DNA of 64,000 nucleotides from Acidimicrobiaceae bacterium (lineage in GTDB: Bacteria; Actinomycetota; Acidimicrobiia; Acidimicrobiales; Ilumatobacteraceae): the NCBI GenBank assembly GCA_947450115.1, contig CANFUE010000006.1, positions 1 to 64,000 of the forward strand, in the 5' to 3' direction. The notes under the pieces were generated by a model. The model did no database searches. It saw nothing but the letters and a program-made list of their open reading frames with translations, and had not been told where the DNA came from. Shown piece after piece: positions 1 through 64,000 of this stretch. How positions within the stretch are numbered: position 1 is the stretch's first letter; every line of letters starts with the position of its first letter. The position numbers and the translations under genes were made by a program.

Positions 1-54
1 CCCACGACCCCCTGCTTGCAAAGCAGGTGCTCTAGCCAACTGAGCTACGTCCCC
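1..54 (-). tRNA. tRNA-Ala (TGC), 3' part truncated by window start
   Basis: Reverse complement GGGGACGTAGCTCAGTTGGCTAGAGCACCTGCTTTGCAAGCAGG...: D-arm and anticodon loop TTTGCAA. Confidence 0.93.
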
Positions 55-147
55 GTAGGGCGAGGGAAACTGTATCGGGGAAGTTCAGTTTTTCGGCGCG
101 CCTTGTTGCAAAAAGCGGAACATACGGCGACGAGAACACTTTTGGGG

Positions 148-948
148 TTAGATGATGTTCAAGGCGTCGAGGGTGGCAGCCGCGCCAGCCTGTGCCCCAC
201 TGTCGCCGCTCAGGGTCACGTGGTCGCTCCACTTTGCGCGCTTGGTAGCCCAAGAAACAAAGTCGTGGGCGGTGCCTGTAGCCGAGGCAAAAGCGGGGTT
301 GGCCCCAGGCACCACGCTCCACAGCCCCGCACCAGCGGCGGGCGGGGTGATGGCAAATGAGCTGGCAGCTGGGCCTTCAAAGACGAGGTTCACTCCCACC
401 GAACACGAGGCCAAAGCCGGGGCACACATTTCGGGTGTGCCAGCAAGCATCCATTCCAAGGTGGCACTGAGTGCTGCTTCGTCGCGGGGCAAGTTTGCCG
501 CTGCGGAAATGGCATGGCCAATGTCGTGGCGTAAATGGCAGTAGTGGTCGAACACAATGGCATTGCCCAAAATGTGCAACGGGTGCGAACCCAAGTTGGC
601 CATAGGGATCACCATGCTTGCGGTGGGCTCTTCTTGCATCGCGTTCAATGCAGCGAAACCCTTCTCGGCCCACTCGTTGTACTCGGCCATTACTTGCACT
701 GGCGTCCAGTTTTTGCGTGCCTGCACAGGAACCTCGGCATCAACCTCGGCGTCTTTTCCTTCACCGCCGGTAATAGAAGTGGGGTCGGCAATTTGGTGGA
801 ACACACTTGCCATGTGGCAGGCCACGTCTTGTACGCGCCAGTCGGTGCAACCCGACGCTGCCGACCACTGGTCTGCAGTGAGTGCGGCAAAGAGATTCTT
901 CGCGCGGTCTATTTCAACTTTCAGGGCGATCATTGCGGGTTTCGACAT
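148..948 (-). CDS. Maleylpyruvate isomerase / mycothiol-dependent (DinB-like) family protein
   Basis: ORF track; start chosen at MSKPAMIALK. Motif LTADQWSAASGCTDWRVQDVACHM is typical of the family. Paralogue at 41271-42065. Confidence 0.75.
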   Translation of the reverse strand: MSKPAMIALKVEIDRAKNLFAALTADQWSAASGCTDWRVQDVACHMASVFHQIADPTSITGGEGKDAEVDAEVPVQARKNWTPVQVMAEYNEWAEKGFAALNAMQEEPTASMVIPMANLGSHPLHILGNAIVFDHYCHLRHDIGHAISAAANLPRDEAALSATLEWMLAGTPEMCAPALASCSVGVNLVFEGPAASSFAITPPAAGAGLWSVVPGANPAFASATGTAHDFVSWATKRAKWSDHVTLSGDSGAQAGAAATLDALNII

Positions 949-970
949 GGCATGAGCATAGGTTGTGCAC

Positions 971-1336
971 ATGAGCGACCCGAACACGAATGACGCGTGC
1001 ATGATCTTTGACGATTCCTGCCCCATGTGCTCGGCTGCTGCGCGCTGGGTCGAGAAAAATACGAGCCTTGCTGTAGTGCCCGGCAGTACGTGGGAAAATG
1101 GTGCTGCGGGCATTGGTGCAGCCGAGCTCGATGCATCGGTATGGACCCTCGACAACACTGCGCCTGCACCGCGCAGTGAAGCACTTGCGGTGTCGTATAT
1201 TTTGCAACACAGTCGCCGTCGCATCTGGCGTATCGCGGGTCGAATCATCTCACTTTGGGGAATTCGCAGTGTCGCCAATGTGATCTATCGGTGGATTGCC
1301 CGAAATCGCCGCAGGTTCATGCGATCTCGGGGGTAA
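971..1336 (+). CDS. DCC (DUF393) thiol-disulfide oxidoreductase family protein
   Basis: MIFDDSCPMCSAAARWVEKNT near the N-terminus (DxxCPxC). Confidence 0.65.
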   Translation: MSDPNTNDACMIFDDSCPMCSAAARWVEKNTSLAVVPGSTWENGAAGIGAAELDASVWTLDNTAPAPRSEALAVSYILQHSRRRIWRIAGRIISLWGIRSVANVIYRWIARNRRRFMRSRG

Positions 1337-1345
1337 TCTCGCTGT

Positions 1346-2572
1346 ATGGCAGGCGAACTCATTTATGCATTTCGGGTGATGCGCCTGTCTCTGCTCGATG
1401 CAGGCGGTGCGCCCATTGGTCGCCTCGAAGACGTCGTGGTCGTATCGGGCCGTACTTCTTCTGCTCCACAAGTTTTAGGTTTCGTTGCCAACAGCCAGCG
1501 CCGCCGCATTTTTGTGAACGCCAACCGTGTGGCTTCACTCGACAATGCCGGTGCACGGCTGAAAAGTTGGGACGTCGACTTCCACCCCTTCAAGCCAAAA
1601 GAAGGTGAGCGCCTTCTCAAAATTGGCGTCATCAACCAAAAAGTGGGCGATGAAGTAGTGAGCGATGTGGCTTTGCGTTTGCGTGAAGACGGCCGCACAC
1701 CAGGTTGGGAAGTAAGCAAGGTGCGCCTTGCTCGTCGCAATGCATTGCGTCGCCGCCCCACTTATCGCTTGGTCGACTGGGATGCTGTTCCCACACTGTT
1801 TGCACCTACCACCGAAATGGCTGCTGAAGCAGCACGCTTGCGCGACATGCACCCGAGCGACGTGGCTGGTTTCGTGCGTGCACTTCCTCTCATCCAGCGT
1901 CGGCAACTTGCTGAAGCAATGGACGACGAACGTCTTGCCGACTTGTTGGAAGAACTTCCTGAAGCTGAACAGTTGCGCCTCATTGAAGGTCTCGATCTTG
2001 AGCGCCTCATGAACGTGCTCGACGAAATGGAATACGACGACCTTGCCGACCTCTTGGCCGAAATGCCTGGTGAACAACGTTCGCGGATTCTTGATGAAAT
2101 GGATGAAGACGATGCGGCCATGATGCGCCAGTTGTTGTCATACCAAGAAGGCACTGCAGGTGCGCTCATGACCCCCGACATCATTGTGCTTGGGCCTAAT
2201 GCCACTGTTGCTGAAGCACTTGCTCACATTCGCGACCCTGAGTGGCTCGTTTCTATTGCCGCTCAAGTGTTTGTTACTAACCCGCCATTTCGCGCACCTA
2301 CGGGTCGCTACCTCGGTGTGGTGCACTTCCAACGTTTGTTGCGCGAACCACCGAGCATGGAACTGGGTCGCTGCTTAGAACAAGAGCCCACCGTTACTGT
2401 CGACATGCCCGACCGCGAAGTTGCTGAAGTTCTTGCGTCATACAACATGCTCGCAATGGGTGTGTGCGATTCTGCACAACGGTTGCTGGGCGCAATTACT
2501 GTCGACGACGTTCTCGACCGTACGTTGCCTGCCGACTGGCGCCAACGTCGACGTCAGGCGGCTCCCAAATGA
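1346..2572 (+). CDS. MgtE intracellular N-domain plus CBS-domain protein, without MgtE transmembrane channel
   Basis: MHPSDVAGFVRALPLIQRRQLAEAMDDERLADLLEELPEAEQ...LLAEMPGEQRSRILDEMDEDDAAMMRQLLSYQEGTAGALMTPDI. Confidence 0.85.
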   Translation: MAGELIYAFRVMRLSLLDAGGAPIGRLEDVVVVSGRTSSAPQVLGFVANSQRRRIFVNANRVASLDNAGARLKSWDVDFHPFKPKEGERLLKIGVINQKVGDEVVSDVALRLREDGRTPGWEVSKVRLARRNALRRRPTYRLVDWDAVPTLFAPTTEMAAEAARLRDMHPSDVAGFVRALPLIQRRQLAEAMDDERLADLLEELPEAEQLRLIEGLDLERLMNVLDEMEYDDLADLLAEMPGEQRSRILDEMDEDDAAMMRQLLSYQEGTAGALMTPDIIVLGPNATVAEALAHIRDPEWLVSIAAQVFVTNPPFRAPTGRYLGVVHFQRLLREPPSMELGRCLEQEPTVTVDMPDREVAEVLASYNMLAMGVCDSAQRLLGAITVDDVLDRTLPADWRQRRRQAAPK

Positions 2573-3072
2573 AACGCCGCGAAGATATTTCACTGCCACG
2601 TCAGCGGCGTCGCGTTGGTGTGCGCTATGAGCCCGATGCATTCGGCCAATTTTCTGAATCCATTGCCCGCACTTTAGGAACCGCTCGCTTTTTGTTGTTC
2701 CAGAGCTTTGTATGCGTTGCCTGGTTGAGTTGGAACATTGTTACTCCACAAAGTTGGCACTTCGACCCCAACCCATTTGGTGTGCTCACCTTGGCATTGT
2801 CGTTGCAGGCTGCATATGCAGCCCCGCTCATTTTGCTCGCCCAAAATCGCCAAGAAGATCGCGACCGTCAACAAGCAGAAGTCGACCGTTCCGTTGCGTC
2901 GCGCACACAAGCCGATACCGAATTTCTTGCCCGCGAGCTTGCCGCTGTGCGTTTAGCGTTAGCCGACATGGTCACCATGGACGAATTGCGCGACCACTTA
3001 GAAACGCTTGTTGATTCTGTTGGTGAACTTACTGAGCGTATTGCTCCACAAGTTGCACCGCAGCCCGAGTAG
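2569..3072 (+). CDS. DUF1003 membrane protein
   Basis: MKRREDISLPRQ...FLLFQSFVCVAWLSWN...PFGVLTLALSLQAAYAAPLILLAQNRQEDRDR. ATGA overlap with the upstream MgtE-like gene. Confidence 0.85.
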   Translation: MKRREDISLPRQRRRVGVRYEPDAFGQFSESIARTLGTARFLLFQSFVCVAWLSWNIVTPQSWHFDPNPFGVLTLALSLQAAYAAPLILLAQNRQEDRDRQQAEVDRSVASRTQADTEFLARELAAVRLALADMVTMDELRDHLETLVDSVGELTERIAPQVAPQPE

Positions 3073-3901
3073 CTGCGCTGTACGCCTCGGGGCGGCCCAA
3101 AGTAACGAAGTGATCGCCTTCCAGAGTGATGACTTGTGCATGCAAAGTTTCAATGAGTTGTTGTTGCTTTGCGGTTTTTACTAACTGGTCATTGGTGGTG
3201 AGCACATACGCCGTTGGTTTCTTCAGTTCGCCAGCCCACGGGCGCGCGTCGTACTTGCTGAGTGCCTCACCGGCTTTGCTCACAATGAATGTGTCGTTAC
3301 GACGAATTTCTCCAATGAGCCACGGCACATAAGAACGCACCGCGCCAACTTTGGGCATCATCCCCAGTAAGCGAGACTGCAATATGCGCGGCGTGTTCAG
3401 CCGGCGTAATACGGGTGAAGCACCACGCATGAGTGCCCACAGCGCTCGCTCTTGTTTAGTGGCACGCCATTCCAACGACGTTGCTTGCAACACCATTGCG
3501 CTCACTAACTCTGCGTGGCGTTGGGCAACAAACAAACTAATGGGGCCACCCATGGAATAACCAACGGTAATGACCCGGTTGATGCCGAGCGCGCGCACCA
3601 CTGCTGCGGCATCATCGGCACATTCTTCAAGAGAAAAAGTGCGCGTTGGTCGAATTCCTCGGCCATGGCCACGATGATCAATTCCTACGAATGAATAGTG
3701 CTGAGCTAATTCTTCATACGCGGTAAAGAACTGCACATCGCTGCTTGCGGTCCAGCCGTGCAACAACAAAAGTGTTGGTGCTAAAGGGTCGGCATGTTGG
3801 AAGTGTCGTACAAAAAATTCGCCGCGTTGAGGCACCGATACCACGCGGCCTTCTGGCAACCACGGAATGGGTCCGATATTTTTCATTTGCACGCGCTGCA
3901 C
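3029..3901 (-). CDS. Alpha/beta hydrolase
   Basis: LLLHGWTASSD, GHGRG, VGYSMGG nucleophile elbow, GDHF. Confidence 0.85.
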   Translation of the reverse strand: MQRVQMKNIGPIPWLPEGRVVSVPQRGEFFVRHFQHADPLAPTLLLLHGWTASSDVQFFTAYEELAQHYSFVGIDHRGHGRGIRPTRTFSLEECADDAAAVVRALGINRVITVGYSMGGPISLFVAQRHAELVSAMVLQATSLEWRATKQERALWALMRGASPVLRRLNTPRILQSRLLGMMPKVGAVRSYVPWLIGEIRRNDTFIVSKAGEALSKYDARPWAGELKKPTAYVLTTNDQLVKTAKQQQLIETLHAQVITLEGDHFVTLGRPEAYSAATRAAVQLVEQYAQ

Positions 3902-4350
3902 TTTCCCACTATGTCTAAGCGGTGATGTTCAAGAGTAAAGCCATTCGCTGATGCCAGTGTTGCCAAAGTGTCGTCGAGCTGTTGTTCCATATCGTGTGGA
4001 ATGTTGAAGTCGCTCATGGCACCACACTGTTGACAAATGAGATGGTGATGGTGCCCAATTAAGTTTTCTGATAATTCAAAACGCCCATATTCATCGTTGC
4101 TCATGAGGCGCGACACCACGCCCACGCTTTCCAGCACGGTGAGATTGCGATACACAGAACTTTGCGGCATTTTTTCTGTGACCAACAAAATGTCGGCAAT
4201 AGCCATGGGGCCTTTGGCTGCAACAAGAGCAGCAACTAGTGCGCGGCGGGCAGGAGTAAAACGTTGGTCTGCTTTTCGTAAACGCAGTGAGATTTCACTA
4301 TCCATCTCTTCATCGAGAACATGTTGATGAGAATGCTGTGCCATGGTCAC
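3883..4350 (-). CDS. Fur-family transcriptional regulator
   Basis: FTPARRALVAAL...SSVYRNLTVLESVGVV...HHHHLICQQCGA. Confidence 0.92.
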   Translation of the reverse strand: MTMAQHSHQHVLDEEMDSEISLRLRKADQRFTPARRALVAALVAAKGPMAIADILLVTEKMPQSSVYRNLTVLESVGVVSRLMSNDEYGRFELSENLIGHHHHLICQQCGAMSDFNIPHDMEQQLDDTLATLASANGFTLEHHRLDIVGKCSACK

Positions 4351-4356
4351 TCGTTA

Positions 4357-5292
4357 TTAATGAACGCCGTAAAACTGTTGAACGCGCACACCGGAATCTA
4401 AAACAGTTTCAAAAATAGCTGCGTTCGGTAATTCTTCGGCGCCCAAAGCAAAGACACCTGGGGCAAGAGCGGCATCGGTTCCGGCATGTTTGGCAATTTC
4501 GTGAGCTGTTGCAGCAGCAACTGCACCAGCAATATGACCCATCGGGTGAGCGGCTCCTGCAATTTCAACACTGCGCTCACCGTTTTTCACACCGCGCAGT
4601 TCCACACGTACTGCGCCCATGTCGCCGTCGGCATGTGGCGGAATGAGCATAGGAAGACGGCCCAAAATACGGTCGCGGCGCGTTGCCGATACGCGTGCAC
4701 TAATGCGGTTGACATGCGAAAAGCTGTGTTTCAACAGCACGGGGTCAGCAAGGTCGGCGCGATAGCAATCGCGCGAACCAATGGGTTCAGGGAACCAACA
4801 CAATTCGCGGCCACTTCCCGCGGGGCGCTTCAACCAATCGTCGTCGTGCCAGCCGAGTGCGGTTCCCGACAATACGCGGTGGTGTTGACGCGCACATTCG
4901 GGGCCTGCGGTTCCGTGAACGGCAACATGAATTTCGTCGTACTCATCGAATTTTGCTGCAAGATAATTCACCAACAACCCCGACAAACCAGGCGAGCACG
5001 CCGCGCCCACCACCAAGGTGCGCCCTGCGCTCAACGCATCGCTTTGCAGGTCGAGCAACGACAACACATCTTTTGAATCGTCGCCTACCGACACCACCGA
5101 ACAACCATGTTGCAGGAATCGCCGTGCTACTCGCTGATGGTGGCCAGCATGCGCCAAAATCACCACTTCGGTATCTTCAGGGGTTACTTCGTTGATGGTC
5201 TGGTGCGACACCGAGCGCACGTCGTGCCCGCTCTTGCGCAAAAGGTCGGCTGCATGTGTGCCAACAATGCCGGTTCCCACTACAACAATCAT
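4357..5292 (-). CDS. Saccharopine dehydrogenase-like NAD(P)-binding protein
   Basis: Rossmann N-terminus MIVVVGTGIVGTHAADLLRKSGH; GAACSPGLSGLLVNYLA. Confidence 0.6.
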   Translation of the reverse strand: MIVVVGTGIVGTHAADLLRKSGHDVRSVSHQTINEVTPEDTEVVILAHAGHHQRVARRFLQHGCSVVSVGDDSKDVLSLLDLQSDALSAGRTLVVGAACSPGLSGLLVNYLAAKFDEYDEIHVAVHGTAGPECARQHHRVLSGTALGWHDDDWLKRPAGSGRELCWFPEPIGSRDCYRADLADPVLLKHSFSHVNRISARVSATRRDRILGRLPMLIPPHADGDMGAVRVELRGVKNGERSVEIAGAAHPMGHIAGAVAAATAHEIAKHAGTDAALAPGVFALGAEELPNAAIFETVLDSGVRVQQFYGVH

Positions 5293-5334
5293 CTTGATTG
5301 ATCCTATGGGGAGATGAGCATCGCGAAATACGTG

Positions 5335-5466
5335 CTACTTGTTGGGGGTGATGTCACGCCAGCCGCCTTGTTGGGGTGGCACGTCGCCTTTGCCTTTCAC
5401 GCGCAAAGCCGTTGCCATACCAACTGCCACGCCCAGGGCGAGAAGTGCACGGCGGAAGAATTTCAT
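5335..5466 (-). CDS. 43-aa small membrane-anchored ORF, positional analogue of DLW-39 family proteins
   Basis: Read by hand, absent from the ORF track: MKFFRRALLALGVAVGMATALRVKGKGDVPPQQGGWRDITPNK*. ATG overlaps the CCA of tRNA-Ile. Confidence 0.6.
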   Translation of the reverse strand: MKFFRRALLALGVAVGMATALRVKGKGDVPPQQGGWRDITPNK

Positions 5467-5542
5467 GGTGGGGCTAGCAAGAATCGAACTTGCGACCTCA
5501 TCCTTATCAGGGATGCGCTCTAACCGACTGAGCTATAGCCCC
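5466..5542 (-). tRNA. tRNA-Ile (GAT), CCA encoded
   Basis: Reverse complement GGGGCTATAGCTCAGTCGGTTAGAGCGCATCCCTGATAAGGATGAGGTCGCAAGTTCGATTCTTGCTAGCCCCACCA. Confidence 0.97.
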
Positions 5543-5564
5543 GCACGAATGCAGGTGGTGAAGC

Positions 5565-5993
5565 CTAACGGTCGAGGGGGTGACCCTCAACCACACGCGC
5601 GACGACTTCTTCTTCTAAGACAGAAACCCGCACTCCCCCCACCAAGTCGGCAATGAGGTTGAAAACCGCGGCCATCACCACGGCAAGACCGGTGAGCAAA
5701 AAGACGAAAAAGAGGCCCAAGATCCACAAATTATGGAAGATTTGGCCGCCATCGAAGCGGAAAGAGTCCCATCCGAAGGATTCCATGAAGCGCTCCACGT
5801 TGTCGACGGTGCCCGTTGCATTGGCCACATTCCAGATCAAAATGCTCGAAATGAGAACCATCACATAGAGCGCGAAGTGGAAAACGAGGGTGACTTTGAA
5901 AACACTCCATGGGTCGATGTCGCGCACCACACGGGTCACCCGGCGCACGCGAGGTGCGGGGGTGAGAGATTTTTCGAGCGATCGGCGAGCCAC
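5565..5993 (-). CDS. DUF3566 transmembrane protein
   Basis: VRRVTRVVRDIDPWSVFKVTLVFHFALYVMVLISSILIWNVA; next to gyrA/tRNA-Ile as in other actinobacteria. GTG start. Confidence 0.9.
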   Translation of the reverse strand: MARRSLEKSLTPAPRVRRVTRVVRDIDPWSVFKVTLVFHFALYVMVLISSILIWNVANATGTVDNVERFMESFGWDSFRFDGGQIFHNLWILGLFFVFLLTGLAVVMAAVFNLIADLVGGVRVSVLEEEVVARVVEGHPLDR

Positions 5994-5998
5994 GAGGT

Positions 5999-6033
5999 CA
6001 GTCTATGGCGCTATCGCGCCCTCACTTGCGTAA
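5999..6033. repeat. Direct repeat copy A flanking MNT cassette
   Basis: cagtctatggcgctatcgcgccctcacttgcgtaa; near-identical to 6767-6800. Confidence 0.92.
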
Positions 6034-6591
6034 TGCCTTGAGGTCGGCACTGAGGTTTCTTCCCCTGGCAAAACCGCGTTCTTCAATCAATTCAACTGCC
6101 CGTGTACTAAGTGCCCATTCATCTACATCGGCGATATCTGCAAGGTGTCTCAGGTCTTGGAGGTCGGTCTCCCGACCAGGTGCTACCGATAGAAGTTTGA
6201 GAGCAATGAGGTGTCCGATGCGGGCAACTGGAAGAACAGTTCCTTGCACAACCTCTATTCGCTGAGCGTCTTTTACTATTTCAGCTTCTACACCCGACGA
6301 AGCCACCAGCAAATCGATGCTGATGCCATCTGCATTCAACAGTCTCGTCATTGCAAGGCGCTCAACGGCTTCTTGTTCAACAACTGCAGCGATCTGAAAT
6401 CCACGTTTTACCAATGACTGCATCAACAACTCTGCGCGTTCGTCATTATCTACGGCTATTGCAAGGTCCACATCGCGTGTAAATCGAGGGTCGCAGTACA
6501 CCGACACAGCGAGTCCGCCCACTAGGCAACCCTCAACGCCTTCTTGCTTCAACAGCACCAGAACATCTGCCGCTGCTGAAATCAAACTCAT
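6022..6591 (-). CDS. Nucleotidyltransferase (MNT fold; AbiEii/DUF6036-like, toxin-antitoxin-type)
   Basis: CLVGGLAVSVYCDPRFTRDVDLAI (GG...DxD motif). Confidence 0.8.
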   Translation of the reverse strand: MSLISAAADVLVLLKQEGVEGCLVGGLAVSVYCDPRFTRDVDLAIAVDNDERAELLMQSLVKRGFQIAAVVEQEAVERLAMTRLLNADGISIDLLVASSGVEAEIVKDAQRIEVVQGTVLPVARIGHLIALKLLSVAPGRETDLQDLRHLADIADVDEWALSTRAVELIEERGFARGRNLSADLKALRK

Positions 6592-6761
6592 CGCGCCCTA
6601 ATTCGGCCCGGGGAATCGAGTGGGCGATCATGGAGCCACTGTGTGAGCAAAACGTCAATTTCCTCTTCGCGCACATCGGCATGCTCGCGTCTGAGTTGTG
6701 CACGCTTCATTGCGATGCCCTCCAAGTACATGACATCTACCGCAGCCAACGATTCGGACAT
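6588..6761 (-). CDS. 57-aa partner of the nucleotidyltransferase (putative antitoxin or accessory protein)
   Basis: Read by hand, absent from the ORF track: MSESLAAVDVMYLEGIAMKRAQLRREHADVREEEIDVLLTQWLHDRPLDSPGRIRAR*. Stop overlaps the next ATG (ATGA). Confidence 0.7.
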   Translation of the reverse strand: MSESLAAVDVMYLEGIAMKRAQLRREHADVREEEIDVLLTQWLHDRPLDSPGRIRAR

Positions 6762-6766
6762 GCTCA

Positions 6767-6800
6767 CAGTCTATGGCGCTATTGCGCCTCACTTGCGTAA
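6767..6800. repeat. Direct repeat copy B flanking MNT cassette; contains the 3' end of the TadE-like ORF
   Basis: cagtctatggcgctattgcgcctcacttgcgtaa; one substitution and one 1-nt indel relative to copy A. Confidence 0.92.
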
Positions 6801-7060
6801 CTCACGGCTCGTTCACGCCCGTATTGCACCCACACCTCTACTGCTTGCAGGAGCGGGCCAATGCGGCGAAAGGAAATGAGGTCGGCGCCATTCGCTGTTG
6901 CTAAATGCGCTGCCCCTTCTTCGCCCATGCTCACCGCGGCAAGTGCTGCTGCATCGGCAGCAATGTGGGCACGCGTGCGTTCAATGGTTTGTGCGCCATG
7001 AGAGCCCAACACGTTGAGCACCATGGCAACAAGAACACCGCACGTGAGCACACTGAACAC
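6779..7060 (-). CDS. Short TadE/TadG-like pilus/secretion protein
   Basis: MFSVLTCGVLVAMVLNVLGSHGAQTIERTRAHIAADAAALAAVS: hydrophobic helix followed by ADAAALAA. Confidence 0.55.
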   Translation of the reverse strand: MFSVLTCGVLVAMVLNVLGSHGAQTIERTRAHIAADAAALAAVSMGEEGAAHLATANGADLISFRRIGPLLQAVEVWVQYGRERAVSYASEAQ

Positions 7061-7068
7061 GGAAAGAT

Positions 7069-9516
7069 TTACTCTTCGTCGTCAGTTGCCAAGATGAGTG
7101 CAACAGAAGCCACGCTTTGGCCATCGTCGAGGCTCATCACACGCACACCAGTTGCTTCACGGCCTTGGCTCGAAATTTCTTTCACTGCCATGCGAATGGT
7201 GACGCCGCCTGATGACACCGCAACGATGTCGTCGTCGATGCCCACCATAAATGCTGCGGCAACGTGGCCTTTTTTGCTGGTGAGCTTGATGCCAATAACA
7301 CCCTGCCCGCCACGGCCTTGCGTGTTGAACTTGTCAATTTGCGTGCGCTTGCCGTAACCCGAGTCGGTGACAATGAGAATGGCTGCGTCGTCGCGTGCAA
7401 GGTCGCATGACACCACTTCGTCTCCGGCTTTGAGTTTCATACCGCGTACGCCAGCTGCTGCACGGCCCATGGGGCGAACATCTTCTTCGCTGAAACGAAT
7501 GGTTTGACCACTACGCGCCACCATGAAGATGTCGTCGGTACCAGATGTTTCAATGACGCGAACTAATTCATCGTGGGGGCGCAAGTTGAGCGCAATGAGA
7601 CCATCGCGACGACCCGAGTCGTATTCATTGAACGCGGTCTTTTTTACTTGACCTTGCTTGGTAGCAAAGAACAAGTTGCGTTCGCCTGGGAACTCGCGAG
7701 TGTCGATGATGGCTTGAACATTTTCACCCGGTTGTAGCGGCAACAAGTTGACAATAGGTATGCCCTTTGCCGTGCGTTCGCGTTCGGGAATGTCGACCGC
7801 GCGCAAACGATACACACGGCCTCTGTTCGAGAAGAATAAGAGATACGCATGCGACGTTGTAAAGATGACGTGCTTGACGATGTCGTCGGTTTTCATCTTT
7901 GCGCCTGCCACACCGCGGCCACCGCGACTTTGTGTGCGAAATGAAGACGCAGGAACGGCTTTCACGTATTGAGCGTTGGTCATGACGATCACAAGCTCTT
8001 TGTCGTCAACGAGGTCTTCAAGGCTCATTTCGCCAGTGTCGGCAATAATTTGGCACACGCGTGGTGTAGCAAATTTCGCTTTTACTTCGCCGAGTTCTTT
8101 CGAAATTAATGCGAGTAGTACAACTCGGTTGTTAAGGATTTCCTCAAGCTCTTTAATGCGTGCATTGAGTTCTTCCATTTCTTTTTCAATATCAATACGC
8201 GACAACTTGGTGAGTTGGCGCAACTGCATATCGAGAATGTCAATTGCTTGACGCTCTGAAAATTCATATGGCTTCACCATCAATGCTTCTTTTGCACTAC
8301 CTGCATCGTCGCTGTTGCGAATGAGCTTGATAATGGCATCAATAACGTTGAGGGCCTTTAAGCGGCCTTCCAAAATGTGTTGGCGGTCGCGTGCTTTGTC
8401 GAGACGGAACTGCGAACGCCGTGTGATGACATCAATTTGGTGAGCAATGTACCCCTCGAGGGCCTGCTTCAAGTTAATGGTGCGAGGTACTCCGTCGACC
8501 AGAGCAACCATGTTCACGGGGAAACTTGTTTGAAGTTGTGTGAGTTTGAAGAGGTTGTTCAACACCACGTTCGCGTTCGCATCGCGCTTCAAGGTGATGA
8601 TGAGTTCGGTCTTGCCACCAGAAGAGTTGTCGTTCACGTCGGCGATGCCGTCGAGGTTGCCGGTGTCGACAAGTTCTTGAATGCGCCCAGCTACTGCTGA
8701 ACAACTTGTTTGGTAAGGCAATTCAGTAACGAGAATTTGCATTTGCCCACGACGGCCTTCTTCAATGCTTGCCTTGGCGCGCACTTTGATGCTGCCACGG
8801 CCCGTGCGAAACGCATCGTAAATTCCTGAACGGCCAAGGATGACTCCACCGGTTGGGAAGTCGGGCCCTTTCACATGCTTCATGAGGTCGTCGGCGGTTG
8901 CTTCGGGGTTCTCGATGAGCGCAAGTGTTGCGTCGATCACTTCGCCCATGTTGTGTGGCGGAATGCTGGTGGCCATACCCACGGCGATGCCTTGGCTTCC
9001 GTTCACCAACAAGTTTGGGAAACGCGCAGGAAGAACAGTTGGCTCTTCTGTGGTTCCGTCGTAGTTGGCAATCATGTCGACGGTGTTTTCGTCGATGTCG
9101 GCCAAGAGCAACATTGCTAGTGAATGCAAACGAGCTTCTGTGTAACGACTTGCAGCAGGGCCAAAGTCGGGCGAGCCGTAGTTGCCGTGGAAGTCGATGA
9201 GTGGGTGACGCAACGAGAAAGGTTGTGCCATACGAACTAACGCATCGTAAATAGCACTGTCGCCGTGTGGGTGATACCGCGCCATGGTGTCGCCGGTAAC
9301 GCGGGCGCACTTCACAAACGGGCGGTCGGGGCGAAAGCCCTGCTGGTCCATGTCCCAAATAATGCGGCGGTGTACTGGCTTTAAGCCGTCGCGTACGTCG
9401 GGCAACGCGCGCGACATGATGACCGACATGGCGTAGTCGAGAAACGACCTTTCCATTTCGTCTTGCAACGGAACGGGCTGGATGGAATCTGGTGGTTCGA
9501 GAGGCACGTTGGTCAT
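7069..9516 (-). CDS. gyrA: DNA gyrase subunit A
   Basis: [60 protein letters not shown]. Confidence 0.99.
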
Positions 9517-9544
9517 GAGAGAAGCCTTTTCCTAGAAAACATTT

Positions 9545-11518
9545 TTAGAAGTCGAGATTTCGTACGTCGCGGGCGTTGGTAACAATGAAGTTCTTGCGGC
9601 TTTCCACGTCGTCACCCATTAACACGCTCATCACTTCGTCGGCAATGGCAGCTTCTTCAACTGTGACTTGCAAAAGTGTGCGTGTCATGGGGTCCATGGT
9701 GGTGGAACGCAATTCTTGCCAGTCCATTTCACCAAGACCCTTCAAGCGCTGGAACTCTTTTTTGTGGTTTGGCTTGTCGGCGAGGAACGCAGCCTTAGCT
9801 ACTTCGTCTTTCAGATAAATTTTTTCTTTGCCAATTTCCGTAGAGAACAACGGCGGTTGTGCGATGTATACATAGCCGGCTTCCACCATGGGTTTCATTT
9901 GGCGATAGAAGAACGTGAGAAGCAACGTACGAATGTGGCTGCCGTCAACGTCGGCGTCGGCGAGAGCAATAATTTTGTGATAGCGCGCTTTCGACGCATC
10001 GAACTCGTCGCCCACGCCGCCGCCAATTGCGGTAATGAGCGCTTGGATTTCGTTGTTCTTCAACATCTTGTCGAGTCGTGAACGTTCGACGTTCAAAATT
10101 TTCCCGCGGATGGGCAAGATGGCCTGCACGCGCGGGTCACGTGCGTCTACTGCTGTACCGCCGGCGCTGTCGCCTTCCACAATGAAGAGTTCGCTCTCGG
10201 CAGGGTTGCCACTCGAGCAGTCTTTGAGTTTGTCGGGCATACCTGCACCAGCAAGTGCGGTTTTACGGCGCACTGCGTTGCGGGCATTTTTTGCAGCTAA
10301 GCGAGCCTGGGCTGCAGCAATTGCCTTCTTAACAACCTTGTTTGCTTCAGCAGGGTTTTCATCGAGCCATTCAGCAAGTGCTTTGTTCGTTGCTTTTTGA
10401 ACGAAGGAGCGCATGGGCACGTTGCCGAGTTTCGCTTTGGTCTGGCCTTCAAATTGTGGTTCACGCAACTTCACCGCAACGATGGCCGTCATTCCTTCAC
10501 GAATGTCTTCGCCCAAAAGGTTCTCTTCTTTTTCTTTCAAGATGCCTTTGTCGCGCGCATATTTATTGAGAACCGAGGTGAGCGCGGTTTTAAACCCTTC
10601 AACGTGCATGCCGCCTTCGGTGGTGGAAATACCGTTGGCATAACCGTGAATTCCTTCGTAGTAGCCCGTGTTCCATTGCACGGCAACATCGGCTTGCATG
10701 CCTTCTTCTTCGTCTTCTACTTCAAAGAACGCCACTTTGGTGAAAAGAGCTTCTTTCGAGGCGTTCAAGTGTTTGACGAAGTCAACGATGCCGCCCTTGT
10801 ACTGGAAGACAACCTTTTGTACCTTTTCGGCACGTTCGTCGCTGAAGACCACTTCGAGGCCCTTGTTCAAGAAGGCCATCGTTTGCAAACGCTCCATGAC
10901 GGTGCGTGCAACAAACTCGATTCCTTCCGCAGCAAAAATGATGGGGTCGGGATAAAAAGTAACGCTTGTTCCGTTGGTTCGGCCCTTGGCAGGCGAGTCA
11001 CCAATTTTTTGCAGCTTGCCCTTCATTTTTCCGCCGTCAACAAATTCAAGTTCGTAGCGGTCGCCGCCGCGGTCGATTTCCAGCAACAACCTGGTCGACA
11101 ATGCGTTCACCACGCTCACGCCTACTCCGTGAAGACCACCCGACACCTTGTAACCCTCGCCACCGAACTTTCCGCCAGCGTGCAACACGGTGAGCACCAC
11201 TTCAGCGGCGCTCTTTCCTTTATGCGGCCCTGACGGATAAGGGTCAACGGGAATACCGCGACCATTGTCTTCTACACGGCAGCCACCATCGGCTTGGATG
11301 ATGACGTCGATCCGGGTACAGAACCCAGCCATTGCCTCGTCGACTGAGTTGTCGACTACTTCCCAAATGAGGTGATGCAAGCCCGCTAAACCGGTGGACC
11401 CGATGTACATACCGGGCCGTTTGCGGACGGGGTCGAGGCCTTCTAAGACCTGAATGTCTTTTGCGCCGTAGTCAGCAGTGGGCTTTTTTGCCGAACTTTT
11501 CTTTTCTGTGCTGGACAC
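9545..11518 (-). CDS. gyrB: DNA gyrase subunit B
   Basis: VRKRPGMYIGSTG...HHLIWEVVDNSVDEA; ELFIVEGDSAGGTA; C-terminal NARDVRNLDF. Confidence 0.99.
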   Translation of the reverse strand: MSSTEKKSSAKKPTADYGAKDIQVLEGLDPVRKRPGMYIGSTGLAGLHHLIWEVVDNSVDEAMAGFCTRIDVIIQADGGCRVEDNGRGIPVDPYPSGPHKGKSAAEVVLTVLHAGGKFGGEGYKVSGGLHGVGVSVVNALSTRLLLEIDRGGDRYELEFVDGGKMKGKLQKIGDSPAKGRTNGTSVTFYPDPIIFAAEGIEFVARTVMERLQTMAFLNKGLEVVFSDERAEKVQKVVFQYKGGIVDFVKHLNASKEALFTKVAFFEVEDEEEGMQADVAVQWNTGYYEGIHGYANGISTTEGGMHVEGFKTALTSVLNKYARDKGILKEKEENLLGEDIREGMTAIVAVKLREPQFEGQTKAKLGNVPMRSFVQKATNKALAEWLDENPAEANKVVKKAIAAAQARLAAKNARNAVRRKTALAGAGMPDKLKDCSSGNPAESELFIVEGDSAGGTAVDARDPRVQAILPIRGKILNVERSRLDKMLKNNEIQALITAIGGGVGDEFDASKARYHKIIALADADVDGSHIRTLLLTFFYRQMKPMVEAGYVYIAQPPLFSTEIGKEKIYLKDEVAKAAFLADKPNHKKEFQRLKGLGEMDWQELRSTTMDPMTRTLLQVTVEEAAIADEVMSVLMGDDVESRKNFIVTNARDVRNLDF

Positions 11519-11730
11519 GGATCAACCTCGATGTAGTGAATGAATAGAGAACAAAGTGCCACATGAAATGACAGACCACTTACATCTGAGTGTGTGCAGA
11601 AGTGGTGGCATCAAGGACATAAAAAGGAAAGCGAAAGAGTAAAAAGTCATGTCGTAAATACGTGTCTTAGTGTACCAATTTTGCTTGCGGAGATCTGTTA
11701 TACCCGCGTTTGTTGTCTTGGTGCGCACCA

Positions 11731-12042
11731 CTATCGACGCCGTTTTTGACGCACCACAATGCTGTCAATACGCGAGCCGGTATGTTCAAAAAATCGCTCT
11801 TTAACATCGGCTTCTAAAAAGCGAAACTGTGTTGCCCATCCTGCGTCGGTTGCGTCAACTATTAATACTCCGCCATCGAGTTTCACTGGCTGAATATGTT
11901 GTGCAATGTCGGGCCCAACCACAGCATCCCATGATTGAAAGACGCTGCCCACCGAGTCGCCGTCATCCATTTTGAGTCGCTTGAGAACAGAACGCATTGA
12001 GTCGATGAGCGAGGTCGGTTCTTCTGGCGGGCGCTGTGACAT
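11731..12042 (-). CDS. dciA: DciA-type DUF721 protein
   Basis: WDAVVGPDIAQHIQPVKLDGGVLIVDATDAGWATQFRFLEADV; between recF and gyrB. Confidence 0.88.
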   Translation of the reverse strand: MSQRPPEEPTSLIDSMRSVLKRLKMDDGDSVGSVFQSWDAVVGPDIAQHIQPVKLDGGVLIVDATDAGWATQFRFLEADVKERFFEHTGSRIDSIVVRQKRRR

Positions 12043-13163
12043 CAGTCTGTACTCCCCTGTTGCGATGGCTCTTCAGAAATTTTTCCGGCGGTGATGTACA
12101 AAACGCGCTCTGGGTGCGCAGCTGGTGGCAAACCGCTAGCGCTCGTAATAATGACCTGTCCTGCGGGCATGTGTTGCAGCAGGGCGGTTGCTCGGGACGG
12201 GTCTAATTCCGACAACACATCATCGAGCACCAAGACAGGGGGTGCGCCTACTTCTTCTGTGACCAGCCGGTGGGTTGCTAAGCGCAAGGCCAAAGCAAGT
12301 GTGCGTTGTTCGCCTTGTGAGGCTTGCGTACGGGCAGGCAACCCATTGATGAGCAGTTCAATATCGTCGCGGTGTGGGCCCACAGTTGTAGATGTGCGAC
12401 GCAGATCTTCGTTGCGGTTTTCCTTCACAGCAAACCCCAAGCCAATGCGACGCCACTCGGGTTCATACACCACGTCAGTGGGTGTGGGTTTGCCCGCAAG
12501 GTGTTCGTATGCCTCATTGACCAACGGTTGCAGTTGTGCCACAAGTTGTGCACGCGCATCGCCCAATGCTCCACCCGCAAGTGCAAATTTTTCGTCCCAC
12601 ACGTCGAGCGTGACTGTTTGTTCACTAGTGAGTTGTGACGCCGAGGAGCGATAACCGATTTGTTTGAGCAATGCATTGCGCTGTTTTACAATGCGTTCAA
12701 CATCGCGTCGCGTGGCATCGTGTTTCACTGCAATAGCAACCAGCGCATCGTCAATGAACCGGCGCCGTTCGCCTGGGCCATCTTTAATGAGTGCTAAGTC
12801 GTCTGGTGAAAAAATTGTTGTGCGTAAAACCCCAAGCAAATCGCGGTTGCGCACGAGCCGTTGTTTATTGACCTGTGCTTTGTTGCGCCCCGTGCGCGAC
12901 AGTTCCACTTCAATCAATAACTCACGCCCGTCGGGGTGTTTCACTGTTGCTCGCAAAATAGCTGTGTCGGCTCCGTTGCGAATAAGGGTGTCGGTTGGAA
13001 CTCCGCGGAAACTATCGAGCGTTGCTAAATACGTTAAAGCTTCTGCGAGGCTCGTTTTCCCTTGACCATTTGCGCCCAATAAAGCAGTGGTGCCGTGCGT
13101 AAAAGAGACATCTGCATCTTCATAATTGCGGAAGTTGGTGAGTGTTAAGTGTTCAACAAACAC
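12042..13163 (-). CDS. recF: DNA replication/repair protein RecF
   Basis: MFVEHLTLTNFRNYEDADVSFTHGTTALLGANGQGKTSLAEAL; SQGEQRTLALALRLA; PVLVLDDVLSELD. Confidence 0.98.
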   Translation of the reverse strand: MFVEHLTLTNFRNYEDADVSFTHGTTALLGANGQGKTSLAEALTYLATLDSFRGVPTDTLIRNGADTAILRATVKHPDGRELLIEVELSRTGRNKAQVNKQRLVRNRDLLGVLRTTIFSPDDLALIKDGPGERRRFIDDALVAIAVKHDATRRDVERIVKQRNALLKQIGYRSSASQLTSEQTVTLDVWDEKFALAGGALGDARAQLVAQLQPLVNEAYEHLAGKPTPTDVVYEPEWRRIGLGFAVKENRNEDLRRTSTTVGPHRDDIELLINGLPARTQASQGEQRTLALALRLATHRLVTEEVGAPPVLVLDDVLSELDPSRATALLQHMPAGQVIITSASGLPPAAHPERVLYITAGKISEEPSQQGSTD

Positions 13164-13191
13164 GCAGGTCTCACTTCGTACTTTAAAATTT

Positions 13192-14286
13192 CTAAAGTCT
13201 TTGCGGCATTAAGAGATACAAATATTGCTCGGAGTGTTCACCCACGCCAGTAACTACTGCTGGTTTTGCTGGGTCGCTTGTTTTAATAATTACATCTTGT
13301 CCGGCAATTGCGTCGATGCCTGCAGCAAGATATTCCGAGTTAAAAGCAATAGTGAGTTCATCGCCCACATAAACCGCGTCGATGTCTTCTTCAAACTCAT
13401 CATTGTCTTTTGTGCCAGCCATTACTTTCAAACCATTGCTGCTCATGTGTAAACGCACTGGCCCTTGGTCGCGGGCCAAAATACGTGCCCGGCGCAAAGC
13501 ATCGAGTAGTTGCTCGCGATTCACGGTGATGTTGTTGGGATATGTGCCCTGAATGAGTGTTTTGTACGTGGGGTATTCGTTAGTGAGTAAACGTGTTGTG
13601 AGTTGTGTTCCATCAACTTCAAAAGTGACGGAGTTTTCATCGAGGCGAATCGCTGCATCTTTTGCTCCACTCAACAAACGTTGTACTTCGCCGAGTGCTT
13701 TGCTGGGGACCAGGACGCGTGTTGCTGAACTCACCACAATGCTTGGCACATCACAAACAGCCAAACGATACGAGTCGGTTGCGACCAGACGGAAACTGCC
13801 GTCTTCTCCCGACATCAAAACACCTGTGAGCGCAATGCGCATCTGATCGGTGCTGGCCGCGCGCACCACTTTGCGTAGTGCTTCACCAAGTTCGCTGGCA
13901 GAAACGTTGAGTACTGGCCCGGTGGAAGGTGTGACGTTGGGAAAATCAAGTGCGTTGTAGGTGGGAACCGTAAATTGTGAACGGCCACTTTTAACAGTGA
14001 GTGACTCCACTTGCGCTTCGACCGTAATTTTTCCTTCGGGCAACGAACGCACGATGTCGTTCAATAGTTTTGCGCTGATGAGTGCAACACCGTCTTTCTC
14101 GCCACCAATGGCAAGAGTTGCTTGTAGTGACATGTCGTTGTCGGTAGAAGTGAGATGTAACTGATCGCCCTTCACTTGCAAACGAACACCTGACAGTGCA
14201 GGAAGTGCACCCACACGACCAGAAGCAATACGGGAAGCTAATCCGAGTGCTTCAGCAAGTTGTTCTCGTTCACAACGAAACTTCAT
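13192..14286 (-). CDS. dnaN: DNA polymerase III beta clamp
   Basis: MKFRCEREQLAEALGLASRI...; C-terminal YLLMPQRL; position next to dnaA. Confidence 0.98.
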   Translation of the reverse strand: MKFRCEREQLAEALGLASRIASGRVGALPALSGVRLQVKGDQLHLTSTDNDMSLQATLAIGGEKDGVALISAKLLNDIVRSLPEGKITVEAQVESLTVKSGRSQFTVPTYNALDFPNVTPSTGPVLNVSASELGEALRKVVRAASTDQMRIALTGVLMSGEDGSFRLVATDSYRLAVCDVPSIVVSSATRVLVPSKALGEVQRLLSGAKDAAIRLDENSVTFEVDGTQLTTRLLTNEYPTYKTLIQGTYPNNITVNREQLLDALRRARILARDQGPVRLHMSSNGLKVMAGTKDNDEFEEDIDAVYVGDELTIAFNSEYLAAGIDAIAGQDVIIKTSDPAKPAVVTGVGEHSEQYLYLLMPQRL

Positions 14287-14571
14287 GGCGGCTCCTTTGA
14301 TGGCTCACCGCGCCGTCGAGGCGTGCGGTGTTATTAATGGTGGTGGGGAGATATATGTCTAATGCTTGTAATAAGGGCTGTGAATTGTGGATAACAGTGG
14401 TATTTACCAAGTGGGGAAAAGAAAACGACCCACGCTGGTTATCCACAGTTTTCCACAGGGGGAGGCGAACATGTGTGCGCTGCGGGGGATAAACCCCACT
14501 TTGTACCCATTTCAGCGCACGTTGTCTACAGCGCAAACCACATGTTGTCCCCAGAGCAAACGACATCACAT
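14287..14571. promoter_or_regulatory. dnaA-dnaN intergenic region, candidate oriC with DnaA boxes
   Basis: TGTGGATAA 14386-14394, TTATCCACA 14439-14447, TTTTCCACA 14449-14457. Confidence 0.7.
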
Positions 14572-15951
14572 TCACCCTTTTTTCGCCCGGCGGAAAAGTT
14601 CGGTGACCTGGTCATAGACCTGTTTACGCTCAGCCATTAACCGCTGCACTTTTTCTACGGCGTGAATAACCGTGGTGTGGTCGCGGCCGCCAAAAAGACG
14701 AGCCAACGACGGATAACTCAAGTCGGTTTGTTCACGCATGACATACATCGCAATTTGTCGAGCCATGACAAGTGGTCGTTGGCGACTTTTTCCACGCAAA
14801 GCTTCAACGCTGTAGCCCAGGTAAGCCGCAATATCGGCCAAGAACTCCTCATCGCTGCGCACACGGGTGGACGATTGTGACAAGAGGTCAGCTAGTAGAT
14901 CTTGAGCTGTTGCAACATTCATATTGACGCGGTTGAGAGCAGCAAAGGCGGTGACGCGAATGAGGGCGCCTTCGAGTTCACGAATGTTCGAGGTGATGTT
15001 GGCAGCAATGAACTCGAGCACGTCGTCGGGCACTTTTGTACCGTTGCGCTCGGTGTAGTTGCGCAAAATAGCAAGTCGTGTTTCGAGGTCGGGCGGTTGA
15101 ATGTCGGTAATGAGACCCCAGCGGAACCGACCACGCAAGCGGTCTTCCAAGGTAGGAATCGCATCGGGAACACGGTCGGAAGAAATAACGATCTGCTTGT
15201 TTGCTCCGTGGAGAGAGTTAAACGTATGGAAAAACTCTTCTTGTAGGCCTTCTTTGCCTTCCATGAACTGAATGTCGTCAATGAGCAATACGTCGACCTC
15301 GCGGTACCTGCGTTTAAACGCCGCAGTGGTGTTGCTACGAATCGCATCGACGTATTCATTCATAAAAGTTTCTGTCGACACATAGCGCACTTCGTAGTGG
15401 GCATAGTTTTGATGAACGTATTCACCAATGGCGTGCAAGAGGTGGGTTTTGCCCAGCCCAGCAGAACCATAAATAAACAATGGGTTGTACGACCGGGCAG
15501 GGGTTTCGGCCACGCGGTGGGCAGCGGCAAGGGCAAATTGGTTCGAGGCACCCTTGACAAAGGTGTCGAAGGTATAACGCGGGTTGAGGCCCGTTGCCTG
15601 GCCGCGTACCGAGCTTGCCGCGACACCAGGAACAGTAAAGTCGTCGTCGAGAAACTCGCGGCCAGAATCGTCGGGGGTGTCGGAATCATCCTGGCCATCG
15701 GCAATGGGGGCCACCTCCACCACAAGTTGGCGGTCGCTTTCATCGATTTCAGCAAGGGCGTCGAGCACGAGCTGTAAGTACCGGGTGAGGACGCGTTCTT
15801 TAATGTGGCCATTGGGGACCTGCAAACGCAGTGCATCGTCGCCGCCGGGGAGTGGCACCACGTCTTGAAAGGTGGAAAGCCAGACCGCTTCAGAAACTTG
15901 GGCGCGCAACAGGGCAGAGACCGCTGTCCACACGGTGTCGTGTTCTGCCAT
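14572..15951 (-). CDS. dnaA: Chromosomal replication initiator DnaA
   Basis: [52 protein letters not shown]. Start at [11 protein letters not shown]. Confidence 0.98.
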
Positions 15952-16003
15952 TTCGGTCTCCTTTCTGGATTTCATGCTCGCCAGTGGAAGAAAAATACTC
16001 TTG

Positions 16004-16104
16004 TTATACACAATGTTATCCACAGGCTGTGGATCGTTTTGGGCAGTTTTTCGTGTTTTTCGCCACTTTTCTGGTGGGAAATACACCATAGCAGATTATC
16101 CACA
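16004..16104. promoter_or_regulatory. DnaA-box cluster upstream of dnaA
   Basis: TTATACACA 16004-16012, TTATCCACA 16016-16024, TGTGGATCG 16028-16036, TTATCCACA 16096-16104. Confidence 0.85.
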
Positions 16105-16259
16105 GGGCAAAAAAATGGTGCCGTGGTTGGGAATGGGGGCTGGTGTCGCCTAGCCTTGCCAATGGTCACCCGAATCGACGTGCCGCTTCGCTCTTGTAGC
16201 CCCGGCCCAGCCTCTCGCGGTTCCCGTTCACCTTACATAATTCGAAAGATCCTGGACCC

Positions 16260-16394
16260 ATGAAGCGTACCTTCCAGCCAAACAACCGCCGCCGTGCTAA
16301 AAAACACGGTTTTCGCCACCGCATGAGCACTCGCGCTGGCCGCGAAATTCTCAAGAACCGCCGCGCCAAGGGCCGCTACCGCCTTTCCGCTTGA
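16260..16394 (+). CDS. rpmH: 50S ribosomal protein bL34
   Basis: Read by hand: [44 protein letters not shown]. Confidence 0.98.
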
Positions 16395-16723
16395 TCGGAC
16401 GCATTCACGAACACGCTATTTTTCGCCGTTTAGGGCGCGAAGGTGTTCGTGTGCGCGTGGGCTCTGTGTGGTGTTCTGTGCTTGTTGACCCTGCTCTTTC
16501 TCAACCGTGTGTTGCCTATGCCTTAGGGCGCAACACGGGCTCAGCCGTCGTGCGTAACCGCATCCGGCGCCAAATGCGAGAGATTTTGTCAGCTCACACC
16601 GGCCAGTTGGTTCCGGGGTATTACCTCATTGGGGCACACAAAGAAGCCACTGCGCTGTCGTTTCAGGAACTCACCCACACCATGTTGCAACTCATCACAA
16701 CCGCCAAACAGAAGATCTCATGA
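16391..16723 (+). CDS. rnpA: Ribonuclease P protein component
   Basis: [24 protein letters not shown] start overlapping the rpmH stop. Confidence 0.95.
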
Positions 16724-16980
16724 TCAAGCGCACCTTCAACGAGCGTTGCCTTGCGGCCATTGAGTTTTACCAAGGTGCGCGGTCGGGTCGGCCCTCACCG
16801 TGCCGGTTTTCTCCGTCGTGTTCTTCTTATGCCCACGAAGCATTTGCGCTTCATGGCACCACTCGCGGGTTTTGGCTTGCCGCCAAGCGATTGTTGCGGT
16901 GCCGCCCTTTTGGACCATCGGGTTTCGACCCGGTGCCTGAACCACACAAGTCTCACACACATGAACTATTAGGAAAGTAG
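16720..16980 (+). CDS. yidD: Membrane protein insertion efficiency factor YidD
   Basis: FYQGARSGRPSPCRFSPSCSSYAHEAFALHG...RLLRCRPFGPSGFDPVP. Confidence 0.96.
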   Translation: MIKRTFNERCLAAIEFYQGARSGRPSPCRFSPSCSSYAHEAFALHGTTRGFWLAAKRLLRCRPFGPSGFDPVPEPHKSHTHELLGK

Positions 16981-16985
16981 TAAAA

Positions 16986-17921
16986 ATGTTTCAAGCAGCA
17001 GCCTGGCTCGTCAGCCTTTTTTATGGCTTGGTCAACAACTATGCATTCGCCATTGCATTAGTGGCCCTCACCATCATGCTTCTCATTACCCCGCTTACCT
17101 TGAAGAGCACCAAGGGCATGCTGGAAATGCAGCGTTTGCAGCCAGAAATGCGCAAACTGCAGCAGCAATACAAGAGCGATCGCCAAAAACTTAACGAAGA
17201 AATGATGAAGCTCTACCAAGAGCACAAAGTGAACCCGCTGGCGTCGTGCCTGCCGCTGATTGCGCAGTTGCCGGTGTTCATCATCATGTTCCGTGTCTTG
17301 CGCGGCTTGTCGAAACTGGGCAGCGACGGCACTTTTAACCCCAGCTATATCGCGAAAGATTCAAAGCTTTACCTCGCACTCGACAAGTCAAAAGAGATGC
17401 TGGCGTTTGGGCTCGACCTCGCAAAGTCACCCGCCAAAGTGATGGGTGAAGACTTCGTGAAAGGCATCCCGTATGCCCTCATGATTGTGTTGCTGGCCTT
17501 CACTTTCTTGATTCAGCAACGGATGATTGCGTCGCGCACAACAAGTGCTTCGATGTCGGCCACGCAGGCCAAAGTGATGCAGTACCTCCCTGTGGGGTTT
17601 GCGGTGTTCCAAGTGTTTTTGCCAACAGGGCTCGTCATCTACTACTTCACGCAGGCCGTGGTGCGTATCTTGCAGCAGTTGTACATCACCAAGCGCTTTT
17701 ATGGTCACGATGGCTCCATTGGGCGCCAGGCACAAGCAGCGAGCAAAGCGGCAAGCGAGATTGCCAAAGAGGCAAAGGGGAAATCTGGCCAGGCAGCGAA
17801 GCCCGACAAGGTCGATAAACCCGCACCCGTACAAAGCAAACGGGTGACCCCATCGAAGAATCGGCCTGCTCCAAGTGGCCGTCCGCAGCGGCCAATTCCG
17901 CCATCAAAGCGCAATAAATAA
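16986..17921 (+). CDS. yidC: Membrane protein insertase YidC/OxaA
   Basis: TPLTLKSTKGMLEMQRLQPEMRKLQQQYKSDRQKLNEEMMKLYQEHKVNPLASCLPLIAQLPVFI. Confidence 0.97.
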   Translation: MFQAAAWLVSLFYGLVNNYAFAIALVALTIMLLITPLTLKSTKGMLEMQRLQPEMRKLQQQYKSDRQKLNEEMMKLYQEHKVNPLASCLPLIAQLPVFIIMFRVLRGLSKLGSDGTFNPSYIAKDSKLYLALDKSKEMLAFGLDLAKSPAKVMGEDFVKGIPYALMIVLLAFTFLIQQRMIASRTTSASMSATQAKVMQYLPVGFAVFQVFLPTGLVIYYFTQAVVRILQQLYITKRFYGHDGSIGRQAQAASKAASEIAKEAKGKSGQAAKPDKVDKPAPVQSKRVTPSKNRPAPSGRPQRPIPPSKRNK

Positions 17922-17968
17922 ACTAAAAGTCTAATAATTAACGTGAACACAGAACGAAGGATGAAGTC

Positions 17969-18838
17969 ATGGAATGGGTAGAAACAACAGGTCGTAGCAT
18001 CGACGAAGCAAAAAATGCAGCCCTCGACGCATTGGGTGTGGCAGAAGACGATGCCGAATTCGATATTTTAGAAGAGCCAACACAGGGTTTATTTGGACGT
18101 ACCCGCGGCGAGGCACGAGTGCGCGCGCGCGTACGCCCCACCCAGGCCCGCCAGAAAACTGAGCGCCGCAACCCGCGCCGCAAGCCAGCTGGTGAAAAGA
18201 CCAACAACGCCGAACAGGCTGCAGGCGAAGCTCGTCCGGAGCGTGCAAACACTCGCGGCCGTAACAACGACCGTCCACGCCAGGCAAAGCCTGCCGGCGA
18301 AGGCAATCGTCGTCCACCGCGCGAACCACGTGAACCGCGCGACGACGATCGTCCAAAGGGCGACCCGGTCGACCCCGCATTGGTGAGCGCCCAGGCAGTT
18401 ACCTTTCTCACGGGCGTAGTAAATGCATTTGGCCTTGTCGGAACAGTGGTCGTAGAGCGCGAAGGCGAAGAACTCGAAGCACAAGTGAACGGCGACGACC
18501 TTGGCCTCTTGGTGGGTCCACGCGGCAACACGCTCTTGGCATTGCAAGACCTCACACGAGTAGTTGCACAACGTCGCTTGGGTGACCACGACACACGCTT
18601 GCGCGTCGATGTTGCTGGTTACCGCGAGCGCCGTCGTGACGCACTCACCCGTTTCGCCCTGAAAGTAGCGGGCGAAGTAGTGGAGTCGGGCCAGCCCCGC
18701 GTGCTCGAGCCAATGGCATCTGCCGACCGCAAAGTGGTCCACGACGCCTTGTCTGAGCAAACTGGTGTTGTTACCCGCTCACGTGGCGATGACCCGTATC
18801 GTCAAATTGTGGTAGAGCCAGCGCAGTCTGGCGAGTAA
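17969..18838 (+). CDS. khpB: Jag/KhpB RNA-binding protein (Jag-N, KH, R3H) with long Arg/Pro-rich linker
   Basis: MEWVETTGRSIDEAKNAALDALGV; GNTLLALQDLTRVVAQRR; R3H RRRDALTRFALKVA...EPMASADRKVVHDAL. Confidence 0.93.
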   Translation: MEWVETTGRSIDEAKNAALDALGVAEDDAEFDILEEPTQGLFGRTRGEARVRARVRPTQARQKTERRNPRRKPAGEKTNNAEQAAGEARPERANTRGRNNDRPRQAKPAGEGNRRPPREPREPRDDDRPKGDPVDPALVSAQAVTFLTGVVNAFGLVGTVVVEREGEELEAQVNGDDLGLLVGPRGNTLLALQDLTRVVAQRRLGDHDTRLRVDVAGYRERRRDALTRFALKVAGEVVESGQPRVLEPMASADRKVVHDALSEQTGVVTRSRGDDPYRQIVVEPAQSGE

Positions 18839-18848
18839 GACACTTCTC

Positions 18849-19457
18849 GTGGCGCGCACCGTTCACGAGATCTTGACCGACGCACAACGCATCGGCGCGC
18901 TTGGCCTTCGCCCTATTAGCGAAGTCATCGAGCACGCCGGTGCGTTTGCTTTTGCACTCCCCGACTCGTGCCGCCAAGTTGTAGACCTCGGGTCGGGTGC
19001 GGGGGTTCCTGGTTTAGTAGTTGCCGAGCTACGGCCCGAGCTGCAGATCACCCTGGTCGACCGCCGGGCAAAACGCACCGATGCGCTCGAGCGTGCCATC
19101 GCTTCGTTGGGCTGGGGCGACCGAGTGCGCGTGGTCTGCGCTGACGTCGGCATGCTCACGCGACAAGACGAGTGGCGGGAAACTTTTGACGCGGCGATGT
19201 CGCGCGGATTTGGCCCACATGAAACCACACTGAAGTACTCAGCTGCACTGGTACGACCAGGCGGAGTGATCTTGTTGAGCGAGCCGCCGGCAAGCACCAA
19301 GAGCCGCTGGGAACCGACCGTCGTCGAAGGCGCTGGGCTCATAGGGCCAGAGTTCGTACAGCACCTGGCCCGCTTCGTCAAAAAACGGAGCGTTGAAAAA
19401 GATCCCCGAATGTTCCACGTGGAACATCAGAAATCGGCAAAATGGGGGCCAAACTGA
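18849..19457 (+). CDS. rsmG: 16S rRNA (guanine-N7) methyltransferase RsmG
   Basis: VVDLGSGAGVPGLVVAELRPELQITLVDRRAKRTDALERA. Confidence 0.95.
   Translation: MARTVHEILTDAQRIGALGLRPISEVIEHAGAFAFALPDSCRQVVDLGSGAGVPGLVVAELRPELQITLVDRRAKRTDALERAIASLGWGDRVRVVCADVGMLTRQDEWRETFDAAMSRGFGPHETTLKYSAALVRPGGVILLSEPPASTKSRWEPTVVEGAGLIGPEFVQHLARFVKKRSVEKDPRMFHVEHQKSAKWGPN
19411..19426. promoter_or_regulatory. parS site (inside rsmG 3' end)
   Basis: Perfect palindrome TGTTCCACGTGGAACA. Confidence 0.92.
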
Positions 19458-19487
19458 ACAGAATTGCCGCATTTGGGGTGAAAACAG

Positions 19488-19503
19488 TGTTCCACGTGGA
19501 ACA
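19488..19503. promoter_or_regulatory. parS site (upstream of parA)
   Basis: Perfect palindrome TGTTCCACGTGGAACA, 77 bp from the first copy. Confidence 0.93.
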
Positions 19504-19555
19504 TTTTATTTCCCCATCCACCCGCCGATGTGGTTGGCGGGAGTAATATAGAGGC

Positions 19556-20332
19556 ATGTCAACCACCGTGTCGGGGCCCCGCATCATCGCTATTTCCAAT
19601 AATAAAGGTGGCGTAGCGAAGACCACTACCACCGTCAACCTTGGCGCCTGCTTCGCAGAACTGGGCTTGCGGACACTCATTATTGACCTCGACCCGCAGG
19701 GCAATGCTTCGTCGTCTCTCGGCATCGACACTCGCGATCTCGAGAACACCATCTATGACGTGCTCATTCAAGAGGTGCCGCTGGAAGATGCGGTGGAGCC
19801 CACCGCGGTCAAAAACCTTTTCATCGTTCCCTCCAACATCAACCTGGCCGGAGCAGAAATTGAGCTCGTGTCGGCCTTCGGACGCGAAAATCGCCTCCGC
19901 AACGCCATTGCCCCCGTTGCCGATCAGTGGGACTACATCCTCATCGACTGTCCCCCGTCGGTTGGTTTACTCACGGTAAACGCACTCACTGCCGCAACGG
20001 AAATTATTACCCCTGTGCAAACGGAATATATTCCTCTCGAAGGAATTGAGATTTTGTTGAAGAATTTGCACCTCATTCGCAAGAACTTGAACCCCAGCCT
20101 CCCCGACCCCACCTTCTTATGCGTGATGTATATGCGTAATAACTTGGCCGATCAGGTAGTGGCGGAGTTGCGCAATAAATTTGGAGAGCGCGTGTACAAG
20201 ACGGTGATCCCGCGCAACGTACGCTTGAGTGAAGCCCCATCATTTGGACAGCCCATCACCACCTTCGATACCGGTTCTTCTGGTGCCAAGGCGTATCGGG
20301 CAGCAGCAAAGGAGATTGTCAGTGGCGCGTAA
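19556..20332 (+). CDS. parA: Chromosome partitioning ATPase ParA/Soj
   Basis: IAISNNKGGVAKTTTTVNLGACFAELG; VLLIDLDPQGNASS-type motif; VRLSEAPSFGQPI. Confidence 0.97.
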   Translation: MSTTVSGPRIIAISNNKGGVAKTTTTVNLGACFAELGLRTLIIDLDPQGNASSSLGIDTRDLENTIYDVLIQEVPLEDAVEPTAVKNLFIVPSNINLAGAEIELVSAFGRENRLRNAIAPVADQWDYILIDCPPSVGLLTVNALTAATEIITPVQTEYIPLEGIEILLKNLHLIRKNLNPSLPDPTFLCVMYMRNNLADQVVAELRNKFGERVYKTVIPRNVRLSEAPSFGQPITTFDTGSSGAKAYRAAAKEIVSGA

Positions 20333-21233
20333 AAGTGGATTAGGAAAGGGTCTCGGAGCCCTCATCACCGCCGACCTTGTGGAGAAAACCGAGGTGGGTG
20401 CAGCAACTGGAGTTGATGGCCCATTGCTGCGCGATATCCCTGTGCAGTCCATTGAGGCAAACCCGCATCAACCCCGCGTGCATTTCGACGAAAGCGCACT
20501 CTCGGAACTCACCGACTCCATTCGTGCAATTGGCGTGTTGCAACCCATCTTGGTGCGCCAGGTAGCCGATGGAAAGTATCAACTCATTGCGGGCGAACGG
20601 CGCTGGCGTGCAGCAACGCGAGCAGGCCTTGCCACAGTTCCTGCAGTTGTGCGACCTACCGACGATATTGCATCGGTAGAACAAGCACTGGTGGAAAACC
20701 TCCATCGCCAAGATCTCACTCCACTGGAAGAAGCTTCTGCTTACCAACAGTTGATGGACGACTTCGCCTTTACACATGAAAAAATCGCCACCCGCGTGGG
20801 AAAAAGTCGCTCGGCTATTACGAACGCATTACGTCTCTTGACATTGCCACCAAGCATTCAGCATCTCTTGGCCGATGGTCGTTTAGCTGCGGGTCATGCG
20901 AAGGCAATTTTGGGTACTCCCGACCGTGCCTTCCAAGAGCAGTTGGCGCGTCGCGCAGTTGACGAAGGTTGGTCGGTGCGTGCAGTAGAAGACGCAGTTC
21001 GCGAGCGCCAGGGCGGTAAGTCCATTGTCGACGTGGAAGAGCCTGCGCAACCCACGGGCAAAAAGCCGGGGCTGCGACCACCAGGACTATTAGAACTGGA
21101 AAACCTCTTAAGCGAGTTTCTTGCGACCAAGGTGACCGTGGCAATGAACGGGAAACGCGGGCGGGTAGGCATAGATTTTGCTGACTTAGAAGACCTGGAA
21201 CGGATCTATCGCAAGATGACCGAGCAGGCCTAA
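20322..21233 (+). CDS. parB: ParB/Spo0J/Noc partition protein
   Basis: MARKSGLGKGLGALI (GTG start); ANPHQPRVHF; GERRWRAATRAGLATVPAVVR; VENLHRQDLTPLEEASAYQQL. Confidence 0.97.
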   Translation: MARKSGLGKGLGALITADLVEKTEVGAATGVDGPLLRDIPVQSIEANPHQPRVHFDESALSELTDSIRAIGVLQPILVRQVADGKYQLIAGERRWRAATRAGLATVPAVVRPTDDIASVEQALVENLHRQDLTPLEEASAYQQLMDDFAFTHEKIATRVGKSRSAITNALRLLTLPPSIQHLLADGRLAAGHAKAILGTPDRAFQEQLARRAVDEGWSVRAVEDAVRERQGGKSIVDVEEPAQPTGKKPGLRPPGLLELENLLSEFLATKVTVAMNGKRGRVGIDFADLEDLERIYRKMTEQA

Positions 21234-21286
21234 CCCGCTAAAAGTCTTGATGTCTAGGCGAGGGTGATGTCAACCTCGTCTAGAGG

Positions 21287-21365
21287 TTACACACAGCCTG
21301 TGGATAAACCTGAGGATAACGCTGGGAAAACCTTGTGTATACAAGGGGGATAAACCTGTGGATAC
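21287..21365. promoter_or_regulatory. Phased DnaA-box-like array downstream of parB
   Basis: TTACACACA 21287, TGTGGATAA 21299, TGAGGATAA 21311, TGTGTATAC 21334, GGGGATAA about 21346, TGTGGATAC 21357. Confidence 0.75.
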
Positions 21366-21371
21366 AACGGG

Positions 21372-22349
21372 CTACTGCTGAACTTGTTGTTGCTTCAACA
21401 CGAGCGACATCGCCTCGGCAACTTCGGGGCCATGTTGGGTAATGACATCGAAGGGTCCAAGGCTGCACATCACCGCCGGCATCCGTGTTTCACGCAAAAT
21501 GGGGAGCCGCATACCGACGCTATTCACCACCAGGGTAGGAATTGCCGCGCGCAGGGCATCGGCAATTTTGTTACTCAGCAATTCGCCGCCCGCCGAACTA
21601 AATCCGGGCACTGCGTAAAACGCAATAGTGCATTCAGCTTCGGCGTGTGCTTCCAGCCCAATATAGGTGTCGGCATGAAAGTGATTAGCTGCAAGTACGT
21701 GGGCGGGCACGTCGGGCTCATCGACAAGCATGACGATTTCATGGGCATCACGCAGCGCGCGTGAAATGAGACGAGCAACTCCACTGAGCCCACCAAATTG
21801 CCCCACTACAACGCGGCGCAATCTTCTTTCGTCGCCCATCGCGCGAAATCGTTCGGAGTCGCGCAAAGAAGAGATACCCGGGCCTTCTCCGGACTGCGAA
21901 CTCAGGCGCTCGAGTGCACCAACGGTGTCGTTGCTGCAAATGCCGTCAATAGAGAGACCAGCATTTTTTTGAAACTCGCTGATGGCACGAGCAAGGAGCG
22001 GCCCGAAAATGCCATCAACACGGCCGCAGTCGAACCCCAAGCGCGACAGCAGTGATTGCAGTTGCGTGACATCATCACCACGAAAGTTGGGCGACGTGAG
22101 ATACAGCATGCGATCTCCAAGAGACCACGATGCTTCAACGAGTGCGCTCCATGCAGCAATATCGCACACTCCATCGGTGCGTAAACCGCGTGATGCTTGG
22201 AACTCCACTAAAGCTTTTTCAGTGGCAACACAAAAGAAACTCTCCTCATCGAGAGAGTGTTGAATGAAGCCACAACTCCGTAACCGCCGCTGGAGATCGC
22301 GGACGGTCTCGTTGCGTTGGCCAGCAGTTAGAGGGAAGGGGTCAGAAAT
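21372..22349 (-). CDS. CwlM-like protein: two peptidoglycan-binding domains plus amidase_3-like domain
   Basis: VTQLQSLLSRLGFDCGRVDGIFGPLLARAISEFQKNAGL; upstream in-frame VRDLQRRLRSCGFIQHSLDEESFFCVATEKALVEFQASRG; position after trxA. Probable ATT start at 22349; ORF track starts at GTG 22208. Confidence 0.75.
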   Translation of the reverse strand: MSDPFPLTAGQRNETVRDLQRRLRSCGFIQHSLDEESFFCVATEKALVEFQASRGLRTDGVCDIAAWSALVEASWSLGDRMLYLTSPNFRGDDVTQLQSLLSRLGFDCGRVDGIFGPLLARAISEFQKNAGLSIDGICSNDTVGALERLSSQSGEGPGISSLRDSERFRAMGDERRLRRVVVGQFGGLSGVARLISRALRDAHEIVMLVDEPDVPAHVLAANHFHADTYIGLEAHAEAECTIAFYAVPGFSSAGGELLSNKIADALRAAIPTLVVNSVGMRLPILRETRMPAVMCSLGPFDVITQHGPEVAEAMSLVLKQQQVQQ

Positions 22350-22666
22350 TCTGACAACTCCTGCAAGAGGGCACCCTTGCCTTTTGCGCCAACAAGACGC
22401 TTGACAAGTTCGCCATTATTGAAAAGCAACAATGTAGGAATACTCATCACGTTGTAACGCTGAGCGATATCACCATGATCATCAACGTTGAGTTTGCTCA
22501 CCACGAGTGCATCTTTTTGCTCAACAGCAATTTCCGCAAGGATAGGAGCAATCATTTTGCATGGGCCACACCATTCGGCCCAGAAGTCGACAAGAACAGG
22601 TTTGCTTGAACCATTCACTGTTTCGTCGAAAGTAGAACTGGTGAGAGTAACAATGCCGTCTGCCAT
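22328..22666 (-). CDS. trxA: Thioredoxin
   Basis: VLVDFWAEWCGPCKMIAPILAEIA; MSIPTLLLFNNGE. Confidence 0.97.
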   Translation of the reverse strand: MADGIVTLTSSTFDETVNGSSKPVLVDFWAEWCGPCKMIAPILAEIAVEQKDALVVSKLNVDDHGDIAQRYNVMSIPTLLLFNNGELVKRLVGAKGKGALLQELSEFLTPSL

Positions 22667-22720
22667 GGGGGCTCCTTTGTTGATGCGCTTGCGATGCGCG
22701 GTTTTTTCTCTTACTGAAGT

Positions 22721-23677
22721 CTAGGCGAGAGAAGCGTGCTCTGACTCGAGCCAACGCTCACAATCGATGGCGGCCATACATCCAGAGCCTGCTGCAGTAA
22801 TTGCTTGTCGATACGTATGGTCTTGCACGTCTCCACAGGCAAAAACCCCAGGAATATTGGTGTACGACGACCCTGGGCGAGTAGCAAGGTACCCATTTTC
22901 TTCCATGTCGAGAACGCCTGTGAAAAGACCAGTATTTGGCTTATGACCAATGGCAATGAAGAGCCCAGACACGTTCATTTGCGAACGCTCGCCGGTGACG
23001 GTGTCTTCAAGAACGATGCCTTCAAGCATGTCGGTTCCCTGCAACTCAACAACTGCGCTATTCCATTTGAATTCAATGCGCTCATTGTTTTCTGCACGAT
23101 CACGCATAATTTTTGACGCGCGCAATTCAGAACGACGATGCACGATGGTGACTTTCGAAGCGAACTTGGTGAGGAATGTTGCTTCTTCTACTGCGCTATC
23201 GCCGCCACCAACAACCACAATTTCTTTCCCACGGAAAAAGAACCCGTCACACGTTGCACAGGTGGATACACCGTGACCAACAAGTGCTGTTTCATTGGGA
23301 AGACCCAACATCAATGATTGTGCACCAGTGCTCACAATGACTGCATCAGCAGTGAATTCTTGGTCACGTGTCCATGCACGAAATGGACGTGCAGAAAAAT
23401 CGACTCGCGTTACTTTGTCGGTGAGAAATGATGCGCCAAAGCGAGCTGCCTGCTCACGAAAACGACTCATGAGTTCTGGGCCCATAATGCCGTCGGGGAA
23501 GCCAGGAAAGTTTTCTACTTCAGTGGTGAGCATGAGCTGCCCACCTGGCTGATCGGTAGTAGAAGACGGCTCGCCTTCGATGATGAATGGATTGAGATTG
23601 GCTCGAGCCGCATAGATGGCCGCAGTGAGCCCTGCAGGGCCAGAACCAATGATGAGGACATGATGATGAGTTGCCAT
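22721..23677 (-). CDS. trxB: Thioredoxin-disulfide reductase
   Basis: HHVLIIGSGPAGLTAAIYAARANL; CATCDGFFF; GVFACGDVQDHTYRQAITAAGSGCMAA. Confidence 0.97.
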   Translation of the reverse strand: MATHHHVLIIGSGPAGLTAAIYAARANLNPFIIEGEPSSTTDQPGGQLMLTTEVENFPGFPDGIMGPELMSRFREQAARFGASFLTDKVTRVDFSARPFRAWTRDQEFTADAVIVSTGAQSLMLGLPNETALVGHGVSTCATCDGFFFRGKEIVVVGGGDSAVEEATFLTKFASKVTIVHRRSELRASKIMRDRAENNERIEFKWNSAVVELQGTDMLEGIVLEDTVTGERSQMNVSGLFIAIGHKPNTGLFTGVLDMEENGYLATRPGSSYTNIPGVFACGDVQDHTYRQAITAAGSGCMAAIDCERWLESEHASLA

Positions 23678-23703
23678 AAGAGTCTCCAAGGAAATAGTGA
23701 GAG

Positions 23704-24039
23704 TTAGGAATCGAGTTCGTCGGATTTGCGGTGCTGCTTGCGCGCCACAAGGAGACCAACGAGAAAGAAGAGCACGCCCAATATGAGATACGAGGCCCAT
23801 ACGGAAGTGGGGCGCGAGAAGGCAGTGTCGAGTGCAGCTTGCAGTGCGCGTGTTGCACCGATGGCAAAGAGCACCACCATGATGACAACACCAGTTGCTA
23901 CTAAAAAGCCATAGACAATGCCACGCACCACGGTGATGACCGGGCGTGTGGTGCGATCACGAACAAAACCCACCCACTTGTCGATGCTGGCGACAGTGTT
24001 GCGCGCCCAATCGGGGTCGGTGAACGGGTTAGAGAGCAC
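23704..24039 (-). CDS. Small membrane protein (two predicted TM helices)
   Basis: Hydrophobic stretches in VVRGIVYGFLVATGVVIMVVLFAIG and ASYLILGVLFFLVGLLVA. Confidence 0.6.
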   Translation of the reverse strand: MLSNPFTDPDWARNTVASIDKWVGFVRDRTTRPVITVVRGIVYGFLVATGVVIMVVLFAIGATRALQAALDTAFSRPTSVWASYLILGVLFFLVGLLVARKQHRKSDELDS

Positions 24040-24081
24040 ATGTTGAGCCTAATGGCTAAAGGCGTTTCTCTTCGGGAACAG

Positions 24082-24564
24082 TTACTTGGCAGGTGCTTGC
24101 CACAAAATTGCGCAGGTTTCGGCGTTGTACACCGTGAGAGTGGGAACGCCATTGCGCACTTCTTTTGCCACGAGTGCGGGTGGAGTGCCCATGATGAGGA
24201 AAGTATCGGTGGTGGAAGAAACTTCTGTACTTACACAAGCGCGGGTATTGATACTTGACGATGGTGCCGCATTTTTAATGAGAGAAACTTCGGCGGGTGC
24301 ACTATTGCTGCGTTTCCCGATGCCGAGCCCCAATGCAAAAAGACCAACAGCGGCCACGGCACTCAGTGCTATGAAGATGCGATTCGGCCGTCGTGATGCA
24401 AGTGGCACCACGTTGGTGGGTTCGCCAGACGCCATGCTGGCAACGTGGCCTAAAGCAGCAGCGATATGTGTATCGCGCACTTGTGGGTCGGGGGTCGTTC
24501 CTAAATGACGCAATGCAGCCTCGAGTGGGCCATTGTCGGTGGGGTCAAAAGAAGGTGTGGTCAT
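24082..24564 (-). CDS. Putative anti-sigma factor-like membrane protein
   Basis: Single TM (IFIALSAVAAVGLFALGLGIG); ATGA overlap with the sigma factor gene. Confidence 0.55.
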   Translation of the reverse strand: MTTPSFDPTDNGPLEAALRHLGTTPDPQVRDTHIAAALGHVASMASGEPTNVVPLASRRPNRIFIALSAVAAVGLFALGLGIGKRSNSAPAEVSLIKNAAPSSSINTRACVSTEVSSTTDTFLIMGTPPALVAKEVRNGVPTLTVYNAETCAILWQAPAK

Positions 24565-25181
24565 GATGATGAACCCGCAGAAGGAGATGACGGGGTACCT
24601 AAGTTTGGTTCGTCTGAAGGGGAAAGTGTTGTCGGGTTGGCCAATTTCTCACCGAGAAGCGTCTTGCCCCTGGCTAAGCGTGATCTCACCGTTCCGACGG
24701 GAACTTCAAGCACTGCAGCAATTTCGGCATAATCAAGGTCGGCGATATAGCGCAAGACGATTGCCGCACGAAACTCTTCTGGCAAGGTGCCAAGTGCATG
24801 GGCCACGCGGCTCGAGTCAACAAGGTGCTCGGCAAGGAGTGCAGTGGGGTCAACCACATGGTTGCTCGCTACACCATGAGCGCTGGCGGCATCATTTAAA
24901 GGAACAGTTCCACCATGGCGCTGAACACGGCGAATTTCATCAATTGCAGAATTTGTTGCAATGCGATAGATCCAGGTAGACAGTGCCGCTTTTCCATCGA
25001 AGCGGGGGAGACCTTTCACAATGGCAATGAGTGCGTTTTGTACCGCATCGTCAGCACTTTCGCGGCTGAGCACCATGCGGTGACATACGGAATGAACAGC
25101 GTTGTAGTGCACCCGCAGTAATTGGTCTACTGCGGAGACATCTCCCGATTGGGCGCGTTCAAGAAGGCGCTCAGTGTCCAT
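24561..25181 (-). CDS. ECF-type RNA polymerase sigma factor (SigM-like by position)
   Basis: DQLLRVHYNAVHSVCHRMV...DAVQNALIAIVKGLPRFDGKAALSTWIYRIATNSAIDEIRR; YAEIAAVLEVPVGTVRSRLARGK. Confidence 0.93.
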   Translation of the reverse strand: MDTERLLERAQSGDVSAVDQLLRVHYNAVHSVCHRMVLSRESADDAVQNALIAIVKGLPRFDGKAALSTWIYRIATNSAIDEIRRVQRHGGTVPLNDAASAHGVASNHVVDPTALLAEHLVDSSRVAHALGTLPEEFRAAIVLRYIADLDYAEIAAVLEVPVGTVRSRLARGKTLLGEKLANPTTLSPSDEPNLGTPSSPSAGSSS

Positions 25182-25206
25182 AGTGGAAGGTTAGCCAGTG
25201 TCGTTC

Positions 25207-26862
25207 TTAGGGAGCAGTTGCCGAGACAAAGCTGATGTCGTTGACGACACCTTGAAATGGATTTTTTGTCGAACACTGCGGACTGCGTGCAGCGGAACGT
25301 AAATAGACAAGGACGTATTGCGAAGGTGTAGAAATGTTGAAAGTTGCTACTCCTGGATTGTCGCTCGCAGAGCTTGTGAGCGCGGGGCCCCAACTATCAA
25401 GTTTGCTCGGCAACATGTCGGAGTAGCCATAAACATCAACGGCCCACGGGGCATAACCAAAATCAATAGACAGCGTTCCCGTACTGCGGCCCGACAACTC
25501 GGCAACAAACCCGACTCCATTTTTGCTTCCGAAGTGATTGTTCCCGTAGCACACGGTATGCCACTGAGTACCCGACTTGCCGTCGAGCAAATGGGGGAGT
25601 TGGTCATCGTTTTCGACCTTGTCATCTCCGGCGGGGTCATAACTGCTGACGTTCTTAATGGTGACAGGCCCCGTGGCGATGGGAGTAGTAGACGCACTTG
25701 CAATGGGAGTTTTGGCGGAGGGCGACGACACGCTGCGCCACAGCACAACACCAGCGAGCACAACACCAATGACCACCGCTGCGGCCAACATCGAGGTTGG
25801 TGTGACGCGATGTGCGCGTTTTTCCAAAGCTTTGTTCACTGGGCGCGATGCACTTGAACTGCGAAATGTGTCTACGCGTGGTGTTGGTTTACTAATAACA
25901 GGGTCACCAGGAATACTTGCTGCAGTTGTTGTTGGTGGTGTGGGGTCGCGCAATATTTCCCGTGCACCAACAGGCATGGTGTTGCCATATGGCGGCGTTA
26001 AACCAGTAGGAGTTCCATCTAAACCAATTTCACGTGCGCTGTACAGCGCTGCGCGCACTGCTTCACCAGAGCCCTGACGTTGTTCTGGGTCACGGGCCAA
26101 CATTTGATGAATAATTTGCGCTAACTGGGGCGGCAATGTGGGGCGAATTTTTAAAATGTCGGGTGCGTCACCTTGTACACGGGCAAGCGCAGTTTCTACA
26201 TCGGTACCGCCAACGAAGGGCACTCGGCCTGCTAGGCATTCGTAGAGCACGAGACCAAGTGAGTATAAATCTGCACGCCCGTCTAGCTTTTTACCACTCA
26301 CTTGCTCGGGAGATAAGTACTTAGCAGTACCCATCATGATGTTGTCGTTGGTGAGGTCAGATTCACTTCCACTCAACGTTTTTGCAATTCCAAAATCGGT
26401 GAGCAGTACACGACCAGCAGGGGTAATGAGAATATTCGCAGGCTTAATGTCGCGATGAACAAGGTCTTTTGCATGAGCAGCATCTAGTGCTGTTGCAACT
26501 GCCATCCCGATGTGAACAGTGAGGCCGGGGCTAATGCGATGTCGCTTATCGAGCAGTTCACGCAAACTTTGCCCGTTGATGTATTCCATGACAACTGCTT
26601 GACGACCTGCGTCTTCAACGACGTCATACACGGTGACGATGTTGGGTGAACTAAGTGCGGCAGATGCTTTTGCTTCGCGACGAAAGCGTTCGTTGCCTAC
26701 GCGATCATCGTCGTGATGAGCGCGCATTACTTTGACAGCTACATCACGATCGAGCGAGGTGTCTTTTGCTAGCCATACTTCTGCCATGCCACCTTGACCA
26801 ATGCGACGTATCAATCGATAACGCGCACCAATAAGTGTGTTGGGAATAAGAGAAGGAGACAT
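25207..26862 (-). CDS. Ser/Thr protein kinase: intact catalytic domain, TM, C-terminal discoidin-like extracellular domain
   Basis: DVAVKVM, LVHRDIKPANIL, LTDFGIAK; TM SMLAAAVVIGVVLAGVVLW; C-terminal SSYDPAGDDKVENDDQLPHLLDGKSGTQWHTVCYGN. Confidence 0.92.
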   Translation of the reverse strand: MSPSLIPNTLIGARYRLIRRIGQGGMAEVWLAKDTSLDRDVAVKVMRAHHDDDRVGNERFRREAKASAALSSPNIVTVYDVVEDAGRQAVVMEYINGQSLRELLDKRHRISPGLTVHIGMAVATALDAAHAKDLVHRDIKPANILITPAGRVLLTDFGIAKTLSGSESDLTNDNIMMGTAKYLSPEQVSGKKLDGRADLYSLGLVLYECLAGRVPFVGGTDVETALARVQGDAPDILKIRPTLPPQLAQIIHQMLARDPEQRQGSGEAVRAALYSAREIGLDGTPTGLTPPYGNTMPVGAREILRDPTPPTTTAASIPGDPVISKPTPRVDTFRSSSASRPVNKALEKRAHRVTPTSMLAAAVVIGVVLAGVVLWRSVSSPSAKTPIASASTTPIATGPVTIKNVSSYDPAGDDKVENDDQLPHLLDGKSGTQWHTVCYGNNHFGSKNGVGFVAELSGRSTGTLSIDFGYAPWAVDVYGYSDMLPSKLDSWGPALTSSASDNPGVATFNISTPSQYVLVYLRSAARSPQCSTKNPFQGVVNDISFVSATAP

Positions 26863-26927
26863 TGCTGTGCATCACGCTAGTTGCGCAGCGTTGCACGATT
26901 GAGGCAATGCGATGATGTGAAGCGTTT

Positions 26928-27776
26928 TTATTCTGCGTCGAAAAATGCAATACCCATCGTGCCACGCCCGGCATGTGCACCGATGACTGCACCAATATCG
27001 CCAACTTCAATACTGCCTGAGTAGATTGTGCGCAACGAAGAGAGGAATGCATCGGTGTCGTCGCAGTCAGCTTGCAAGACGGCAAGGTTGGAGATGTTTC
27101 CATGCTCTTTTACTTTTTCTAACAAGAACGCCAGTGCCTTTGAACGTGTGCGTTGGCGACCACCCTCTTCTACCTTGCCGCCACGGACGTCAATAATGGG
27201 CTTAATGGAGAGCGCAGACGCCAACATTCCCTTCACACCGCCAATGCGGCCACCTTTTTTCAGGTTTTCTAGGGTGTCGAGTGCTCCATATACATGCACC
27301 CGGTGGCTGAGCGCTGTTGCGAGCGCGGCAACTTCGCTCAGGCTGGCACCTTGCGCAGCCTTCGTTGCACAAGCAGTTGCGATGATGCCTTGTCCCATCG
27401 ACACACTGCGCGAATCGACTACCTGCACCGAAAACGGGTTCGCGGTGTCTTCACCAACGAGGCGGGCAGCAATTTCGGCGCTTTGCATCGTGGCCGATAC
27501 TCCAGACGATAAAGAAACCACGAGTACACCGGTTGCACCTTCACTTTGTAGGCGGCGGTAAGCGGCTTCAAATTGGCCAGGAGAAGGCGCGGCGGTTTCT
27601 GGAAGGACAGGAGAAGCAGTGCATTTTGCCCAAAATTCTTTGGGGGTGAAATCTTCGCCATCGATGTAGTCGGTTTCGCCGAAGCGAATGGTGAGAGGAA
27701 CAACAACAATTTTGTGTTGTTGAAGGAGATGCTGCGGGAGGTCGCAGGCACTGTCGGTCACGATACGGATGGTCAT
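26928..27776 (-). CDS. DegV family (fatty-acid-binding) protein
   Basis: MTIRIVTDSACDLPQHLLQQHKIVVVPLTIRFGETDYIDGEDFTPKEFW. Confidence 0.93.
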   Translation of the reverse strand: MTIRIVTDSACDLPQHLLQQHKIVVVPLTIRFGETDYIDGEDFTPKEFWAKCTASPVLPETAAPSPGQFEAAYRRLQSEGATGVLVVSLSSGVSATMQSAEIAARLVGEDTANPFSVQVVDSRSVSMGQGIIATACATKAAQGASLSEVAALATALSHRVHVYGALDTLENLKKGGRIGGVKGMLASALSIKPIIDVRGGKVEEGGRQRTRSKALAFLLEKVKEHGNISNLAVLQADCDDTDAFLSSLRTIYSGSIEVGDIGAVIGAHAGRGTMGIAFFDAE

Positions 27777-27796
27777 AATGCATCTACCGTAGTGCT

Positions 27797-29797
27797 TTAT
27801 TCCGATGGGGTGAGTGCTACAAGTGCGCGCCGCCGCCGTGAGCGCCAGTTATGGGCCCACCATGTGAGAAGAACGAGGATGGCGGTGGCGCTCACCACAA
27901 GACCAAGACCCGCGAGGGCACTGACGCGAGCGGTGACCTTTAACTCCTCGGAGAGTGGGCTATTGCCTGTGGGGGTGAAGAGTTGGAAATAAACGGGGAA
28001 GCGACCGTTGCTGCGCGCTACCACCTTCACTGCAATGTTGGTGCTGGAGTTGGCGGGAAGGTCAACGAGTTGAAAGGCCTCGGGGAAGGTGAGTTTCGCA
28101 CTGCGATAGCGAAGAATCACTTTCATAGGGGATGCGCTGGTGTTTTTTACCTGCAGGCGAATTTCACTCTTATGGCCGCTCAGGGTGAAATTTGCTGATT
28201 GAGGCAAACTCACGGCATGGCGTATGGCGGTGAGAGATGAGGAAATGTCCTCGAGGTATGTAGCCCGTTGCGATTCTGTTGTTGTTCGCGCCGCCGACAC
28301 TGCGGTCAAGGTATTCCAGGTCGCAATGCGCGGGTCATTGGCGAGAAGCATTGATGAAGTATTTGCAATGCGTGGCAAGAGTTTGTCGAGTGCGACCTTC
28401 AACGCATCGAGCGAGGTGTCTTCAGCACGGCGCAAGGTAACGGGTGGGCTTGTTGCAGTTGCTTGAGGAAATACTGGCTGCGAAGCAAAGGCGAGCACAG
28501 GGCTAGAGCCGATGATCCGAAATAATTGCCGCAGCACTGCACCGTTTCCGATTTCACCATTGGATGAACTGAGGAGAACTTGATGTTGCTGAGCTTGTGG
28601 AGAAGTAAATGAAAGCTCTTCACGCTGGATGATGAGCTCAGCTGTAATACGCGTTGCACGATCCAATGGGGTGAGCGCTTCATTTGCCATGACGCCGGCA
28701 TAGCGAGCATCGGTTCCATATACGCCAAGAGAGCCGCCATCGGGGAGCTGCGTGAGGTAGGGGACTCCAGAATCGAGGGGGGCATCAAAAGATTTCTGGG
28801 CACTCGGTGTGAGCACTACTTGCCGCGTTCCTAAATCGCGCAAAAGTGCTGCCCCGCCCGTGGTGAGTGGGTCTGATAACACCATGGCATCGCGCGATGG
28901 AGTGCGTTGCATGAGCGTAGAAGTGATGTCTTCACCCGTTGTGAGTTGTCGAGCAAAGAGGTCTTGAAAGCCGATGTGTGCAATTGCGCTGGGGTTCAAG
29001 GGAACTTGCGGAGTAGCACTCAACGTGTGGATGCTGAGAAGATCACGAATGTCATCAAGAAGAATTTTGTCGTCGTTTGACCCTGAGTGCGCTAACGCAT
29101 TGAGAAGTTCTGGTTGAAGTGAAAGCAATGAGCCTTGGCCAACGCCTGAAAAAGCATCGGCAAATTTTTTGAGTACAGCAAGAGCATCGGCAGTAAGCGC
29201 GGTGGCTCCTGAGAAATTTGCGCTAGGTGGTGCTGTAACGCTGACGACTGGAATGATCTGAAGGCGATCTTGTGGCGTGAGGGAAGCAGCATCACTTGAA
29301 GAAAAATGATGCACGAAAGTAGTTGCGCTAGCACGTATTTCTTTGCCTTCATAAACAGTAAAGGTGAGTGGATACACACCGGATTGATTCATGTACAACC
29401 CTGCAGTAGCTGAAGTTTTTGTGGTTGTTGGGAGTTCTAAAATGAAGCGCCCCGCTGCATTTTGAGTGATGTTTAACGTATTCAACCGAACACCATCGAG
29501 GGGAACCGGCAAAATATTTTTTTCAGTGATATTTTGAAATGCCTGACGCGATTCAACATGTTGTGACAAAACAACGTCGATATCTATGTTGTCTTGCGGC
29601 GCGAGTGGTTTTCCATTTTCTGTAATGGCTACAACAAATCGCATGGTGGCATTATCGAGAACAGTAAAACTTTGCTGTGTAAACCCGATAGCTACATTTG
29701 TAGTGGGAGTGGATGTTGCATAGGTGACCTGCGGAAGTATGAATGCACCAAGGACAACGATGATCACACTCGCGGCGAATGCTTTTAGTCGGTACAT
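27797..29797 (-). CDS. DUF6049-like large secreted/membrane protein
   Basis: N-terminal signal peptide and C-terminal TM (LGLVVSATAILVLLTWWAHNWRSRRRR); position between cca and the kinase/sigma genes as in other actinobacteria. Confidence 0.65.
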   Translation of the reverse strand: MYRLKAFAASVIIVVLGAFILPQVTYATSTPTTNVAIGFTQQSFTVLDNATMRFVVAITENGKPLAPQDNIDIDVVLSQHVESRQAFQNITEKNILPVPLDGVRLNTLNITQNAAGRFILELPTTTKTSATAGLYMNQSGVYPLTFTVYEGKEIRASATTFVHHFSSSDAASLTPQDRLQIIPVVSVTAPPSANFSGATALTADALAVLKKFADAFSGVGQGSLLSLQPELLNALAHSGSNDDKILLDDIRDLLSIHTLSATPQVPLNPSAIAHIGFQDLFARQLTTGEDITSTLMQRTPSRDAMVLSDPLTTGGAALLRDLGTRQVVLTPSAQKSFDAPLDSGVPYLTQLPDGGSLGVYGTDARYAGVMANEALTPLDRATRITAELIIQREELSFTSPQAQQHQVLLSSSNGEIGNGAVLRQLFRIIGSSPVLAFASQPVFPQATATSPPVTLRRAEDTSLDALKVALDKLLPRIANTSSMLLANDPRIATWNTLTAVSAARTTTESQRATYLEDISSSLTAIRHAVSLPQSANFTLSGHKSEIRLQVKNTSASPMKVILRYRSAKLTFPEAFQLVDLPANSSTNIAVKVVARSNGRFPVYFQLFTPTGNSPLSEELKVTARVSALAGLGLVVSATAILVLLTWWAHNWRSRRRRALVALTPSE

Positions 29798-30504
29798 GAG
29801 CGCTCGAGTACAAAAAGTGAATAAGACATCGGTGTAAAACCGAGGGAGTTGTACAACGACAACGCAGCAGTGTTGGCGATATCGGTGTTCACCAGTGCAT
29901 TTTGCATACCCCGAGAACCTAACCAGTGCATCGCGTCGAGCACCAGCTTTCTTCCTTGGCCTTCACGCTGAACGCTCGGGTGCACGGCGAGGCGTTGGAT
30001 GTAGCCGTACTGCGGTTCGATAGGGCTGGGGGTGAATCCCGATAGGCAATAACTGGAGTTTCGGCGACATCGCGATGGTGCAAGGCCACGCACCCGATGG
30101 AATTGGGTTGCCTGTTTGGCAGCGAGCAGGGCTGGGGGGTCAATTGCCCACTCGCCATGAAATGCTGCGCAGTCAATGCGTACTGCCGCAGCGGTGGTCA
30201 CCCGACGAACGGCCATTTTGCCTGAAGTGGTGGTGACGTTCTGCAGTGGCGCACTGAGAAGTAAGAGCTCTTGTTTCACGGAAAAACCCACAGTGGCGAG
30301 TATGCCAGCAAGTTGAGGGCTCACCGCGTTCGTTCTTACCCGTGTGAACCCGCCGCGTTGAGCGGTCTCGAGCCACATTTTCACTACGTCACTCGTGATG
30401 GTTGCCTCGGGGTGATGGCCGCTACGCAAAGTAAGTAATGCGGTGGTCGGGTCATAGGGCCAGTTGCCAAACAGGGGGGCAACGGGGCGAGGTTCCATAA
30501 ACAC
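29785..30504 (-). CDS. GNAT family N-acetyltransferase
   Basis: YIQRLAVHPSVQREGQGRKLVLDAMHWLGSRGMQNALVNTDIANTAALSLYNSLGF. Confidence 0.85.
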   Translation of the reverse strand: MFMEPRPVAPLFGNWPYDPTTALLTLRSGHHPEATITSDVVKMWLETAQRGGFTRVRTNAVSPQLAGILATVGFSVKQELLLLSAPLQNVTTTSGKMAVRRVTTAAAVRIDCAAFHGEWAIDPPALLAAKQATQFHRVRGLAPSRCRRNSSYCLSGFTPSPIEPQYGYIQRLAVHPSVQREGQGRKLVLDAMHWLGSRGMQNALVNTDIANTAALSLYNSLGFTPMSYSLFVLERSCTD

Positions 30505-30552
30505 ACATATGACCGTAGTGGTCGGGCTTCATCTGCGTAGCCTGAAAGTCTG

Positions 30553-31983
30553 ATGATTCCCGAACGCTTCACCCCTGTCTTAGAGGAACTTGCTCCCCTC
30601 ACCGCGCGCTTTGCCGCGGCGAATAAGCGGCTGTACCTGGTAGGCGGTACGGTGCGCGATCTTTTATTGGGCCCAGCGGGCGATGCACATTTGCCTGGGG
30701 CATCGCCAGACATGGATTTTGACGCCACAACGAACGCATTGCCACAGGAAATCAAGTCAATCATTGAGGGTTGGGCAGATGCAGTGTGGTCGCAGGGTGA
30801 AAAATTTGGCACTATCGGCGCAAAAAAGAACGGCCGCGTGTACGAAATCACCACACACCGCGCCGAGGCATATTCGCCCGATTCACGCAAACCCGATGTG
30901 CAATTTTCCGATGATATTGAGGCCGACCTTTCACGGCGCGATTTCACCATCAATGCAATGGCGCTTGAGCTCACCTCATCTAGCCCTGTTTTAGTTGACC
31001 CCTTTAATGGTGCGGCCGACCTCATGACAAAAGTCCTTCGTACTCCTTTGTCACCTGAAGAGAGCTTCAACGACGATCCATTGCGCATGTTGCGCGCGGC
31101 GCGCTTTGTTGCGGCCCTCAATCTCACTGCCGAACCAGAGCTCGTTGAAGCAGTCAAAAATATGGCGCCGCGCCTCGACATCATTTCGCGGGAACGCATT
31201 CAACACGAACTCGATCGACTGCTCACGACCGACCACCCCACTGCGGGTTTATGGTTCATGGTCGACACGGGGCTCGCTGCTCAATTTTTCCCCGAGCTTC
31301 CCAACATGAGCGTGGAGCAAGACCCCATTCATCGTCACAAAGATGTTCTGACGCACACCTTGGCGGTTGTAGAAAATGTGCGCCCCAATGCGCATCCCTC
31401 TTTCAACTTTCGCATTACTCGCCTTGCTGCATTATTTCACGATATTGGTAAACCAAAAACGCGGGCAATTCATAAAGGCAAAGGAATCACTTTTCATCAT
31501 CATGAAGTAGTTGGTGCGCGCATGACCCGCGATCGTTTGAAAGCTCTGAAATATTCCAGCGAAGACGTGCAGGCTATTACCGCTCTTGTTGAACTGCATT
31601 TGCGCTTTCACACATATCAAATGGGATGGACCGATTCCGCAGTACGTCGTTATGTGCGCGATGCAGGGCCACTGCTCAACGAACTCAATGTGCTTACCCG
31701 ATGTGACTGCACCACGCGCAATGAACGCAAGGCGTTGGTGTTGTCACAGCGCATGGATGAACTGGAAAAACGCATTGCAGAGTTGATGGAAAAAGAAGAA
31801 CTTGCTGCACTAAGACCCGAACTTGATGGTCTTGAAGTGATGCAGCGCCTTGGGGTGCAGCCCGGTCGCGAAGTGGGTAAAGCGCTCAATTTCCTTATGG
31901 AAATCCGCATTGAAGAAGGTTTGCTTGGCGCCGAAGAAATTGGCCGACGCTTAGATGCGTGGTGGAGCGAACAAAAAAATTAA
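30553..31983 (+). CDS. cca: CCA tRNA nucleotidyltransferase
   Basis: LYLVGGTVRDLLLG; DMDFDATTNA; RRDFTINAMALEL; HD domain LAALFHDIGKPKTR. Confidence 0.96.
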   Translation: MIPERFTPVLEELAPLTARFAAANKRLYLVGGTVRDLLLGPAGDAHLPGASPDMDFDATTNALPQEIKSIIEGWADAVWSQGEKFGTIGAKKNGRVYEITTHRAEAYSPDSRKPDVQFSDDIEADLSRRDFTINAMALELTSSSPVLVDPFNGAADLMTKVLRTPLSPEESFNDDPLRMLRAARFVAALNLTAEPELVEAVKNMAPRLDIISRERIQHELDRLLTTDHPTAGLWFMVDTGLAAQFFPELPNMSVEQDPIHRHKDVLTHTLAVVENVRPNAHPSFNFRITRLAALFHDIGKPKTRAIHKGKGITFHHHEVVGARMTRDRLKALKYSSEDVQAITALVELHLRFHTYQMGWTDSAVRRYVRDAGPLLNELNVLTRCDCTTRNERKALVLSQRMDELEKRIAELMEKEELAALRPELDGLEVMQRLGVQPGREVGKALNFLMEIRIEEGLLGAEEIGRRLDAWWSEQKN

Positions 31984-32594
31984 GAACCAAGCTTGCGCGC
32001 ACGCATAGCGAGTGTTGTTGGAACAAGCGCACGCGGTGCATTGAGCGGCATGAGTTCATACAAGAGATCAATGGCAAAGTTGCTGCGTTGCAATGACATG
32101 CACAGTTCACCAATGGTGAGTGCACCATCGGCACCATAACGACGCCGCGCAACGGCATCATCGTTGTCGAACATTGCAGCTGCTGGGTGCTCGACTACTG
32201 CAACAAAAGATGCTTCAGATTTCAACACACGATGCACTTGTCGCAAGAGTCGATCAATGTCGTCAACGGAGTTCAGTTTGTCGATGCACAACACAAGGTC
32301 AAGCGATGAACTGGTGACGAAACCCATGTCGGCAAGTTCTGCTTGATGAAACTCAACACGTACTTCTGCTGCTTCAGCGGTGCGGCGAGCAAGGGCAATG
32401 CGCTCGGCTGAATTATCAATGGCCATGGCGCGCGCACCCGACTGTGCCATCGCGACAGAATTGGCATGTCCGTGGGGCAATCCGAGTTCAAGAACACGCT
32501 TTCGCTTCACATCGCCCACCAGGCGCAACTCGGCATCGTTGGCCACATGGGGTCCAAAAGAGATGGTGTGTTGGGGAGGTTCAGAAACTGCCAT
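31980..32594 (-). CDS. Class I SAM-dependent methyltransferase
   Basis: RVLELGLPHGHANSVAMAQSGARAMAIDNSAERIALARR; LDLVLCIDKLNSV. Confidence 0.85.
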   Translation of the reverse strand: MAVSEPPQHTISFGPHVANDAELRLVGDVKRKRVLELGLPHGHANSVAMAQSGARAMAIDNSAERIALARRTAEAAEVRVEFHQAELADMGFVTSSSLDLVLCIDKLNSVDDIDRLLRQVHRVLKSEASFVAVVEHPAAAMFDNDDAVARRRYGADGALTIGELCMSLQRSNFAIDLLYELMPLNAPRALVPTTLAMRARKLGS

Positions 32595-32655
32595 AGAAGA
32601 AGTGTGGCAAGAGCACCGTTGCTCATGAGGGATATGCGGTGACTATCGTTATGGC

Positions 32656-33072
32656 ATGAGCTTTACAGCCGGGTCATTACGAGGGACAGGGGGCGCAGTT
32701 GATCACCGCCTCGCGCGCCAACACCTCATTAATGAATACCGCCGGGGTCGCCTCAGCATCGACCAAGTGTGCGATGCACACCCGGAACTCATGCGTGCCG
32801 CAAGGAACTTTGGCGAAGAGTCGCGGGTCAAGTGCCCCATTTGCGCCGATGACCAGTTGGTCTTAGTGACCTACGCCTTTGGGCCGCACCTCCCCTCGCA
32901 TGGCCGATGTGTCACCACCCGCTCGGAAATGGCCCAAATCCAGCGGCGAGCAAATACTGGGGCAGGCACTGCTGAATACACTGCCTACGTGGTGGAAGCC
33001 TGCCGCTTATGTCGCTGGCACCACTTAGTACGCATGGTGCCCATTACCCCCCAGCGGGCGGCCTCGGCCTAA
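32656..33072 (+). CDS. DUF5318-like protein
   Basis: DHRLARQHLINEYRRGRLSIDQVCDAHPELMRAARNFG...CPICADDQLVLVTYAFG; adjacent to rpsF. Confidence 0.75.
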   Translation: MSFTAGSLRGTGGAVDHRLARQHLINEYRRGRLSIDQVCDAHPELMRAARNFGEESRVKCPICADDQLVLVTYAFGPHLPSHGRCVTTRSEMAQIQRRANTGAGTAEYTAYVVEACRLCRWHHLVRMVPITPQRAASA

Positions 33073-33216
33073 GAAAACCCTTATACTTCAAGGATTTTAT
33101 AAAATTCTGGCGGGAAGTAACACCCTCGGAACACAATAGGGGCAATGGAATGTGCCGCTGCTTCTCGTCGTGTTGCTTTGTCTTGCCGATACGCTGTCAT
33201 TTCCTTATCCACCCTG

Positions 33217-33256
33217 CCCCTCACGGGGCCACGGTCCGTACCGTGTCCGAAGGGAG
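33217..33256 (+). promoter_or_regulatory. Candidate S6:S18 autoregulatory leader element upstream of rpsF
   Basis: Hairpin CCCC-TCAC-GGGG (33217-33228), hairpin CACGGT-CCGT-ACCGTG (33230-33245), then tCCGaagggag. Confidence 0.4.
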
Positions 33257-33259
33257 TAC

Positions 33260-33598
33260 ATGCACATGAAACGTGCTTATGAATTAATGGTCATCCTTAG
33301 TGGAGACCTCGACGACAATGCAGCGCAGTTGCAGGTGAAGGCCATCACGGCTTCCATCACTGCCGTTGGTGCCAGCATTCACGGAAACCCCGATTGGTGG
33401 GGCAAGCGCCGTTTCGCGTATCCCATCAATAAAAAAGAAGATGGCTATTACGTCGTCTACAACCTCGAGGCTCTTGGTGGAGCTTTAGATGAAGTTGAGC
33501 GCACGCTCCGTATTGCCGACGAAGTGGTTCGTCACAAGCTCATGCGCTTGCCCGACCACGAAGCAGCACGCCGCGGCATGATGTCGGCGAGTGCGTAG
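33260..33598 (+). CDS. rpsF: 30S ribosomal protein bS6
   Basis: MKRAYELMVILSGDLDD...WWGKRRFAYPINKKEDGYYVVYNLEA; LRIADEVVRHKLMRL. Confidence 0.95.
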   Translation: MHMKRAYELMVILSGDLDDNAAQLQVKAITASITAVGASIHGNPDWWGKRRFAYPINKKEDGYYVVYNLEALGGALDEVERTLRIADEVVRHKLMRLPDHEAARRGMMSASA

Positions 33599-33652
33599 TC
33601 GGCTTTTCGTTCACGAAAAGTTCCACACACTACTTACGTAGAGGAGATACAT

Positions 33653-34093
33653 ATGTCAGAGAACTCCATCACCCTTGTCGGCAACCTCACCCGAGACCCA
33701 GAACTGCGCTTCACCACTGGTGGACGCGGCGTGGCCTCATTTGGCATCGCCGTTGGCCGTCGTTATCAGGTCAATGGTGAATGGCAAGAGCAAACCTCGT
33801 ACTTCAATATCACTGCTTGGGGCCAACTCGGCGAAAACGCAGCGGCAACCTTTACTAAAGGTACCCGCGTCATCGTTACTGGGCGTCTCGAGCAGCGTGA
33901 ATACACCACCCGTGAAGGCGATAAGCGCACGGCAATTGAAGTCGTGGCCGACGAAATCGGACCAAGCTTGCGTTGGGCAACAGCCCAAGTTGAGCGCCAA
34001 TCCCGCCAAGGTGGCGAAGCCGCCGCCCCCCGCGGAGCATCCAGCAACACCTCTCCCGACCCATACATGGGTGGGGAAGAAGAACCCTTCTAG
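33653..34093 (+). CDS. ssb: Single-stranded DNA-binding protein
   Basis: NSITLVGNLTRDPELRFTTGGRGVASFGIAVGRR; acidic C-tip EEEPF. Confidence 0.96.
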   Translation: MSENSITLVGNLTRDPELRFTTGGRGVASFGIAVGRRYQVNGEWQEQTSYFNITAWGQLGENAAATFTKGTRVIVTGRLEQREYTTREGDKRTAIEVVADEIGPSLRWATAQVERQSRQGGEAAAPRGASSNTSPDPYMGGEEEPF

Positions 34094-34114
34094 AACGAAA
34101 CTGCAGAGAGAAAC

Positions 34115-34552
34115 ATGACTAGCAAATCAAACAAAATCCGTATGGCGAAAGCCGCCATTCGTAAAACCGGAAAAAAGAAGCCAAACGCCATCGACACCGA
34201 GCGCGTGAAGTTTGTTGACTATAAAGATGTCAACTTGCTGCAGCGCTTCATGTCTGACCGCTCCAAAATCCGCGGTCAGCGCATTGCCGGCACCACCGTT
34301 CAACAGCAGCGCGATATTGCAAATGCAGTGAAAAACGCTCGCGAAATGGCCCTGTTGCCATATGCCAAGCGCGTGTCTTCTACGCGTGCACCACGCCCCG
34401 GATCCGATCGTGAAGATCGTGAAGATCGCGGCGACCGCGGTGACCGTGGTGAGCGCGGCGATAAGTACGCACCTCGTGAGGCTGCTGTTGCGGCAGTTGC
34501 TACCGAAAACACCGATGTTGTAGAAATCGAAACGAATGGTGAGGAAGCCTGA
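34115..34552 (+). CDS. rpsR: 30S ribosomal protein bS18 with long C-terminal extension
   Basis: [51 protein letters not shown]; extension with [19 protein letters not shown]. Confidence 0.93.
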
Positions 34553-35001
34553 TGTTAAAAGTCATTTTGCGTAGCGACATTAAAGGTCTCGGCAACCGTG
34601 GCGACATCGTCAACGTTGCCGACGGCCATGCCCGCAACTTTTTATTGCCCAATGGTCATGCCATCACCGCAACCGATGGTGCAGTGGCACAGGCAGCAGC
34701 AATGCGTAAAGCACGTGCCGCCAAAGAGCGCGCCACTCGTGAAGCAGCACTTGAAGTTGCAGCACGTTTGAACGCCGTTACTTTGTCGGTACCAGCAAAG
34801 GCCGGTAACGAAGGTCGCTTGTTCGGTTCAGTTACTAGCGCCGACATCGTCGCAGCTGTGAAGAGCCAAACAGGTATCGAAATTGAGCGCCGCGATGTTG
34901 ACATCGAAGCTCCTATTCGTACGTTGGGCAAGCATTCTGTAGTGGTCTCGTTGTACCACGACGTCACGAGCACTGTCTCGGTCGATGTCGTCGCACAATA
35001 G
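34552..35001 (+). CDS. rplI: 50S ribosomal protein bL9
   Basis: [37 protein letters not shown]. Confidence 0.97.
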
Positions 35002-35078
35002 TTATCCACAGAACTCACCCGATACAGCACAGGCTTACACACAGACTTATCCACAAGTCTTACCCCTAGTAATCCACA
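35002..35078. promoter_or_regulatory. DnaA-box array in rplI-dnaB gap
   Basis: TTATCCACA 35002, TTACACACA 35035, TTATCCACA 35047, TAATCCACA 35070, plus weaker TACAGCACA at 35023. Confidence 0.78.
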
Positions 35079-35103
35079 AGGTATCTCAGGCAAGGTAAGA
35101 GAC

Positions 35104-36465
35104 GTGTCCGATACATACAACGCTTCAGCAGCACGCGTCACCGCTCGCGTGCCGCCACACAACCTCGATGCCGAGGTCTCGTTACTTGGCGCAATGTTGT
35201 TGTCGAAAGACGCCATTGGTGCTGGCTCAGAGCGTGGAGTTGCCCCTGGTGATTTTTATAAGCCAGCGCACCAACACATTTATGACGCCATTCAAGCACT
35301 CACCACCATGGGTGAACCCGTCGACGTGGTCACGGTCTCCGACAAACTGCAGCGTGCTGGCCTCTTAGACACCGTCGGAGGAATCGACTATTTAGTCGAC
35401 CTACAAAACCGCACTCCTGCAGTGTCGAGCGCCGATCGTTATGCGCGCATCGTGCGTGAAACTGCTCTCTTGCGCGGCCTCATTAGCGCGGCATCGTCTA
35501 TTGCCGAAATTGCTTACAGCCAGCCCGACAACATTGAAAACGCTCTCGACCAAGCCGAGTCGCGCATCTTCGACGTGGCACAAAATCAGGTAACCGATTC
35601 GTTAGTGCGCATTAACGACCTCATGCCAGAAACAATGACGCACCTTGAAGACATCATGGAGCGCGGCGACCCTATTACCGGCGTGCCCTCGGGCTTTAAC
35701 GATCTCGACGATTTGTTGTCGGGCTTTCAACCCGGCACGCTCAATATTATTGGTGCTCGCCCAGCGATGGGTAAAAGTGCATTCGCAATGGGCATGGCCG
35801 TCAACGTGGCCACCATTACACAAAAGCCTGTTTTGTTTTTCTCTTTGGAAATGGGTCGCGCCGAATTATCACAACGTATTTTGTCGAGCGAAGCGCGCGT
35901 CGATAGCGCCAAGTTACGCAGCGGCCGCTTAAACGACGAAGACTGGCGCCGCATTGGCCGCGCCATTGGGCGCCTTTCCATTCCGTTGTATATCGACGAC
36001 AACTCATCGGTCACTGTGATGGAAATTCGCGCCAAGGCGCGCCGCATTGCCTCACAGTACGACGGCCTCGGCATGATAGTTATCGACTACTTGCAACTCA
36101 TGGGTGGCAACTCAGGGTCAGAAAACCGACAACTCGAAGTGAGTGAAATTAGTCGTAACTTAAAAATTTTGGCACGCGATTTCAAAATTCCCGTTGTTGC
36201 ACTGAGCCAGTTGAGTCGTGGTCTCGAGCAACGCCAAGACAAGCGGCCAACCCTGTCTGACCTTCGTGAGTCGGGTGCATTGGAACAAGACGCCGACGTC
36301 GTGATGTTTTTGTATCGCCCAGGCGTGTATGAAGACGACCCACAACGTAAAGCCGATGCGTATCTCAACGTGGCTAAGCATCGTGCCGGCGCCATTGGCG
36401 ATGTGCGTTTAGTATTTCAAGCTAATTACACCCGCTTTGAAAACTTCACAGCTAAAGGTCAATGA
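35104..36465 (+). CDS. dnaB: Replicative DNA helicase DnaB
   Basis: PPHNLDAEVSLLGAMLL; IIGARPAMGKSAFAMGMA; IVIDYLQLM; LSQLSRGLEQRQDKRPTLSDLRESGALEQDADVV. Confidence 0.98.
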   Translation: MSDTYNASAARVTARVPPHNLDAEVSLLGAMLLSKDAIGAGSERGVAPGDFYKPAHQHIYDAIQALTTMGEPVDVVTVSDKLQRAGLLDTVGGIDYLVDLQNRTPAVSSADRYARIVRETALLRGLISAASSIAEIAYSQPDNIENALDQAESRIFDVAQNQVTDSLVRINDLMPETMTHLEDIMERGDPITGVPSGFNDLDDLLSGFQPGTLNIIGARPAMGKSAFAMGMAVNVATITQKPVLFFSLEMGRAELSQRILSSEARVDSAKLRSGRLNDEDWRRIGRAIGRLSIPLYIDDNSSVTVMEIRAKARRIASQYDGLGMIVIDYLQLMGGNSGSENRQLEVSEISRNLKILARDFKIPVVALSQLSRGLEQRQDKRPTLSDLRESGALEQDADVVMFLYRPGVYEDDPQRKADAYLNVAKHRAGAIGDVRLVFQANYTRFENFTAKGQ

Positions 36466-36468
36466 CAC

Positions 36469-36675
36469 ATGTTTCTTGGTGACGAACTTCTTGCGTATCT
36501 TGTTCTCGCTCTCGGTGGCGCATTGTGTGCCGGCAATATTCTTGCCATTGTGAAACCACCACCGCGACCTAAGAGCGAAGAAGATCTTCCGCGAGCACCT
36601 ATGGCCCGCACGGTAACCATGGCTGCTGTTGGTGGCATTGCTGCTGCGTGGGCACTCGCTAGCTTGCTGAGATAA
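36469..36675 (+). CDS. Small membrane protein, 68 aa
   Basis: Follows dnaB; two hydrophobic segments. Confidence 0.55.
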   Translation: MFLGDELLAYLVLALGGALCAGNILAIVKPPPRPKSEEDLPRAPMARTVTMAAVGGIAAAWALASLLR

Positions 36676-36724
36676 TACGACCTGTCGTCAACTCGCAAGG
36701 TAAGTAAAAGAACTCAGAAATAGT

Positions 36725-36756
36725 AAAAGGGCGGGTGCCGAAGCACCCGCCCTTTT
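36725..36756. terminator. Bidirectional intrinsic terminator
   Basis: aaaagggcgggtgc-cgaa-gcacccgcccttttc between convergent genes. Confidence 0.95.
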
Positions 36757-36780
36757 CTTTCTCGTGAGAGAAAGTAGTTC

Positions 36781-37968
36781 TTACTTAATGTTCCAGAGAG
36801 CCTTGAACTGATCGGCCTGGGTCTTTGGACCCTTCCAGTTCTGGAGGCCGCCACCGTCAAGAATTGCCTTAGCAGCTTCTGGTGTATCAACAATGAATGT
36901 CTGAAGTTCAGCACCCTTGCGCTCTTCGGTGTACTTGTCACCCAATGAGTCGAGCACCATTGCGTGAGCCATAACCCATGAAGCCTCAGCCTTAGGGTTT
37001 GAGGTCCATGCAGCGTGTGTACCGTCAACAATTTCCTGCAAGTTTGGTGCAGAGAAGTCGCCACCAACAAGCTTCACATTTGTGATGCCAGCGGTCTTCA
37101 AAGCTGCACTAACACCTGTTGGCAAGCCACCGAAAGCGAAGTGAACGTAGTTCACGTCTTTGTGCTCTTGGAGGTATGAAGCCACAGCCTGTGGAACTTT
37201 GCCAGCACCAAGGTCGTCAATGGTGACAGGAATAACGTCGAAGGTGCACTTTGCACAACCAGCAGCAAGGCCAGCCTTCATTGCATTTTCCTCAGATACG
37301 AGAACTGGGAAGTCGCGAATGTTGACCATTACTACGTGAGCAGCTGCACCGCTGTCTGCGATGATCCAAGGAGCAAATGACTTCATAGCCATTTCTACAT
37401 AGGAAGCATCACCAACTGTGGTGAGAAGACCCTTGATACCGCCGTCAACGCCTTCTGGCTTGTCGGTGGTGTATGCCGAGGTGAACTTCACGCCTTTTGC
37501 AATGCCTGCATCGAACTGTGCTTGGTAAAGAGCAATTGGTGAACCCGAGATGGCGATGTAGTTTGCGCCCCAGTCGAGTGCCTGCTGAATACCAGGAGCT
37601 GGTTCCATGCTCTTGACGTTGATGACCTTGAGTTCCCAGCCGAGGAGTTTGGCAATTGCTGGCCAATCTTCGCCTACTTCTGGGCAGCTTGGGAGTTCAC
37701 AAGAAATCCAAGCAACTTTTTTACCTGTTGGAGGTGTTGCTGAAGCAGCAACAGTCAACGCGATATTTTCTGGAATGGTGACAGCCTTTGCAGCTGCTTC
37801 TTTAGCAACAGCTACTTCGTCTACTGCAGGTGCTGCAGTGTCGGCTGTGGCAGTGGTGTCGGCTGTGGCAGTGGTGTCAGCTGTTGATGACTTGCTGCTA
37901 CCGCAAGCGGCAGCGAAAAGACCCAAAGCAAACACAGCAGCAGCAACCCGAACGGTTGATTTACGCAA
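36781..37968 (-). CDS. Sugar-type ABC transporter substrate-binding lipoprotein
   Basis: Lipobox LGLFAAACGSS; periplasmic binding domain fold; Ala/Thr/Asp repeat after lipobox. Confidence 0.85.
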   Translation of the reverse strand: MRKSTVRVAAAVFALGLFAAACGSSKSSTADTTATADTTATADTAAPAVDEVAVAKEAAAKAVTIPENIALTVAASATPPTGKKVAWISCELPSCPEVGEDWPAIAKLLGWELKVINVKSMEPAPGIQQALDWGANYIAISGSPIALYQAQFDAGIAKGVKFTSAYTTDKPEGVDGGIKGLLTTVGDASYVEMAMKSFAPWIIADSGAAAHVVMVNIRDFPVLVSEENAMKAGLAAGCAKCTFDVIPVTIDDLGAGKVPQAVASYLQEHKDVNYVHFAFGGLPTGVSAALKTAGITNVKLVGGDFSAPNLQEIVDGTHAAWTSNPKAEASWVMAHAMVLDSLGDKYTEERKGAELQTFIVDTPEAAKAILDGGGLQNWKGPKTQADQFKALWNIK

Positions 37969-38164
37969 TGTATTCCCCTTTTAGTGGTGGTATGGAAGGC
38001 GCCGACTCAGATAGCCTGAGAACGACTGTTGAACCTTACTGAGGAAAATTGGATAAACCAAGAGATCTTTAGTAGAACTTCCTTCAGAATTCTGCAATCA
38101 ACCACATTTACGAATGGTGTACGCTCTGAGACGCACGTCACATCATGGGGGAGAGACAACTACA

Positions 38165-39685
38165 GTGGCTACAACACTCCATATTCATTCACTTTCGAAG
38201 ACTTTTCCTGGCCAGGTGGCCCTGAATGATGTGGCACTCGATATTGAAGAAGGCGAAGTTCATGCCCTCGTTGGCCAAAATGGCTCGGGAAAGAGCACGC
38301 TCATCAAGATTTTGGCTGGTTTTCACCAACCAGATGCCAACTTTGTGGCCACCATGCGTGGTCACGACTTCGTTATGGGAAGTGCAGTTGCAGCCCATGA
38401 AGCCGGCATTCGCTTTGTGCACCAAGACCTTGGCCTTGTTGAGGCCGTCAGCACGGTAGAAAACCTTGCCCTCGGGTTTGGCTACGACACAGGGTTTGGC
38501 AACCGTATTAACTGGGCTGCTGAGACAAAACGAGCCAAGCAGGCCTTGCTCGACCTGGGTTTCGACATCAACGTGCGTGCTCCGGTTGCCACCTTGGGCG
38601 CCGCCGCTCGTACGGGCGTGGCCATTGCCCGTGCCTTGCAAGACACCAAAGAAGGCATTTCTATTCTGGTTCTCGATGAGCCAACGGCGTCATTGCCCGG
38701 AGCCGACGTCGACACGTTGTTCGAGGCCGTTCGTCGCCTCACCAAACGCGGCATCAGCGTTGTGTTTGTTTCTCACCACTTAGAAGAGGTGTTCGACATC
38801 ACCGACCGTGTCACGGTATTGCGCGACGGCAAAGTAGTAGGCACCAAGGCCACCAAAGATCTCAACATGGATTCACTCATTGAAATGATTGTGGGTCGTG
38901 AAGTTACGTCCGTTGCGGCAAACCGCACGGTTGATGCATCACTCGCCCCACGCTTGCAGGTGCAGGGTCTTGTAGGTGCTGGTATCAACAACGTGTCATT
39001 TTCTGTTCAGCCAGGTGAAGTGCTCGGCATTGTTGGGCTTACCGGTTCGGGGCGCGACACCATGGTGGGCACCTTGGCCGGCGCACTCACGCGTCAGGGA
39101 AATGTTCTCATCGATGGTGAAGAATTGAAAGGCGGCGACCCACGTGAGTCGCTGACCAAAGGTTTGTCTTTTGTTCCTGTCGACCGTTTACGCAACGGCA
39201 TTCTTGCGCTCATGAGCGTGCGCGCAAACATCACCATTAGCAATGTGGAGCGCAATGCACATGGCTTGCGCCTCAGCCATAAAGACGAAAAAGCAGAAGC
39301 TGCTGAATGGGTAAAGAAACTTTCTGTTGTTACTGCAGGAACTGAAGTTCCCATCGCCACGTTGTCGGGTGGAAACCAGCAAAAAGTAATGATGGCACGC
39401 AGTTTTCGTTTGAATCCAAAAGTGTTGTTGCTTGATGAGCCAACACAAGGTGTTGACATTGGCGCCAAAGAAGAAATTCATGCATTTGTCGACCAAGCAG
39501 CAGCCGACGGAACAGCCATTGTGGTGTGCTCTACTGACACTGCAGAACTTGCTCGCGTATGTGACCGTGTTGTGGTGATGTACCGCGGTCAAATTGCCAA
39601 CACGCTCACCCGAGCATCTGGCTTATCTGCTGAAAAGATCGACCAATTGTTGCTTGCTGGTTCCAGCATGGCAACAGCCTCGTAA
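38165..39685 (+). CDS. Sugar-type ABC transporter ATP-binding protein (two NBDs, RbsA-like)
   Basis: ALVGQNGSGKSTLIKIL; VLDEPTASLPG; ATLSGGNQQKVMMAR; LLLDEPTQGVDIGAK. GTG start. Confidence 0.95.
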   Translation: MATTLHIHSLSKTFPGQVALNDVALDIEEGEVHALVGQNGSGKSTLIKILAGFHQPDANFVATMRGHDFVMGSAVAAHEAGIRFVHQDLGLVEAVSTVENLALGFGYDTGFGNRINWAAETKRAKQALLDLGFDINVRAPVATLGAAARTGVAIARALQDTKEGISILVLDEPTASLPGADVDTLFEAVRRLTKRGISVVFVSHHLEEVFDITDRVTVLRDGKVVGTKATKDLNMDSLIEMIVGREVTSVAANRTVDASLAPRLQVQGLVGAGINNVSFSVQPGEVLGIVGLTGSGRDTMVGTLAGALTRQGNVLIDGEELKGGDPRESLTKGLSFVPVDRLRNGILALMSVRANITISNVERNAHGLRLSHKDEKAEAAEWVKKLSVVTAGTEVPIATLSGGNQQKVMMARSFRLNPKVLLLDEPTQGVDIGAKEEIHAFVDQAAADGTAIVVCSTDTAELARVCDRVVVMYRGQIANTLTRASGLSAEKIDQLLLAGSSMATAS

Positions 39686-39723
39686 CCCGTTTTAATTTTT
39701 ATTCGTTTGTGAAAGGAATACCT

Positions 39724-40746
39724 GTGTCAACTACAGAATCAACCGCAAGTGCACCACAGAAATCAATGCTCACTCGTTTAGGCATCGACCGACTCAGTGC
39801 TTTGTATCTCGCCGGAGTTTTCGTTGTCATCTTTGGCATCTGGAAGCCCGACACTTTCTTAAGCATTGCAAGCTTCAAACTCATCCTCGGAGAGAACGTC
39901 GCAATCGGCATGCTGGCCTTGGCGTTTTTAGTACCGCTGGCAACAAACTCATTCGACTTGTCCATTGGTGCCATGACCTCGTTGTCGTTGTGCATCACCA
40001 CATGGTTGTCTGACGATTTCCACCGTACGTTCAACATGCCTGCTGGCCTAGCTGCGTTGTGCGGAGTGTTGGTGTGCATGTTGTTTGGTGTGTTGTCGGG
40101 TTTCATTGTGGTGAAACTGAAGGTGAACTCATTTATTGCAACACTTGGCTTGGGGCAAATTGTTTCTGCTGTGTTGTTGAAAATTTCTGATAACCGTCAA
40201 ATCACTTCTGTGTATTCCAAGTCGTATTTGAAGTTCGGTAGCTTCGAAGTGTTTGGTATTCCCGTTCTCTTCGTGTATCTCATCATCATCGCTGCCATCT
40301 TGTGGTTCGTTCTTGAACAAACTCCAGCAGGGCGCTATTTATTCGCCACCGGCGGCAACATTGATGCTGCCCGACTCGCAGGTGTACGCACCGATCGCTT
40401 GGTGTGGGGCTCACTCATTACCTCAGCAACTATTGCAGGTATTACCGGCGTCCTCTTGTCGATGAAAATTGGTTTCTTCTCCACTGCAACTGGCCCTGGC
40501 TACTTGTTCCCTGCAATTGCTGCAGTGTTCTTTGGTGCATCGCAGTTGTCGCGTCGCCCGAACGTATGGGGCACGCTCTTGGCTTTGTACGCACTCGCAC
40601 TTGGCATCAAGGGTTTGCAACTCGTTGTGGGCTCGGGTTCATTCTGGGTAGAGCCACTCTTCCAAGGAACCACACTCATCATCGCTGTATCACTCGCTAG
40701 CCAGCAAGCAGTTGCTCGTATTAAGAAGAAAAAGAAAACTGCTTAA
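39724..40746 (+). CDS. Sugar-type ABC transporter permease (RbsC-like)
   Basis: VPLATNSFDLSIGAMTSLS; FIATLGLGQIVSA; TPAGRYLFATGGNIDAARLAGVRTDR. Confidence 0.93.
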   Translation: MSTTESTASAPQKSMLTRLGIDRLSALYLAGVFVVIFGIWKPDTFLSIASFKLILGENVAIGMLALAFLVPLATNSFDLSIGAMTSLSLCITTWLSDDFHRTFNMPAGLAALCGVLVCMLFGVLSGFIVVKLKVNSFIATLGLGQIVSAVLLKISDNRQITSVYSKSYLKFGSFEVFGIPVLFVYLIIIAAILWFVLEQTPAGRYLFATGGNIDAARLAGVRTDRLVWGSLITSATIAGITGVLLSMKIGFFSTATGPGYLFPAIAAVFFGASQLSRRPNVWGTLLALYALALGIKGLQLVVGSGSFWVEPLFQGTTLIIAVSLASQQAVARIKKKKKTA

Positions 40747-41249
40747 TGGCTGGTAATTACGATGACGTCAGCGTCTTCGAACTTTCTCCTGAGCGCGAAC
40801 AAGTTCTCGTAGAAAAACAAACTGAGTGTTGTCTCATGTGGACCACCTCAACTGGCGACCCAGTTGGCGTGTACATGAACTATTTTTTCCACGAGGGAAG
40901 TTTTTGGCTCACTGCTACTGAACAGCGCAAGCGCATTAAGGCGTATCGCAAACGTCCGCGTGGGTGCATTGCCATTACGAGCCGCGGAACCGATATTGGC
41001 ATTAGCCAAGCTCTTACCTACAAGGGCAACATCGTGTTGCACGAAGATGAGCCAACAAAGCAGTGGTTCTACAAAGTGCTTGCCGCACGTGTGCGCCCCG
41101 AAAGCGTGGAACGGCAAAAAGCATTTGCCGAACACCTCGATTCACCAGCACGAGTTGTCATTCAACTCATTCCCGATGGGCGTATTGGTTTTGATGCAGA
41201 GTCGATGTTTAAAAATTCAGCAGCGGGCCCGAGTCGCACACAAGTGTGA
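40746..41249 (+). CDS. Pyridoxamine 5'-phosphate oxidase-like flavin split-barrel protein
   Basis: VLVEKQTECCLMWTTSTGDPVGVYMNYFFHEGSFWLTATEQRKRIKAYRKRPRGCIAITSRG. Confidence 0.7.
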   Translation: MAGNYDDVSVFELSPEREQVLVEKQTECCLMWTTSTGDPVGVYMNYFFHEGSFWLTATEQRKRIKAYRKRPRGCIAITSRGTDIGISQALTYKGNIVLHEDEPTKQWFYKVLAARVRPESVERQKAFAEHLDSPARVVIQLIPDGRIGFDAESMFKNSAAGPSRTQV

Positions 41250-41270
41250 GACGCGAACACTGCTGCTGCA

Positions 41271-42065
41271 TTAAATAACGTTCAGCGTGTCGAGGAACTG
41301 AGCTGCCACTGGTTCATCGCCGGTGACTTTGCAATGCTCGCGCCAGTCGGAGCGCTTGGTGCCCCAGTTGATGAATGAGTGGCCGTTGCTGCTGACATCG
41401 GCAACGGTGCCAGGAGTTTTTCCTGGTGTCACAATGATCTCGGAGCCCGCAGGTGTAATGGTCCACACACCGCCGCCAGGGCCAGTGAGTGTGAGTGTGA
41501 TGGGCGCACTGAGCGCGTGGCCAAGGTCGGCCTGCATCTGTGGCATTCCCGTGATCATCCAGCCAATGGCTGGAGCAAGGCGTGTGGCATCGGCATTGGG
41601 CATTTTTCGCTCAATGGGGCCATCGGGTGCAAGAAGGTCGATGCGCAAATGGCAGTAGTGGTCGAAGGCGTATGCATCGGCCAATTGGTTCATTTGGTAA
41701 GAACCGAGGTCGGCAAGGGGAATGACTGTTGAGGCCAATGGTTCTTCTTGCATCGAAGCCAACACGGCAACTGCCTGGTCGGCAAAGGCCAGGTACTCAT
41801 CGAGAATCTGCTGGTTGGTCCAGCCATCACGCATATCGACCAACATGTCCATCATCCGCTCGGCAGGCAAGTTGAGGGGCTCTGCTGGCGCTGGCGATGG
41901 GTCAACTGTTTCTTTGTAGTTCGAGCTCATATGAGCCACAAGGTCGCGTACCGACCAACCCTTGCAGCCACTCGGGCGTGACCACTCTTCCTCGGTGAGG
42001 CTGGAGATGACTGTCTTTACTTCCTGTACTGCGATTTCTAACGCTGCCAAGCCTGCTTTCGACAC
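41271..42065 (-). CDS. Maleylpyruvate isomerase / mycothiol-dependent family protein
   Basis: LTEEEWSRPSGCKGWSVRDLVAHMSSNYKE. Confidence 0.8.
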   Translation of the reverse strand: MSKAGLAALEIAVQEVKTVISSLTEEEWSRPSGCKGWSVRDLVAHMSSNYKETVDPSPAPAEPLNLPAERMMDMLVDMRDGWTNQQILDEYLAFADQAVAVLASMQEEPLASTVIPLADLGSYQMNQLADAYAFDHYCHLRIDLLAPDGPIERKMPNADATRLAPAIGWMITGMPQMQADLGHALSAPITLTLTGPGGGVWTITPAGSEIIVTPGKTPGTVADVSSNGHSFINWGTKRSDWREHCKVTGDEPVAAQFLDTLNVI

Positions 42066-42210
42066 GCTTTCCCGTCCTTTTTCTCTCGTTGGTGATGGTC
42101 AATTGATTGGAATTTTGAAGATCTGAGTGCCCGGCGTTTTACCCCGGGCTATTTCCCGACTACTCTACGCAGACAGTCGCCACAGTGGCGAGAGGAACGG
42201 GTGGATAACT

Positions 42211-42987
42211 ATGGAACTTCAGGGAAGAGTTGCGGTCATCACAGGGGGTACCCGCGGTATTGGCCGAGCCATTGCCGAGGCGTACCTTGCCGACGGGGCA
42301 AGCGTGGTCATTAATGGTCGCAGTGCCGATAAGGGTGCAGAAGCTATTCGTGAGATGAATGGCGGAGATCGTGTCTTTTTCGTCCAAGGCGACGTGAAAA
42401 GCCGCGTTGGTTGCCAGGCAATTATCGATGCCGCCATCGCAAAATACGGAAAAATCGACATCATGGTCAACAACGCCGGTGGTTCCACCGACAATGCACA
42501 GGTTGTAGACCTCACCGATGAAGCTTTAGACAACGCTCTCAAGTGGAACCTCTGGTCAACTTTCTGGTGCACACAGATGGCATTGCGCGACATGCTCCCA
42601 CGTGGTTGGGGTCGCATTATCAACATCTCATCACTCGAAGGCAAGCACGGCAAGCCTGGCGTCTCTATTTACGTCACGGCCAAGCACGCCATCAACGGTC
42701 TCACCAAATCATGTGCACAAGAAATTGGCACCACCGGCGTCACCATCAACTGCATCTGCCCAGGTGCAATTGAAACCGACACCATGCGCGACGAAGGCCC
42801 AGGCGCCGCAGTGGCAATGGGAATGACCTACCAAGACCTCCTCGATTGGTTTGCTTCTGAAGCAGCCATCAAGCGTTTGAACTCATGCGAAGAAGTTGCT
42901 GCTGTTGCATCACTTCTTGCTTCTGAAGCAGGCGCCGGTATTACCGGCTCAATGATTTCCGTCGACGGCGGAACCGCTGCGTACTAA
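42211..42987 (+). CDS. SDR family oxidoreductase
   Basis: VAVITGGTRGIGRAIAEAYL; NNAGG; YVTAKHAINGLTKSCAQEIGTTGVTINCICPGAIETD. Confidence 0.95.
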   Translation: MELQGRVAVITGGTRGIGRAIAEAYLADGASVVINGRSADKGAEAIREMNGGDRVFFVQGDVKSRVGCQAIIDAAIAKYGKIDIMVNNAGGSTDNAQVVDLTDEALDNALKWNLWSTFWCTQMALRDMLPRGWGRIINISSLEGKHGKPGVSIYVTAKHAINGLTKSCAQEIGTTGVTINCICPGAIETDTMRDEGPGAAVAMGMTYQDLLDWFASEAAIKRLNSCEEVAAVASLLASEAGAGITGSMISVDGGTAAY

Positions 42988-43037
42988 GACCACGAATTAC
43001 ACCACACGAACGAATCGAACGAAGGGGACCAGACATC

Positions 43038-43820
43038 ATGGGAAAGCTTGACGGAAAAGTTGCAGCAATCACAGGTAGTACGCGCAGTATTGGCCGCGCC
43101 ATTGCCGAGGCATATTTGCGCGAAGGCGCGAAGGTAGTTATTAACGGACGCTCTGCCGAAAAAGGTGCGGTAGCGATGAAAGAAATGGGTGGCGGTGCAA
43201 ACGTTGCGTTTTTCGCAGGCGATGCTCGCAATCAAAAAGACTGTGAAGGCATTGTCGATTTCGCAATTGAAAAATTCGGCAAGCTCGACATCATGGTGCT
43301 CAACTCAGGTGGCGTAGAAAATACTGCTCCTGTTGCACAAATGACCGACGAAGAGTGGATGCTTGAAGTTACTTGGAACTTGCACAGCGTGTTCTGGGGA
43401 ATGCGTAAGGCATTGCAGCACATGATTCCTCGTGAAGCTGGCCGCATCATCGTTACATCTTCAGTAGAAGGCAAGTTGGGCAAGCCTGGTATTCCGGGTT
43501 ATGCAGCAACCAAGCACGCCGTACTTGGTCTCATGAAGTCCGCTGCTCATGAAGTGGGCACATTAGGCATCACCGTCAACGCAATTCTTCCTGGCATCAT
43601 CGAAACCGACATCGTGCGCGAGACCGGCCCAGATAGTGCTATTGCAATGGGACTCGGCACTTACGAAAACATGATTGCCCTCTTTTGCAAAGAGTCAGCC
43701 ATTAAGCGCCCGAACAAAGTTGAAGAAGTTGCAGAAGTCGCTGTGCTCTTGGCACGCGATGTTGCTGCTGGCATCACCGGAACATCGTTCCCGGTTGATG
43801 GCGGCACCATGCCCTACTAA
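43038..43820 (+). CDS. SDR family oxidoreductase (tandem paralogue)
   Basis: VAAITGSTRSIGRAIAEAYLREGAKVVINGRSAEKGA; YAATKHAVLGLMKSAAHEVGTLGITVNAILPGIIETD. Confidence 0.95.
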   Translation: MGKLDGKVAAITGSTRSIGRAIAEAYLREGAKVVINGRSAEKGAVAMKEMGGGANVAFFAGDARNQKDCEGIVDFAIEKFGKLDIMVLNSGGVENTAPVAQMTDEEWMLEVTWNLHSVFWGMRKALQHMIPREAGRIIVTSSVEGKLGKPGIPGYAATKHAVLGLMKSAAHEVGTLGITVNAILPGIIETDIVRETGPDSAIAMGLGTYENMIALFCKESAIKRPNKVEEVAEVAVLLARDVAAGITGTSFPVDGGTMPY

Positions 43821-43859
43821 TTCTTTAAAAACTAAATAAGCACTCAATAAGGGGTGGCC

Positions 43860-45809
43860 ATGTCGCAGTTCGAGGTACTTTTCCAACCCATCACTGTGGG
43901 CACGATGAAACTCACCCACCGCCTCATGGTGCCACCGCACTCTGCGGGCTCAAGTGCTTTTCTCGGGCCCATTGGAAACTTTCAGAAGTTTGTGCAGTAC
44001 TACACCGCGCGTATTACTGGTGGAAATGAATGGGTAGGCGGTGGCCCCGTGTTTGTGGCCAACCCACTCATTCCGGGTTTTGAACCATCGGGCGTGGGCG
44101 CACATGGGCCTGGCCTTTTTCGTCACCCTTTGTTTGCAGAGCGGATGAAGGCAATGCAAGACGCCATTCATGACGCTGGTGGTTATGGAACAGTACAGAT
44201 GGTGTTGCAAGGTGGAAAGCCCATCTCTCCTTCGCAAGAACCCAGTGGTTATGCCGACTTTCGCATTCCACACGCAATGGATATTGATGAAATCAAGTGG
44301 CTCATCAAAGAATACGGCGAGTCGGCAGCCATTGCCGCCGATGCCGGTTGCGATGCCATTGAACTTCATGCGAATCACGACGACATCATTCAATTCTTTT
44401 TGTCACCAAAAACAAACAAGCGCACCGATGAATATGGTGGCAGCGACGAAGGACGTCGTGCATTTCTCCGCGACATTGTGAATGCCATTCGCGACAATGT
44501 AAAGCGCCCCATCACCGTTGGCTTGCGGTTGTGCATGGATGAACTCATCGACGGCGGTTATGACGTGGAGTATTGCAAGTACGTCATGCGCAAGTTCACC
44601 GAAGAAGGAACGGTCGACTACTTCAGTCTTGACGTCGGCAACAACTGGGGCGTACCTTCATATATTCAGCTCGGTACATTCCCAGAAGGTCATTGGGCCG
44701 CAATGTGCGGCGAAGCAAAAACCGCAACACATTTGCCTGTTGTTTATGTTGGCCGCGTCGCTTCACCACAACGTGCAGCAGAAATTGTTGCTGCAGGTCA
44801 AGCCGACATGGTGGGTATGGTGCGCGCAAATATTGCCGACCCCAATTTGGTCAACAAAGTGAAGCGAGAACGAGTGCAATCCATTCGTCCGTGTGTGGGG
44901 TTGAACGATTGCATTCACCGCTCCACAGTTGAAGGTTTAGGTTTTGGTTGCGCAAGCAACCCCATCGCCGGGCGTGAATCTGAAGGTGGCATGCAGCCAA
45001 CAACGCAGCGCAAAAAAGTGTTGGTCATTGGTGCAGGCCCTGCAGGCATGGAACTCGCAGGGCTTGCTGCAGAACGCGGACACGACGTGACGCTGTGGGA
45101 AAAGGCAGACCACTTAGGTGGTCAAGTAGCGCTCGCTACAAAAGTGCGAATGAATGCCAACTATGGCAAGTGGGTCACTTTTCAACAGTGGCGTTTAGCT
45201 GAAGCTGGCGTGAAAATTGAATTGAATAAGTCGGCCGATGCCGACAGCGTGCTCGCCTTTGGTGCCGACACAGTTGCAATTGCAACCGGTGCAAAAGTGC
45301 GTCGCCCCGGAATCCCCGGCGACACCTTGCCCCATGTACTCACTGTTGCCGATGTCATTGAGGGCAATCAGAAACCAGGCAAGCATGTGTTAGTAATTGC
45401 CGAAGATGACCGCCCCTCACCGCTCACTGTTGCTGAACACATTGCAGGCCATGGTCATCATGTAACAGTCATATTCCCAGCGGTCACTCCGTCACCACTA
45501 GTTGGCGCATATTCCATCGGCTCGATGATGGCCCTTGTTGACCTTGCCGGTGTTGAGGTGCGCATGAGTACGCGGGCAGTTGAAATTGGGAAAAACTGGG
45601 TGCGTGTTGCTCATTCATACAGCGGCCGCGAAGAAGTGCTGAAGAAAATTGACACCGTGGTTTTGGCGACGGGAAGTCATTCTGAGAATGCTTTGTATAA
45701 CGCTTTGAAGGGCAAGCACGCCGACTTGCACATTTTGGGCGATGCCTATGCACCGCGGCGCTGGACCTTTGCCACGCGCCAGGCATATGAACTTGCCCAA
45801 ATGATTTAA
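43860..45809 (+). CDS. Old-yellow-enzyme-type FMN/FAD oxidoreductase (2,4-dienoyl-CoA reductase-like)
   Basis: GCDAIELHANHDDIIQFFLSPKTNKRTDEYGGS; LNDCIHRS Fe-S region; VLVIGAGPAGMELAGLAAERGHDVTLWEK. Confidence 0.92.
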   Translation: MSQFEVLFQPITVGTMKLTHRLMVPPHSAGSSAFLGPIGNFQKFVQYYTARITGGNEWVGGGPVFVANPLIPGFEPSGVGAHGPGLFRHPLFAERMKAMQDAIHDAGGYGTVQMVLQGGKPISPSQEPSGYADFRIPHAMDIDEIKWLIKEYGESAAIAADAGCDAIELHANHDDIIQFFLSPKTNKRTDEYGGSDEGRRAFLRDIVNAIRDNVKRPITVGLRLCMDELIDGGYDVEYCKYVMRKFTEEGTVDYFSLDVGNNWGVPSYIQLGTFPEGHWAAMCGEAKTATHLPVVYVGRVASPQRAAEIVAAGQADMVGMVRANIADPNLVNKVKRERVQSIRPCVGLNDCIHRSTVEGLGFGCASNPIAGRESEGGMQPTTQRKKVLVIGAGPAGMELAGLAAERGHDVTLWEKADHLGGQVALATKVRMNANYGKWVTFQQWRLAEAGVKIELNKSADADSVLAFGADTVAIATGAKVRRPGIPGDTLPHVLTVADVIEGNQKPGKHVLVIAEDDRPSPLTVAEHIAGHGHHVTVIFPAVTPSPLVGAYSIGSMMALVDLAGVEVRMSTRAVEIGKNWVRVAHSYSGREEVLKKIDTVVLATGSHSENALYNALKGKHADLHILGDAYAPRRWTFATRQAYELAQMI

Positions 45810-45812
45810 GAG

Positions 45813-45883
45813 AGCGGGTGACGGGAATCGAACCCGCGTTCTCAGCTTGGGAAGCTGATGTTCTGCCTCTGAACTACACCCGC
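45813..45883 (-). tRNA. tRNA-Gly (CCC)
   Basis: Reverse complement GCGGGTGTAGTTCAGAGGCAGAACATCAGCTTCCCAAGCTGAGAACGCGGGTTCGATTCCCGTCACCCGCT. Confidence 0.95.
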
Positions 45884-45950
45884 AGATAACGGTCTCAGAT
45901 TACCAGCCACCTCTTTGAGTGCGACGAAGAATCTTGACTATGGTGGAGGC

Positions 45951-46514
45951 GTGATCTTGTCTGACCGCTCCATTCGTGAGCAACTCGCTGCTGGCCGCAT
46001 TGTTATTGACCCACTCGATGAGACGTGCCTTCAGCCGTCTTCCATCGACGTGAAGGTGAGCAACTTATTTCGTGTGTTTCGTAATCACACCGCAAGTGTG
46101 ATTGACGTCAAAAAAGATATGACGTCGTTAACCGAGCTCGTGGAAATCGCCGATGGCGATGCATTCATGTTGCACCCAGGTGAGTTTGCATTGGGCAGCA
46201 CACTCGAGCGCGTTGGCGTTCCCGACGACATGGTTGCACGCGTGGAAGGCAAGTCAAGCCTGGGCCGCCTCGGTCTCCTCATTCACTCCACTGCTGGTTT
46301 CATCGACGCTGGTTTCGATGGTCACATCACACTCGAGTTGTCGAACGTGGCCAACTTGCCCATCACGCTGTACCCCGGCATGAAAATTGGCCAAGTGAGT
46401 TTCATGATGATGACCACGCCCGCCGACAAGCCATACGGCAAAGGCGCATCTGGTTCAAAGTACCAAGGGCAACGCGGGCCAACCCCGAGTCGCTATTTCG
46501 AAAACTTTAAATAG
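45951..46514 (+). CDS. dcd: dCTP deaminase
   Basis: [73 protein letters not shown] start. Confidence 0.96.
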
Positions 46515-48794
46515 TTAGCTTCTGGCAACAGGTGAAGCGAATGGTGCGTCGGTAGCTGCCATCTTGCGTTCGCCGTTCTCAAGTGCGTCGAGAACGTGAA
46601 TTGCAATGTCGGCAACTTTCACTGAGCCTTCTTCAACACCAGCAGCTTTGACACCATCGTCGAGCATGATGTAGCAGAACGGACAAGCGGTAGCAACACG
46701 ACTTGCGCCAGTGCTGATTGCTTCGCGCGCGCGCTCATCGTTCACCTTGGTGCCGATGCTTTCTTCCATCCACATGCGTGCACCACCGGCGCCACAGCAC
46801 ATACCCTTGGTGCCGTTACGTGGCATTTCCACTACTTGCACACCCTTAATGCTGCCCACCACCTTACGTGGAGCGATGTATACATCGTTATGGCGACCGA
46901 GGTAGCACGAGTCGTGATATGTAATGCGATCGTCGAGTGTTGCGTTGCTCATGTCGAGTGCACCACTACCAATGAGTTCTTCAAGTAGTTCGCTGTGGTG
47001 CACTACTTCGTAGTTGCCACCGAGTTGTGGGTACTCATTTTTCAGCGTGTTAAAGCAGTGTGGGCACTGAGTAATAATTTTCTTCACACCCATGCCGTTC
47101 AACATTTCTACGTTGGGCATTGCAAGCATTTGGAAGAGGTACTCGTTACCACTGCGGCGAGCAGAGTCGCCGGTGCACATTTCGCTCGGGCCAAGAATGG
47201 CAACGTCGATGTTGGCGCGCTTTAAGAGCTGTGCCATTGACTGCGTTACTTTTTTGTTCTTGTCGTCGAATGAACCTGCACAGCCAACCCAGTAGAGATA
47301 CTCAGCATTGAATGCTGCACCCGGGTCGACTACTTCAACGTCGAGGTCTTTGGCCCAATCGGCACGTTCGCCTTGGTTCATGCCCCATGGGTTGCCTTGG
47401 TTTTCCATGGCACGGTAGGCGTTGCCCAGTTCTGCAGGGAAGTTGCTCTCCATGAGTGAGAGGTAACGACGCATGTCGAGAATCTTGTCGAGAATTTCAA
47501 TGTTGACGGGGCAAATTTCATCGCACGCTTTGCATGAGGTGCAGGCCCATACTTCTTCTGCGCTAATGCGCTCAAAGACCGAGTTGCTGCCAACGGTGAT
47601 GTCACTCACGGTGCCAAGTGGTGGCGACACGCGCCCGCCTTCAGCGTGTGCTGCAGTGGCGGCCATGACTTCGCCGACTTTCAAAACAATTTCACGCGGG
47701 TCGAGTGGTTTACCGGTGGCATGCGCTGGGCACACACTGGTGCAACGACCGCACATGGTGCAGGCGTCGGTGTCGAGGAGTTGTTTCCACGTGAAGTCTT
47801 CAATGAGTGATGCGCCAAATGATTCCAAACCAGTTTCGGTGAGGTTTGGCATTGCCTTCATTGCACCCTTCGGACGCTCACGATCTTTCAAATACATGTT
47901 GAGCGGAGAAGTGAAAATATGGCGCAACATGGTGATGGGCAACAAAGCAAGGAATGCGATGAACGACAACACGTGGCTAACCCACAACACTTGGTGCCAT
48001 GTTTCTAAGTTGCCAGCACTTGCATTTTTGAACAATTGCGCGATGGGGTAACCAACAAAGCTCCATTTTTCGTAACCCATGTTGAGGCCAGATGCTTGCT
48101 CTTGTGCAATGCGTAATGCTTCTGCACCAAAGCCCGTGATGCCAATGGCGAGCAACACGCCGAGAATGGCAGCGTGCTCTGGTTTTGTTTTAATGCGAAT
48201 GCGGTACGGGCGTTGCACGTAACGGCGCACAATGGCCCACAACACACCAACGGTAAACACCACACCAGCAAGGTCACCCACAAGTGCATAGGCCTGGTAT
48301 GTACGGCCGTGCAAGAACTTCAAACTCTCGGGCAGTTGGTGATCAATTTCCAAAACGGTGGTAACACCCAAAAGCACCATGAACCCGAAGTAGATCATGG
48401 AGTGCATGAGGCCTGCTGCTGAGTCGCGCAACAACGTGCGCATGTAGACACCGGAGCGATAGTCGGCTAAGCGACGCTTCGCATTTTTTGGTGTGGTGCG
48501 ACGGCGGTCGGATGTGCCGCGTTCCCAGTTGCGAATGCGGTCGGCGAAGCGCAATGAGCCCCACACGATGAGCATGGGAATAATGGAATAGAACGCTGCT
48601 TGGAAGGGGCCAGGTATGCCACCAAAAACTTCGCGTGAAACGGCGGAGTCACCGTGCCATTTGGTGAACTGCGGAATGACTCCGGAGACCAAGGTAAAAG
48701 CGCCAACGCCAACGCCAATGGCGATGGAGAGTTGATGCGGCTTAAAGCGACGCGGTGTTGACGAGGTGCTGGGGTTCTGTGGTGCTGAAGTCAT
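46515..48794 (-). CDS. HDR-like membrane (Fe-S)-binding reductase
   Basis: CTMCGRCTSVCPAHATGKPLDPR; CTSCKACDEICPVNIEILD; CCG domains CPHCFNTL...YHDSCYLGRHN, MCCGAGGARMW; N-terminal TM region. Confidence 0.9.
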   Translation of the reverse strand: MTSAPQNPSTSSTPRRFKPHQLSIAIGVGVGAFTLVSGVIPQFTKWHGDSAVSREVFGGIPGPFQAAFYSIIPMLIVWGSLRFADRIRNWERGTSDRRRTTPKNAKRRLADYRSGVYMRTLLRDSAAGLMHSMIYFGFMVLLGVTTVLEIDHQLPESLKFLHGRTYQAYALVGDLAGVVFTVGVLWAIVRRYVQRPYRIRIKTKPEHAAILGVLLAIGITGFGAEALRIAQEQASGLNMGYEKWSFVGYPIAQLFKNASAGNLETWHQVLWVSHVLSFIAFLALLPITMLRHIFTSPLNMYLKDRERPKGAMKAMPNLTETGLESFGASLIEDFTWKQLLDTDACTMCGRCTSVCPAHATGKPLDPREIVLKVGEVMAATAAHAEGGRVSPPLGTVSDITVGSNSVFERISAEEVWACTSCKACDEICPVNIEILDKILDMRRYLSLMESNFPAELGNAYRAMENQGNPWGMNQGERADWAKDLDVEVVDPGAAFNAEYLYWVGCAGSFDDKNKKVTQSMAQLLKRANIDVAILGPSEMCTGDSARRSGNEYLFQMLAMPNVEMLNGMGVKKIITQCPHCFNTLKNEYPQLGGNYEVVHHSELLEELIGSGALDMSNATLDDRITYHDSCYLGRHNDVYIAPRKVVGSIKGVQVVEMPRNGTKGMCCGAGGARMWMEESIGTKVNDERAREAISTGASRVATACPFCYIMLDDGVKAAGVEEGSVKVADIAIHVLDALENGERKMAATDAPFASPVARS

Positions 48795-48817
48795 AGCACC
48801 ATATAACTTAGTTGCTA

Positions 48818-49249
48818 TCAGCCGTAGTGAGCACGGTCTAGATCACGAATGCGGGTGGCAAGAGCTGCCAACAACTTGTGAGCCATAGCCGGAACTTCAT
48901 CGATGACCGCGAAAAGATGGCGGGCATCAACGACGAGGAGTTCACAATCGGTATCGCACACCACAGTGGCGGTGCGTGAGCCGCGGTCGAGGAGCGAGAG
49001 CTCGCCAACAATGGCGCCTGCTTGCACGGTGGCAATTTTTTTCCCGTTGCGCTTCACTGTGGCAGAACCACTGAGCAACACGAAGGCCTGCTTACCAGCA
49101 GTGCCTTGGGTGATGATGGTGGTGCCAGCAACCATGTTGATGCGGTCGGCGGCTTTGGCAATTTTGCCAAGGTCGCGAGTGCTGCATGCAGAGAACAAGG
49201 GAACTTGTGCGAGATATTGGAGCGGTGTTTTCTTTGAAGCCATGACCAC
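48818..49249 (-). CDS. Cyclic-nucleotide-binding domain protein
   Basis: LAQVPLFSACSTRDLGKIAKAADRI...GELSLLDRGSRTATVVCDTDCELLVVD; no HTH visible. Confidence 0.85.
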   Translation of the reverse strand: MVMASKKTPLQYLAQVPLFSACSTRDLGKIAKAADRINMVAGTTIITQGTAGKQAFVLLSGSATVKRNGKKIATVQAGAIVGELSLLDRGSRTATVVCDTDCELLVVDARHLFAVIDEVPAMAHKLLAALATRIRDLDRAHYG

Positions 49250-49261
49250 AGCCTAAACCAA

Positions 49262-50005
49262 TTATTTGGATTGGTTTGCCACGGCGGCTGCTGCCTGGGC
49301 AATTGCGTCAGCGTCACCTAAGTAAGTGACGTCGCTCACTTTCATGGCAGAAGTAAAGGTGTACTTGCGTGGCACGCCAGTTGGCACATTCAATTCTGCA
49401 ATGGCTGCTTCACTAATGTCTTCCAAATACATAATGAGTGCGCGCAAGCTATTGCCATGCGCAACTACTAAAACATTCATATTTGCCTGTAATTGAGGCA
49501 CAATTTCCGTATTCCAGTAGGGAAGAACGCGGGCCACAACATCTTTCAAACATTCAGTGGCAGGAAGATCTTGCGGTGCAATGAAGCGATACCGCGCATC
49601 GTTCACCGGATGCTCGGGGTTTGTGGTGTCGACTGGTGGCGGAGGCGTGTCGTAACTCCGACGCCATAAGTTGGTTTGTTCTGCGCCGTGTAGTTCAGTT
49701 GTCGCCTTTTTATCGAGACCTTGAAGCGCACCATAATGACGTTCATTTAATTGCCAGTGACGTTGCAGCGGCAGCCATATTTGGTCCATTGCCTCCAAGG
49801 CCAAGTTGCAGGTGCGCACCGCGCGAGTGAGGAGGCTGGTGTGGGCGAAGTCGAACACCAGACCTTCTTTTTTCATGAGGGTCCCTGCGGCCGCAGCTTC
49901 GCTTTCGCCAAGGGCCGTGAGTTCCACATCGTGCCAGCCCGTGAACAAATTCAGTTTGTTCCACGTGCTTTGACCGTGGCGAAGAAGGACGAGCGTTCCA
50001 GTCAT
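49262..50005 (-). CDS. gpmA: 2,3-bisphosphoglycerate-dependent phosphoglycerate mutase
   Basis: TLVLLRHGQSTWNKLNLFTGWHDVELTALGESEA; NERHYGALQGLDK; VVAHGNSLRALIMYLE. Confidence 0.96.
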   Translation of the reverse strand: MTGTLVLLRHGQSTWNKLNLFTGWHDVELTALGESEAAAAGTLMKKEGLVFDFAHTSLLTRAVRTCNLALEAMDQIWLPLQRHWQLNERHYGALQGLDKKATTELHGAEQTNLWRRSYDTPPPPVDTTNPEHPVNDARYRFIAPQDLPATECLKDVVARVLPYWNTEIVPQLQANMNVLVVAHGNSLRALIMYLEDISEAAIAELNVPTGVPRKYTFTSAMKVSDVTYLGDADAIAQAAAAVANQSK

Positions 50006-50126
50006 AAGGAAATGGTACGACCAACCGAGCACAGCACACCAAATAGTCAAGTACTTAAGTCACCTTCACTCAACATTTATACTTTTTCTTCCGCTCGAGT
50101 TGTGGATAACTCAGAACTCCTCTAAT

Positions 50127-50147
50127 CTTGAGTACAAGTCACTAAGG
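50127..50147. promoter_or_regulatory. HAIR-like HspR operator upstream of dnaK
   Basis: CTTGAGT-ACAAGTC-ACTAAGG: exact left half and N7 spacing of CTTGAGT-N7-ACTCAAG, imperfect right half. Confidence 0.6.
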
Positions 50148-50221
50148 ATCCTGTATCACCCCCCGATACAGAGTCTTTTGTGCCCGACATATCACTCTTT
50201 CAAGAAAAAGGAACCCCCACC

Positions 50222-52057
50222 ATGGCAAAAGCAGTCGGTATCGACCTTGGCACCACAAACTCCGTTGTTTCCGTTTTGGAAGCCGGCGACCCTGTGGTCA
50301 TCCCCAACTCAGAAGGTGCCCGCACCACACCGTCGGTTGTGGCATTTTCAAAAACTGGTGAAGTACTGGTGGGCGAAGTTGCCAAGCGCCAGGCCATCAC
50401 CAACCCCGATCGCACCTTTCGTTCAGTGAAGCGCCACATGGGCGAGAACTGGAAGACCCCCGATATCGATGGCAAGCAGTACACACCACAAGAAATCAGC
50501 GCCCGCACACTCATGAAGTTGAAGCGCGACGCCGAGGCGTACCTGGGCGATACCGTCACGCAAGCTGTTATTACCGTTCCTGCGTACTTCGACGATGCAC
50601 AACGCACTGCAACAAAAGAAGCAGGGCAAATCGCTGGTCTTGAAGTGTTGCGTATTATCAACGAACCAACCGCTGCAGCTTTGGCATACGGCCTCGACAA
50701 AGGCGGCGAAGACGAAACCGTTTTGGTATTCGACCTTGGTGGCGGAACCTTCGACGTGAGCGTTTTGGAAATTGGCGACGGTGTGTTTGAAGTAAAGAGC
50801 ACACACGGCGACACCGTTCTAGGTGGTGACGATTGGGACCAACGCATTATCGATTGGCTCGTTTCGCAATTTAAGAGCGCACATGGTGTTGACCTTGCAC
50901 AAGATCGCATGGCGAAACAGCGTCTGCAAGAAGCTGCTGAAAAAGCAAAAATTGAATTGTCACAAGTACAGCAAACACAAATCAACTTGCCGTTCATTAC
51001 GGCAACTGCAGAAGGCCCACTTCACCTCGACGAAACATTGTCACGTTCAAAATTCCAGGAAATGACATCAGACCTCATTGAGCGTTGCCGTATTCCTTTT
51101 GAACAAGCAATCAAAGACGCTGGTTTGTCAAAGGGACAAATCAACCACGTCATCTTGGTTGGCGGTTCAACTCGCATGCCAGCCGTACAAGACCTCGTGC
51201 AGTCACTCACCGGGAAAGAGCCGAACAAGTCGGTGAACCCCGACGAAGTGGTCGCCATTGGTGCAGCTGTTCAAGCAGGCGTGTTGAAGGGCGATGTAAA
51301 GGATGTATTGCTCCTCGACGTCACACCGTTGTCATTGGGCATTGAAACCAAGGGCGGCGTCATGACGAAGCTCATCGAGCGCAACACCACTATTCCTACA
51401 CGTCGTACCGAAGTGTTCACCACTGCAGAAGACATGCAGCCATCGGTAGAAATTCACGTGTTGCAAGGTGAGCGCGAAATGGCGCAGTACAACAAGACTC
51501 TGGGCAAATTCCAACTTGTTGACTTGCCACCAGCACCACGTGGCGTACCGCAAATTGAAGTGACCTTCGATATCGATGCCAACGGTATTGTGCATGTATC
51601 AGCGAAAGACCGCGCTACTTCAAAAGAGCAGTCAATGACCATTACTGGTCAATCTGCCCACGACAAAGAAACCATCAACCAAATGGTGAAAGATGCCGAA
51701 GTGCACGCTGAAGAAGATCGTCAGCGCCGTGCAGAAGCAGAGGTGCGCAACAATGCCGACTCTTTGGTGTATCAAACCGAAAAAGTTTTGCGCGAGCAAG
51801 GCGAAAAGGTTTCTGCCGAAGAAAAGTCTGCTGTGGAAGAACCACTTGCCGAGTTGAAAACCAGCCTTGCTGGCACCGACAACGAGGCCATTAAAGCCGC
51901 TACTGAAAAACTGATGACAGCCAGCCAGGCCTTTAGTCAGAAGTTGTACGAGGCAGCTGCCCGCGACACCAACGCCGAAGGAACTTCAGCAAGTGGCCAA
52001 AGTGGTGCAACAAACGATGATGACATCGTTGATGCCGAAATTGTTGACGAGAAGTAA
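50222..52057 (+). CDS. dnaK: Chaperone DnaK
   Basis: [38 protein letters not shown]. Confidence 0.99.
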
Positions 52058-52065
52058 TTCGCAAC

Positions 52066-52569
52066 ATGACCAACGAGAACGAAGAGTTTCTACCGGAAAG
52101 CGATGTCAGCATTACCGATGCTGACATCGCTGAAATCATCGAGCACGATATTGATGCACTCGTCGCCGAGCGTGATTCTTTCAAAGACATCGCTTTGCGT
52201 TTGCAGGCCGACTTCGAGAACTATCGCAAGCGTGTTGTTGCGCAACAAGCCGATGAAATCGATAGGTCAACAGGAAAACTTGTAGAAGGTTTGTTGCCAG
52301 TGCTCGATGCATGTGAAGCCGCTTTTGCTCATGGTGCTACAGGTGTAGAACCCGTATGGTCGTCATTACTTGGCGTGTTGCAAAAGCAAGGCTTAGAAGT
52401 ATTGAACCTAGAAGGCCAACCTTTCGACCCAGCAACTGCTGAAGCAGTAATGCACGAACCATCTGAAGACGGTTCAAGTGACGGGCCAGTAGTGGTGGAA
52501 GTGTTGCGCAGTGGCTACCAGTGGAAGGGCCGCGTATTGCGCGCTGCCATGGTGAAGGTGCGGGGCTAA
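52066..52569 (+). CDS. grpE: Nucleotide exchange factor GrpE
   Basis: LRLQADFENYRKRV; between dnaK and dnaJ; HEPSEDGSSDGPVVVEVLRSGYQWKGRVLRAAMVKV. Confidence 0.95.
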   Translation: MTNENEEFLPESDVSITDADIAEIIEHDIDALVAERDSFKDIALRLQADFENYRKRVVAQQADEIDRSTGKLVEGLLPVLDACEAAFAHGATGVEPVWSSLLGVLQKQGLEVLNLEGQPFDPATAEAVMHEPSEDGSSDGPVVVEVLRSGYQWKGRVLRAAMVKVRG

Positions 52570-52572
52570 ACA

Positions 52573-53679
52573 ATGACCGCGCAACGTGAGTGGTTTGAAA
52601 AGGACTACTACGCCGTTCTTGGTGTGTCGCAAAGTGCAACACCCAAAGAAGTAACGAAGGCGTATCGCAAACTTGCGCGCGAATTACACCCCGATGCCAA
52701 CCCCGATAACCCGAAAGCGGAAGACCGCTTCAAAGAAGTGTCGACTGCTTACGACGTATTAGGCGACGAAAAGAAACGCAAAGAATACGACGAAGTACGC
52801 GCTGCGGGCCCCATGGGTTTTGGCGGTGGCGGCCCCGGTGGCCAAGGCGGATTCCGTTTTGATTCCGGTGGCGACATGGGCGATCTTCTTGGCCAAATGT
52901 TTGGCCGTGGTGGAGGGCGTAGTGGGCGTGGCCAACGTGGCGGCCCGCAACGCGGAAGCGATATTGAAGCCGCACTCACACTCGACTTCACCGATGCCGC
53001 ACATGGAATAACCACCACATTGCACCTCACTTCTGAAGCAGTGTGCTCGGGTTGCCAAGGTTCTGGCGCACGTGCTGGCACCACACCTCAAGCATGTTCG
53101 CAATGTGGCGGGCGTGGAGCAGTCGATTCCAACCAGGGGGTGTTTTCTTTTTCCTCACCGTGCCCGCGTTGTCAGGGAAAAGGCACGACTATTGAGTACC
53201 CATGTGGTTCATGCCGCGGGTCGGGCCGCGAACATCGTGCACGTGAAGTAAAGGTCCGCATTCCTGCAGGCGTCGATAATGGTCAACGCATTCGTTTGAA
53301 GGGTCGTGGCGCACCAGGGCACAATGGCGGCCCAGCTGGCGACTTGCTCGTGGAATGCAAAGTGATGCCGCATGCAACTTTTTCTCGTGACGGGGTGAAC
53401 TTGTTAGTACATGTTCCTGTTGCGTACCACCAAGCAGTGCTCGGTAGCGAAGTGTCGGTGCCCACACTCGACGGCTCTTCCGTGATGTTGAAAATTAAAA
53501 GCGGCACTCAGTCGGGCAGTAAGCATCGAGTGAAAGGCCGCGGTATTGAAACCACTTCAAAAACTGGCGACCTCATTGTGACGATTGATGTTCACATACC
53601 GACCAAAGTGAGCAAAGAAGAACGCGAGATTATTGAACAACTCGCCGAGTTACACAACACCAGTGACAAGGTGAAATAA
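52573..53679 (+). CDS. dnaJ: Chaperone DnaJ
   Basis: DYYAVLGVSQSATPKEVTKAYRKLARELHPDANP; four CxxCxGxG repeats. Confidence 0.98.
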   Translation: MTAQREWFEKDYYAVLGVSQSATPKEVTKAYRKLARELHPDANPDNPKAEDRFKEVSTAYDVLGDEKKRKEYDEVRAAGPMGFGGGGPGGQGGFRFDSGGDMGDLLGQMFGRGGGRSGRGQRGGPQRGSDIEAALTLDFTDAAHGITTTLHLTSEAVCSGCQGSGARAGTTPQACSQCGGRGAVDSNQGVFSFSSPCPRCQGKGTTIEYPCGSCRGSGREHRAREVKVRIPAGVDNGQRIRLKGRGAPGHNGGPAGDLLVECKVMPHATFSRDGVNLLVHVPVAYHQAVLGSEVSVPTLDGSSVMLKIKSGTQSGSKHRVKGRGIETTSKTGDLIVTIDVHIPTKVSKEEREIIEQLAELHNTSDKVK

Positions 53680-53681
53680 CC

Positions 53682-54089
53682 ATGGCACCGCGGCGTACTG
53701 ATGGTGTTCCAGTGGAAACGGTCTATGTCATTTCCGTTGCTGCAGAACTTGCTGGTGTGCACCCACAAACATTGCGTATATATGAGCGACGTGGGCTCGT
53801 TACACCGGGTCGCACCTCAGGTGGTAACAGGCGTTACAGCGAGGCCGACATTGCTCGTTTAAAGCGCGTTGCCGAATTAGCAGCTGAAGGTATGAACCTC
53901 GAGGGCATTCGCCACGTCATGCAACTCGAAGATGAAATTGCACAGTTGCGCGCTCTCGTTGTGCAACTTCAAGAACAACTCACTGGCAGAACCTCAACTG
54001 AAGTTTTACGCGGCGAGCTGGTGCCACTGCGTCAAGCAGTTGCCGTGTTCCGCGAACGTCCGAGCATATTTAACAAGGACAGGTACTAA
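53682..54089 (+). CDS. hspR: HspR, MerR-type heat-shock repressor
   Basis: [50 protein letters not shown]. Confidence 0.95.
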
Positions 54090-54091
54090 GA

Positions 54092-56587
54092 GTGGCAATT
54101 GACCCAAAGAAGTGGACCGCAAAAACTCAAGAAGCTGTTGCAGCAACACTCGATGATGCTCGTGGGCGCAGTAACCCAGAAATCACACCCGACCATCTCA
54201 TGTCTGCCCTGTTACGTCAAGACGGCACCATTGTCCCTGGCATTTTGCAAAAGCTTGGTGTTGCTCCTTTGATGCTGCGCAACACGGCCGATGAGGCTGT
54301 GAGTAAATTGCCTCACGCATATGGCAGCGAAGAGCCACGGATGAACCGTGAACTCAGCAATGTTTTTGAAAATGCCGACAAACTACGCACCGACCTTCAT
54401 GACGACTACTTGTCGGTCGAACATCTTCTCCTTGCCATGAACCAGCGCGTAGGTATTGGTAGCGAAGAAATGCTGCAAGCACTGCGCGAAGTGCGCGGTT
54501 CACATCGCGTGACCTCGCAAAACCCTGAAGAGCAGTTTCAAGCATTAGAAAAATATGGTCTCGACCTCACTGCCCGTGCACGTGAAGGAAAAATCGACCC
54601 CGTCATTGGCCGCGATGAAGAAATTCGCCGTGTCATTCAAGTGCTGTCGCGGCGTACCAAAAATAACCCTGTACTCATTGGTGAACCAGGTGTAGGTAAA
54701 ACAGCAATTGTTGAAGGCCTAGCGCGCCGTATTGCCGATGGCGATGTGCCCGAAGGTTTGAAACACAAGCGTCTTATTTCTCTCGACATTGCCTCGATGG
54801 TTGCTGGAGCAAAATATCGCGGAGAGTTCGAAGAGCGTTTGAAAGCTGTGCTCAAGGAAATCACCGACGCACAGGGCGATGTCATTACCTTTGTCGACGA
54901 AATGCACACGTTGGTCGGTGCTGGTGGTGCAGAAGGCGCCATGGACGCTGGCAACATGATTAAGCCGATGTTGGCGCGCGGCGAACTGCGCATGATTGGC
55001 GCCACCACACTCGATGAGTTTCGTAAGCATATTGAAAAAGACGCGGCGCTCGAGCGCAGGTTCCAACAGGTGTATGTAGGTGAGCCAAGTGTGGAAGACA
55101 CCATTGCCATTTTGCGCGGTCTGAAAGAACGCTACGAAGTGCACCATGGTGTGCGTATTCAAGACAGCGCACTGGTGAGTGCCGCGGTGTTGTCGAACCG
55201 GTATCTCACCAACCGCTTCTTACCCGATAAGGCCATTGACCTTGTTGATGAAGCCGCCAGCAAACTTCGTATTGAAATTGATTCGCTTCCTACGGAGATT
55301 GACGTGGTCGACCGGCGGATTTTGCAATTAGAAATTGAACGTGTTGCTCTCGATAAAGAAACCGATGCGGTATCGCGGGAACGTCTTGATGCAATTCATG
55401 AAGAGCTCGACCGTTTACAAGAGCAAACCGATGAAATGAAAGTGCATTGGAATGCCGAGAAGGAAGCCATCGCTGCCATTCGTACTTTGAAAGAAGAACT
55501 TGAAGCGTTGCGTTCGGCAGTAGAGCGTGAAACAGACCTCGCCAAAGCGGCAGAAATTAGTTACGGCCGCATTCCTGAACTCGAGCGCCGCATTACTGGC
55601 GCCACTGAGCATCTCAATACTTTGCAACTGGGCAACCGCATGTTGAAAGAAGAAGTAGACGCCGAAGATATTGCTGAGGTCGTGGGCAAATGGACGGGTG
55701 TTCCCGTGAGCCGCTTGCTTGAAGGTGAAATGAGCAAGTTGGTGTTGCTGGAAGGTCTGCTGCACAATCGTGTCATTGGTCAAGATGCAGCAGTAACTGC
55801 AGTTGCCAATGCAGTGCGTCGCAGTCGTGCGGGTTTGTCTGACCCGAACCGCCCCATTGGTTCATTTATGTTCTTGGGGCCAACTGGTGTGGGTAAAACA
55901 GAACTCGCTCGTGCCCTTGCCGAATTCCTCTTCGACGATGAGCGCGCCATGGTGCGCATCGACATGGCCGAATACATGGAGAAGTTTTCCGTGAGCCGCC
56001 TTGTAGGTGCTCCTCCGGGGTATGTGGGTTATGAAGAAGGTGGGCAACTCACCGAAGCAGTGCGTCGTCGCCCCTACAGCGTGGTGTTGCTCGATGAAAT
56101 TGAAAAAGCTCACCCCGAAGTGTTCAATATTTTGTTGCAAGTGCTCGACGATGGGCGTCTCACCGATGGCCAAGGCCGCACGGTGGACTTCACCAACGTG
56201 GTGCTCATTATGACGAGCAACTTGCCTGGTGACCCGCTGGAATTTTTCCGACCCGAGTTCATTAACCGTGTTGACGACATTGTGCGTTTCCGTTCACTCA
56301 CCCAAGACGACCTTGGTGCCATTGTCGACATTCAGTTGCAACACCTCATTGCTCGCATGGCCGACCGCCGCATTACTTTGGCAGTTACTCCCGAAGCGCG
56401 TTTGTTACTTGCCGAAAAGGGATACGACCCCAGTTATGGTGCGCGCCCGTTGAAGCGACTCATTCAACGCGAAATTGCCGACAAAGCAGCGGTGCTCATT
56501 CTTGAAGGCAAAGCAGTTGAAGATTCGACCGTGCTAGTTACTGCGAACAACGGTGAACTCGACGTGCAATTACAAGTGAGTGTGTAG
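54092..56587 (+). CDS. clpB: ATP-dependent chaperone ClpB
   Basis: [118 protein letters not shown]. Confidence 0.97.
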
Positions 56588-56591
56588 AAAT

Positions 56592-57049
56592 TTAGCCGAG
56601 GGCAATTTTTACAGCAGCGGAAACACGTGAGCCATCGGCACCCGTGCCAACGCGTTCACGAACAGCTTTCACCACAACTCCCATTGCCTTGCCACCGGTT
56701 GCGCCGGCAGCAGCAGCTTTGGCTGCTTCTTCTTGCACAATTGCAGTGAGTTCTTCATCGCTCATGGCAGCAGGAAGATAACGCTCAATAATTGCGTACT
56801 CAGAGCGCTCTTTTTCAGCGGCTTCATTACGACCATTGTCGGCATAAATTTGTGCCGCTTCAGTGCGCTTTTTTCCTTCTGCAAGAAGAACGGCCATTAC
56901 TTGGTCATCAGACAACACCACTGCTTCGTCGCCAGCAACTTCAGCGTTCATTACTGCTGCAATGACCATGCGCAAAGTAGACACAGTTGCTTCATCGCGT
57001 GCCTTCATGGCAGTAGTGAGGTCTGCTTTCAATGTTTCTCTTAATGAAC

Positions 57050-57053
<4 letters not shown>
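56592..57053 (-). CDS. GatB/YqeY domain protein
   Basis: LKADLTTAMKARDEATVSTLRMVIAAV; GGKAMGVVVKAVRERVGTGADGSRVSAAVK. Confidence 0.93.
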
Positions 57054-61051
<3,998 letters not shown>

Positions 61052-61057
<6 letters not shown>

Positions 61058-61528
61058 TTCGTCGCGGTTAATGCCTGCACGCTTCAGCACGTTGGGCTGT
61101 ACACCCATTTCTTGCCATGCGGAATACGTAATGCCGTTGCGTTGTGAGTAGACAGCAGCAATTTTTACGAACTGATTTTCTAATTTTGCAAAATCTGAGC
61201 CCAGTTGCTTCGTGGCTAACTCGGCGGTGAGGTTCATGCGTTCTTGTGTGAGACGCAACTTCACAATGGCGTCGGCAGTGGTGAGTTCTTTTTGAATAGC
61301 AGCAAGGCGCTTGGTAATGGAGTCGGCAGTGCGCTTACGACCACGTTTTGGCTTGTTGGCTTCCACAATTTCGAGGTACATGCGAATAATGCGACCCTCG
61401 GTACGACCCTGGGCCAAAGCGTCTTTGTGCTTCGTGCTCATTGCCTTTTTGGTGGACTTTGAGGCGGCCTTTTTGGCGGTGGCTTTCTTCACGGCCTTTT
61501 TGGCAGGCGTTCCTTTTGTTGCATTCAC
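61052..61528 (-). CDS. Uncharacterised protein with Lys/Ala-rich (histone H1-like) N-terminus
   Basis: NATKGTPAKKAVKKATAKKAASKSTKKAMSTKHKDALAQGRTEGRIIRMYLEIVEANKPKRGRKRTADS...; GTG start, overlaps purB 3' end convergently. Confidence 0.65.
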
Positions 61529-61562
61529 GTTACAAAAGATATCGGGTATGTACGGTAGAGCC

Positions 61563-62156
61563 ATGAATGTGCCCGTAAATTCTGAAAATAGTCCACTTCC
61601 CCCACTTGACCCCGCTCGCCACGCTTTGCGTGAACATGTCATGACGCACGCCATCAAGCGAGGTGACTTCACCTTGAAGTCGGGCCGCAAGAGTTCCTGG
61701 TTCCTCGACACCAAGCAAACTGCATGTCGCCCCGATGGCATTGTGCTCGTCACCAATGTGGCATTGTCATTTTTCCCCGCTGAAGCAACAGCGATTGGCG
61801 GTCTCACTATGGGCGCCGACCCAGTTGCATATGGCATCGCCGCCGTTGCTGCTACACGTGCCATCAACCTTCGTAGTTTTAGTGTACGAAAAGAATCTAA
61901 AGATCACGGTGTGACGGGTCGTATTGCGGGCGCACTGCAACCTGGCGACAAAGTGATCATTACCGAAGACACGGTTACCCGCGGCACGTCACTCTTTGAA
62001 GCGGTCGACGCCGTACGCGACTTTGGTGCTGAAGTCGTTCTCATCACTGTCATTGTTGACCGCGGAGGCACCTGCGCAGCCATGGCCGCCGAAGCGGGTA
62101 TTCGTTATGAACCGATGCTGGTGGCACCCGACTTAGGTTTTGACTTCGGCAGCTGA
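61563..62156 (+). CDS. pyrE: Orotate phosphoribosyltransferase
   Basis: GDFTLKSGRKSSWFLDTKQTACRPDG; VIITEDTVTRGTSLFEAVDAV. Confidence 0.95.
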   Translation: MNVPVNSENSPLPPLDPARHALREHVMTHAIKRGDFTLKSGRKSSWFLDTKQTACRPDGIVLVTNVALSFFPAEATAIGGLTMGADPVAYGIAAVAATRAINLRSFSVRKESKDHGVTGRIAGALQPGDKVIITEDTVTRGTSLFEAVDAVRDFGAEVVLITVIVDRGGTCAAMAAEAGIRYEPMLVAPDLGFDFGS

Positions 62157-62165
62157 CTATAAAAA

Positions 62166-63284
62166 CTAAACAGCGGGTTCTTTCATTGCAACAATGTTGA
62201 TGTATCCCTGTGCAAGTGGCGCAAAACCATTGAAGCCAATGGCCGAGTAACTCGTGGTGTACGCACCGGTGGAAGCAATGCGAATGACTTCGCCTACTTG
62301 CAAGTTGTCGGGCAAGAAATATCCAGCCTTGTCGTAAATAATGTCGGCTGAGTCACACGTTGGGCCAGCCAAAACAATTTGCGATGCAGGTGCCGAGGCA
62401 TCGTGCTCGGTGTGCAAGCGGTAACGAATGCTCTCACCAAGCGTTTCGGCAAGCCCGCCAAACACTCCACAGTCAACGTAGACCCAGCGACGTGCGTCAA
62501 TATCGCGCTCGCTCACAAGCACTACTTCGGTGTGCAACGTTCCTGCATCGGCAACAAGGTAACGACCAGGCTCTGCCATGAGGCGTGGTGTGTTGCCACC
62601 AAACACGTCGTACAAACTTTTGCGAATTGCATCGCCGTATACAGAAATGTGTGGAGTGTCATCGAGATAACTCCCGGGGTAGCCACCACCAAGGTTCACA
62701 AACTCTGGTGCAACTGTTTCTTGCGACACTTCAGTAATGAGTTGCTGGCATAGTTGTAATGGTGCAAGCCACGCGTCGAGGTTGCGTTGTTGCGAACCCA
62801 CATGAAACGAAATGCCGGTAGTGCAACCAGCGTTACCTGCAGCAATAAGAATCTTTTTTGCATCTGCAAAGCCACAACCGAATTTTTTCGACAATGGCCA
62901 GTCGGCACCTTCGCAGTCGTGAAACAAGCGCACACACACTTCTGCCTGGGGTGCTTCAGCAAGCACTTTGTGTAGTTCGCTCATGGTGTCGACCGTGAAA
63001 CGAGTGATCCCCTGCTGTGCTGCGTAAGCAATGTCGCGTTGCTTTTTTATGGTGTTTCCAAAGGAAATACGAGCAGGTTCAACTCCACACGACAACACCA
63101 AATCAATTTCAGGAACGCTGGCAACATCAAAGCTGGCACCGAGGGCAGCTAATCGCTCGATAACTGGTTTGCCCGGGTTCGCTTTGACGGCGTAACACAA
63201 CTCGGTGGAGTGAAGGGCTTCGGAAAGCTCGCGAAATTTTGTCTCAACAATGTCGAGGTCGATGATGACATAAGGAGTTTGCAC
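62166..63284 (-). CDS. Ornithine/lysine decarboxylase, PLP fold type III
   Basis: LCYAVKANPGKPVIERLAALGASFDVAS; ISFHVGSQQ; AEPGRYLVADAGTL; GPTCDSADII. Confidence 0.92.
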   Translation of the reverse strand: MQTPYVIIDLDIVETKFRELSEALHSTELCYAVKANPGKPVIERLAALGASFDVASVPEIDLVLSCGVEPARISFGNTIKKQRDIAYAAQQGITRFTVDTMSELHKVLAEAPQAEVCVRLFHDCEGADWPLSKKFGCGFADAKKILIAAGNAGCTTGISFHVGSQQRNLDAWLAPLQLCQQLITEVSQETVAPEFVNLGGGYPGSYLDDTPHISVYGDAIRKSLYDVFGGNTPRLMAEPGRYLVADAGTLHTEVVLVSERDIDARRWVYVDCGVFGGLAETLGESIRYRLHTEHDASAPASQIVLAGPTCDSADIIYDKAGYFLPDNLQVGEVIRIASTGAYTTSYSAIGFNGFAPLAQGYINIVAMKEPAV

Positions 63285-63305
63285 GCGATGAAACTACGAC
63301 CTTGG

Positions 63306-63938
63306 TTAGGGTTTCACACGGTGTGTTGCAGATGGGAAAAAGAAATACGGAATCCGTGGTCGTGGGCTTCCTGCAAGAAGCCATACGAGGAACATGCCCC
63401 CTAATTCAACGAGATGCGTTGACTCAGAAAGCGCTGCTACACGCCCTGTGGCAATATCGAGCACCGACGACACCACTATGCACAGCCCCAGAGCGGCAAC
63501 GAAGGGCATCATGCCGTATGCGCGAGTGGGGCGCCACGCTGCATACACAAGAGCAATGCCGAGCGCGACTCCCAAAGACCCAACATGACGAGCAATGTGC
63601 ACAGGTGCATTTGCGTCTTCGCCGAGGAGCAGTGCGGGCAACGACAACACAAGTTCAGTAATGCCAACGGTAACGAGTGCCTGGCGAATCCATCCGCGGC
63701 GACCCAACCTTGGCGGGTGCGCCTTTGCCAGTACAGCCATTGCCATATCGGGCGTTGTCTCTACTGTGTGCACACGCAGGCGACGATGCTGCACCGACAG
63801 TTGTGTGAGGAGAGCCATACATTCAGCGCACTCTTGCGTATGCGTTTGCAAGGAGGCATCTTCCGCACGTGATGTTTCACCATCAAGTTGGGCAGAGATG
63901 AGAATCTGAAATGGAGAGCAGTCGGCGTTGTGCGTCAT
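63306..63938 (-). CDS. Membrane protein with zf-HC2 anti-sigma-like N-terminus
   Basis: ISAQLDGETSRAEDASLQTHTQECAECMALL (H-x3-C-x2-C) followed by several TM segments. Confidence 0.75.
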   Translation of the reverse strand: MTHNADCSPFQILISAQLDGETSRAEDASLQTHTQECAECMALLTQLSVQHRRLRVHTVETTPDMAMAVLAKAHPPRLGRRGWIRQALVTVGITELVLSLPALLLGEDANAPVHIARHVGSLGVALGIALVYAAWRPTRAYGMMPFVAALGLCIVVSSVLDIATGRVAALSESTHLVELGGMFLVWLLAGSPRPRIPYFFFPSATHRVKP

Positions 63939-64000
63939 GCAATAGTGTCGCTCACCACTGTGCCAAAGTTCCTGACGGGAAACTCGTTCTTTGCGTAGTG
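63935..64000 (-). CDS. 3' end of a CDS extending beyond the window (possibly the cognate sigma factor, by position)
   Basis: Open frame HYAKNEFPVRNFGTVVSDTIA* with ATGA overlap to 63938; product not recognisable from 21 aa. Confidence 0.35.
   Translation of the reverse strand, partial: HYAKNEFPVRNFGTVVSDTIA

Follow-up and report, generated by a model that had tools for sequence, protein, structure and literature searches.

A DnaA-box module conserved between parB and cwlM in Acidimicrobiales, a probable origin-proximal site of DnaA control

This study focused on a dense array of DnaA-box-like 9-mers behind parB in a metagenome-assembled genome (MAG) of the Ilumatobacteraceae (Acidimicrobiales-type), and asked whether it serves as a replication origin or as a site that acts on DnaA. 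Detailed knowledge of DnaA-control sites outside oriC is limited to E. coli and a small number of further model species, and the hosts considered here are freshwater and marine bacteria with an unstudied cell cycle; a literature search found no experiment on the DnaA of this order. The window, that is the whole stretch of DNA analysed, comprised the opening 64 kb of contig C6 in the 2.09 Mb assembly, and its relatives were Ilumatobacteraceae and Acidimicrobiales MAGs together with the isolate Ilumatobacter nonamiensis.

Anatomy and enrichment of the array

The array consists of five same-strand DnaA-box-like 9-mers and one inverted box, all at the positions given in a preliminary description of this DNA (Table 1). 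It lies between two convergent genes, parB and a cwlM-like gene. The gap runs from the parB stop (21233) to the point where the cwlM-like ORF ends (21372), measures 138 bp and is mostly filled by boxes. Upstream of its listed GTG start at 22208 (minus strand) the cwlM-like frame stays open (347 aa open frame), and translation probably begins before that codon. The second box group overlaps a hairpin-like CCTTGT-GTAT-ACAAGG; it is recognisable across the genus alignment and is not required family-wide. A coding origin of the repeats was rejected, since both ORFs end outside the boxes, as were promoter regulation of a neighbour gene, no gene starting at the gap, and parS function, no parS site being found within it.

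Table 1. Features of the window at and around the parB-cwlM gap
Feature	Position	Strand	Sequence or remarks
Origin unwinding element, dnaA-dnaN gap	14359..14394	-	TTATCCACA-ATTCACAGCCCT-TAT TAC AAG CAT TAG (DnaA-trios)
Mirror-image three-box module	16004..16036	-	TTATACACA, 3 bp, TTATCCACA, 3 bp, TGTGGATCG; upstream of dnaA
Two identical parS-like palindromes	19411-19426, 19488-19503		TGTTCCACGTGGAACA; between the two modules
parB	20319..21233	+	TIGR00180; transcribed towards array; longest ORF opens at 20229
Strong hairpin	21253..21284	+	TCTAGGCGAGG...CCTCGTCTAGA; directly before three-box module
Conserved three-box core (33 bp)	21287..21319	+	box I, 3 bp, box II, 3 bp, box III
Inverted box I	21287-21295		TTACACACA; opposite orientation to boxes II, III
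Box II	21299-21307	+	TGTGGATAA
Box III	21311-21319	+	TGAGGATAA
Second, less conserved box group	21334..21365	+	TGTGTATAC, then tandem pair GGGGGATAA / TGTGGATAC
Box	21334-21342	+	TGTGTATAC
Box, first of tandem pair	21345-21353	+	GGGGGATAA
Box, second of tandem pair	21357-21365	+	TGTGGATAC
cwlM-like peptidoglycan-binding-domain gene	21372..22208	-	transcribed towards array

The number of boxes exceeded chance: across the window, 19 near-boxes (≤1 mismatch) were observed against 10 expected, and 0/100 shuffles reached 19. Of the 15 exact copies of TGTGGATAA in the assembly, 8 fall within the window. At 40 family loci, the parB-cwlM gaps held 35 exact boxes where dinucleotide shuffles gave an expectation of 0.04, and 39/40 of these gaps carried at least one near-box; their near-box density was about 9 per kb, compared with about 0.1 per kb in the (mostly coding) rpmH-parB DNA of the same loci. 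The array had also been described as denser than the dnaA-dnaN gap. This held per bp, with three near-boxes in 144 bp here against three in 288 bp there, but the dnaA-dnaN gap carries the unwinding element, whose construction is different. The module in the parB-cwlM gap and the one upstream of dnaA hold the two best tandem pairs of the 2.09 Mb. Two more tandem DnaA-box pairs with 3-bp spacing were seen elsewhere in the assembly (G000 C33:1019-1039 and C36:3509-3529).

The same-strand boxes follow one another at steps of 12, 23, 11 and 12 bp, which had been taken to place them all on one helical face. That reading fails, because each 12-bp step turns the next box by about 51 degrees: with 10.5 bp to the turn, the five boxes stand at about 0, 51, 120, 137 and 189 degrees, a drift of about half a turn. 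The fixed, conserved feature of the geometry is the 3-bp spacer between boxes, not a helical face.

Conservation within the order and a mirror-image module upstream of dnaA

Conservation in relatives, on which the preliminary description had made its proposal depend, was borne out. The three-box module (≤6 mismatches in total) was present in 79 of the 98 distinct parB-cwlM gaps of the family and in 94/98 at a looser cut-off, and in 16/25 gaps from other families of the order (up to 20/25 with the looser cut-off), while shuffled controls gave 0. Its orientation was strongly biased (85:4 in the family, 17:2 in the other families). The consensus core is an inverted box, 2-3 bp, a box, 3 bp and a box; 3-3 spacers dominate even when anything from 0-13 bp is allowed, and a spacer of 5 bp between boxes I and II occurred in only 3/75 family gaps. 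The same array was found in many independent assemblies, and a weaker form of the module, ACACACAGACTGGGGATGAACCTGTGGATAA, is present in the isolate Ilumatobacter nonamiensis (L165), so an artefact of MAG assembly was rejected.

Outside the order the picture is different. No near-box was found in the convergent parB-cwlM gap of 31 sister-order genomes of the class, and none of 30 such gaps from sister-order genomes with the same gene order held the three-box module; in 20 loci sampled from the phylum's other classes there were no boxes after parB, save one stray near-box. Within the order, four lineages (L079, L081, L082 and L088) are without the module, and given this loss it is not essential everywhere. 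In another (L055, G009) no cwlM-like gene was found between parB and trxA, and an exact DnaA box persists behind parB, which suggests that the element goes with parB. The family counts are slightly low, since an over-extended cwlM alignment shortened the gap of L054 (G005), where the module is present at G005:C97:24737-24769; L085, L090, L096 and L099 offered no usable gap. MAG fragmentation, redundant relatives and loose mismatch cut-offs affect the exact counts, but leave the difference between the order and its sister orders intact. Five MAG records (L132, L133, L161, L162 and L139) are titled Bifidobacterium breve or Rhodocyclaceae, yet encode Ilumatobacteraceae-type proteins (≤92% identical to those of the window), and their titles look mislabelled.

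The module is also specific in its placement. Throughout 2.0 Mb of origin-region DNA from the family and order, modules with ≤5 mismatches occurred only in the dnaA-rpmH (81 loci) and parB-cwlM (89 loci) gaps. When 101 whole family genomes were scanned there were 73 module matches among the matches listed, and 0 to a reversed control pattern; again among the matches listed, at least 36 sit directly behind parB, about 20 lie on the same contig and ahead of dnaA (as read from coordinates), and a dozen are on other contigs.

The dnaA-rpmH gap carries the module in 66/70 family, 17/24 other order and 24/26 sister-order loci, and this upstream copy is class-wide; most of the further actinobacterial loci studied had it too. 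One locus (L302) matches the consensus with zero mismatches, and several upstream modules of this genus have TGTGGATAA-CCA-TGTGTATAA as boxes II-III. The two modules share box order, orientation and spacers (2-3 and 3 bp), but the upstream copy lies near the dnaA start whereas the parB-cwlM copy lies at two gene ends, in one order only, and as a mirror image. The parB-cwlM module is a lineage-specific second copy of the dnaA-upstream module, mirrored about 5.3 kb away, and it gives a comparative handle on an element common to much of the phylum. The two parS-like palindromes between the modules are 77 bp apart, around the end of rsmG and 5' of parA. A further DnaA-box cluster was noticed between rplI and dnaB (window 35002-35078; TTATCCACA twice, TAATCCACA and TTACACACA), with near-boxes in 24 of the 27 family genomes in which that gap was measurable; through it, DnaA possibly controls the gene for the replicative helicase.

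One reading of this symmetry is that the modules are looping partners, DnaA on the parB module contacting DnaA on the dnaA-upstream module, so that a loop of about 5.3 kb with the parS sites would help or restrain orisome assembly. The rpmH-parB segment is indeed flanked by the same module on either side, as mirror images, the parS sites fall inside that segment, and bipartite origins with DnaA-mediated loops occur in B. subtilis and H. pylori. To our knowledge, however, the bipartite origins described so far extend over roughly one gene instead of 5 kb; the parB module is lacking in the sister orders and in the remainder of the sampled phylum, and its constant position may reflect gene order rather than distance. 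We consider such looping rather unlikely.

Replication origin and transcription termination as improbable readings

The preliminary description had left room for the array to be the true oriC or a second origin element, and had suggested a search for a DnaA-trio unwinding element beside it. Across the class, the unwinding element was found in the dnaA-dnaN gap, with the layout CTGTGRATTGTGGA, a GC patch and DnaA-trios, in agreement with the published basal unwinding system (PMC8287927). Its core was present in 66/66 family dnaA-dnaN gaps, at least four consecutive DnaA-trios in 33/66 (shuffled control 9/340), and core plus DnaA-trios, the combination taken as the test, in 0/98 family parB-cwlM gaps. 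According to PMC2607554, the M. tuberculosis origin likewise lies between dnaA and dnaN. Cumulative skew minima of three relatives fell 7-32 kb from dnaA, on the gyr side and never on the cwlM side, at a poor resolution and with one truncated contig. The parB-cwlM array is not oriC. Its dense boxes do lie close to dnaA and parAB, and the skew minimum is broad, but an origin here would also turn the rpmH-parB genes into lagging-strand genes, and it is extremely improbable that this gap serves as an origin, be it the true one or an additional one.

The hairpin that precedes the module (segment MFE -23.5 kcal/mol in the window; modest conservation, with a family/order mean z of -0.95) is a probable parB terminator, and would shield the module from transcription. 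Taken with the convergence of the genes and with the TGAGGGTT/AACCCTCA-like flanking repeats found in several genera, it could mean that the whole gap is a bidirectional terminator or DnaA roadblock, the boxes serving transcription termination. Against this, sister orders share the convergent genes with zero boxes, what is conserved is 9-mers and 3-bp spacers with no stem, and the segment downstream of the module is barely structured (mean z -0.45), which makes a role in termination very unlikely.

Probable DnaA control and comparison with known sites

We regard the array as probably an origin-proximal DnaA assembly site that adjusts DnaA availability or activity. That DnaA binds here, that the site exerts control and in which direction are all inferences. 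E. coli DnaA favours box pairs 2 or 3 bp apart in vivo and loses binding when the spacer is wider (PMC11317965), by which preference the geometry of the module would be that of a DnaA dimer site. Three DnaA molecules would be expected on the core, two bound head to tail on boxes II and III across the 3-bp spacer and a third on inverted box I, facing box II; in this genus, additional DnaA would occupy the 21334-21365 boxes. Being about 7 kb away from the unwinding element, the module should be duplicated very soon after replication starts, and little transcription should cross it because both flanking genes end in the gap. It would tune the pool of free or active DnaA after firing, either by titration or by a DARS-style action on the nucleotide state of DnaA. 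Titration would be the most likely mode and the simplest outcome, with precedent in the clusters of B. subtilis and Streptomyces, and only the architecture points to a DARS-like role. Three points weigh against this reading: with 3-6 boxes, a single element could take up little DnaA unless DnaA were scarce, a few lineages of the order have lost the module, and its conservation next to parB and parS could be a matter of partitioning, not of initiation control.

The preliminary suggestion of a titration or reactivation locus gains support from the box order and orientation of the module, which are those of DARS sites, and from its position, which is like that of the B. subtilis and Streptomyces clusters. 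E. coli DARS1, which we place in the bioD-uvrB gap, reads TTATCCACT, 5 bp, TGTGGATAA, CCA, TGTGTATTA, and DARS2 reads TTATTCACC, 5 bp, TGTGGATAG, AGT, TGTGAAGAA; the placement of DARS1 is backed by a spacing equal to that of DARS2, which itself matches the flanks of published deletion primers. In DARS cores, box I lies opposite to boxes II and III, and the I-II spacer is equal in DARS1 and DARS2 (PMC5742627). The module has the same three boxes, with box I in the opposite orientation to the other two and a II-III spacer of 3 bp, but its I-II spacer is 3 or 2 bp instead of 5 bp, and because of this difference it is not filed as a DARS. It also differs in being origin-proximal, DARS sites lying well away from oriC, and no regulatory region of the IHF/Fis type was identified at it. 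Reactivation as at DARS, with ADP-DnaA head-to-head on boxes I and II releasing ADP and recharging as ATP-DnaA, would account for the shared box order, orientation and identical II-III spacer; the I-II spacer, constant between the two E. coli sites, and the location adjoining oriC speak against it, and we hold it to be a fairly doubtful mode. The arrangement could have arisen independently, both systems using near-consensus boxes. The wider proposal that Actinobacteria own DARS-type recharging, the dnaA-upstream module and the Acidimicrobiales-specific parB copy both driving DnaA nucleotide exchange beside oriC, seems unlikely.

Among other sites, E. coli datA is likewise a non-coding DnaA-box site, but the best scan of it shows no such triple (8 mismatches), and datA needs IHF. 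In E. coli, datA, DARS1 and DARS2 lose their effect when they are transcribed through (PMC5010248), a sensitivity that a location in a convergent gap would fit. Boxes are enriched near the E. coli origin (PMC12371093), a further precedent for titration, and in B. subtilis and Streptomyces origin-proximal DnaA-box clusters repress untimely initiation (cited in PMC4585315). Dense near-consensus boxes close to, but outside, oriC are found here too. With a DARS box order, one syntenic place across an order and absence in the sister orders, the module offers a natural experiment on how such sites function. Compared with the B. subtilis and Streptomyces clusters, which likewise place near-consensus DnaA boxes near the origin but outside it, the boxes here differ in forming a three-box module of fixed design, found in one order at a single syntenic place (the parB-cwlM gap).
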